Assembly: GCA_009773005.1 (NCBI GenBank)
Contig: WOUT01000028.1
Coordinates: 1 to 34,679 of the forward strand
Source of the DNA: Chloroflexota bacterium
GTDB lineage: Bacteria; Chloroflexota; Anaerolineae; Anaerolineales; Anaerolineaceae
Length of the DNA: 34,679 bases
Direction of reading: 5' to 3'
Shown: piece by piece, positions 1 through 34,679 of the stretch
How positions within the stretch are numbered: the first letter of the stretch is position 1
Layout of the letters: each line of letters opens with the position of its first letter
The notes under the pieces: model-generated
What the model was told of the DNA's origin: nothing
What the model saw: the letters and a program-made list of their open reading frames with translations, nothing else
The model's database searches: none
Translations under genes and position numbers: made by a program

Positions 1-321
1 AGGGTGGTCGCCTTGGAGTGACCAAAGAATAGTGCTTTCTCCTAACACACCGATCGCTTGCATGATCACAGCTTCAACGAATGACACAAAATGCCGGATC
101 GGGTTGATCAGCGCTACCAGATACGGAATATTCCACATTATGAAAAGCAATCCGACTCCCCGGACCATTGCGACGCCGGGCGCGCCGTTGAGTTCGAACG
201 CTGGTGCGTAATCAGCCGGGTTAAATAAAAAAGTCGCCGCAGCCTGTAAATTCAAGAATGTAACAATCCCGATCAAGACGCGTGCAACATTCGGGATCAC
301 TTTTGACTGGTTTAATCTCAT
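1..321 (-). CDS. Hypothetical membrane protein, truncated by window edge
   Basis: Reading the minus strand from an ATG at 321 gives an uninterrupted frame of 107 codons that runs off the left edge without a stop. The peptide begins MRLNQSKVIPNVARV. It contains hydrophobic stretches around residues 10-32 (LIGIVTFLNLQAAATFLF) and 52-70 (VRGVGLLFIMWNIPYLVAL), so it is probably an integral membrane protein with at least two helices in the visible part. I do not recognise the family. It is divergent from the fadR-like gene, and the 256 bp between them are AT-rich and hold the fadR promoter. The C-terminus is not visible, so total length and function cannot be judged. Confidence 0.6.
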   Translation of the reverse strand, partial: MRLNQSKVIPNVARVLIGIVTFLNLQAAATFLFNPADYAPAFELNGAPGVAMVRGVGLLFIMWNIPYLVALINPIRHFVSFVEAVIMQAIGVLGESTILWSLQGDHP

Positions 322-488
322 AAAACAATTATATTAGTTTTTCAAAAAAATGACGCTCCTTGCAACTTTTTACGCCATATATGGGTTGCATATTTTTAAT
401 AACCCCACATATTCGGTAACAATAACCATTTATTGCGTATATATCTGTGGATAAGTCCGGTTATTTTTGGATAAAACTTTTTTGCTAC

Positions 489-516
489 TTGAATTTCGGA
501 AAATTGTTGCTACAAT
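489..516 (+). promoter_or_regulatory. Promoter of the fadR-glp operon (TTGAAT-16-TACAAT, extended -10)
   Basis: A -35 box TTGAAT (489-494) is separated by 16 bases from a -10 box TACAAT (511-516). The -10 is preceded by TGC, giving an extended -10 (TGCTACAAT). The predicted start site is near 523, leaving a leader of about 55 nt before the ATG at 578. A Shine-Dalgarno GGAG lies just upstream of that ATG. The same TGCTACAAT string recurs at two other promoters in the window. Confidence 0.6.
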
Positions 517-522
517 TAACAT

Positions 523-543
523 AACTGGTATGACCTCTTACCA
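523..543 (+). promoter_or_regulatory. Candidate FadR-type operator at the transcription start
   Basis: The 17-mer at 523-539 (AACTGGTATGACCTCTT) resembles E. coli FadR sites such as that of fadB, sharing CTGGTA and GACC around the centre. The overlapping segment 526-543 is also an inverted repeat, TGGTA-N8-TACCA. It begins at the predicted start site of the promoter at 489-516, a position where bound regulator would block transcription. The adjacent gene encodes a FadR-like protein whose DNA-reading helix is nearly identical to that of E. coli FadR. Binding is inferred. Confidence 0.5.
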
Positions 544-577
544 ATCGCCTTACAAATCAACATTTGGAGATTAAATC

Positions 578-1273
578 ATGGTCGAATGGGAAACCCCTGA
601 AAAACCTGCTGAATTAGCAGAAAAGCGTCTGGTTGAAGCCATTCTGGATGGAACCTTTCCGGTAAACACCTCTCTGCCACCGGAACGCGAATTGGCAGAA
701 CGACTGGGCGTCACCCGCCCCACCCTGCGAGAAGCCTTGCAAAGGCTTTCGCGCGACGGCTGGATAGAGATTCGGCACGGGCGCGCTACCCGTGTGAAAG
801 ACTACTGGCGCGAAGGCAATCTCTTGATCCTGACAGCGATTGCCCGTCACCAAGACAAACTTCCTAAAAGCTTTGTTCCGAACCTGCTGCAAATGAGGGT
901 TCTTTTGGCGCCGGCTTACACACGCATGGCGATGCAAAACTCTCTCAATGAAGTCATCCATATCCTCGAATCAATGCAAAATATTGAGGATAGCGCTGAA
1001 GAATTCACCAATTATGACCTTGAACTCCATCGTCAATTGACGATCCTCTCGAATAATCCTGTTTTCACATTGATCTTTAACGGCTTTGGCGATCTCTATC
1101 ACACCATGGGATTCCTCTATTTCAAAGCCAGTCAAGCTAGAGATCATTCGCGTTCCTTTTATAAAAAATTACTTTCCGCTGTCCTTTCCAATGATGCTTA
1201 TATGGCTGAAGAAGTCACACGCAGAGTTATGGAAGACAGTATTGAATTATGGCGGCTTGCAGTTTCGGAATAG
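578..1273 (+). CDS. FadR-type GntR-family transcription regulator
   Basis: A 231-residue regulator matching E. coli FadR (239 aa) along its whole length as I recall that sequence. The N-terminal winged helix-turn-helix (about residues 10-75) contains ERELAERLGVTRPTLREALQ and then RDGWIEIRHG. These repeat the FadR recognition helix (VTR-TLRE-LQRL) and the wing histidine-glycine. The C-terminal helical domain is collinear with the acyl-CoA-binding domain of FadR, for example NNPVFTLIFNGFGDLY against FadR GNPIYGLILNGMKGLY. In E. coli, FadR binds long-chain acyl-CoA, represses fatty acid degradation and activates synthesis. Here it heads a glycerol-3-phosphate/lipid operon, so acyl-CoA control of that operon is the natural inference. 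The start ATG has a GGAG 9-10 bases upstream. Ligand and targets are unproven, so I give no gene symbol. Confidence 0.85.
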   Translation: MVEWETPEKPAELAEKRLVEAILDGTFPVNTSLPPERELAERLGVTRPTLREALQRLSRDGWIEIRHGRATRVKDYWREGNLLILTAIARHQDKLPKSFVPNLLQMRVLLAPAYTRMAMQNSLNEVIHILESMQNIEDSAEEFTNYDLELHRQLTILSNNPVFTLIFNGFGDLYHTMGFLYFKASQARDHSRSFYKKLLSAVLSNDAYMAEEVTRRVMEDSIELWRLAVSE

Positions 1274-1307
1274 ACCAAAAATTTATTCTTTTTTTAGGAG
1301 AAGGTTT

Positions 1308-2903
1308 ATGTGGAAAAAGGGTTGGCGGCAAGACGTCTGGAATACACTGAAAAGTGATTGGGATTTGATCGTGATCGGAGGTGGAATCACCGGTGCGGGG
1401 GTTTTTCGGCGCGCAGTCGCCGAAGGTTATAAAACACTGCTGGTGGACGCGGGAGATTTCGCATTTGGCACATCCAGCCGTTCTTCCAAGCTGGTGCACG
1501 GCGGGTTTCGGTATTTGCGCAATAAACAGTTCGAAGTCACCCGCGAATCCGTGCGTGAACGCGAGTGGATGCTCAAAGAAGCGAAATACCTGGTCACTCC
1601 GCTTGGCTTCGTCATGCCATGCCCAACCGATCCTAAAATCTCTTCCCAGTTTGCCATTGGCGTGGTCATATACGACTTATTGGCGCCAAAATGGAAGCAC
1701 AGTTTCTTCACCAGGAACAAAATCCTCAGACAGTACCCGGAGATCAATCCAAATGGCCTCAAAGGCGGTTTTTTGTATTATGACGCTGAGATGGATGACG
1801 CACGGCTCGTCCTTCATATCATCCGCGAGGCAGTGGCAGAGGGCGGTACAGCTCTAAATTACAGCCGTGTCGAACAACTCCTGCGCAGCAAGAATGGTTC
1901 AGTGTGTGGAGTCCTTCTGAAAGATCAATCCACTGCCTGTTCTGGCGACTTTGAAGTCAAGGCTCATGTGGTGATCAACGCCACAGGTCCATGGAGCGAC
2001 GATATCCGTGGTCAAATCAACGCCCCGGCTCGTTTGCGCCGGCTGCGCGGTTCTCATCTTATATTTCCCCGTGAAAGACTCCCTCTCCCGCACGCTGTCA
2101 CGCTACTGCACCCGCATGATCGCCGCGCCATGTTTGCCATCCCCTGGGAAGGCGTGACAATGATCGGCACAACTGATCTCGACCATTTGGCATCGCTTTC
2201 AAATGGAGAACCTTTCGCGACCACTGATGAAATCGAATATATCCTGGAAGCAGGCCGAGCCACCTTTCCGTCAGCGCAATTGGAGCATTCTGACATCATC
2301 TCCACTTTTGCCGGTCTGCGGCCGGTAATCAACACCGGCATTGCCGACCCTTCCAAAGAATCCCGGGCGCACGTTATTTGGGAGGAAGAGGGATTGATCA
2401 CGGTGACGGGCGGCAAGCTGACCACCTTCCGCATTATGGCAGAAGAAGCCCTACAAAAAGCCGCCTCAAGACTGTCGCACCCGCCTGACCTTTCGATCAG
2501 GAAACGGTATTTCAATCCGCTGCCTAATCTGCAAGCAAGCGGAAAAGTCCTATCTGCCGAGCTCACCTATTTACTCGGCCGTTACGGGATTGAAACCGAA
2601 GAATTGCTTAATGCAGCCCATCCAGGCGAAAATGAGCCGGTCGGTATTCTGCCAAATCTCTGGTCCGAGATCCGCTGGGCAGCCCGCACCGGCGGTGTTG
2701 AGCGCCTGGATGACCTCTTGTTACGCCGGGTACGCATCGGCATGCTTCTTCCGGATGGAGCCAGCGCGGAGATGAGCCGGGTTAGATCGATCACCCAGCA
2801 GGAACTAGGTTGGAATGACGCCAGGTGGGAAAAAGAAGAGACCCGTTATCGAACCATTTATGAAAATGCATACAGTCCTGCTCCAAAAGGGTTTTCTGAA
2901 TAA
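1308..2903 (+). CDS. glpD: FAD-dependent glycerol-3-phosphate dehydrogenase, GlpD type
   Basis: A 531-residue flavoprotein oxidising sn-glycerol-3-phosphate to DHAP at the membrane and passing electrons to quinone. The N-terminal FAD-binding motif is VIGGGITGAGVFRRAVAEG (about residues 22-40), followed by the family signature GTSSRSSKLVHGGFRYL (about 53-69). The C-terminal part has TGGKLTTFRIMAEE and then the alpha-helical DAO_C domain. Length fits the GlpD family. I chose ATG 1308 because AGGAGAAGG lies just upstream and the Rossmann motif then sits near the N-terminus. The same frame is open back to 1086, but that start would overlap 188 bases of the regulator gene and add 74 unrelated residues. 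The gene lies 34 bp after the FadR-like gene and is almost certainly cotranscribed with it. Confidence 0.88.
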   Translation: MWKKGWRQDVWNTLKSDWDLIVIGGGITGAGVFRRAVAEGYKTLLVDAGDFAFGTSSRSSKLVHGGFRYLRNKQFEVTRESVREREWMLKEAKYLVTPLGFVMPCPTDPKISSQFAIGVVIYDLLAPKWKHSFFTRNKILRQYPEINPNGLKGGFLYYDAEMDDARLVLHIIREAVAEGGTALNYSRVEQLLRSKNGSVCGVLLKDQSTACSGDFEVKAHVVINATGPWSDDIRGQINAPARLRRLRGSHLIFPRERLPLPHAVTLLHPHDRRAMFAIPWEGVTMIGTTDLDHLASLSNGEPFATTDEIEYILEAGRATFPSAQLEHSDIISTFAGLRPVINTGIADPSKESRAHVIWEEEGLITVTGGKLTTFRIMAEEALQKAASRLSHPPDLSIRKRYFNPLPNLQASGKVLSAELTYLLGRYGIETEELLNAAHPGENEPVGILPNLWSEIRWAARTGGVERLDDLLLRRVRIGMLLPDGASAEMSRVRSITQQELGWNDARWEKEETRYRTIYENAYSPAPKGFSE

Positions 2904-2926
2904 ATGATCACAATAGGGAGAGAAAT

Positions 2927-4669
2927 ATGACAAAAAAAAGTAAATGCATTCCCGCCTGGTATGAAGGACCCACTCCGTCAGGCACCTATCGTTCACTCTT
3001 CAAATGGGGCGACCTGGCCGGGTTCAAACACCCGAACAGCGGATTGGTGAAATTATTGATCGACACATTCAATTTAAGCTGTGAAGAATTAATGGTGCCT
3101 GAAAGTCTGGCGCTTGAGACCGTTTCCGAGAATACTCCTTCAAACTTGAAAGAGCGACATCTTAAAGAACTGATCAGGATATGCGGAAAAGAAAACGTCA
3201 GAACCGACACCTTCGACCGGGTAGCAAAATCCTATGGTCGGGGTATGATCGATGCCCTGCGTTTGCGCAGACACATCATCGAAAACATACCGGACGCAGT
3301 TGTCGCACCACGCAATCAAGCCGAGATCGAAGAGATCATTGCCCATTGCGAGAAAAACCAAATCCCTGTTTACATTTACGGCGCTGGTTCAACCGTCACG
3401 CGCGGGTTGGAGGCAGTTAAAGGCGGCATTTCACTGGATATGAGCAAACATATGAATCAGGTCGTCAAATTCAATGAAGTCGACCAGAACATCACCGTCC
3501 AGGCTGGCATGACCGGTCCGCAGCTTGAAGACTTGCTGAATAACGCTCCCGAAAAGCTCAACGCCAAACGTAGATACACGTGCGGTCACTTCCCGCAATC
3601 CTTTGAATATTCCAGTGTAGGTGGGTGGGTTGTCACGCGCGGCGCCGGGCAGAACTCAACCTATTATGGCAAGATCGAAGACATTGTCATCGCTCAGGAG
3701 TACGTAACACCTCGCGGCGTGTTTAAGACTACGGAACATCCCCGCAGCGCAAACGGCCCTGATTTTGACCAGATCATGATGGGCAGCGAGGGCGTCTTTG
3801 GCGTGTTAACCACCGTGACTTTGCGTGTGTTCCGTTGGCAGCCCAAAAACCGCAAACGCTTCAGTTATATGTTCAAGAATTGGAACGACTCCCGCGAAGC
3901 CTGCCGAGAAATCATGCAATCCGAATTTGGATTTCCTTCAGCATTTAGACTATCCGACCCTGAAGAAACCGATGTAGCGATGAAACTCTATCACATCGAG
4001 AGGACTCCGGCAGATTCGGTATTAAAAATACTTGGTTACCGTCCGATGGAAAAATGCCTATTATTGGGTCACACCGATGGAGAACGGGCATTTTCTGCCA
4101 ATGTTGATCGAAAAATCCGCAAGATCTGTTTGAAATACAATGCATTTGAACTTAGTCTTGCGCAAGTAACCAAAAACTGGGAGAAAGGTCGATTCCGCGA
4201 CCCTTATATGCGGGAGGACCTGCAGGATTTTGGTGTGTTGATCGATACATTAGAATGTGCGGTCACCTGGTCGCAAATGGAAAGTGTTCACCGCGCAGTG
4301 CGCGGGTTTATCAAGAATCGCACGCAAACTGTTTGCATGACACACCTCTCACACGCCTATCCGCAAGGTGGAAATCTGTATTTTATCTTTATTGCTAAAA
4401 TCAATACAATAAAGGAATATTTGGATTTACAATACGGTGTATTGGACGTGATCCAAAAAAGCGGAGCGGCGCTTAGCCATCATCACGGCGTTGGAAAGCA
4501 ATCCTCGCCCTGGTTGGAAGAGCAGATCGGTACTGCGCAGATGGACGTGATCCGCGCTTTAAAACAGCATTTTGACCCGCATAACATCATGAACCCGGGT
4601 GGAACCCTCGGCCTGGACATGAACCCTGACCAAAAGGCAAAACGCTGGAGCAAAAACCTGGAGGATTAA
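2927..4669 (+). CDS. Alkyl-dihydroxyacetonephosphate synthase-like FAD oxidase
   Basis: A 580-residue protein of the FAD-linked oxidase (PCMH/VAO) superfamily closest to alkyldihydroxyacetonephosphate synthase (AGPS). AGPS swaps the acyl group of acyl-DHAP for a fatty alcohol to make the ether bond of ether lipids. Visible family features are the FAD pocket [16 protein letters not shown], the segment [31 protein letters not shown], split here as [14 protein letters not shown] and YGKIEDIV, a tyrosine at residue 485 (GGNLYFIF) aligning with the proposed catalytic tyrosine of mammalian AGPS, and the triple histidine H518-H520 (SHHHGVGK). Length is close to bacterial AGPS-like proteins. It starts 23 bp after glpD with GGGAGA before its ATG, and its stop is one base from the kinase start. 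The DHAP-producing neighbour supports a DHAP substrate. A glycolate- or lactate-oxidase role is less likely given the AGPS-specific motifs. Confidence 0.78.
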
Positions 4670-4670
4670 T

Positions 4671-6233
4671 ATGGCACCCGAATATCTGTTAGCAATTGAT
4701 AACGGAACACAGTCTGTGCGCGCATTGATCTTTGACCTGCGCGGCAACCTGATCGCTAAAACCCGCGTCCCGATCGAGTCCTATTTTTCCACGGCTCCCG
4801 GTCTGGCAGAACAGGATCCGCAGGTGTTTTGGGATGCGATTTGCCAGGCTTGCCAAAAATTATGGTCGATACCGGGTGTTAAAAAGGAATCCATTGCCGG
4901 AGTTGCTCTCACAACCCAGCGTTCAACTATGATCAATGTTGGAAAAGATGGCAAGCCCCTGAGACCGGCCATCCACTGGCTCGACCAACGCCGCACTTCC
5001 GGGTTGAAACCAGTTGGTGGATTGTGGGGATTGCTTTTCAAATTGGCAGGCATGACGGAAACCGTAGCTTATTTGCAAGCCGAAGCAGATTCAAACTGGC
5101 TGCAAACCTACGAGCCTGAGATTTGGAAGAACACCTACAAGTATATTTTCCTCTCTGGCTACTTGAATTACAAGATGACTGGACTTTTTAGCGATTCTGT
5201 CGGCTCTCAGGTTGGATATATCCCGTTTGATTACAAGAAACAGGATTGGTGCGGAAAATCAGATTGGAAGTGGCAGGCAGTTCCTGTCAACCCTGAAATG
5301 CTGCCAAATCTGGTGCAGCCGACCGGTCTATTGGGTGTTGTCACCGCCGATGCCGCTGCTGCTACAGGTATTCCCGAAGGACTACCCATAATCGCTGCTG
5401 CCGCAGATAAGGCTTGCGAAGTGATCGGCGCAGGCTGCGTTGACCCGAGTGTAGCTTGTCTATCATACGGCACTACAGCCACCATTAACACCACTCATAA
5501 AAAATACGTAGAAGTCATTCCGTTAATTCCCCCTTACCCATCAGCAGTTCCGGGGGCTTATTCGCTTGAGATCCAGATCTTCCGCGGGTATTGGATGGTT
5601 TCATGGTTCAAACGGGAATTCGGTCAAAATGAAGAACGACTGGCAAATACTCGAGGAGTTGAAACAGAGGAACTGTTTGACGATCTGGTCAATTCTGTTC
5701 CGGCTGGCTCGCTGGGACTCACCCTGCAGCCTTATTGGTCACCGGGTCTCAAAGTGCCAGGTCCTGAGGCCAAGGGTGCAGTCATCGGCTTTGGGGATGT
5801 GCACACCCGCGCTCACCTTTACCGATCCATGCTGGAAGGGTTAGCCTACGCCTTGCGTGAAGGCGCTGATCGTACCACCAAACGCAGCCACATCCCAATT
5901 AAAGAGATCCGCGTGGCGGGCGGTGGCAGCCAGAGCAAGGCTGCCATGCAGCTCACCGCTGATATTTTTGGTCTGCCAACCACCAATCCGCATGTCTATG
6001 AAGCCAGCGGTCTCGGTGCGGCTATGGATATTGCCGTTGGACTCAAATTGCATCCGGATTTTGAGACTGCGGTGAAAGAAATGACCCATACCGGGGCTAC
6101 CTTTGAACCGATTACCGTTAACCACCAAATCTATGACGACCTGTACAACCGGGTCTATTTGAAGATGTACAGCCGCTTAAAACCGCTTTATGACGAGATC
6201 CGCAACATCACCGGGTACCCCCCCAAGAACTGA
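4671..6233 (+). CDS. FGGY-family carbohydrate/glycerol kinase, substrate uncertain
   Basis: A 520-residue ATP-dependent sugar/polyol kinase with the two-domain FGGY actin-like fold. The phosphate-1 loop is [17 protein letters not shown] (residues 6-22). Compared with E. coli GlpK, the glycerol-contacting Arg83, Trp103 and Tyr135 have counterparts (R84, W103, Y134), and the catalytic base Asp245 matches D246. However, Glu84 is Ser85 and Gln246 is Lys247. These changes argue against assuming glycerol; DHA, another triose or polyol, or a glycerol derivative are possible. The C-terminal nucleotide motif [14 protein letters not shown] is intact, so the enzyme should be active. Placement one base after the AGPS-like gene and near glpD suggests it feeds a phosphorylated C3 compound into the same pathway. 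Confidence 0.8.
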
Positions 6234-6327
6234 GATTTATAACCTGAAATGTAAAATATGCAAAATCTTCGAGGTTAGACAATCATTTGTTCTTTATAAG
6301 TAACCATTGCCTGCGATTGGACCCTGC

Positions 6328-7806
6328 ATGAAAACCTATGACATCATCATCATCGGCGGGGGAGTGGTTGGATGCATGACCGCCCGCGCCCTCTCGCGCT
6401 ATAACCTCAAAGTGCTAATGATCGAGCAGGAATCGGATATCGGCATGGGCGCCAGCTCAGCCAACTCCGCTATAATCCACTCCGGTCATGACCCCATGCC
6501 TGGAACGCTCAAAGCCGAAATGAATCGGTTGGCTAACCCCATGTGGGATCAACTTATCTCGGAACTTGGCATCCCCTTCAAGCGCAGCGGGGCTTACATT
6601 GTAGCGATAGGAGAAGAAGAATTCGGCTGCCTGGCAGCCCTGAGCGAACGCGCCCGACAGAACAGCGTCAAAACAGAGGTTATCAATGCCAATGAAATGC
6701 GCAAGAAAGAACCTCTCATCAACCCAGCGGTCAGCGGAGCGCTTTTTACCCCCTCTGCGGGGATGGTCGATCCTTTCTCCGCCTGCGTCGCCCCCCTCGA
6801 AAACGCCATTCAGAACGGGGTCAAGGTGATGACCGACACCGAATTCATAAGTTTCATCACGAACGGGCGAAGGATCGTTGGCGTACATACCAACCGCGGG
6901 GATTTCACCTGCCGATGGGTGGTCAACGCTGCCGGGATCTATTCAGATGAGATCATGCACACAGCCGGAGTACGTCCCGACTTCAAGATCAACCCGCGCC
7001 GGGGAGAGTATTACATCCTCGACAAAACCGAAATTGAAATGAACAACATCCTCTTCCCTGTCCCCTCAAAAGTCAGTAAGGGCATCCTTGTTTTGGGTAG
7101 TACCCATGGAAACGTGTTGGTAGGTCCTAACACACAGCAAACCCCGGACAAAGAAGACAAATCCGTTACTGGTGATGGATTGAATGAGATCTGGCAGGGA
7201 GCGCAGAAGCTGATTCCCTCCCTCAACCAGCGGGCCATTATTGCGGTATTTGCTGGTTTGCGCGCTACCGGTAATGCCCTCTGTACTTCCTCCAAGGTCG
7301 ATTATCACCATGACTTCGTCATCGAAGTTGCCAAAGAAGTTGAAGGACTGGTGAATCTGGCAGGAATTGAATCCCCAGGTCTCACTGCTGCCCCTGCCAT
7401 CGCGGAACGGGTGGTGGAACTACTCAAAGACGCAGGTGAACTACTGACGAAGAAGCAGGATTGGAATCCAATCCGACTTGCCCGGCCGCGTTTTAATTAT
7501 ATGACACGCAAGGAGCAAGAAGAACTAGTAGCCCGTGACGCGCACTACGGACGGATCGTCTGCCGCTGCGAAATGGTCACCGAAGGCGAGATCGTGGCAG
7601 AGATCCACGCGCCACTGCCCGCAAAAACCTATGACGCCATCAAACGGCGCACCTGGCTGGGCACCGGGCGTTGTCTGGGCTCCTTTGATATGCCGCGCGT
7701 GGTGGAGATCCTCTCAAGCGAACTGGGCATCTCGGTCAGCGAAGTGAGCAAAAAAGGCACCGGTTCCGAGTTCCTCTTCCGCCCGACCAAAGAAGTGGAC
7801 GCTTAG
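6328..7806 (+). CDS. GlpA-like FAD oxidoreductase with C-terminal Bfd-type Fe-S domain
   Basis: A 492-residue DAO-family flavoprotein related to anaerobic glycerol-3-phosphate dehydrogenase subunit A and GlpO-like proteins. The FAD motif DIIIIGGGVVGCMTARALSRY lies at the extreme N-terminus and SSANSAIIHSGHD follows. The C-terminal BFD-like [2Fe-2S] domain starts at C412-x-C414. Its third cysteine is C449, but the fourth position of the usual C-x4-C pair is Asp454 (GRCLGSFDMPR). I chose ATG 6328; an in-frame TTG at 6307 adds seven residues, and neither has a clear ribosome site. The 94 bp gap after the kinase holds no strong terminator, so readthrough from the fadR promoter is possible. The stop is immediately followed by the next ATG, as expected for subunits of one complex. 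Confidence 0.82.
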   Translation: MKTYDIIIIGGGVVGCMTARALSRYNLKVLMIEQESDIGMGASSANSAIIHSGHDPMPGTLKAEMNRLANPMWDQLISELGIPFKRSGAYIVAIGEEEFGCLAALSERARQNSVKTEVINANEMRKKEPLINPAVSGALFTPSAGMVDPFSACVAPLENAIQNGVKVMTDTEFISFITNGRRIVGVHTNRGDFTCRWVVNAAGIYSDEIMHTAGVRPDFKINPRRGEYYILDKTEIEMNNILFPVPSKVSKGILVLGSTHGNVLVGPNTQQTPDKEDKSVTGDGLNEIWQGAQKLIPSLNQRAIIAVFAGLRATGNALCTSSKVDYHHDFVIEVAKEVEGLVNLAGIESPGLTAAPAIAERVVELLKDAGELLTKKQDWNPIRLARPRFNYMTRKEQEELVARDAHYGRIVCRCEMVTEGEIVAEIHAPLPAKTYDAIKRRTWLGTGRCLGSFDMPRVVEILSSELGISVSEVSKKGTGSEFLFRPTKEVDA

Positions 7807-9084
7807 ATGACCTTCAAAGATCGCTATGACATGGTGGTCATCGGTAGTGGACCCGGTGGGCTGGCGGCCGCCATTTCCGCTAAAAAGAACGGCGCGCAGG
7901 ATGTACTCGTCATCGAGCGTGATGTGGAACCCGGCGGCATCCTGCTGCAGTGTATCCATAACGGCTTTGGCGTGGAAGTATTCAAACAGGATTTACCCGG
8001 CCCAGCTTATGCACAGCGTTTTATTAACGAGGCATATCAAGTCGGTGTGGACTTCTTGCTCGATACCATGGTGCTTGAGATCACTCGCGACCACCGCATC
8101 ACCGCCACCAGCAAACGTTATGGCTTTCTGAACATTCAAGCCAAAGCGGTTGTGCTGGCGATGGGCTGCCGTGAGCGCACGCGCGCCCAGGTGCGCCTGC
8201 CCGGCGCTCGCCCGGCGGGAGTGTTCACCGCGGGTACTGCCCAGCGTTGGGTAAATGTGGAAGGATACATGCCAGGCAAGAATTTCGTCATCCTTGGTTC
8301 GGGTGATATCGGCATGATCATGGCGCGACGCTTGACCTTTGAAGGCGCGAAAGTGGAGCGTGTACTGGAAGTGATGCCATACCTCTCCGGTTTGACCCGA
8401 AACTACGTGCAGTGTTTGATGGATTATGATATCCAGCTGCAGCTTATGCACACCGTGAAAAATATTATTGGCAAGAAACGTGTGGAAGCCATCGAAGCGG
8501 TGGCCGTGGATGAGAAATGGAACTACATCCCAGGAACCGAAGAGATCATCCCCTGCGACACGCTTTTACTATCTGTGGGTTTAATCCCTGAGAATGAACT
8601 TTCACGCCAGGCAGGAGTGCTGATCGACCCTGTGACCGCCGGGCCGTTTGTGGATGACGGGTTTCAAACCAACATCCCGGGCATCTTCTCCGCAGGAAAT
8701 GTGGTGCACGTCTATGACCTGGTGGATTGGGTCACGGAAGCTGGGTTGATTGCAGGCAAGTCCGCAGCACGCTTGATACAGGCTGGACCACAAAAAACGG
8801 AAAAAGTTATTCCGGTGAAAGCAGGCGAGAATGTGCGTTACGTGGTGCCGCACACCCTCAACCCCGATCATCTGATAGAAGGAGAGATCCGAGTTCAGAT
8901 GAGGGTACGCCAACCCATCGAAGCGCCGGTATGGGTGGAAGTGCGTAGCGGTGAGAGACTGCTGCACCGCAAGCCTGAGCCTTACGCGCGCCCGGGTGAG
9001 ATGGTCACCATCTTTCTCAAGCCCGCGCTACTGGATGAAGTAAAAGCCGCGAATGGATTATCAGTTGCAATAGCGAAAAGGTAG
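7807..9084 (+). CDS. NAD(P)/FAD-dependent oxidoreductase, partner of GlpA-like subunit
   Basis: A 425-residue pyridine-nucleotide-disulfide-type flavoprotein. The FAD motif VVIGSGPGGLAAAISAKKNG is at residues 10-29, GGILLQCIHNGFG follows at 43-55, a conserved GCRER segment comes later, and the second dinucleotide motif is FVILGSGDIGMIMARRL. The C-terminal FAD segment is GIFSAGNVVHVYDLVDWV. Proteins of this type occur beside a GlpA-like protein and a DUF1667 protein in many anaerobes, where they are thought to form a multi-subunit dehydrogenase analogous to GlpABC. The start ATG follows the previous stop directly, implying translational coupling. The electron acceptor is not evident from sequence. 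No redox CxxC pair typical of thioredoxin reductases is visible. Confidence 0.8.
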   Translation: MTFKDRYDMVVIGSGPGGLAAAISAKKNGAQDVLVIERDVEPGGILLQCIHNGFGVEVFKQDLPGPAYAQRFINEAYQVGVDFLLDTMVLEITRDHRITATSKRYGFLNIQAKAVVLAMGCRERTRAQVRLPGARPAGVFTAGTAQRWVNVEGYMPGKNFVILGSGDIGMIMARRLTFEGAKVERVLEVMPYLSGLTRNYVQCLMDYDIQLQLMHTVKNIIGKKRVEAIEAVAVDEKWNYIPGTEEIIPCDTLLLSVGLIPENELSRQAGVLIDPVTAGPFVDDGFQTNIPGIFSAGNVVHVYDLVDWVTEAGLIAGKSAARLIQAGPQKTEKVIPVKAGENVRYVVPHTLNPDHLIEGEIRVQMRVRQPIEAPVWVEVRSGERLLHRKPEPYARPGEMVTIFLKPALLDEVKAANGLSVAIAKR

Positions 9085-9090
9085 GATTAC

Positions 9091-9462
9091 ATGCCAACCA
9101 TCGAAGAAAAAGTCGTTTGCGTGACTTGCCCAAAGGGTTGCACGCTGCAAGTCACCCGTGACGTTCAGACTGTTTTAAAAGTGGGGAATGGCTGCAAGCG
9201 CGGTTATGAATACGCCAGACAGGAGCTTACCGATCCGCGCCGCATGGTGGCCAGTTCAGTACGCATTACGGGCGCGCTGCATCCGTTGCTGCCGGTTTAT
9301 ACCTCCGCGCCGTTCCCTAAACCACGTATTCCTGAGTTACTCGCCATCCTACGCATGGTTGAAGTGAAAACACCGGTCACTCTCGATCAGACAATCCTAG
9401 AAGATGTATTGGGGACCGGGATCAACATACATGCCAGCCGGGACATGAGTAAAATTACATAA
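9091..9462 (+). CDS. DUF1667 protein, third component of the GlpA-like complex
   Basis: A 123-residue protein of the DUF1667 family. Four cysteines near the N-terminus (C10, C13, C17 and C35) form a C-x2-C-x3-C-x17-C pattern in CVTCPKGCTLQV and GNGCKRGYEYA. This pattern is compatible with an iron-sulfur cluster. The second half has a typical DUF1667 stretch, PKPRIPELLAIL. The gene lies 6 bp after the flavoprotein gene, and the trio order (GlpA-like, flavoprotein, DUF1667) is the usual one. Its likely role is electron transfer for the complex, inferred from context. It closes the operon; no convincing terminator hairpin is visible in 9463-9540. Confidence 0.82.
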   Translation: MPTIEEKVVCVTCPKGCTLQVTRDVQTVLKVGNGCKRGYEYARQELTDPRRMVASSVRITGALHPLLPVYTSAPFPKPRIPELLAILRMVEVKTPVTLDQTILEDVLGTGINIHASRDMSKIT

Positions 9463-9558
9463 AAATTCTGATTTTGAGATAAAATGAAGAAAAATTGTTT
9501 GGGGGATTAATCATTCAATTTTAAAATCTCTTTCATAGCATGATCGTTGAGGGCAGCG

Positions 9559-11208
9559 ATGAGAAAAACACTTAAATGGTTGGCAGGAATAATTCTCCTA
9601 GTCGGAATTGCAGCAGGCGCTTACTTCTGGGCAACCGGAATGATCGATTCTAACTTCGCCTACCGCTCGCAGATAAAAGACACACCGCCCGCGCCTGGTG
9701 AAATGCTTGGCGAGGCTTCTTCATCACGGTTGGTTTTCGTCTTGATTGATGCATTGCGTTATGACACTTCGCTAAAATCTGATGTGATGCCGACTCTCAA
9801 TCAATTGAGACTGCAAGGCGCCTCTGCTCTCATGCACAGCCAGCCGCCCTCTTTCTCTGAACCTGGTTACACCACCCTATTAACCGGCGCCTGGCCGGAG
9901 ATCAATGACGGTCCGGTTTTTAATCTGGATTATGAAGAAATCCCTTCCTTCACACAAGACAACCTTTTTTCCGCCGCTCACCGTGCAGGGTTTAAGACCG
10001 CTGTTTCTGGTTATTACTGGTTCGAGAAGCTCATTCCGCAATCAGTGGTGGATCTTAGGTTTTATACCGCCGGAGAAGATGCCGCCGCTGATCGTGAGGT
10101 TGTGGATGCCGCCCTGCCCTGGCTGAAAAATAATGAAGCACAATTAGTGCTCATTCATATTGACCAGGTGGATTATGCAGGTCATCACGAAGGCGGACCG
10201 CAATCACCCAATTGGGACACCGCTGCAAAACGCGCCGATGACCTGCTTGCAGAGATCCTCGCCACCCTGGATCTGCAAAGGGATACCATCGTTGTCTTAA
10301 GCGATCACGGTCAGATCGATGCCGGCGGACATGGTGGACAGGACCCCGTCGCTCTGCTGGAACCTTTTGTTATTGCCGGCGAGGGTGTCAACCCCGGTGA
10401 ATATGCAGACATCCAGATGGTGGATGTTGCGCCAACCTTGGCCGCCCTGCTTGGAACAAACATCCCTGCATCTGCACAAGGTTCTGTGCAAAGGGAAATG
10501 CTTTCACTTTCCGAGTCAGTCCGTGCTGCGCTTCCAATTGCAGTTCAATCTCAACAAACTGCGCTCCTAACTGCTTATATGGACGCTCTCGACATCAATA
10601 AGAGTAAATTTGAGATCCCTGATAGTTCAACCGTCAGCGACTACCAAAATATTATTAATAGTCTGCGCAATAAACGTGTATTTTCAGAACGAATAGGGCG
10701 CGCCATTCCGGTAGCGCTTTTACTGGCAATGGTTATCACTTTGTTGATCCGGCAGCGAAAAAGCGGATCGTTGTCTGGAGTAGTGGGGGGGTTGGTATTC
10801 GCCTTTCTTTTCGACTTGAGATATGCTTTCATAGATAAAAAAGCTTATTCGCTTAGCTCAATCACCAGCCAGATGGATCTTATCTTGTATGTCGGAGTTA
10901 CATCTGCGGTTTTATTAATATTTATTTGGTTAGTCACTAGCATCACGCAAAAAACATTTTGCCTTACACCAGGTGAAGCCGGAATAAAAACCCTCTCGCT
11001 CGGATTGAGCATTGTCTTCATCATCTCGCTACCGGTTTGGTTGAGTTTCTATTTGAACGGAGCCGTCGTCACTTGGACGCTGCCCGATTATTTTACGAGT
11101 TATATGGCTTTAATTGGATTAATCCAGGTTCTGATCGTCAGTGGGGTCACACCCATTCTGGCTGGTTTGACTGCTTTAGTTTCACGAATAAGGCACAAAT
11201 CAATATAA
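9559..11208 (+). CDS. Membrane alkaline-phosphatase-superfamily enzyme (phosphodiesterase / GPI-EtNP transferase-like)
   Basis: A 549-residue protein with an N-terminal signal anchor (about residues 7-27). An extracellular alkaline-phosphatase-fold domain follows, then about four or five C-terminal membrane helices (about residues 385-545). Metal and nucleophile motifs are visible: FVLIDALRYDT (D64), the threonines in EPGYTTLLTG (T105/T106), HIDQVDYAGHHEG, VVLSDHGQ and GGHGGQDPV. Layout and motifs resemble the N-terminal domain of GPI ethanolamine-phosphate transferases (PIG-O/PIG-G type) and type I phosphodiesterases. It could transfer or remove a phospho-head group on a lipid or glycan outside the cell. 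I prefer ATG 9559 over the in-frame TTG 9547 because GAGGG precedes it. The substrate is unknown. Confidence 0.7.
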   Translation: MRKTLKWLAGIILLVGIAAGAYFWATGMIDSNFAYRSQIKDTPPAPGEMLGEASSSRLVFVLIDALRYDTSLKSDVMPTLNQLRLQGASALMHSQPPSFSEPGYTTLLTGAWPEINDGPVFNLDYEEIPSFTQDNLFSAAHRAGFKTAVSGYYWFEKLIPQSVVDLRFYTAGEDAAADREVVDAALPWLKNNEAQLVLIHIDQVDYAGHHEGGPQSPNWDTAAKRADDLLAEILATLDLQRDTIVVLSDHGQIDAGGHGGQDPVALLEPFVIAGEGVNPGEYADIQMVDVAPTLAALLGTNIPASAQGSVQREMLSLSESVRAALPIAVQSQQTALLTAYMDALDINKSKFEIPDSSTVSDYQNIINSLRNKRVFSERIGRAIPVALLLAMVITLLIRQRKSGSLSGVVGGLVFAFLFDLRYAFIDKKAYSLSSITSQMDLILYVGVTSAVLLIFIWLVTSITQKTFCLTPGEAGIKTLSLGLSIVFIISLPVWLSFYLNGAVVTWTLPDYFTSYMALIGLIQVLIVSGVTPILAGLTALVSRIRHKSI

Positions 11209-11230
11209 ATGTGTTTATTTGTGGTGAGAG

Positions 11231-13105
11231 ATGATCAAATCTAAAGGTCCGTGGTTTATCGATGAGTTTGGGCGAACTGTGATGCTGAGGGGTGTGAATC
11301 TTGGCGGAAGTACCAAGGTGCCCACAAGGCCGAACGGCGCAACATACAACCCTGAAGGTTTCTTTGAACATAGACAAGTTTCTTTTGTCGGCAGACCGTT
11401 TCCATTGGAAGAGACAGATGAGCATTACGCGCGCCTCCGGTCATGGGGTTTCAACTGCTTGCGCTTCTTGGTCACCTGGGAAGCGGTAGAACATGCCGGA
11501 CCCGGTATCTATGATGAAGAATATCTGGATTATTTGTATGAAGTCGTAAAAAAAGCTGGCGAATATGGATTCTACGTGTTCATCGATCCACATCAGGATG
11601 TCTATTCACGCTTTTCTGGCGGGGATGGCGCCCCGGGCTGGACACTTGAGGCAGCCGGTTTGGACATGAAGCATTTCAAGGAAACCGGCGCGGCAATTGT
11701 CCATCAAACGCACGGCGATCCATTCCCGCGTATGATCTGGCCGACCAATGCCTATAAACTGGCCGCCGCAACCATGTTCACTCTTTTTTTTGCCGGCAAT
11801 GATTTCGCCCCGAACACTCTGGTGGAAGGAAAACCGATCCAGGATTATATGCAGAACCATTATTTTGATTCGATGAAAAAAGTGGCAATAAAACTGAAAA
11901 ACCTCACCTGCGTTATGGGATTTGACACCATGAATGAACCACAACGAGGTTATGTGGAAGTAAATGATCTATCCCAGCCCTATGGAGAACTGGACATGGG
12001 TATTTGTCCAACCCCGTGGCAGTCTATGCTGCTTGGGTCTGGGTACACCCAAAAAATCAATCATCTTGAACGTACTTTTTTTGGCACACGGAATTTTGGA
12101 CAAGTTGAACTAAATCCTGGAAAAAAGAGCGCCTGGCTGCCAGGAAGAAAATGCGTCTGGCGTGAAAACGGGGTCTGGGATTTGGATCAAAATGGAAATC
12201 CGATTCTTTTACAACCTGATTATTTTTCTAAAGTAAATGGTAGAAAAGTTAATTTTACCCAGGATTACCTTGTTCCGTTCATAAAAAAAATGATCGCCGC
12301 ATTTCGGTCGGTTAGCCCGGAATGGATAGGCTTTATTGAAAGCGAGGTTAATCAACTATCCCCCTTTTGGGCGGAAGCCGCCAATCAAAATATTGTCTAC
12401 GTTCCTCACTGGTATGATGGTGCAGCGTTGTTCTTTAAAAAATTCAGTTCATTCCTTGGGTATGACATTATAAACAAAAAACCAGTCATGGGAAAGAAAA
12501 AGGTTGAACGTTCCTTTGCTCACCAATTGTCCATGGCAAAACAGTTGTCAAAAGAGCGGCTCGGAAACATTCCCGTCTTAATCGGCGAAATTGGAATCCC
12601 TTACGATATGCAAAACAAAAAGGCATATTTCAGCGGGAATTTCTCAAATCAGATCAAGGCTATGAACCGCAGCATCCGGGCGCTTGAAGAAAATTTGCTC
12701 AATTACACGCTTTGGAACTACACCGCCGATAACACTAATGAACGTGGCGATTTGTGGAATGATGAGGACCTTTCAATTTTTAGCCGTGATCAGCAAAATA
12801 ATCGGAACGATCTGAATTCAGGCGGCCGGGCGCTTAAAGCCGTGATCAGACCTTTCCCGATGTGCACCGCTGGTGAGCCAATTATGGCAAGATTTGATTA
12901 CAGATCTGTAAAGTTTGAATTTGAATTCAAAGGCGATCCCTCAATTTCAGCGCCAACTGAGATTTTCTACCCGACTTTTCAATACCCGGATGGCGCTGAA
13001 ATCGAAATATCAGATGGAAACGTTGAAATGGAGATAAAAAAACAATTGATCCGTTATTATCCAGGAGATCAATCCACCCACAGAATCAAACTAAAACGGA
13101 AATAA
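11231..13105 (+). CDS. GH5 beta-glucosidase resembling fungal steryl-glucosidase/glucocerebrosidase (GH5_12-like)
   Basis: A 624-residue glycoside hydrolase of family 5, clan A. N-terminal features include DEFGRTVMLRGVNLGGSTK, SFVGRPFPLEETDEHYARLR, WGFNCLRFLVTWEAVEHAGPG, split here as RFLVTWEAVEHAG, FIDPHQDVYSRFSGGDGAPG and WPTNAYKLAAATMFTLFFAGN. The acid/base is E236 (FDTMNEP) and the nucleophile is E453 (IGEIGIP). A C-terminal beta-domain follows from about residue 530. These motifs match the eukaryotic EGCrP2/Sgl1 group (GH5_12), which cleaves steryl glucosides and glucosylceramide, rather than cellulases. There is no signal peptide, so action is probably cytoplasmic. The start 22 bp after the phosphodiesterase gene has GGTGAGAG upstream. 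The true aglycone (sterol, hopanoid, ceramide or other lipid) cannot be read from sequence. Confidence 0.8.
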   Translation: MIKSKGPWFIDEFGRTVMLRGVNLGGSTKVPTRPNGATYNPEGFFEHRQVSFVGRPFPLEETDEHYARLRSWGFNCLRFLVTWEAVEHAGPGIYDEEYLDYLYEVVKKAGEYGFYVFIDPHQDVYSRFSGGDGAPGWTLEAAGLDMKHFKETGAAIVHQTHGDPFPRMIWPTNAYKLAAATMFTLFFAGNDFAPNTLVEGKPIQDYMQNHYFDSMKKVAIKLKNLTCVMGFDTMNEPQRGYVEVNDLSQPYGELDMGICPTPWQSMLLGSGYTQKINHLERTFFGTRNFGQVELNPGKKSAWLPGRKCVWRENGVWDLDQNGNPILLQPDYFSKVNGRKVNFTQDYLVPFIKKMIAAFRSVSPEWIGFIESEVNQLSPFWAEAANQNIVYVPHWYDGAALFFKKFSSFLGYDIINKKPVMGKKKVERSFAHQLSMAKQLSKERLGNIPVLIGEIGIPYDMQNKKAYFSGNFSNQIKAMNRSIRALEENLLNYTLWNYTADNTNERGDLWNDEDLSIFSRDQQNNRNDLNSGGRALKAVIRPFPMCTAGEPIMARFDYRSVKFEFEFKGDPSISAPTEIFYPTFQYPDGAEIEISDGNVEMEIKKQLIRYYPGDQSTHRIKLKRK

Positions 13106-13183
13106 TCTGAACTGACAGGTTGAAAATCCTCTAAAACTTCATATCGTTGTAAAATGGATTATCTTACTCGTGGAGGTTATGAG

Positions 13184-13822
13184 ATGAGTCATTTACCAAT
13201 TGATCACAGCGACGTTCCTATCCGTTTGTTCAAATCAAACTTTATGGAGTTTTTTTCCCACATCAGCCCAATCACGAAAACAGTCATCTGGCTGCCTGTG
13301 GCGATTTTCTGCCTGGTTCGATCTTTTGTTCAAAAAGAGCCAGGTATATTTCCCGTTCATATTCCGGCGGGTTTTCTGATTGGACTATTTATTTGGACGC
13401 TGTCTGAGTATTTGTTGCACCGGTTCGTATTCCACTATCCCCCAAAAACGGAGCAAGCAGATCGAATCGTATTCCTCTTCCATGGAGTGCACCACGCTCA
13501 ACCGCAGTGCAAAACCAGATTGGTTATGCCGCCTGTTGTGAGCATTCCGTTGGCAGCATTTTTCTATGGGTTGTTTTATTTGGTAGTGGTGGGTGCAATC
13601 ATATCACCACACTGGCTCGACCCTCTTTTTTCGGCATTCATTTTTGGGTATCTGATCTATGACCTCACTCATTACGCGACGCATCACTTTCAGATGCGCA
13701 GCGGGTACGCAAAATACATCAAGCGTTATCATATGCAGCATCATTACAAAACTCCGAACCACCGCTTTGGCGTCAGCTCGCTCCTTTGGGATATGGTTTT
13801 TAACACCAAACCAGAATCATGA
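13184..13822 (+). CDS. Fatty acid hydroxylase superfamily protein (FA2H/Scs7-like)
   Basis: A 212-residue membrane di-iron protein. Four hydrophobic stretches (about 30-50, 60-78, 115-140 and 145-162) surround the histidine clusters expected of the family: H79-x4-H84, H100-x2-H103-H104, H163-x3-H167-H168, H183-x2-H186-H187 and H193. Relatives such as fatty acid 2-hydroxylase and Scs7 hydroxylate acyl chains of ceramides using O2; sterol desaturase/C4 oxidase relatives are also possible. It lacks the cytochrome b5 domain of the eukaryotic enzymes. I chose ATG 13184 because GGAGG sits 7 bases upstream; an ATG at 13154 is in frame but has no ribosome site. The stop overlaps the next start (ATGA), so it is coupled to the hydrolase. 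The need for O2 is notable beside genes typical of anaerobes. Confidence 0.78.
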   Translation: MSHLPIDHSDVPIRLFKSNFMEFFSHISPITKTVIWLPVAIFCLVRSFVQKEPGIFPVHIPAGFLIGLFIWTLSEYLLHRFVFHYPPKTEQADRIVFLFHGVHHAQPQCKTRLVMPPVVSIPLAAFFYGLFYLVVVGAIISPHWLDPLFSAFIFGYLIYDLTHYATHHFQMRSGYAKYIKRYHMQHHYKTPNHRFGVSSLLWDMVFNTKPES

Positions 13823-14688
13823 TGACCGTGGTTCTTATCGTCATTGTCGGAATCTTATTCTTTTTCGTTTGCCTCATTCTCTCTATCCCGCTGACAAAAA
13901 AACATCTCATAATAGACTCTGAAAAACCTTCTGATTTTGGTCTTGATTTTGAAGAAGTCAGATTTAATTCAACAGACGGGATCCCCCTTTATGGGTGGTG
14001 GATGCCGACTATTGGCTCTAGGCGAACTGTCATCTTTTTACATGGATTTGCCGGCAGTATGGTTCCTGACCTCAAGTACGTCCTCTCATTTCATAACGCG
14101 GGGTATAACGTCTTAATGTTCGATTTCCGTGCACACGGACGCAGCCAGGGAACACACTCGAGCCTGGGCGCATTGGAAGTACGCGATGCCCTTGGCGCGA
14201 TTGCTTTCGCTAAAACCAAAGGAAGTGATAAGACCGGGTTGTTGGGTTTTTCGATGGGAGGCAGAACCGCCTTGATGACCGCCGCATTGAAGCCCGGCAT
14301 TGATGCGGTGATTTCAGATGGAGGCCCCTTGCGGTTGCGTACCGCCATCACGGAAGATATTAAGCGCCGAAAACTGCCTGGTTTTTTGTCCCCTTCCCTG
14401 GCTTGGATGATATTGCTAGGCGCTTCAGTCAGACTCGGTATAAATCTGTTCAAGCATGACCCAATTCAAGTTGCTGAAAAGTTACAAACGCTTCCAGTGT
14501 ACTTCATCCATGGGGATAAAGACCGATACACTCATTTAATTGAATTAGAAACGATGGTAAGGAAGTCCGGCAACAAAGCTCAGTTCTGGCGGGTCTCTGA
14601 GGCAGGTCACAGGGAAATCGACCAGTTCTATGTAGACGAATATATCCAGCGCGTCATCGGATTTTTTGACAATTGGATGTACGAATGA
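13819..14688 (+). CDS. Membrane-anchored alpha/beta hydrolase
   Basis: A 289-residue serine hydrolase with an N-terminal membrane helix (about residues 3-24). It has the oxyanion region FLHGFAGS (73-80), the nucleophile elbow GFSMGG with Ser145, an acid residue around D233/D235 (HGDKDRYTH) and the catalytic His264 (EAGHREID). The closest general group is the YqkD/BAAT-like peptidase-esterase family (S9/S15-like cap). The substrate cannot be specified. It overlaps the preceding hydroxylase gene by 4 bases, so it probably acts on the same lipid pathway, for example as a lipase or deacylase. That functional link is inference. Confidence 0.8.
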   Translation: MMTVVLIVIVGILFFFVCLILSIPLTKKHLIIDSEKPSDFGLDFEEVRFNSTDGIPLYGWWMPTIGSRRTVIFLHGFAGSMVPDLKYVLSFHNAGYNVLMFDFRAHGRSQGTHSSLGALEVRDALGAIAFAKTKGSDKTGLLGFSMGGRTALMTAALKPGIDAVISDGGPLRLRTAITEDIKRRKLPGFLSPSLAWMILLGASVRLGINLFKHDPIQVAEKLQTLPVYFIHGDKDRYTHLIELETMVRKSGNKAQFWRVSEAGHREIDQFYVDEYIQRVIGFFDNWMYE

Positions 14689-14710
14689 AGAAAATCATCA
14701 GGAGGAGTTC

Positions 14711-15985
14711 ATGAAGCACGTCAGTGGTTGGTATCTTTTTGTGCTCAATGCGTATTGGATCGGTCTTTCGTTCATGTGGAACAGTCTGCACGTTACGATC
14801 CTGCCAGCAGTTTTGTTGAATTATGTGCCAGAAACTCAGAAGAATACCTGGCTGGGGCTTCTGACATTTTTCGGGTTAATCCTGGCAATGATTATTCAAC
14901 CTCTTTCAGGCGCCATCAGCGACCGTTGGCACTCCAGGATCGGCAGACGACGTCCTTTTATCTGGCTGGGAACTGGCGGCGACTTAATATTCCTGGTTAT
15001 CATGGGATTTATCGGCGGTCTGCCGGCGCTTTTTATTGGCTATATCGGTTTACAGATCACTTCAAATACGGCTCACGGACCCGCTCAAGGATTGCTCCCT
15101 GACGAGGTGCCCGCTTCACAATTGGGGATGGCGAGCGGAATCAAGATCACAATGGATATGTTTGGGATCATACTCTCATCGATATTAATGGGCTTCCTGA
15201 TCTCAGCCAAGAATCCAGATCCTTCGCTCTCCATCATCGTTATTATCGGTCTGCTGGTGCTTTTTTGCGGGGTCACGCTCTTGTTCTCACACGAGAAACC
15301 AACCAGTCAAAGTAAACACATTCAAACCGATTGGAAAGTGCTTTGGGACGTGGTATTCAATTTCAAAGCCGAGGGAGACAAAAGTTACTGGCGTTTAATT
15401 TTCAGCCGTTTCCTTTTTTTGGTTGGAGTCTATGGGTTCCAATCCTTTGCCCAATATTTCATCCGCGATAAATTCAGCCAGCAGGATCCGATTCAGTTTA
15501 CACAATTTGTGATGGGTTCATTCGTTATCGTGTTAATCATTTTCTCACTCCTGTCTGGCAAGCTCAGTGATAAGTTTGGTCGAAAACGGTTGCAGATCAT
15601 ATCCTCCTTTATAGGGGCTTTTGGTGCGGTTCTATTGATCTTCGCCAGCACACCTTTTCAACTCATTTTCTTTGGCAGCATCCTTGGCGTTGGATTAGGC
15701 ATCTTTTTGAGCGCCAACTGGGCATTGGCTAATGAAATGGCGCCGCAAGGGGACGTTGGTAAGTACATGGGTCTTACCAACCTTGCTACCGCTGGTTCTG
15801 CCGCAGTTGCCCGTCTGGAAGGACCAATGACAGATGTCTTGAACAATGCCGCCCCCGGTCAATGGTACGGTTGGACTGCCCTGTTTACCATTTCAGCCGT
15901 TTTAATGCTGGCATCCGCCCTGGCCATGCGGAATGTTAATGAATCCAGGGTTCAAAATGGTTCTGCCTCCCTACCAATAGCCTAG
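14711..15985 (+). CDS. MFS transporter, SLC45/GPH sugar-transporter-like
   Basis: A 424-residue polytopic membrane protein with about twelve helices. The cytoplasmic loop between helices 2 and 3 reads SDRWHSRIGRRRPFIWLG, carrying the RxGRRRPF signature of SLC45 and plant sucrose/GPH-type transporters. The matching loop in the second half is GKLSDKFGRKRLQI. I chose ATG 14711 because AGGAGGAG ends four bases upstream; the frame opens at 14666 inside the hydrolase gene. The gene follows the hydrolase by 22 bp. A sugar, perhaps the glucose released by the GH5 enzyme, is a reasonable substrate guess, but direction and substrate are not shown by the sequence. Confidence 0.78.
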   Translation: MKHVSGWYLFVLNAYWIGLSFMWNSLHVTILPAVLLNYVPETQKNTWLGLLTFFGLILAMIIQPLSGAISDRWHSRIGRRRPFIWLGTGGDLIFLVIMGFIGGLPALFIGYIGLQITSNTAHGPAQGLLPDEVPASQLGMASGIKITMDMFGIILSSILMGFLISAKNPDPSLSIIVIIGLLVLFCGVTLLFSHEKPTSQSKHIQTDWKVLWDVVFNFKAEGDKSYWRLIFSRFLFLVGVYGFQSFAQYFIRDKFSQQDPIQFTQFVMGSFVIVLIIFSLLSGKLSDKFGRKRLQIISSFIGAFGAVLLIFASTPFQLIFFGSILGVGLGIFLSANWALANEMAPQGDVGKYMGLTNLATAGSAAVARLEGPMTDVLNNAAPGQWYGWTALFTISAVLMLASALAMRNVNESRVQNGSASLPIA

Positions 15986-15986
15986 A

Positions 15987-16009
15987 ATACGATTCGTATC
16001 CTTTATAAT
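15987..16009 (+). promoter_or_regulatory. Promoter with palindromic operator candidate; likely leaderless transcript
   Basis: A good -10 box TATAAT lies at 16004-16009, only 6 bases before the ATG at 16016. Transcription would then start at or very near the start codon, giving a leaderless mRNA. No clear -35 box is present. Instead a perfect inverted repeat ATACGA-T-TCGTAT occupies 15987-15999, directly after the MFS stop codon and where RNA polymerase would bind. It could be an operator for the DUF1801-tgt-methyltransferase operon. Confidence 0.45.
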
Positions 16010-16015
16010 CAGAGT

Positions 16016-16396
16016 ATGAACATTGATAAGTTTCTGGAGAATTTCTCGCCAAAAATTCAGTCGTTATCGAATGAAGTTCGCAGGCTGATCCTAACAACAC
16101 TCCCGAAAGCAGTGGAGGAAATTGACATTAGTTCAAACCTGATCGGTTACGGCATCACGCCGGGTCTGAAAGGTACTGTATTCACATTAATGCCCACAAA
16201 AAACCACGTCACAATTGGATTCTACAAAGGAACTGAATTAGAGGATCCCCATAAACTCCTGACCGGGACTGGAAAAGTCCACCGGCACGTTAAAGTTAAA
16301 AATATCGAGCAGCTTTCATCATTTGCACTAATAAACCTGGTGGAAGAAGCAGTGGGCGCTATAAAGCTGAGAGTGGAATGTTCTATGGAGAAGTAA
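16016..16396 (+). CDS. DUF1801 (YdhG-like) family protein
   Basis: A 126-residue small cytoplasmic protein matching the DUF1801/YdhG fold: an N-terminal helical part with VRRLILTTLPKAVEEIDI, then the beta-rich core GYGI, VFTLMPTKNHVTIGFYKG and a C-terminal helix. Family members have a frataxin-like fold of unclear role. It is the first gene of the operon that carries tgt and the rRNA methyltransferases. It ends 2 bp before the next start, so cotranslation is likely. There is no Shine-Dalgarno sequence, consistent with a leaderless transcript. Confidence 0.65.
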   Translation: MNIDKFLENFSPKIQSLSNEVRRLILTTLPKAVEEIDISSNLIGYGITPGLKGTVFTLMPTKNHVTIGFYKGTELEDPHKLLTGTGKVHRHVKVKNIEQLSSFALINLVEEAVGAIKLRVECSMEK

Positions 16397-16398
16397 AT

Positions 16399-16779
16399 AT
16401 GTCTGATAAGCCGCTTACCGATAGACTCCAACTCAAACCTGGTAGATCGATCATTTTGCTTAATGAACCAAATGAATATCGCTCGCTTCTTGAGCCACTT
16501 CCCGAAGGGTCAAAGATACTGACCACCGAAAATAAAGCAGATATTGTTCAGGTTTTTGTGGACTCATTTACGGCCCTAAAAATGCAATTACCGCAAGCAT
16601 TCACAATGCTCAATCCAAACGGTATTCTCTGGGTCACCTATCCTAAACTGACTTCAAAAATGCGCAGCGATGTCAATCGGGATTCGATCTTTGAATACGG
16701 ATTGTCGCTCAGCTGGCAAGGTGTCAGTATGATCTCGGTCAATGAAGTTTGGTCAGCATTGAGAATGAAACCCAAATGA
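16399..16779 (+). CDS. DUF3052-like protein
   Basis: A 126-residue protein resembling the DUF3052 family. It has LKPGRSIILLNEP near the N-terminus, VQVFVDSF in the middle, PNGILWVTYPKLTSK, and the closing VNEVWSALRMKP. The family looks like a degenerate Rossmann/methyltransferase-like fold without a SAM motif, and its function is unknown. I chose ATG 16399, preceded by GGAGAAG; an upstream ATG at 16378 in the same frame lies inside the DUF1801 gene. The stop overlaps the tgt start (ATGA at 16776-16779), which implies coupling. Confidence 0.65.
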   Translation: MSDKPLTDRLQLKPGRSIILLNEPNEYRSLLEPLPEGSKILTTENKADIVQVFVDSFTALKMQLPQAFTMLNPNGILWVTYPKLTSKMRSDVNRDSIFEYGLSLSWQGVSMISVNEVWSALRMKPK

Positions 16780-17876
16780 AATCAAGAGCGCTAAGGCTTA
16801 CCCAGGGCGAGGTTCAGTCACCAATCTTCTTACCTGACGCAACCTTCGGGGTAGTCAGATCAGTTGATGCTGAAGATCTAATAGCGGTCGGTATTCAAGC
16901 CTTGGTGATGAATACTTTTCACTTGATGCAGCGCCCTGGTTCGTCTACCATCCAGGCGCTGGGTGGATTGCATCAAATGGCGCACTGGAAGAAAAACATC
17001 GTCACAGATTCCGGCGGGTTTCAGGCTTACTCTTTGATCCGGCAAAACCCCAGATTTGGTCGCATTCATGACAAAGGCATCATCTTTGCCCCTGAAGGCA
17101 GTTCACGCAAATTCCAGCTCACACCTGAAAAAACAATCCGACTGCAGATCAGTTACGGTTCAGATGTCGTGATCTGCTTGGATGACTGCACGCATGTGGA
17201 TGAGGGGTATAAAGCGCAATTAGAGTCGGTTGACCGTACCATTGCCTGGGCAAAAAAGAGCAAGAAAGAATACGCTATTCTGACCGATCAAAAGAAGTTG
17301 ACTGAGCAAACCCGCCCAAGGATTTATGCAGTCGTTCAGGGAGGTGGATACAAAGATCTGCGGTTAAAATGCGTTGAAGCCTTGCTTGAGATCGGTTTTG
17401 ACGGTTATGGTTACGGGGGCTGGCCGTTAGATAAAGACAACCATTTATTATCCGAGATCATCGGGTACACCCGCGAGATCGTCCCGGCTGAATATCATAT
17501 GCATGCTCTGGGTGTGGGTCACCCTGAGAACCTGCTGGCTTGTTTTGAATTGGGGTATGATATTTTTGACAGCGCCATGCCCACCAGGGATGCAAGGCAT
17601 GGACGTTTGTTCACGTTTAAAAACCCGTCTGATCCTAATGATTTCGGTTTGACAGGCGCCTGGTTTGGTTACAAATACATTAATGACGAAGAAAATATTA
17701 AGGCAAACCTTCCGATCAGCGCTTATTGTGATTGTCCCTGCTGCAAGAACTACTCGATGGGTTATCTACATCACCTCTTTAAACAAGGCGATGCGCTTTT
17801 CATGCGGTTAGCCACACTCCACAACCTGCGCTTCATGGTGCAACTGTGCGAACGAATTCAGAGAAAGTATGCATGA
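16776..17876 (+). CDS. tgt: tRNA-guanine transglycosylase family protein with unusual base pocket
   Basis: A 366-residue TIM-barrel enzyme that exchanges guanine 34 of tRNA(Asp/Asn/His/Tyr) for a queuosine base. The general acid/base Asp78 (TDSGGFQ), Gln188 (VVQGG), nucleophile Asp265 (DSAMPTRDARHG) and zinc ligands C318-x-C320-x2-C323 with H349 are all present, so catalysis should be intact. The base-recognition loop, GGLAVGE in bacterial preQ1 enzymes, is here GGWPLDK (214-220), so the glutamate and small residues that hold preQ1 are missing. The pocket may accept queuine or another 7-deazaguanine. The ATG overlaps the DUF3052 stop; an in-frame TTG at 16749 is less likely. A YhhQ-type precursor transporter lies 3 kb downstream, which supports salvage. 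Confidence 0.82.
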   Translation: MKSRALRLTQGEVQSPIFLPDATFGVVRSVDAEDLIAVGIQALVMNTFHLMQRPGSSTIQALGGLHQMAHWKKNIVTDSGGFQAYSLIRQNPRFGRIHDKGIIFAPEGSSRKFQLTPEKTIRLQISYGSDVVICLDDCTHVDEGYKAQLESVDRTIAWAKKSKKEYAILTDQKKLTEQTRPRIYAVVQGGGYKDLRLKCVEALLEIGFDGYGYGGWPLDKDNHLLSEIIGYTREIVPAEYHMHALGVGHPENLLACFELGYDIFDSAMPTRDARHGRLFTFKNPSDPNDFGLTGAWFGYKYINDEENIKANLPISAYCDCPCCKNYSMGYLHHLFKQGDALFMRLATLHNLRFMVQLCERIQRKYA

Positions 17877-18691
17877 TGATGCAGACTCCTGACGAACAAA
17901 TCGAAGAGTTGTTCCAGCAGGTTCGCGCCGCTGATAAATATTCCCATATTTTTCCCGAGCTCATCCGTGATTTGGGTAGAATTGAACTCTCAAAACGCCG
18001 CAACCTGAAAGAAGCAGTCAAAGCAACACGCAACAAATTACATCAGATCGGATCCGCATATCAAGAAAAACCCATCCCCTATGCAAAATGGCTTGAAGAA
18101 TTGCAACACTTGCCATCGACCTTTAACGCTCCTGTAACACTGAATTTTATTAAAGGCAATCTTGCAACGCACACATCAACAAACGAACGTCTGCCGATTA
18201 TTGAACGTTTTTTTGTTGAGACTTTAGCGCCAATTGCGCCAATCCATTCCATACTAGATTTGGCCTGTGGACTTACCCCGCTCGCATTGCCATGGATGCC
18301 CGTTTCTGACGATATTGTCTATTCGGCTTGTGATATATATCAGGATATGACCGATTATGTCAGGTCTTTTTTTACTCACTTTGGAGTAAACGGCGCTGTG
18401 AAAGTATGCGACCTAACAAAGACCGTTCCGCAGACCAGAGCACAGGTTGCCTTTCTCCTAAAAACAATTCCATGTCTTGAACAATTGGGCAAAAATGCTG
18501 GCAAGCGGTTGTTAGAGGAACTTCAAACCGATAATATCCTTGTTTCGTTTCCTGCTCATAGCTTGGGTGGAAGATCAAAAGGGATGGTCAAAAATTATGA
18601 GTCTCATTTTTCTGAACTCATACGCGGAAAGAATTGGAGGATCACTCGTTTTGAATTTCCTGGCGAATTAACCTTCATGATCCAGAAATAA
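17873..18691 (+). CDS. 16S rRNA m7G1405 methyltransferase family (FmrO/Sgm/Rmt-like)
   Basis: A 272-residue SAM methyltransferase matching the aminoglycoside-resistance family that methylates N7 of G1405 in 16S rRNA (Sgm, GrmA, ArmA, RmtA-H; about 250-280 aa). The N-terminal helical domain (1-95) is followed by H100-TSTNERLPI, the SAM motif DLACGLTPLALPWM (129-142), AFLLKTIPCLEQL (193-205) and SFPAHSLGGRSKGM (225-238). All are hallmarks of this family. Known members make 30S subunits resistant to gentamicin/kanamycin-type drugs. Asn of the usual CGLNP is Thr134 here. The start overlaps the tgt stop (ATGA) and lies inside a translation-modification operon, without transposon remnants. It therefore looks like a resident gene, not an acquired resistance cassette. 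Confidence 0.82.
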   Translation: MMMQTPDEQIEELFQQVRAADKYSHIFPELIRDLGRIELSKRRNLKEAVKATRNKLHQIGSAYQEKPIPYAKWLEELQHLPSTFNAPVTLNFIKGNLATHTSTNERLPIIERFFVETLAPIAPIHSILDLACGLTPLALPWMPVSDDIVYSACDIYQDMTDYVRSFFTHFGVNGAVKVCDLTKTVPQTRAQVAFLLKTIPCLEQLGKNAGKRLLEELQTDNILVSFPAHSLGGRSKGMVKNYESHFSELIRGKNWRITRFEFPGELTFMIQK

Positions 18692-18723
18692 TAATCTGTC
18701 AGATTAATGGAAAAATGATGTAA

Positions 18724-20217
18724 ATGAAACGAAAAACCAAATCTTTGCAAACCGCCATTTCCCCTGAATCCCAAATCGAACAGCAATTGGATCGATTTAA
18801 GCCCATGATCTCTCCGAAAGAGTTTATTAAATTACTGGCTGAGGTCAAAAAAACATTAATTCCTGCAATCCGTATCAATCCTCTAAAAACAAAACCTGGT
18901 TTTACCAAAACGTTGATCGATCAATATGGTTGGTCATTAACCACAATTCCTTATTGCCCAACCGGATACCGGGTGGAAACGATTCATAAACTATCAATCA
19001 GTTCCACGGTTGAGCATAAGACTGGCATGTACTATATTCAGGAAGCCGCCTCAATGCTGCCAGTGGAACTCTTCAATATCGGGCGCGAAACTGACGCACT
19101 CACCCTTGACCTTGCTGCTTCACCAGGTGGAAAGACAACGCACTTAATCGACCGTCAAAAAGATTCCGGGCTCGTGATCGCCAATGACTCAAGCCAGGGA
19201 CGCATCCAGGCGTTGAAAATCGTACTCCAACACTGGGGAGCGTGCAGCGCAGCAGTTACACGCTTTCCGGGTGAGAAATTTGGCGGTTGGTATCCGAATA
19301 CATTTGATCGAGCATTGATTGACGCCCCATGCAGTATGCAAGGTCTGAGGACTGCTGAATCTCACGCTTCACGTCCGGTGACCGACAAGGAAAGCCGGAC
19401 ACTTTCATTGCGCCAAATTGCACTATTGACAAGCTCGTTGCAGGCTGTGAGAGTGGGAGGAGAGGTCGTGTATTCCACATGCACGCTGCTGCCTGAAGAA
19501 GATGAAGGAGTTGTAGACGCATTCCTTTGCAGATATAACAAGTCGGTAAAATTATTAGAACAGCGGAAAATCCTCACCTCACCCGCGCCGGGCATTCAAA
19601 CCGTCGATGGGCAGGGTTACAAGCATTCCATGAAAAACACAATCCGTTTTTGGCCGCACCGCTACCAGACAGCCGGTTTTTTTGCTTGCATTTTTCAAAA
19701 AACCGGAGAGATAGACCTGCCAGTTCTTCGACCACCAGAACATTCCATGGAAAATGCAGGTTTCTACCAATTTTCAAGCGCGCAGCAAAAGCAATTTTCT
19801 ATCCTGTTCGAAAGTTGGTCAGGGTACCCATTGCAACATCACCTTGAAATCAACAATCGTGTTTTAGTACGGCGCAATGAACGAGTCTTTGTTTTCCCAC
19901 GCCTCTTGCTGGAAAGATTCCGAAGCCTGCCCGTCCAATCTGCCGGGATCCTTTTAGGTGAAGATGAACCTGACGGATTCGTCGTGTCACATGAATGGGT
20001 TTCTCGGTTCGGCGCGGAATGTCAAACAATCTGCATCACATTGGATGATGAACAGTTTCAATTTTATACACAGGGAGAGGATATTCCGGGTTATTCGGAT
20101 TGTCTGAAAACCAATTCAAACATTCGGGTGGTAATGGATTCTAATGAAAGGATATTAGGCAGGGGTAAGGTTTTTCGAGACCGGCTGAAAAATTTGTCGT
20201 TCCGCCAGTTCGCTTAA
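18724..20217 (+). CDS. RsmF-like RNA m5C methyltransferase (NOL1/NOP2/Sun family)
   Basis: A 497-residue protein with RsmF architecture. The N-terminal segment AIRINPLKTK (48-57) leads into GMYYIQEAASM, the SAM motif LDLAASPGGKTTHL (128-141), motif IV DAPCS with Cys203 and motif VI YSTCTL with the nucleophile Cys253. The C-terminal 200 residues look like the RsmF pre-PUA/PUA RNA-binding extension (VLVRRNERVFVFPRLLLERF). E. coli RsmF (479 aa) makes m5C1407 in 16S rRNA. Motif IV continues MQGLRT where most relatives have GEG, so the target cytosine is not certain. It follows the G1405-type methyltransferase gene by 32 bp, and its natural target is only two nucleotides away. It ends 4 bp from the convergent rsmE gene. 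Confidence 0.8.
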   Translation: MKRKTKSLQTAISPESQIEQQLDRFKPMISPKEFIKLLAEVKKTLIPAIRINPLKTKPGFTKTLIDQYGWSLTTIPYCPTGYRVETIHKLSISSTVEHKTGMYYIQEAASMLPVELFNIGRETDALTLDLAASPGGKTTHLIDRQKDSGLVIANDSSQGRIQALKIVLQHWGACSAAVTRFPGEKFGGWYPNTFDRALIDAPCSMQGLRTAESHASRPVTDKESRTLSLRQIALLTSSLQAVRVGGEVVYSTCTLLPEEDEGVVDAFLCRYNKSVKLLEQRKILTSPAPGIQTVDGQGYKHSMKNTIRFWPHRYQTAGFFACIFQKTGEIDLPVLRPPEHSMENAGFYQFSSAQQKQFSILFESWSGYPLQHHLEINNRVLVRRNERVFVFPRLLLERFRSLPVQSAGILLGEDEPDGFVVSHEWVSRFGAECQTICITLDDEQFQFYTQGEDIPGYSDCLKTNSNIRVVMDSNERILGRGKVFRDRLKNLSFRQFA

Positions 20218-20221
20218 GTGA

Positions 20222-20950
20222 CTACCCCAATTCGTAGATCACTAGCCCGGATGACATCATTGCGGCGGTTTCCATTCTTAATATTCGTTTTCCCAGGCTC
20301 ACTGAAATAAAACCTGCCTGTTTGGCAATATCAACTTCTTCTTTTGAGAAGCCTCCTTCTGGTCCAACAAACAGTTGGACATTTTTCCCTTGATGATTGC
20401 GAACTGCGTACTTGATTCCTGTTGTAACTTCGTCTTCCCATAAAATTAATTTCAGCGCATCGTTGGATTGCACGATTGACAGCGCTTTTATAAAACTCAA
20501 CGCTGGTAGCAAAACAGGGATTCTTCCACGGCGGCTTTGTTCGGCGGCTTCAATAATTATTTTTTTCCAGCGGGGATACTTCTCATGCACATCTTCTGGT
20601 TTCTGGATCAGACTGCGTGAGGTTGTAACCGGCAGGAAAGATGTTACTCCGATCTCGGTGCATTTTTGCAGGATCCATTCAAACTTTTCTCGTTGCGTTA
20701 AGCCCAGTATCAATGTCAATTTAGTTTCCGGTTCCCCCTGGGCAGGCTGCTGCTGGCGAACGACAGCCTTGCATTCGCGATCATTTACCTCACTAAGCGC
20801 GGCTATATACTCAAACCCCTGATCGTCCAGCAGGATCACCTCTGAACCAATCTCTAAGCGCAGAACTCGAGTCATTTGGCGTGAAAGTTCCGCAGGGATT
20901 GCAATCTCGTTTAAATGAAACTGGTCAGCAGAAAGAAAGAACCTGTGCAT
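20222..20950 (-). CDS. rsmE: 16S rRNA m3U1498 methyltransferase RsmE
   Basis: A 242-residue SPOUT-class methyltransferase. The N-terminal PUA-like domain begins MHRFFLSADQFHLNEIAIP. The SPOUT domain contains LTQREKFEWILQKCTEIGV, WKKIIIEAAEQSRRGRIP, FVGPEGGFSKEE and SLGKRILRMETA, the knotted SAM-binding end. All are RsmE signatures. RsmE methylates N3 of U1498, which faces the decoding site. It is transcribed convergently to the RsmF-like gene and divergently from the YhhQ gene, with its own clear promoter at 20981-21008. Confidence 0.93.
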   Translation of the reverse strand: MHRFFLSADQFHLNEIAIPAELSRQMTRVLRLEIGSEVILLDDQGFEYIAALSEVNDRECKAVVRQQQPAQGEPETKLTLILGLTQREKFEWILQKCTEIGVTSFLPVTTSRSLIQKPEDVHEKYPRWKKIIIEAAEQSRRGRIPVLLPALSFIKALSIVQSNDALKLILWEDEVTTGIKYAVRNHQGKNVQLFVGPEGGFSKEEVDIAKQAGFISVSLGKRILRMETAAMMSSGLVIYELG

Positions 20951-20980
20951 ACGGCTTATCCTGAAATAATGTGTAATTCG

Positions 20981-21008
20981 ATTATACTAGGGGCTAACAT
21001 TTTTTCAA
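20981..21008 (-). promoter_or_regulatory. rsmE promoter (TTGAAA-16-TATAAT)
   Basis: On the minus strand a -35 box TTGAAA (21008-21003) and a -10 box TATAAT (20986-20981) are separated by 16 bases, ending about 30 bases before the rsmE ATG at 20950. It is among the best matches to the sigma-70-type consensus in this window. It sits inside the short divergent gap to the YhhQ gene. Confidence 0.65.
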
Positions 21009-21023
21009 CAAAGGAATGGCAGT

Positions 21024-21749
21024 TTGAATAATTCTTCAGCACCAACAAGGTCTTATCGGTTTTTTGATCTGGTAATGGCAGCATTTGTAACAGTTTTAAT
21101 CGTGAGCAATATCGCTTCATCAGCCAAGATCGTGGATTGGGGATTTTCGTTATTTGGTCTGCGGCTCGCATTTGACGCTGGAACAATTCTGTTTCCGGTT
21201 AGTTATATTTTTGGTGACGTTTTAACTGAAGTATATGGTTTTAAGCGTTCTCGTCGTGTGATTTGGACCGGTTTTGCCTGTTTGGCTCTCTCCGCAGCAG
21301 TATTATGGCTCGTCCGCATCATGCCAGGCGAATCCACCTGGATTGCACAGACCGGTCAAACGGCTTACAACAACGTCTTGGGAGGAATCAGCACAGGTGG
21401 AATTGTGCTGGCTAGCCTTACGGCTTATCTGGCCGGTGAGTTTACAAACTCGGTCGTGCTTGCGAAGATGAAAGTTGCTACAAAAGGCCGCTGGTTATGG
21501 ATGCGCACAATTGGGAGTACGCTAGTCGGTCAGGGGGTTGACTCTCTCATTTTTATCACTGTTGCATGTCTTGCAGGTGTCTTTCCCTGGAGTTTATTCT
21601 TAACTTTAGTGGTTGCCAATTACGTCTTCAAGTGCTTGATTGAAGCGTTCATGACACCGGTTACCTATTGGATGGTCGCGAAACTGAAGTCCTCTGAAAA
21701 TGAAGATTTCTATGACGATAAAACCCGCTTCACTATTTTCTCAAAATAG
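21024..21749 (+). CDS. yhhQ: YhhQ-type queuosine precursor transporter
   Basis: A 241-residue membrane protein with about six helices, matching the YhhQ/QPTR (VUT) family that imports preQ0, preQ1 or queuine. Family features seen are NIASSAKIVDWG near helix 1, DAGTILFPVSYIFGDVLTEVYG, the acidic-aromatic signature after helix 2, GGISTGGIVLASLTAYLAGEFTNS, and GVDSLIFITVACLAG. Translation probably starts at TTG 21024, with AAAGGA about 8 bases upstream; the next ATG is 17 codons in and would clip the N-terminal tail. The divergent neighbour is rsmE. The transglycosylase gene 3 kb upstream is the likely user of the imported base. Confidence 0.88.
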   Translation: MNNSSAPTRSYRFFDLVMAAFVTVLIVSNIASSAKIVDWGFSLFGLRLAFDAGTILFPVSYIFGDVLTEVYGFKRSRRVIWTGFACLALSAAVLWLVRIMPGESTWIAQTGQTAYNNVLGGISTGGIVLASLTAYLAGEFTNSVVLAKMKVATKGRWLWMRTIGSTLVGQGVDSLIFITVACLAGVFPWSLFLTLVVANYVFKCLIEAFMTPVTYWMVAKLKSSENEDFYDDKTRFTIFSK

Positions 21750-21757
21750 AAATCGGT

Positions 21758-22438
21758 TCATTTCTCCCATTTAAAATCGGAACTCGCAATTACTACCGAA
21801 TATTCACCTCGCAAGTCTTCTTTTTGCAGATCAACGATCAATTGACTTAACATACTACGATAGACTGTCTCAAATTTCTTGGTCAAATCATTTGCCACAA
21901 CGACCGCGCGATCTCCGTAGACTTCCAATGAATCTTGCAAAAATACGATTAAGCGATGAGGGCTTTCATAAAATACAAGCGTATGCGGTGATTCCTTATC
22001 TATTTCCAGCCATCTTTTGCGGGGTCCGCCTTTTCTTGGTGGGAAACCTTTAAAAGTAAAACTATGGACTGGCAGCCCCGATAAAACCAAAGCCATAATC
22101 AGCGCGGTTGGTCCTGGAACCGCAGAGATTGGTATGCCACGTGAGATGGCGCTTCGCACCAAAATAAAACCTGGATCAGATATGGAAGGTGTACCTGCAT
22201 CTGTTACCAAAGCAACATTCTTACCCAAAGCCAGAATTTCCATTACCTTCGGTAAAGCGCGTTGCTCATTGTCTTCCCGAAATGAGATCTGCGGTTTTTT
22301 TATCCCAAAATGAGATAACAGGAATCCAGTTTTGCGGGTGTCTTCGCTGACGACCACATCAGCAGATTCAAGTGCGGCAAGTGCCCTTTGAGAAATATCC
22401 CCCAGATTTCCGATTGGTGTCGACACAAGAACAAGCAT
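21758..22438 (-). CDS. rsmI: 16S rRNA 2'-O-methyltransferase RsmI
   Basis: A 226-residue tetrapyrrole-methylase-fold enzyme that methylates the 2'-OH of C1402 in 16S rRNA. It shows the RsmI series [64 protein letters not shown] and FYESPHRL. It is slightly shorter than the E. coli protein (286 aa), lacking part of the C-terminal extension, as is common in shorter RsmI forms. The start has AAGGG upstream on the minus strand. It ends 8 bp from the convergent YhhQ gene. An extended -10 promoter (TGTTATACT, 22469-22461) lies 23 bp upstream of its ATG. Confidence 0.92.
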
Positions 22439-22460
22439 TGAGATCTACCCTTCTGTTGAG

Positions 22461-22469
22461 AGTATAACA
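22461..22469 (-). promoter_or_regulatory. rsmI extended -10 promoter
   Basis: The minus strand reads TGTTATACT at 22469-22461, an extended -10 element 23 bp before the rsmI start codon. The -35 region is poor (TTACTC at 18 bases spacing), as often seen with extended -10 promoters. Confidence 0.45.
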
Positions 22470-22505
22470 TGGGTCATATTTATTGAGTAATTTTGGTCGG
22501 TTTGC

Positions 22506-22550
22506 TTGAATTCTAAAATTAAACTGTTATAATACAATTAGTTTACTAAT
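22506..22550 (+). promoter_or_regulatory. Promoter and palindrome of the first response-regulator gene
   Basis: A -35 box TTGAAT (22506-22511) and a -10 box TATAAT (22528-22533), 16 bases apart and with TGT just before the -10, form a strong promoter. Immediately after it, spanning the predicted start site, lies the perfect palindrome ATTAGT-TT-ACTAAT (22537-22550). This is a candidate operator, possibly for autoregulation. The resulting leader is about 135 nt. Confidence 0.55.
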
Positions 22551-22673
22551 GAGGTTACTTTTCTCATTCTATAAATCTTATCAAAGTGGAAACCTGAAGA
22601 CAAACCTGAATATTAACTTTTTTTATGCGCTTAGGCAAATCATTTCATTACTACAAATCTCTTAGGAGCATCA

Positions 22674-23447
22674 ATGATATCCAATACAGAAAATAAAGTC
22701 GAAACAACCAAGGTTTCTGCGGGAAGTGGAGTTGATCTCGACGAATTACATCCAGTAAATCGCCGAAGAATTTTAGTAGTAGACGACGAACCGGATACTA
22801 TTACTTTACTTAAACACATTTTCATCAACGACGGCTTTAATGTCGCCGGTGCGTTTAGTGGTAAAGAAGCAATAAAGAAAATTACAGAAATTAACCCATC
22901 CCTGGTCATCCTTGATCTTCTGATGCCTGAAATGGATGGGGCGCAGACATTTGATGCAATTCGTAATATTCTTGATGTCCCTGTGATCATGCTTTCGGCT
23001 GTCAATCGAAAGGAAGAAATCGTAAGCATGCTCCAAAAGGGGGCAGATGACTATATTACGAAACCCTTTAATAGCGCAGAAGTAACCGCTCGAGTTCATG
23101 CAGTTTTGCGACGGGCTGAAAAACCAATCGTCTTAAATGTGCTTTCTTTCCCGAGTGTCGATTTGATCATCGACCTCGAAACATACGAAGTAATCTATAA
23201 AAATGCACGCATTCAATTAACTGGCAAGATGTTTGAAGTATTGGCTTTGCTCGCTAAAGCCGCGCCTAAAGTGGTCAATTATCAGGATTTGACCGAGAAA
23301 GTCTGGGGCAATAATAACCCGTCGGTGCGAAACCGGCTTAAGTACTTGATCTATCTGCTTCGCCAGGAATTTCTGAAGATCGATGAAAAAACTGATCTAA
23401 TCGAGAACATCGACAGATTGGGTTATAAATTAATCATTGGCGAATAG
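22674..23447 (+). CDS. OmpR-like response regulator, first of a tandem pair
   Basis: A 257-residue two-domain regulator. A 32-residue N-terminal extension precedes a receiver domain (about 33-145) with acidic pair D37/D38, phospho-acceptor D81 (LVILDLLMPEMDG), switch S108 and K130 (YITKPF). The C-terminal winged helix (about 160-255) contains LTGKMFEVLALLAK, the recognition-helix region SVRNRLKYLIYLLRQEF and the wing IDRLGYKLI. No histidine kinase gene is nearby, so the partner is elsewhere or the protein senses through its extension. It is a close paralogue of the next gene, sharing GVDLDELH/GVDLDQLH just before the receiver. The ATG at 22674 has AGGAG upstream. Confidence 0.88.
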   Translation: MISNTENKVETTKVSAGSGVDLDELHPVNRRRILVVDDEPDTITLLKHIFINDGFNVAGAFSGKEAIKKITEINPSLVILDLLMPEMDGAQTFDAIRNILDVPVIMLSAVNRKEEIVSMLQKGADDYITKPFNSAEVTARVHAVLRRAEKPIVLNVLSFPSVDLIIDLETYEVIYKNARIQLTGKMFEVLALLAKAAPKVVNYQDLTEKVWGNNNPSVRNRLKYLIYLLRQEFLKIDEKTDLIENIDRLGYKLIIGE

Positions 23448-23470
23448 TTTCGATATTATTCACTCACCAC

Positions 23471-23498
23471 TTGATAACAAATGAATAACTGCTACAAT
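23471..23498 (+). promoter_or_regulatory. Promoter of the second response-regulator gene
   Basis: A -35 box TTGATA (23471-23476) is 16 bases from a -10 box TACAAT (23493-23498), which is preceded by TGC (extended -10, TGCTACAAT). It lies 23 bp after the first regulator's stop, so the second regulator has its own promoter and a leader of about 145 nt. Confidence 0.6.
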
Positions 23499-23559
23499 AA
23501 TAGTGAAATACCAAGCGTTCTGATTGGAAGCGATGACCTGAACATTTAATTGGTCGCCC

Positions 23560-23626
23560 TCTCCAAAACTTTGGAGAAGATGTTCAGCGAGCGAGAGGCG
23601 AAACCGGTCCAGTGTGACCGGTTTTT
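23560..23626 (+). promoter_or_regulatory. Two hairpins in the leader of the second response regulator, second one terminator-like
   Basis: Hairpin 1 is TCTCCAA-AACT-TTGGAGA (23560-23577). Hairpin 2 is AAACCGGTC-CAGTGT-GACCGGTTT followed by further T (23601-23626), a nine-pair stem ending in a five-T tract. Both lie downstream of the promoter at 23471-23498 and upstream of the ATG at 23652. The second could therefore act as an attenuator of the second regulator, or simply end transcripts that read through from the first gene. No known riboswitch class is recognised. Confidence 0.5.
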
Positions 23627-23651
23627 AATTTCTTCAGATCAGGAGAAAATA

Positions 23652-24422
23652 ATGACAAATAAACCTGCAGACCAGAAATTTAGAGACCTTACCACTCAAG
23701 AGGGGGTTGATCTTGATCAATTGCATGTGAAGGACCGTCCACGAATACTTGTGGTAGACGATGAACCAGATACAGTGATCCTCTTGAAGCATGTCTTCCA
23801 GCGCGAGGGGTATGACGTCTCGGGGGCGATGAGCGGAAAAGAAGCAATCAGCAAAATCGGCGAAGTTAAACCAAACCTTATCATGTTGGACATCATGATG
23901 CCGGAATTGGATGGATGGCAAACCTTTCAACAGATCCGCAAGTTATCCGATCTGCCTGTGATCGTAATTTCAGCAGTTAACCAGACAGAGAATATTGTTA
24001 AAGCTCTCCAGATGGGTGTGGACGACTACATCACCAAGCCTTTTGATCAGGCAGAAGTCATTGCGCGAGCTAATACAGTTCTGCGAAGAGCAGGCAAACA
24101 ACGAGTGATAAACCGCCTCGGCTTTGCTGAAATTGAGTTGATCCTGGATCTTGAAACTCAGGAGATTTTCTATAAAGGTAATCGCATCCAACTGACAGGT
24201 AAAATGTTTGAAGTTTTGGTTATATTGGCAAAAAATGCCCCACGCATTGCAACCTATGAAGACATTACAATGGAAATATGGAGTGAAAATAGTGTTTCCG
24301 TTCGAAATCGGTTGAAGTATTTGGTCTATCTGTTACGCCAGGAATTTAATCGGGTGGACACTAAAAAACAGTTGATCAAAAATGTCGACCGTTTAGGCTA
24401 TAAATTATTAACTGAGAAGTAA
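23652..24422 (+). CDS. OmpR-like response regulator, second of a tandem pair
   Basis: A 256-residue paralogue of the upstream regulator with the same layout: a 30-residue N-terminal extension, receiver domain with D36/D37, phospho-acceptor D80 (LIMLDIMMPELDG), S107 and K129 (YITKPF), then a winged helix with LTGKMFEVLVILAK, SVRNRLKYLVYLLRQEF and VDRLGYKLL. Identity is high in both the receiver and the DNA-binding domain, so the pair probably arose by duplication and may share operators. I chose ATG 23652, preceded by AGGAG. The frame is open from 23550, but that longer version would translate the leader hairpins. It is followed by a terminator hairpin. Confidence 0.87.
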   Translation: MTNKPADQKFRDLTTQEGVDLDQLHVKDRPRILVVDDEPDTVILLKHVFQREGYDVSGAMSGKEAISKIGEVKPNLIMLDIMMPELDGWQTFQQIRKLSDLPVIVISAVNQTENIVKALQMGVDDYITKPFDQAEVIARANTVLRRAGKQRVINRLGFAEIELILDLETQEIFYKGNRIQLTGKMFEVLVILAKNAPRIATYEDITMEIWSENSVSVRNRLKYLVYLLRQEFNRVDTKKQLIKNVDRLGYKLLTEK

Positions 24423-24443
24423 TCTTTTACTCGTTTATTATAA

Positions 24444-24473
24444 GCCGCAGGGTTATCCTTGCGGCAATTTATT
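24444..24473 (+). terminator. Terminator after the second response regulator
   Basis: GCCGCAGGG (24444-24452), loop TTAT, and CCTTGCGGC (24457-24465) form a nine-pair stem with one G-U pair, followed by AATTTATTTAT. It lies 21 bp after the regulator stop. The T tract is interrupted, so termination may be incomplete. Confidence 0.55.
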
Positions 24474-24494
24474 TATGAACGAGACTTGACAGGT

Positions 24495-24500
24495 TATAAT
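24495..24500 (+). promoter_or_regulatory. lipA -10 box (TATAAT)
   Basis: A perfect TATAAT lies 16 bp upstream of the lipA ATG at 24517, with no good -35 at the right distance. The transcript would have a leader of about ten bases that includes the AGGAG ribosome site. Confidence 0.4.
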
Positions 24501-24516
24501 TCACGCAGGAGAAACA

Positions 24517-25452
24517 ATGACCTCAATACCGACCCGTGACAGACTAACCTCCGAGATTACTACTCCTCCTCCGCAACGACGGCCTGACTGGATCAAGGTA
24601 CGCGCTCCGAATGGCGAAACTTATGATCTACTCCAATCTCTGATGCGCAAAAAATCCCTCCACACCGTCTGTGAAGAAGCGGGCTGCCCAAATATGGGAG
24701 AATGCTGGGGCAGCGGGACGGCAACCTTCTTGATGCTTGGCGATATTTGCACGCGCTCTTGCCGATTTTGCGATATTAAACACGGAAGCCCCGGTCCATT
24801 GGATTGGCTGGAACCAGAACGAGTGGCCCAGGCCGTGAAGGCGATGGATCTGAAACATGCAGTCATCACCTCAGTCAATCGCGATGAACGCGAAGACGGC
24901 GGCGCTCCGATCTTTGCAGCAGTTATCGAACGCATAAGGCAGCTTCAACCTGGCTGCTCAATAGAAGTTTTAATACCGGACTTCAAAGGAAATGTGGATG
25001 CTTTGAAAATGGTCATGGATGCCCGCCCGGAGATCCTCAACCATAATGTTGAAACGGTGCCTTCACTCTTCAAAAAGGTGCAGCTCCAGGATCATTATGA
25101 ATGGTCTGAAGCTGCGCTACGGAATGCGAAAAAGCTTGATCCCGAAGTGCTGACCAAATCGGGCATCATGCTGGGATTGGGAGAGACGATTGAGGAGGTA
25201 AAAGCAGTTATGCGCGACCTGCGGGAGTGGGATGTGGATATTCTTACCATCGGACAATACCTGCAGCCCAGCCGCAAACATCTGCCTATCGAAAAGTATT
25301 ACACGCTGGAAGAGTTCGCTGATCTAAAACAATATGGTCTGGAGATCGGTTTCAAGTGGCTCGAGAGCGCGCCGCTCGTCCGTTCTTCTTACCACGCCGC
25401 AGAGCAAGTGCAGGCTTTGAGCATTGTACACAAGAAACTCCATGAGGTTTAA
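24517..25452 (+). CDS. lipA: Lipoyl synthase
   Basis: A 311-residue radical-SAM enzyme that inserts two sulfur atoms into octanoyl groups on lipoyl-dependent enzymes. Both iron-sulfur motifs are visible: the auxiliary cluster C52-x4-C57-x5-C63 ([14 protein letters not shown]) and the radical-SAM cluster C78-x3-C82-x2-C85 (CTRSCRFC). The conserved C-terminal RSSYHA serine, which ligates the auxiliary cluster, is present. Length fits LipA. AGGAG precedes the ATG. The gene stands alone between two terminators; lipB is not in the window. Confidence 0.96.
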
Positions 25453-25461
25453 CGAAAAATT

Positions 25462-25488
25462 GTGGGGCAATGCCCTCACTCTTTTTTT
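25462..25488 (+). terminator. Rho-independent terminator of lipA
   Basis: A stem GTGGGGC-AAT-GCCC(T)CAC at 25462-25479, with one bulged T, is followed by seven T residues (25482-25488). It begins 9 bp after the lipA stop. It faces the end of the convergent phosphorylase gene. Confidence 0.65.
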
Positions 25489-26257
25489 ATAGCAGCAAGG
25501 CTGCTTTCACAGCCATATCAAACATCAAGCGCCGGTCTTCTCCGCGTTTGTGCCAATCCCGGCCGTCCCATCCCTCAGGAACCACCAGATCGCCGCCGTA
25601 AACCACCTGACCAAGAATGATTTCGCGGAATTTAGCGACTGCGAAAAAGGCAGCAGCCTCCATCTCAACCACATCACAGCCTTCTTCAAGTCGCAAGTTG
25701 CGCCTGCCCGGGGTTTCACGGTAGATGGCGTCTGTTGTCCAGGTTTTACCCATCCGATAGTCAAGCCCGGCTTCAATAAAAATTTTTTCAAGCGCCTCCA
25801 CTGCGACTGGGTGCGGCTTCACTTCCCGTGAAGGCGGCAGGTAATGATATGAAGTTCCTTCATCACGCACGGCAGAGGTGAGGATGACCGGGTGCCCTGC
25901 CACAATTTCAGGATCAAGGACACCGCAGCCACCGCATACGATGAATCTGGCAACGCCCACAGCGATCAATTCATCGAGAAACCCTGCCGCCAATGGAGCG
26001 CCAACCCCGGGGTGGAAAACTGTGATTGGTTTATCAAACTTGTTGTAAGAATAGACTGGGTGTTTTCCCATCTCTGAGCCTAGATAGCCAATGAGCATTA
26101 ATTCGTTCTTTTCTAACAGATCATCCAATACATCCTTAAAAAAACACAACACACCCCTGGCAGGAACGGGTTTGCCCCCCGAAAAACGGTATGGGTCTGG
26201 CATGAGAATGGCAGAACGGTCATCATCAAATTCCAATATCGGCGCTTTTTGCGTCAT
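25487..26257 (-). CDS. Nucleoside phosphorylase (uridine phosphorylase-like, PNP_UDP_1)
   Basis: A 256-residue cytoplasmic phosphorylase that splits nucleosides with phosphate. It shows the family pattern KPITVFHPGVGAPLAAGFLDELIAVGV, FIVCGGCGVLDP, and the nucleoside-binding segment VVEMEAAAFFAVAKF. Residues around VEMEAA favour the purine/uridine phosphorylase superfamily; base preference is unclear. I chose the second ATG (26257), since AAGGA lies 7 bases upstream of it and would sit on top of the first ATG at 26263. The gene follows the channel gene by 31 bp and is probably in its operon. Confidence 0.82.
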   Translation of the reverse strand: MTQKAPILEFDDDRSAILMPDPYRFSGGKPVPARGVLCFFKDVLDDLLEKNELMLIGYLGSEMGKHPVYSYNKFDKPITVFHPGVGAPLAAGFLDELIAVGVARFIVCGGCGVLDPEIVAGHPVILTSAVRDEGTSYHYLPPSREVKPHPVAVEALEKIFIEAGLDYRMGKTWTTDAIYRETPGRRNLRLEEGCDVVEMEAAAFFAVAKFREIILGQVVYGGDLVVPEGWDGRDWHKRGEDRRLMFDMAVKAALLL

Positions 26258-26288
26258 ATGCATTTCCTTGTTTTTTTACAAATAGAGT

Positions 26289-28187
26289 CTAATCATTCGC
26301 CAGGACGATTATCTTGTCACTCTCGGAGAAAATCACATTGGCTGACTTTTCAGGGTTTAGGCGGACGCCGTAGGTTTCTGCCGAATTCCTGGCATCGGCT
26401 GCCAGTCGATAACCAATGGCAGTTTCATTCTTTCTGCGCGCTGCTTCGATTACCGTGTAGAAATTGACCGGTTTGCCTGTTTGCACATATCCGGTGACAG
26501 GTTTCAAGTAAATTTCAGAGCCTTCCGGATCGAAAATATCCTGAAAAACAGCATTAAGTGATTTGTTTTCGGACACCTGCGCCAACATCAAACTGATCAA
26601 TTTATCGCTGACAATAAAGTCATCGGCGTGAGCCACTTCAGCCAGATTCCGGTTGCGGATATCAAGCATCTCGCTGACAATCGAGAATCTATACTGCTTT
26701 TTCTCAGCAATATCACGCAGGTGCAGCAAGGTAATCATGGTGCGAGCGTCAGCCTTTTGAACCGATAAGGTGTCAGAATAGCACAGGAGGATGATATGGT
26801 CGAACGAATCCAGTTTCAATCCTTCGAGTTTTCGGCGGTCCGTGATATCCCCTTCGATAAAACTTGCCTTTTGCCGTTCAAGGTCAACTGCAATTTCGTG
26901 TAATCTTTCTTCAATCCTCTCACCTTCGGCCACAACCACGAGCGATGAACCGGGAGCCACATAACGGTCCAGTTCATGAATGATCGTGGGGGCTTTCCAA
27001 TTCCATCCTAAAAGGAGAGTTCTTTCAGGTTTGGGGGCCGGAGTTACTCCGTTTTGGATAAACTCAATTTGAAGGGTCACTTTACCGCCCATCACCACTT
27101 TATCATCGTCTTCTGCAAGCAAGATCAATTGATCCTTTTCCGTGAAAATGGTATCCATAGGCGGATTTAGTCTTGCAGTAGATGCGAGGGTTAGCATACC
27201 CAATACCGCGTTCTTGTTGAAAAGGCTAATAAGTTCTCCATAAGGTTTTCCACTCAGTGTTGGGAACGACTTCAAATAGATCTCATCGCCACCAAAATCA
27301 AGCAATTCGGTATAGACCACAGACAAACCAGATTGACGACAAGTTTGGGCAATGATACGGGCAACGATTTCACCGGTCTGGATCAATTCAAGTTCATCCT
27401 TACCAACGATCCTGGCGACCTCCGCATTTCTGGAGTCGCGCATTTCGGCGATGATATGGAAGGGTTCTTTGCGGCGGTCAGGATGGTTGGTGATCGCTAA
27501 AATGATCTTGATCACCTCTGCATCGGGGTCTTCGCTTTCCTCTGGGGAAAGCACGATGATGGAACGGGAGGCATTGATCGAGACAATGCTGAGGTCAGCC
27601 ATTTCCATCGGGCTGCCAGAACGGCATACGATATGGGCGCTGCCCGTCTTGCCCAGTCTCTCGCGCAAGGCTTCTTCCATTACGACTTTATCGAGTTCGC
27701 CGAGGATGGCAACGCAAGCCGTTTTTTGATTTGCGTTAGCTGCGTTCAACTCTGACACAATGGTGTAGATTTGTTCCGTCCAACCCAAAATGACGGTGTG
27801 ATTTTGTTCAAGCAGGCGTGACCGCCCTTTTCGCAGGTCATTCAGTTTGGCTTCGATGGCGGAGGAAAGTATACCGATCAGCGTACTGATGACAAAGACG
27901 CCGCCTATCGTCACGATGAGCATGGCAAGGCGGTATCCCCAACCGGAGTCGCCGCCCATGGTGCCCGCGTCGAGGGTGCGCATCAGGTTGCGCCAAAACG
28001 CTTCCCAAAACCCCAACTGCGTTTCGCCTTCAGGCGCAATCTTGAAAAGATTCACGATCAAGGCCATAAACCCAATGATCACAACGGAAAGGATCCCAAG
28101 CCACAAGATCAGCGCCCCGGTGCCGCGGGAAAAGGTGTTGTCTACTGCGTACTTCAGACGATCCTTGAATTTCACCTCAGACTTCAT
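26289..28187 (-). CDS. CASTOR/POLLUX-like ion channel with RCK-type domains
   Basis: A 632-residue channel-like protein. Two membrane helices (about residues 25-48 and 86-110) flank a re-entrant pore loop with RTLDAGTMGGDSG (71-82). Its DAG resembles the filter of plant CASTOR/POLLUX/DMI1 channels. Two long cytoplasmic Rossmann-type RCK units follow, the first beginning HTVILGWTEQIYTIVSEL (130-147) and the second RTLLLGWNWKAPTIIHEL. Plant relatives pass calcium or potassium; the ion for bacterial relatives is not established. I chose ATG 28187 because GGAGGAG lies just upstream; a longer frame from 28253 overlaps the methyltransferase gene. It sits between the DNA methyltransferase and phosphorylase genes in one transcription unit. 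Confidence 0.82.
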   Translation of the reverse strand: MKSEVKFKDRLKYAVDNTFSRGTGALILWLGILSVVIIGFMALIVNLFKIAPEGETQLGFWEAFWRNLMRTLDAGTMGGDSGWGYRLAMLIVTIGGVFVISTLIGILSSAIEAKLNDLRKGRSRLLEQNHTVILGWTEQIYTIVSELNAANANQKTACVAILGELDKVVMEEALRERLGKTGSAHIVCRSGSPMEMADLSIVSINASRSIIVLSPEESEDPDAEVIKIILAITNHPDRRKEPFHIIAEMRDSRNAEVARIVGKDELELIQTGEIVARIIAQTCRQSGLSVVYTELLDFGGDEIYLKSFPTLSGKPYGELISLFNKNAVLGMLTLASTARLNPPMDTIFTEKDQLILLAEDDDKVVMGGKVTLQIEFIQNGVTPAPKPERTLLLGWNWKAPTIIHELDRYVAPGSSLVVVAEGERIEERLHEIAVDLERQKASFIEGDITDRRKLEGLKLDSFDHIILLCYSDTLSVQKADARTMITLLHLRDIAEKKQYRFSIVSEMLDIRNRNLAEVAHADDFIVSDKLISLMLAQVSENKSLNAVFQDIFDPEGSEIYLKPVTGYVQTGKPVNFYTVIEAARRKNETAIGYRLAADARNSAETYGVRLNPEKSANVIFSESDKIIVLAND

Positions 28188-28216
28188 GATCTCCTCCAAA
28201 TTTTTGAATAATTTCG

Positions 28217-29077
28217 TCAAGCGTTGGCAATATTGGGGGCATAACCGATCCATTCGATGCCGGGGACGCCGGCGAAACGAACTGCCATCGTTTCCAAAGC
28301 TTGAAGGTTGTTATCGACCAGGATGAAGCTGCGTCCGGATTCGAGGCACGCCGCGCCGGTGGTGCCGCTGCCAGCAAAGAAGTCCAATACGGTGTCACCG
28401 GGGTTGGATGAGGCGGCAATGATGCGGCGAATGACGCCGAGTGGTTTTTGGGTGGGATAGCCGGTCTTCTCTTTGCCGTTGGTAGGGACGATGGTGTGCC
28501 ACCAGGTATCGGTGGGGAGTTTGCCTCGGGCGGCCTTTTCGGGACCCACCAAGCCTGGCGCCATATAGGGGATGCGCTCGATCTCGTCCACGTTGTAGAT
28601 GTAGGTCGAGGGGTCCTTGGCGTACCAGAGGATGTTATCGTGTTTGGCGGGCCATTTCTTGCGGGTGCGGGCACCGTAATCATAAGCCCAGATGATCTCG
28701 TTCAAGAAGCTCTCGCGCCCGAAGATCTGGTCAATGAGGATCTTGCAGTAATGCACTTCGCGATAGTCAATGTGGAAATACAGGCTGCCGTTGGGTTTGA
28801 GGATGCGCCTGGCTTCGACCAAGCGGGGTTCGAGAAAGACCAAGAAGTCATCAAAGATGTCGCCGTAGGCTTTGGAACCGATCTTGACGGTGGTGTAGCG
28901 CTGACCCATGAACCCGGTGCGGTCGCCTGAGGCCGATTTTTCGGTCTTGAGCTGGGTGCGGGACTGGGTTTTGCCGGTGTTGAAGGGGGGATCAATGTAA
29001 ATGAGGCTTACCGATTCGTCCGGTAGAACCTTTAAGACTTCCAGATTATCTGCGTTGTAGATTCTATGATTCATCAA
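28217..29077 (-). CDS. Beta-class DNA methyltransferase (N6-adenine or N4-cytosine), orphan
   Basis: A 286-residue SAM-dependent DNA amino-methyltransferase. The catalytic motif IV, DPPFNTGK, is at residues 29-36, and the SAM-binding motif I, LDFFAGSGTTGAAC, lies near the C-terminus. The order catalytic-then-SAM defines the beta class. YPTQKPLGVIRRII is the usual motif just before the SAM site. DPPF fits adenine methylation more than SPP(Y/W) cytosine-N4 types. No restriction endonuclease or specificity gene is adjacent, so it is an orphan that may mark DNA for regulation. The start is MM (29077 or 29074). It begins a minus-strand operon with the channel gene, 29 bp apart. Confidence 0.87.
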   Translation of the reverse strand: MMNHRIYNADNLEVLKVLPDESVSLIYIDPPFNTGKTQSRTQLKTEKSASGDRTGFMGQRYTTVKIGSKAYGDIFDDFLVFLEPRLVEARRILKPNGSLYFHIDYREVHYCKILIDQIFGRESFLNEIIWAYDYGARTRKKWPAKHDNILWYAKDPSTYIYNVDEIERIPYMAPGLVGPEKAARGKLPTDTWWHTIVPTNGKEKTGYPTQKPLGVIRRIIAASSNPGDTVLDFFAGSGTTGAACLESGRSFILVDNNLQALETMAVRFAGVPGIEWIGYAPNIANA

Positions 29078-29136
29078 TTTTGGCCTGACTTTTTGATCGG
29101 TTTTAAGAGGGTAGCAGAGTGAACACCTTGATAAGC

Positions 29137-29145
29137 ATTATAGCA
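29137..29145 (-). promoter_or_regulatory. Extended -10 promoter of the DNA methyltransferase operon
   Basis: The minus strand reads TGCTATAAT at 29145-29137, about 60 bp before the methyltransferase start. The -35 region shows no clear match. The string is one base from the TGCTACAAT found at three other promoters here. Confidence 0.5.
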
Positions 29146-29228
29146 AAGTGTCTAAATTCACGTCGTACATTACGTGAGTATAAATACCAGTAAGGTCATT
29201 CTGCTTTTCGCCAGTTTCGTGGTTGAAA

Positions 29229-29648
29229 TCACTCCCCAATGATCTTGACCAGCACGCGTTTTTTGCGCCTTCCGTCAAACTCGCCGTAGAAAATCTGCTC
29301 CCAGGGACCGAAGTCTAGGCGACCCTCGGTGATGGCGACCACCACCTCGCGCCCCATGACCTGGCGCTTCATGTGCGCGTCGGCATTGTCTTCCCCGGTG
29401 CGGTTATGCCAGTACGCGGAGACGGGTTCGTGCGGCGCGAGCTTTTCGAGCCACTCGTCATAGTCGTGGTGCAGCCCGCTCTCGTCATCATTGATAAACA
29501 CGCTGGCGGTGATGTGCATGGCGTTCACCAACACGAGACCCTCACGCACCTGGCTCTCCCGCACACATTCCCGCACTTGATCGGTGATATTGACATACCC
29601 CCGCCTGGATGGCAGTAAAAACCACAATTCCTTGCGAAAACTTCTCAT
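29229..29648 (-). CDS. YjbQ family protein (UPF0047, secondary thiamine-phosphate synthase-like)
   Basis: A 139-residue protein of the YjbQ/UPF0047 family. It has [44 protein letters not shown], split here as [12 protein letters not shown] and [10 protein letters not shown], ending with [26 protein letters not shown]. Family members have weak thiamine-phosphate synthase activity when overexpressed; the real role is unclear. I chose ATG 29648, which has GAGGGAG just upstream; an ATG at 29672 adds eight residues without a good ribosome site. It is monocistronic, downstream of the lipoprotein terminator. Confidence 0.85.
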
Positions 29649-29712
29649 GGCTCCCTCGCAGACCTGTTTCATTAATTTTAGCCTGAAACCCGGTTTTTCG
29701 CATAGTATTCAC

Positions 29713-29745
29713 AAAAAAACAGAGCATTGGTAAACCGATGCTCTG
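29713..29745 (-). terminator. Terminator of the lipoprotein gene
   Basis: On the minus strand, CAGAGCATCGG (29745-29735), loop TTTA, and CCAATGCTCTG (29730-29720) form an eleven-pair stem with one G-U pair, followed by seven T residues (29719-29713). It lies 26 bp after the lipoprotein stop. It is the strongest terminator in the window. Confidence 0.8.
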
Positions 29746-29771
29746 CCGGTCTTTCGACTCGAAAGAACTGG

Positions 29772-30743
29772 TTACTGAATGGGGTTCTCCCAGAATTTCA
29801 TGGCGTCAAAGTTGGCGGTGTAGTTGACGCCGCTGCCGGAGCGGACGAAGGCTCCAAAGAAGCCGGCTGCGTAGGCGGTATCGGTTACTTGACCCAACTG
29901 AACGCCGTTCATGTAGAGGGTAATTTTTTCATCCACGACCATCGCACCCAGGCGGTTGGTCTGATTGGCGCCCACGTTGATGGCGGCGCTCTGCTTCCAA
30001 TTGATCAGGCTGACTGCCAGACCATTGGGTTTCACCTTGCCGTCCCACTTCCACAGGCGGTAATATCCGTCGCAAGTGACCTGATAGAGATAGCCTTGAT
30101 CCGGTTCCTTGAAGACCGGCACACGGAAGATGATGCCGTATGAATCTTTACCGGAGCAAGCGCCGGAATTGACTGTCAATTCGATGTAAGTATCCAATTG
30201 CTGCGAAACGAGCGGCAAGCGCCACCCGGCAGCATCAGGGCTCAGGTTGGTCATCTTCATGAAACCATCTTTGAATTCAACATTGAGAAACGCATCCGAG
30301 CCGGTCGGCCAGGCCCATTTGGCTGCACTATCCATCGGGTCAGCGCTGCTTGGGCTGCCCAATTTATTGACAGGGTCTGAGGCGGGCGCGGTTGCAGTAG
30401 GTGTAGGTGTCGGATCGGCAGGCGCTGAGGTAGTATCAACGGTGGGCACATTCGCAGTCGGTAACAACCCGCCTGCCTGGATGGTGGGAGTCGGCGCCTG
30501 GGTTACTATCACCTGCGTGGTATGAATGGTAGCAGTCGGCGCGAGAGTGGGCGGCTTCTGGGTTGGAGTGGGCGGGAAGATGATCTCCGCGGTGGGGGTG
30601 GTCATGGTAGCGAGCAGCTCAGCCACTCGGGTTGCCATTTCAGCGTCCGTCAACGGCTGCGTGGGTGACGTATTTGTGAACAGGCTGCAGCTCATTAGAA
30701 ACAAAGGGATCAAAACAAGCATGGGGATGATTCTTCTCTTCAT
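29772..30743 (-). CDS. Lipoprotein with Thr/Pro-rich linker and C-terminal laminin-like domain
   Basis: A 323-residue exported lipoprotein. The signal peptide MKRRIIPMLVLIPLFLMSC ends in a lipobox with Cys19. A low-complexity linker rich in Thr, Pro and Ala (about 48-125) spans the cell wall space. The C-terminal domain (about 130-320) has WAWPTGSDAFLNVEFKDGF, YLYQVTCDGYYRLWKWDG and ITLYMNGVQLGQVTDTAYAAG, which looks like a concanavalin/laminin-G-type beta sandwich often seen in DUF1080 or glycan-binding proteins. No catalytic residues are apparent. Such Thr/Pro-linked lipoproteins are frequent in Anaerolineae. It probably binds a surface carbohydrate; this is inference. It lies 42 bp after the kinase gene. 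Confidence 0.8.
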   Translation of the reverse strand: MKRRIIPMLVLIPLFLMSCSLFTNTSPTQPLTDAEMATRVAELLATMTTPTAEIIFPPTPTQKPPTLAPTATIHTTQVIVTQAPTPTIQAGGLLPTANVPTVDTTSAPADPTPTPTATAPASDPVNKLGSPSSADPMDSAAKWAWPTGSDAFLNVEFKDGFMKMTNLSPDAAGWRLPLVSQQLDTYIELTVNSGACSGKDSYGIIFRVPVFKEPDQGYLYQVTCDGYYRLWKWDGKVKPNGLAVSLINWKQSAAINVGANQTNRLGAMVVDEKITLYMNGVQLGQVTDTAYAAGFFGAFVRSGSGVNYTANFDAMKFWENPIQ

Positions 30744-30785
30744 GGTTACTCCTTCTCAATCAAGACGGACAGTTTGGTTAAAAAT

Positions 30786-31274
30786 TCAAGCCGCCTTGTA
30801 GCCGATCTTTCGTAATAAACCTTTACGCCAGGCAATGTCTTCATCGGTTTCAAACCCTTTGGGCTTTTTACCGTCAAACACACCTAAAATTGCGCGCCCG
30901 GTCCCATTATCCGCAACGACCACTTCCACCGGGTTGGCGGTGGCGCAGAAGATGCTGCAAATCTCGGGAATGTTCTTGAGCGTGTTGAGCACATTGATGG
31001 GATAATAGCCCTCCCCCAAAAAGAGGATGAAACTGTGCCCCGCCCCAATGCTGGCAGCGTTTTTCTTGGCCAGGTCAATCATGGCTGCATCCGTGCCCGA
31101 AAAGCGGATGAGACAAGCCCCGGAAGCTTCAGCAAAAGCCAGCCCGAACTTTATGCCTGGCACAGTGTTGACCATCGCCTCGTGGATGTCTTCGACAGTC
31201 TTGATGAAATGCGACTGCCCGAGGATGAAATTGATGTCTTGCGGTTTCTCGATCTTGACGGTTTGCAGGTCCAT
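30786..31274 (-). CDS. Adenosine-specific kinase (DUF355 family)
   Basis: A 162-residue protein of the small archaeal/bacterial adenosine-specific kinase family (PAE0151-type). It has NFILGQSHFIKTVEDIHEAMV, split here as FILGQSHFIKTVEDI, GIKFGLAFAEASGACLIRFSG, GAGHSFILFLGEGYYPINVLNTLK, split as HSFILFLGEGYYPINVL, and FCATANPVEVVVA. Family members phosphorylate adenosine to AMP by structural and enzymatic evidence. I chose ATG 31274, with TGGAG upstream; a GTG at 31292 is also in frame. A promoter with TTGCGC-17-TAAAAT lies at 31330-31302. Confidence 0.85.
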   Translation of the reverse strand: MDLQTVKIEKPQDINFILGQSHFIKTVEDIHEAMVNTVPGIKFGLAFAEASGACLIRFSGTDAAMIDLAKKNAASIGAGHSFILFLGEGYYPINVLNTLKNIPEICSIFCATANPVEVVVADNGTGRAILGVFDGKKPKGFETDEDIAWRKGLLRKIGYKAA

Positions 31275-31301
31275 TTTATTGCTCCAGCACACTTTTCTTT
31301 C

Positions 31302-31330
31302 ATTTTATGCCATGCAAGGGTACAGCGCAA
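31302..31330 (-). promoter_or_regulatory. Promoter of the adenosine-specific kinase gene
   Basis: On the minus strand TTGCGC (31330-31325) is 17 bases from TAAAAT (31307-31302), about 28 bp before the ATG at 31274. The -35 box is only half matched. Confidence 0.35.
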
Positions 31331-31439
31331 CCATTTCTACCCATTCAATCCATTGCAAGGTTCATGCCATTTTTCGAGCGATGAAATTCACAATAAGATA
31401 GGGTAAAATATAAAGGACGTTTAGAAAGGACACCGCCCC

Positions 31440-32360
31440 TTGTTTGAGATCACTTTCCTCGGCACATCAGCCTCAGCCCCCTCACCCAAACGAAACCTGC
31501 CCGCATACCTCGTTCAACATGACGAATACCGCTTCCTGGTGGATTGCGGCGAAGGCACGCAGCGCCAGATCCTGCAATCAGGGGTGGGGTTCAAACGCAT
31601 GAACCGCATCCTCATTACACACGGACACCTCGACCACATCCTCGGATTGGCGGGGCTGCTCTCCACCTTCATGCGCTGGGAAAGCATCGACTGTCTTGAT
31701 ATCTACGGCGGCGCTGGCGCACTGGAGCGCATCCACGACCTGCTCTACGGGGTGGTGTTGCGCGGCGGCACGGCACCCATGCCGATCTCGCTCATCCCGA
31801 TCAAAAAGGGGATTTTCTTTGAAGCAGCGGATTTCACGGTGAGCGCCTTCCCGGTGCAGCACCGCGGACCGGACTGCCTCGGCTATCTCTTTGAAGAAAA
31901 ACCGCGCCGTCCTTTCCTGGCGGAAAAAGCAGAGGAACTGGGCATCCCGCCCGGCCCGCTGCGCGGCAAACTGGTGGGCGGCAGCGCCGTCACACTGGAG
32001 GACGGGCGCGAGATCACGCCAGAAATGGTGATGGGTGAATTGCGCAAAGGTACCCGCCTGGCAGCCCTGGGCGACCTGGGCGAAACCGAGAGCCTGGTGG
32101 AGTTACTGCAAGGTGTGGATGGGTTGGTGATCGAATCCACCTATCTTGATGAAGAAGCCGAGATGGCGAAGCAGTTCTCACACCTCACAGCCAAACAAGC
32201 CGCTGAACTGGCGGTGAAGGTCGGCGCGGGCAAATTGATGCTCACACACCTCAGCCGGCGCTATCGCGACAAAGACGTGCTCGCCGAGGCGCAGAGCATC
32301 TTCCCAGCGGCAGTGGTGGTGCGCGACTTTGATACTTTCACTATCAAACGTGAAGACTGA
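31440..32360 (+). CDS. rnz: Ribonuclease Z
   Basis: A 306-residue metallo-beta-lactamase-fold endonuclease that trims the 3' end of tRNA precursors. The N-terminus is FEITFLGTSASAPSPKRN, as usual for RNase Z. The zinc motif is THGHLDHILGLAGLL, and later ligands are visible in FPVQHRGPDCLGY, ALGDLGETE (metal-bridging Asp) and LMLTHLSRRY. Translation probably starts at TTG 31440, with AAAGGA about 10 bases upstream; any later ATG would remove the FLGT strand. It is followed by a palindromic terminator. The coding sequence is visibly richer in GC than genes in the 16-24 kb region. Confidence 0.92.
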   Translation: MFEITFLGTSASAPSPKRNLPAYLVQHDEYRFLVDCGEGTQRQILQSGVGFKRMNRILITHGHLDHILGLAGLLSTFMRWESIDCLDIYGGAGALERIHDLLYGVVLRGGTAPMPISLIPIKKGIFFEAADFTVSAFPVQHRGPDCLGYLFEEKPRRPFLAEKAEELGIPPGPLRGKLVGGSAVTLEDGREITPEMVMGELRKGTRLAALGDLGETESLVELLQGVDGLVIESTYLDEEAEMAKQFSHLTAKQAAELAVKVGAGKLMLTHLSRRYRDKDVLAEAQSIFPAAVVVRDFDTFTIKRED

Positions 32361-32379
32361 CAATCATCCACCAGGGTCC

Positions 32380-32404
32380 AAAACGGTCAATTGACCGTTT
32401 TTTC
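32380..32404 (+). terminator. Bidirectional terminator between rnz and the plsY remnant
   Basis: A perfect palindrome has half AAAACGGTCAA (32380-32390) and half TTGACCGTTTT (32391-32401), followed by more T. The plsY remnant's stop codon (32389-32387) lies inside the palindrome. The structure can end transcripts from both convergent genes. Confidence 0.65.
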
Positions 32405-32955
32405 ATTTTCCTCGGGTGTTTGTGAAAGTGGAATAGAGGTGACCCCATGAATGCGGTCACGCCGCGGTTTATCGAGCCATTGCTTGAACGGGATGAAGAG
32501 CAGGGCGAGAATACTAAACGTCACCAGCAGCAAGGGCGTTTGATTCAACACTTCCTGCAAAACGAGCACTCCCATGCCAAAACCAGCCGCAACATCAGAA
32601 TTATGGAATACCAGAAAAAGAAAGGCATAGATCACAAATCCGAGCAGGGTGGGCCACGGGAAGAAAACCAAAAAGACGCCGGTCGTGACAGCCAGACCCT
32701 GACCGCCCATTCAAGGGGGAGATTCAGCGCCATGCTCAGCAGCACAGCCAACGCGCCTTTGATAATATCGATCAACGCAACAATCACGCCGGCGTTGAAA
32801 CCAAACTGGCGTCGGGTATTGCGCGCCCCCATGTTGCCATCCCCCAGCGCACGGATGTCTTTGCGGTGGAACAAACGTGAATAAAGCAAAGCCGTCGGGA
32901 TCGACCCAAGTGCATAAGCAATGAGCAGTACCGCGCCATATATTAGTGGATTCAT
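32387..32955 (-). pseudogene. plsY: Broken glycerol-3-phosphate acyltransferase gene (plsY)
   Basis: The first part reads MNPLIYGAVLLIAYALGSIP, then KDIRALGDGNMGARNTRR and FNAGVIVALIDIIKG, which are PlsY helix 1, the acyl-phosphate motif and the next helix. After LNLPLE (near 32715) the frame breaks. The remainder continues in another frame from GGQGLAVTTGVFLVF to the stop at 32387, with the expected later helices. Between IKG and GGQG about 17 residues remain, where E. coli PlsY has 37 including the conserved GHxxP loop. So roughly 20 residues are missing plus a frame change. As given, no functional PlsY can be made. A sequencing or assembly deletion is an alternative. GGAGG precedes the ATG at 32955. 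Confidence 0.7.
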
Positions 32956-33112
32956 ATTCCCTCCTTTCATCTATATTAACCCCAAAAGGCTGATTGTGGT
33001 ACATCTTCCCAGGCATCATTATCTCTCTAAAGTAACAGCGAAAGGGACTGGAAAGGCTAAAAGTAATAGGCTAATTATCATTTGACACGCGCTCTCAAGA
33101 GTGATAAACTCT

Positions 33113-33121
33113 TGCTACAAT
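33113..33121 (+). promoter_or_regulatory. Extended -10 promoter of the SAM riboswitch-metK unit
   Basis: TGCTACAAT at 33113-33121 is an extended -10 element placing transcription start about 15 bases before riboswitch helix P1. A TTGACA at 33082-33087 lies too far upstream (28-base spacer) to be its -35. The gap 32956-33112 otherwise shows nothing I can name. Confidence 0.5.
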
Positions 33122-33142
33122 TCAATAGCCCCTAAACGGCAC

Positions 33143-33247
33143 TTCTATCCAGAGAGGCGGAGGGATCGGCCCGATGAAGCCTCGACAACCAGAACTGCGA
33201 AAGCGGTTCATGGTGCTAATTCCGACAGAAAAAACTGGAAGATAGGA
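33143..33247 (+). ncRNA. SAM-I riboswitch (S-box leader)
   Basis: The leader matches the SAM-I consensus. Helix P1 pairs TTCTATC (33143-33149) with GATAGGA (33241-33247). The core AGAGAGGCGGAGGGATCGGC, then CCGATGAAGCC, CAACCAG and GGTGCTAATTCC are the conserved S-box segments. SAM binding to such RNAs normally favours a downstream terminator and shuts the gene off. Here the terminator follows at once and the gene controlled is metK, the SAM-making enzyme, a classical feedback arrangement. Confidence 0.93.
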
Positions 33248-33279
33248 GGGCAGCCGCAAGAACGTTGCCCCTCGTTTTT
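33246..33279 (+). terminator. Expression-platform terminator of the SAM riboswitch
   Basis: GAGGGCAGC (33246-33254) pairs with GTTGCCCCTC (33264-33273) with one bulge and one G-U pair, followed by CGTTTTT. The 5' strand of this stem overlaps the 3' strand of riboswitch helix P1 by two bases, as needed for a switch between terminated and open forms. Confidence 0.7.
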
Positions 33280-33318
33280 CTCCGAATGGGGCAAACTTTT
33301 TTAAAGGAGACTTACACT

Positions 33319-34527
33319 ATGGTTTCAAGCTCTTTCATGGATTCACCCAGTTATAAATTCACCTCTGAGTCAGTGACCGAGGGTCACCCCGACAAACTCT
33401 GCGACCAGGTCAGCGACGCAGTGCTAGATGCCTGCCTGGCGCAGGACCCACGCAGCCGGGTGGCTTGCGAAACCGTCACCAAGACCGGTTTCGTGATGGT
33501 GCTCGGCGAGATCACCACCAACGCTTTCGTCAACTTCGATGAACTGATCCGCAAGGTGGTCATAGAGCTCGGCTACGACAGCAGCGACAAGGGCTTCGAT
33601 GGCAACACCTGCGCGGTGATGAGCGCCATCTCCAGCCAGTCCGGCGACATCGCCATGGGCGTGGATAAATCCTACGAGGTCAAGGGCGGCGAAGTGACCG
33701 ATAAGGAACTGAACGAGATCGGCGCCGGCGACCAGGGGATGATGTTCGGCTACGCCTGCAACGAAACCCACACCCTGATGCCCATGCCCATCTACCTGGC
33801 GCACAAACTGACCCGGCAGCTCGCTGAAGTGCGCAAAGCCGGCACGCTGCCCTGGCTGCGCCCGGACGGCAAGAGCCAGGTAACGGTGGAATACGCCTTC
33901 GGCAAACCGGTGCGTGTGGATACCGTCTTGATCAGCACGCAGCACTCCCCCGAGGTTTCGCACGCCGAGATCACCGAGAGTGTCATTGAGCACATCATCA
34001 ACCCCGTCATTCCGGCGGAACTGCTAAACCACCAACCCAAGATCTATGTAAACCCGACCGGGCGTTTTGTAATCGGCGGACCGATGGGCGACGCTGGCGT
34101 GACCGGTCGCAAGATCATCGTGGATACCTACGGCGGGATGGGCCGGCACGGCGGCGGCGCTTTCAGCGGCAAAGACCCCACGAAGGTGGATAGGTCCGCG
34201 GCGTATGCCTGCCGCTGGGTGGCTAAGAACGTGGTGGCGGCCGGGCTGGCTGACCGGTGCGAGATCCAGGTGGCGTATGCCATCGGGGTGGCGCACCCGC
34301 TGAGCATCAACGTGGAGACTTTCGGCACCGGAAAGATCGCCGACGAGAAGATCGCAGCGCTGATTGCCCAGACCTTCGACCTGCGCCCGGGCGCGATCAT
34401 CCTGGATCTGCGCAAACCGATCTACCAGAAGACGGCGGCTTACGGGCACTTCGGGCGCGACGACGTTGACTTCACCTGGGAGCGGACAGATCGGGCGGAA
34501 GCGCTGCGGAGTGCGGCGGGACTTTAA
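33319..34527 (+). CDS. metK: S-adenosylmethionine synthetase
   Basis: A 402-residue enzyme making SAM from methionine and ATP. All family blocks are present: [20 protein letters not shown], split here as [15 protein letters not shown], the hexapeptide-type [12 protein letters not shown], the P-loop-like block [16 protein letters not shown], and the C-terminal [16 protein letters not shown]. Length is normal. I chose ATG 33319, with AAAGGAGA nine bases upstream; the frame runs back to 33265, but that part is the riboswitch terminator. It is regulated by the SAM-I riboswitch directly upstream. The gene is strongly GC-rich compared with the response regulator and rRNA methyltransferase genes. 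Confidence 0.97.
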
Positions 34528-34586
34528 TCTCGCAAAGTCACAAAGAACACAAAGAAAACCGAAAAAGAAGTTAAGAGCGAAACCCG

Positions 34587-34649
34587 CCCCTGCACGCAAA
34601 ACGCGTTGCAGGGGTACGCTTAAACCGCTATGGCAAAACCCGGGTTTTT
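34587..34649 (+). terminator. Two hairpins after metK
   Basis: The first hairpin has CCCCTGCA (34587-34594) and TGCAGGGG (34607-34614), with further CGC/GCG pairing inside. The second is the palindrome AAAACCCGGGTTTT (34635-34648) followed by TC and T-rich sequence. The second looks like a terminator, while the first resembles a small dispersed palindromic repeat. The stretch 34528-34586 is purine-rich (CACAAAGAACACAAAG) and holds no gene I can see. Confidence 0.5.
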
Positions 34650-34679
34650 CGTTTTCTTCGACTTGTTTTAAGTCAACTA

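Follow-up and report, generated by a model that had tools for sequence, protein, structure and literature searches.

A divergent family of tRNA-guanine transglycosylase paralogues found with FmrO-type 16S rRNA methyltransferase genes in Chloroflexota

Among the Chloroflexota sampled, TGT2, a divergent paralogous family of tRNA-guanine transglycosylases (TGTs), is found only in genomes that bear FmrO, a homologue of the Arm/Rmt/Sgm-type methyltransferases. Because TGT2 is found only with FmrO and usually adjoins it, both may modify one RNA, perhaps at the decoding site. We put the chances at about even that FmrO1 and TGT2 of the locus described below act on a single RNA, the 30S decoding site, where TGT2 would exchange a guanine in dependence on FmrO1. 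A TGT family devoid of the preQ1 switch and not found without a 16S-type methylase gene suggests that a new RNA modification exists, plausibly at the decoding site, where aminoglycosides bind. Arm/Rmt-type methylase genes are, moreover, ordinary chromosomal genes of a phylum here, beyond the resistance genes of producers and plasmids.

Gene content of the island

The window, i.e. the whole stretch of DNA that was analysed, is the forward strand of contig WOUT01000028.1 (34,679 nt; assembly GCA_009773005.1, Chloroflexota bacterium, Anaerolineaceae). Profile matches place all six families named in the initial annotation (TGT, G1405-type methylase, RsmF-like, RsmE, YhhQ and RsmI) where it had put them, in the following layout.

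16399 to 16779, + strand: X126, 126 aa, ATG start at 16399, without a Pfam or NCBIfam match
16776 to 17876, + strand: TGT2, 366 aa, tRNA-guanine-transglycosylase paralogue with a GGWPLD motif (PF01702, 306 bits)
17873 to 18691, + strand: FmrO1, 272 aa, Arm/Rmt/Sgm-type homologue (PF07091, 142 bits; NF000466, 209 bits)
18692 to 18723, + strand: 32-bp gap between FmrO1 and the RsmF-like gene, the place of FmrO2 in relatives
18724 to 20217, + strand: RsmF-like protein, 497 aa, predicted m5C1407 methyltransferase (PF01189, PF17125; NF008898, E=5e-77)
20222 to 20950, - strand: RsmE, 242 aa, predicted m3U1498 methyltransferase (PF04452, TIGR00046)
21024 to 21749, + strand: YhhQ-type queuosine-precursor transporter, TTG start (PF02592, TIGR00697)
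21758 to 22438, - strand: RsmI, 226 aa, predicted Cm1402 methyltransferase (TIGR00096)

A single operon was rejected, because RsmE and RsmI lie on the opposite strand. The ATGA coupling proposed for the first genes holds for X126, TGT2 and FmrO1, which are joined by two overlaps (the X126 stop with the TGT2 start, and the ATGA at 17873-17876, where the FmrO1 start lies over the TGT2 stop); it does not reach RsmF, which follows 32 bp past FmrO1. The repeat scan found no long repeats near the island, and promoter and terminator scans yielded about as much as shuffled sequence.

Sequence and structure of TGT2

The TGT of the island had been read as the Q34 enzyme linking these genes to queuosine. 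This reading is not supported: the gene encodes a paralogue with a replaced preQ1-sensing loop, and a canonical TGT (TGT1; G000:C87:8193-9248, 512 bits) and QueA are encoded on other contigs of the same genome. With TGT1 present, the window TGT was also rejected as the sole queuosine enzyme of the organism, and it is most likely TGT1 that modifies Q34. The window protein is a member of the TGT2 family, whose members share ~60% identity with one another and ~35% with canonical TGT.

In its whole fold TGT2 is like bacterial Tgt (TIGR00430; Z. mobilis 1q2r, E. coli b0406). Its AF2 model (mean pLDDT 93.9) aligns with 1q2r at a VIA Z of 47.2 and an rmsd of 1.4 over 342 residues, where the VIA-align rows are a re-examination of Foldseek matches and do not exclude other families. 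When 119 TGT2 were compared with 36 TGT1 plus E. coli, D89, D143, Q187, D264 and H333 (E. coli numbers) were found in 119/119 TGT2, and the Zn-site cysteines Cys302, Cys304 and Cys307 (E. coli numbers) in 118, 112 and 118 of them, respectively. TGT2 has the TGT fold with the two catalytic Asp, nucleophile and general acid, and the Zn site, shares Asp156 and Gln203 with bacterial Tgt and, across the 119 sequences, mostly retains the dimer hot-spot residues. Arg286 and Arg289 (Z. mobilis numbering), beside the nucleophile, are retained as well.

The differences from bacterial Tgt include several insertions and the L231-E235 loop, which reads W-P-L-D-x in TGT2. Leu231-Ala232 together with Glu235 constitute the preQ1/guanine peptide switch of TGT, as described in the available part of PMC3660597. 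This switch is not kept in the 119 aligned TGT2: the loop carries L231W, A232P, V233L and G234D (Leu231 to Trp in 116/119), and Glu235, present in 36/36 TGT1, is retained in 4/119 TGT2 and lost in 115/119, with Lys at the aligned position in the window protein. Val45, Leu68 and Val282, which contact ribose-34/phosphate-35 according to the available part of PMC5395182, are also replaced (V45D in 118/119, L68 to V/Q, V282 to A/T). TGT2 combines preserved catalytic residues with new pockets.

TGT enzymes are known to act on tRNA at G34 or G15 and DpdA on DNA; DpdA (DNA 7-deazaguanine transglycosylase) and archaeal TgtA are related to TGT but have been re-specified for another nucleic acid. TGT2 differs from both, with far lower scores on TIGR00432 (100 bits) and NF041059 (18.5 bits) than the 304 bits for TIGR00430. 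Three TGT2 proteins scanned fall on either side of the TIGR00430 equivalog cut-off of 306.75 bits (303.6 for the window, 317.2 for L209 and 283.9 for L146).

FmrO methyltransferases

FmrO1 is a predicted 16S rRNA G1405 N7-methyltransferase. Like the Arm/Rmt/Sgm enzymes (PF07091, NF000466), it passes the PF07091 cut-off, carries invariant motifs and has full-length homology to Sgm/Rmt, with Sgm as the closest solved structure (3lcu, E=8.5e-44). Its full-length match to NF000466 scored 209.3 bits and missed the equivalog cut-off of 250 bits, and for this reason the target site is assigned by homology only. Six further FmrO-type proteins scanned were all under the same cut-off (147.6 to 238.6 bits). 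The Chloroflexota proteins differ from Arm/Rmt/Sgm in these lower scores and in being chromosomal, widespread, sometimes present as tandem subfamilies, and paired with TGT2.

The genome of the window has one PF07091 match. A paralogue, FmrO2, is seen between FmrO1 and RsmF in L033, L035, L064, L134, L229, L256, L262, L266, L267, L268 and L270, and has apparently been lost from the window locus. Two FmrO subfamilies stand in tandem in some Chloroflexota, and each of the two deep halves of the FmrO tree contributes neighbours of TGT2.

Association of TGT2 with FmrO

Both genes were counted in one draw of 298 genomes of the class. FmrO is present in 75/298 and TGT2 in 48/298, all 48 being among the 75. 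Outside the class draw, the phylum gave FmrO in 46/46 TGT2-positive versus 0/34 TGT2-negative genomes, the latter hand-picked from the search list. The dependence is one-way, of TGT2 on FmrO, because 27 of the 75 FmrO-positive class genomes have no full TGT2 (one of them, G254, has a TGT2 fragment at a contig edge). Families f1, f60, f66, f67, f70, f75 and f93 contain double-positive as well as double-negative genomes, the double-negative genome of f60 (G298) being merely 66% complete.

At the level of loci, FmrO was found in 42 of the 46 retrieved by TGT2 alone and TGT2 in 69 of the 80 retrieved by FmrO. Cultured Dictyobacter aurantiacus and Tengunoibacter tsumagoiensis are among the bearers of both genes, and putative TGT2 copies are also present in MAGs labelled Poribacteria, Bathyarchaeota and Armatimonadota. 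Within a pooled set of 129 non-redundant TGT2 loci of unequal length, the window counted, the two genes lie on the same strand less than 400 bp apart in 111, with FmrO downstream in 102 and upstream in 9 of these pairs and a median gap of 29 bp between tblastn matches. They are not adjacent in 18 loci, FmrO being farther off in 8 and absent from the locus in 10; the genomes of the latter carry FmrO elsewhere in 10/10 cases.

These observations bear on whether the order might be coincidental, conserved genes being kept together in slowly rearranging Chloroflexota with no functional link. We regard this as very improbable, and it is disfavoured for FmrO-TGT2: the two co-occur in those ten genomes though not adjacent, both gene orders are seen, and seven families hold double-positive and double-negative genomes. 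The in-locus presence of the other genes (RsmI 42, RsmF 18, RsmE 14 and YhhQ 12 of the 129 loci of unequal length) is consistent with such an order, which may apply to the placement of YhhQ and RsmE.

Conservation of the neighbourhood

The initial annotation had named absence of the neighbourhood from relatives as grounds for dropping the island; conservation was found instead. RsmI, RsmF and RsmE occur together with TGT2 in 9/129 loci (window counted), and in L267 (Anaerolineaceae UBA2260) ten genes are collinear, MFS-DUF1801-X126-TGT-FmrO-RsmF-RsmE-YhhQ-RsmI-RR, plus an extra FmrO2. That the cluster exceeds chance is shown by its recurrence in further genera of f1 and in a second family, f57. 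The proposal of a six-gene unit is borne out to the extent of this recurrence, but the best-conserved unit is the FmrO-TGT2 pair. As the two are adjacent on the same strand in 111/129 loci and TGT2 is found only with FmrO, the pair is taken as the core to which the 16S methylases accreted. X126, present in 2/129 TGT2 loci (window counted), is outside this core. Among the top 28 neighbourhood clusters, taken without profile annotation, none that lacks a window gene is present in more than 12/129 loci, bar the chimeric cluster 2 (36 loci), so that weak partners could have escaped notice.

For the RsmF-like protein the best NCBIfam model is RsmF NF008898, matched nearly over its full length at 259 bits, which misses the equivalog cut-off of 588 bits. 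RsmE, found as a single copy in the genome, exceeds the cut-off of the subfamily model TIGR00046 (160 bits vs 41); its scores on the listed PRK11713 equivalog models all stay under the respective cut-offs (nearest 193.1 vs 196), and the site is therefore assigned by homology. RsmI passes the TIGR00096 equivalog cut-off (226.7 vs 167.9 bits) over model positions 1-222 of 275, and a second RsmI-type gene is present at G000:C60 (180 bits).

The 16S decoding site

C1402, G1405, C1407 and U1498 are all present in the genome's own 16S gene, where positions were numbered by motif. The premise that these bases lie close together, in the A-site region of h44, agrees with the available part of PMC12406665. 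No difference in the h44 5' strand was seen between TGT2-positive and TGT2-negative genomes in the readable rows (22/23, 21 genomes; the G213 pattern landed elsewhere and the G010 3' strand was not found); the identical decoding-site sequence therefore lends no independent support to an rRNA target.

In E. coli, Arm/Rmt methylation is reported in the available part of PMC12406665 to interfere with the action of RsmF on C1407 and to change fidelity, and RsmF is a neighbour here. Along with Sgm, a producer's resistance enzyme, being the closest solved structure to FmrO1, this would suit a pair serving intrinsic aminoglycoside resistance or self-protection, where FmrO would block the drug at G1405 and TGT2 would tune or offset the cost of methylation. 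We consider such a role quite unlikely, given that FmrO occurs in 75/298 class genomes and turns up repeatedly with TGT2 in chromosomal surroundings that are conserved, as those of an acquired resistance gene would not be; it is compatible with both enzymes sharing one RNA.

Queuosine genes and tRNA as an alternative target

As in queuosine salvage by QueA, TGT and YhhQ, YhhQ lies in the island, QueA is elsewhere, and QueC has no strong match in the window's genome; the difference is the missing preQ1 switch of TGT2. YhhQ exceeds the TIGR00697 cut-off (110.3 vs 51 bits) and misses the PRK11212 preQ0/preQ1 transporter model (42.9 vs 252 bits), and a second copy is found at G000:C63. Across 80 genomes tested, QueA is present in 77 and YhhQ in 71 (four of them partial matches of ~50 bits), and QueC has strong matches (>180 bits) in 5, the other rows being <=44 bits.

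A base supply for a second tRNA enzyme exists by these counts. Such an enzyme would introduce another 7-deazaguanine, or exchange guanine, at G34, the cluster being an accretion of decoding genes and FmrO being co-regulated without acting on the same RNA. TGT2 resembles tRNA TGT in its fold, its catalytic and dimer hot-spot residues and Arg286/Arg289, and QueA adjoins TGT2 in 4/129 loci. However, the 75 FmrO-positive class genomes already have TGT1, and a tRNA enzyme would not be expected to depend on FmrO, whereas every TGT2 found was accompanied by it; a second tRNA enzyme is rather doubtful. In coexisting with canonical Tgt and being found only alongside FmrO, TGT2 also differs from bacterial Tgt.

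The QueA genes beside TGT2 hint at a preQ1-RNA and count against an rRNA target. The retention of Arg286/Arg289 counts against it too, as these residues would likewise be suited to a U-G-U anticodon loop, and TGT enzymes are not known to act on rRNA.

Proposed mechanism

We infer that TGT2 most likely acts with FmrO on 16S rRNA and not on tRNA G34; the entering base, the order of the steps and an effect on decoding or aminoglycoside binding are, like this target, surmised rather than observed. FmrO1 would methylate N7 of G1405 or of an equivalent G, and a guanine base in the same RNA would be exchanged by TGT2 in dependence on FmrO1; a 7-deazaguanine base could come via YhhQ. RsmI, RsmF, RsmE and FmrO2, with known or predicted action on 16S rRNA, would have joined the cluster in some Anaerolineae.

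A more specific two-step exchange, which we hold to be rather unlikely, would have the m7G1405 made by FmrO serve as a good leaving group, with TGT2 removing m7G and inserting another base. A pocket in which Trp231 and Asp234 have replaced the preQ1 switch would take out m7G. The inserted base would be either a 7-deazaguanine, obtained by salvage through YhhQ, or else plain guanine, in which case TGT2 would be a methylation eraser. If true, the 16S decoding site would contain a 7-deazaguanine, or rRNA would be subject to an enzyme that erases m7G, both unprecedented as far as we know. Among the matches listed, the open-access literature showed no link between a TGT and a 16S methylase and no mention of FmrO in Chloroflexota, and joint mentions of tRNA-guanine transglycosylase and G1405 were in unrelated contexts. 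The FmrO-TGT2 pair also occurs in cultured Ktedonobacteria.

Gene content and layout of the island

The window corresponds to contig C67 in a draft genome of 2.86 Mb (105 contigs, 97.5% complete), and Pfam and NCBIfam models confirm all the gene families that the initial annotation had assigned to 16776-22438. The genes of main concern are:

16399-16779 (+), X126, an unnamed 126-aa gene
16776-17876 (+), TGT2, a divergent tRNA-guanine-transglycosylase paralogue
17873-18691 (+), FmrO (FmrO1), an Arm/Rmt/Sgm-type 16S rRNA G1405 N7-methyltransferase homologue
21758-22438 (-), RsmI, a predicted 16S methylase

RsmE and RsmI lie on the strand opposite to TGT2, FmrO and RsmF. Coupling by ATGA overlaps had been proposed for the first three genes of the cluster; two overlaps are present, X126-TGT2 (16776-16779) and TGT2-FmrO (17873-17876), but RsmF follows FmrO after 32 bp. 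Among the solved chains listed, the best match of the FmrO-type protein is Sgm (3lcu; E=8.5e-44), along its whole length. The proposed chemical coherence of the methylases is borne out by a 2025 study (PMC12406665), in which RsmF (C1407), RsmI/RsmH (C1402) and RsmE (U1498) act near G1405 and A1408, and Arm/Rmt enzymes disturb RsmF. The genome has two RsmI-type genes above the TIGR00096 cut-off, the window gene and C60:22714-23394.

TGT2 as a second TGT family

Two TGT genes are present in the window's genome, the canonical one (TGT1; C87:8193-9248) scoring 512 bits on PF01702 and the window copy 306 bits. With the window TGT as query, the matches listed across the phylum fell into two identity classes, 43-68% (TGT2) and 34-39% (canonical), with TGT2 matches, a few of them fragmentary, in at least 54 of 301 phylum genomes. 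Mean identity in sampled pairs is 60% within TGT2 and 35% between TGT2 and TGT1, and Chloroflexota TGT1 averages 51% identity to E. coli Tgt, TGT2 36%. Within the window's class, Anaerolineae, a second TGT of the window type occurs in 49 of 75 FmrO-positive genomes, counting a split gene (G138) and a contig-edge fragment (G254), and in none of the other 26, some of which have FmrO at a contig edge. In one genome (G033:C4:321798-322982) the TGT match is in two pieces that share a single 438-codon open frame, which points to an insertion around profile position 92; two-piece matches also occur in families f35 and f41, the detail having been examined in G033.

Co-occurrence of TGT2 and FmrO

In one draw of 298 class genomes, FmrO was found in 75 and TGT2 (E<=1e-70) in 48, all 48 being within the 75. 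Many of the genomes in the analysis as a whole are MAGs, where gene absence can reflect incompleteness. In the remainder of the phylum, with G555 from the window's family added, FmrO was present in 46/46 TGT2-positive genomes, namely those outside the class draw among the matches listed in the phylum-wide TGT2 search, versus 0/34 TGT2-negative genomes, hand-picked and non-random, from the same phylum list. Both double-positive and double-negative genomes occur within families f1, f60, f66, f67, f70, f75 and f93 (the f60 double-negative being only 66% complete), and therefore the association does not trace to a single event of inheritance. The midpoint-rooted FmrO tree has TGT2-adjacent FmrOs in each of its two deep halves, and cultured carriers of the locus include Dictyobacter aurantiacus, D. 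kobayashii, D. arantiisoli, Tengunoibacter tsumagoiensis and Thermosporothrix hazakensis.

FmrO is present in 42/46 loci retrieved via TGT2 alone, and TGT2 in 69/80 retrieved via FmrO (best 80 of 302, GTDB species genomes). A pool of 129 non-redundant TGT2 loci, which takes in loci retrieved through FmrO or from FmrO-positive genomes, holds 111 same-strand TGT2-FmrO pairs at most 400 bp apart, with FmrO downstream in 102 and upstream in 9; the tblastn matches of a pair are separated by a median of 29 bp. FmrO lies farther away in 8 of the other 18 loci and is missing from 10, whose genomes all carry it elsewhere (10/10).

Other genes of the island

RsmI occurs in 42 of the 129 loci, RsmF in 18, RsmE in 14 and YhhQ, the predicted queuosine-precursor transporter, in 12; nine loci, the window included, have RsmI, RsmF and RsmE together. 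RsmI is on the 5' side of TGT2 in 33 of its 42 loci, centres mostly 0.9-1.1 kb apart. Locus L064 reads YhhQ-RsmI-TGT2-FmrO1-FmrO2-RsmF-RsmE on one strand, and ten genes stand in the same order in L267 (Anaerolineaceae UBA2260) and in the window, which lacks the FmrO2 of L267. Named relatives place the group in Chloroflexota: L267 through this common gene order, and L221, Tengunoibacter, whose genome agrees in its 16S coordinates with G565, a genome of the same phylum.

An RsmI-like gene (34-36% identical to window RsmI) lies immediately upstream of TGT2 in L033 (7224-7826) and L035 (7103-7705), with a close RsmI homologue at the opposite island end. A divergently transcribed RsmF-like gene (27-32% identity to window RsmF) stands beside TGT2 in L181-L183, L214, L218, L220, L225, L228, L236, L248 and L258; the best model for the one scanned, from L182, is Thermus RsmF.

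FmrO2, the second FmrO paralogue, is a 26-sequence clade (support 99) found after FmrO1 or adjoining RsmF, RsmE or RsmI. Tandem FmrO1-FmrO2 pairs occur in a number of Anaerolineae (L064 9402-11041, L267 4995-6638, L071 8639-10248). FmrO2 keeps the SAM motif and has FKExHR-type residues at the LKxIPC of FmrO1; it may have a target other than G1405.

Base supply

QueA was found in 77/80 genomes searched and YhhQ in 71/80 of a slightly different set; a strong QueC match occurred in 5/80, and none was found in the window's genome. The window organism therefore probably salvages precursors, and the island YhhQ could supply both TGT1 and TGT2. In 4/129 loci QueA is a direct neighbour of TGT2. A second, divergent QueA paralogue (~250 bits) is seen in G181, G234, G244, G254 and G117, four of which are also among the five genomes with strong QueC.

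Residues and predicted structure of TGT2

Residues were compared in an alignment of 119 TGT2, 36 TGT1 and E. coli Tgt (Z. mobilis numbering). All the TGT2 sequences retain the two catalytic Asp residues, Asp156, Gln203, Arg289 and His349; Arg286 is kept in 117/119, the three Zn cysteines in 112-118/119, and the dimer hot-spot residues Tyr330 and His333 in 113/119 and 119/119. Residues 231-234 are changed (Leu231 to Trp 116/119, 232 to Pro 119/119, Val233 to Leu 110/119, Gly234 to Asp 110/119), as are Val45 (to Asp, 118/119), Leu68 (to Val/Gln, 114/119) and Val282 (to Ala/Thr, 109/119), while Glu235 is present in 36/36 TGT1 versus 4/119 TGT2. The predicted structure of window TGT2 (pLDDT 93.9) superposes on 1q2r, a covalent TGT-RNA intermediate, with Z 47.2 and rmsd 1.4 over 342 residues. 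With catalytic and Zn residues kept, pocket residues changed and a confident fold, TGT2 looks like a putatively active enzyme of base exchange in which the pockets for the base and for the RNA are altered.

Possible role of TGT2

The association is one-way, as no TGT2 was found without FmrO in the genomes surveyed and FmrO often occurs without TGT2, which suggests that TGT2 depends on the product or site of FmrO. Its recurrent neighbours are 16S methylases, which makes the 30S decoding site the most likely substrate; tRNA is a possible one. For the decoding site, one may speculate that TGT2 would exchange or erase the m7G made by FmrO, because N7-methylguanine is a better leaving group and the TGT2 pocket has gained Trp and Asp; such a role would explain the dependence on FmrO.

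Records with unexpected labels

FmrO and TGT2 also occur on records labelled Bathyarchaeota (L237, 3890-5789, CP070784.1), Njordarchaeota (L213), Poribacteria (L202) and Armatimonadota (L254), through either horizontal transfer or mis-binning; the labels may be binning errors. The 16S of the L202 genome is at most 75.7% similar to the Chloroflexota 16S compared, and this genome is thus not close to those Chloroflexota.
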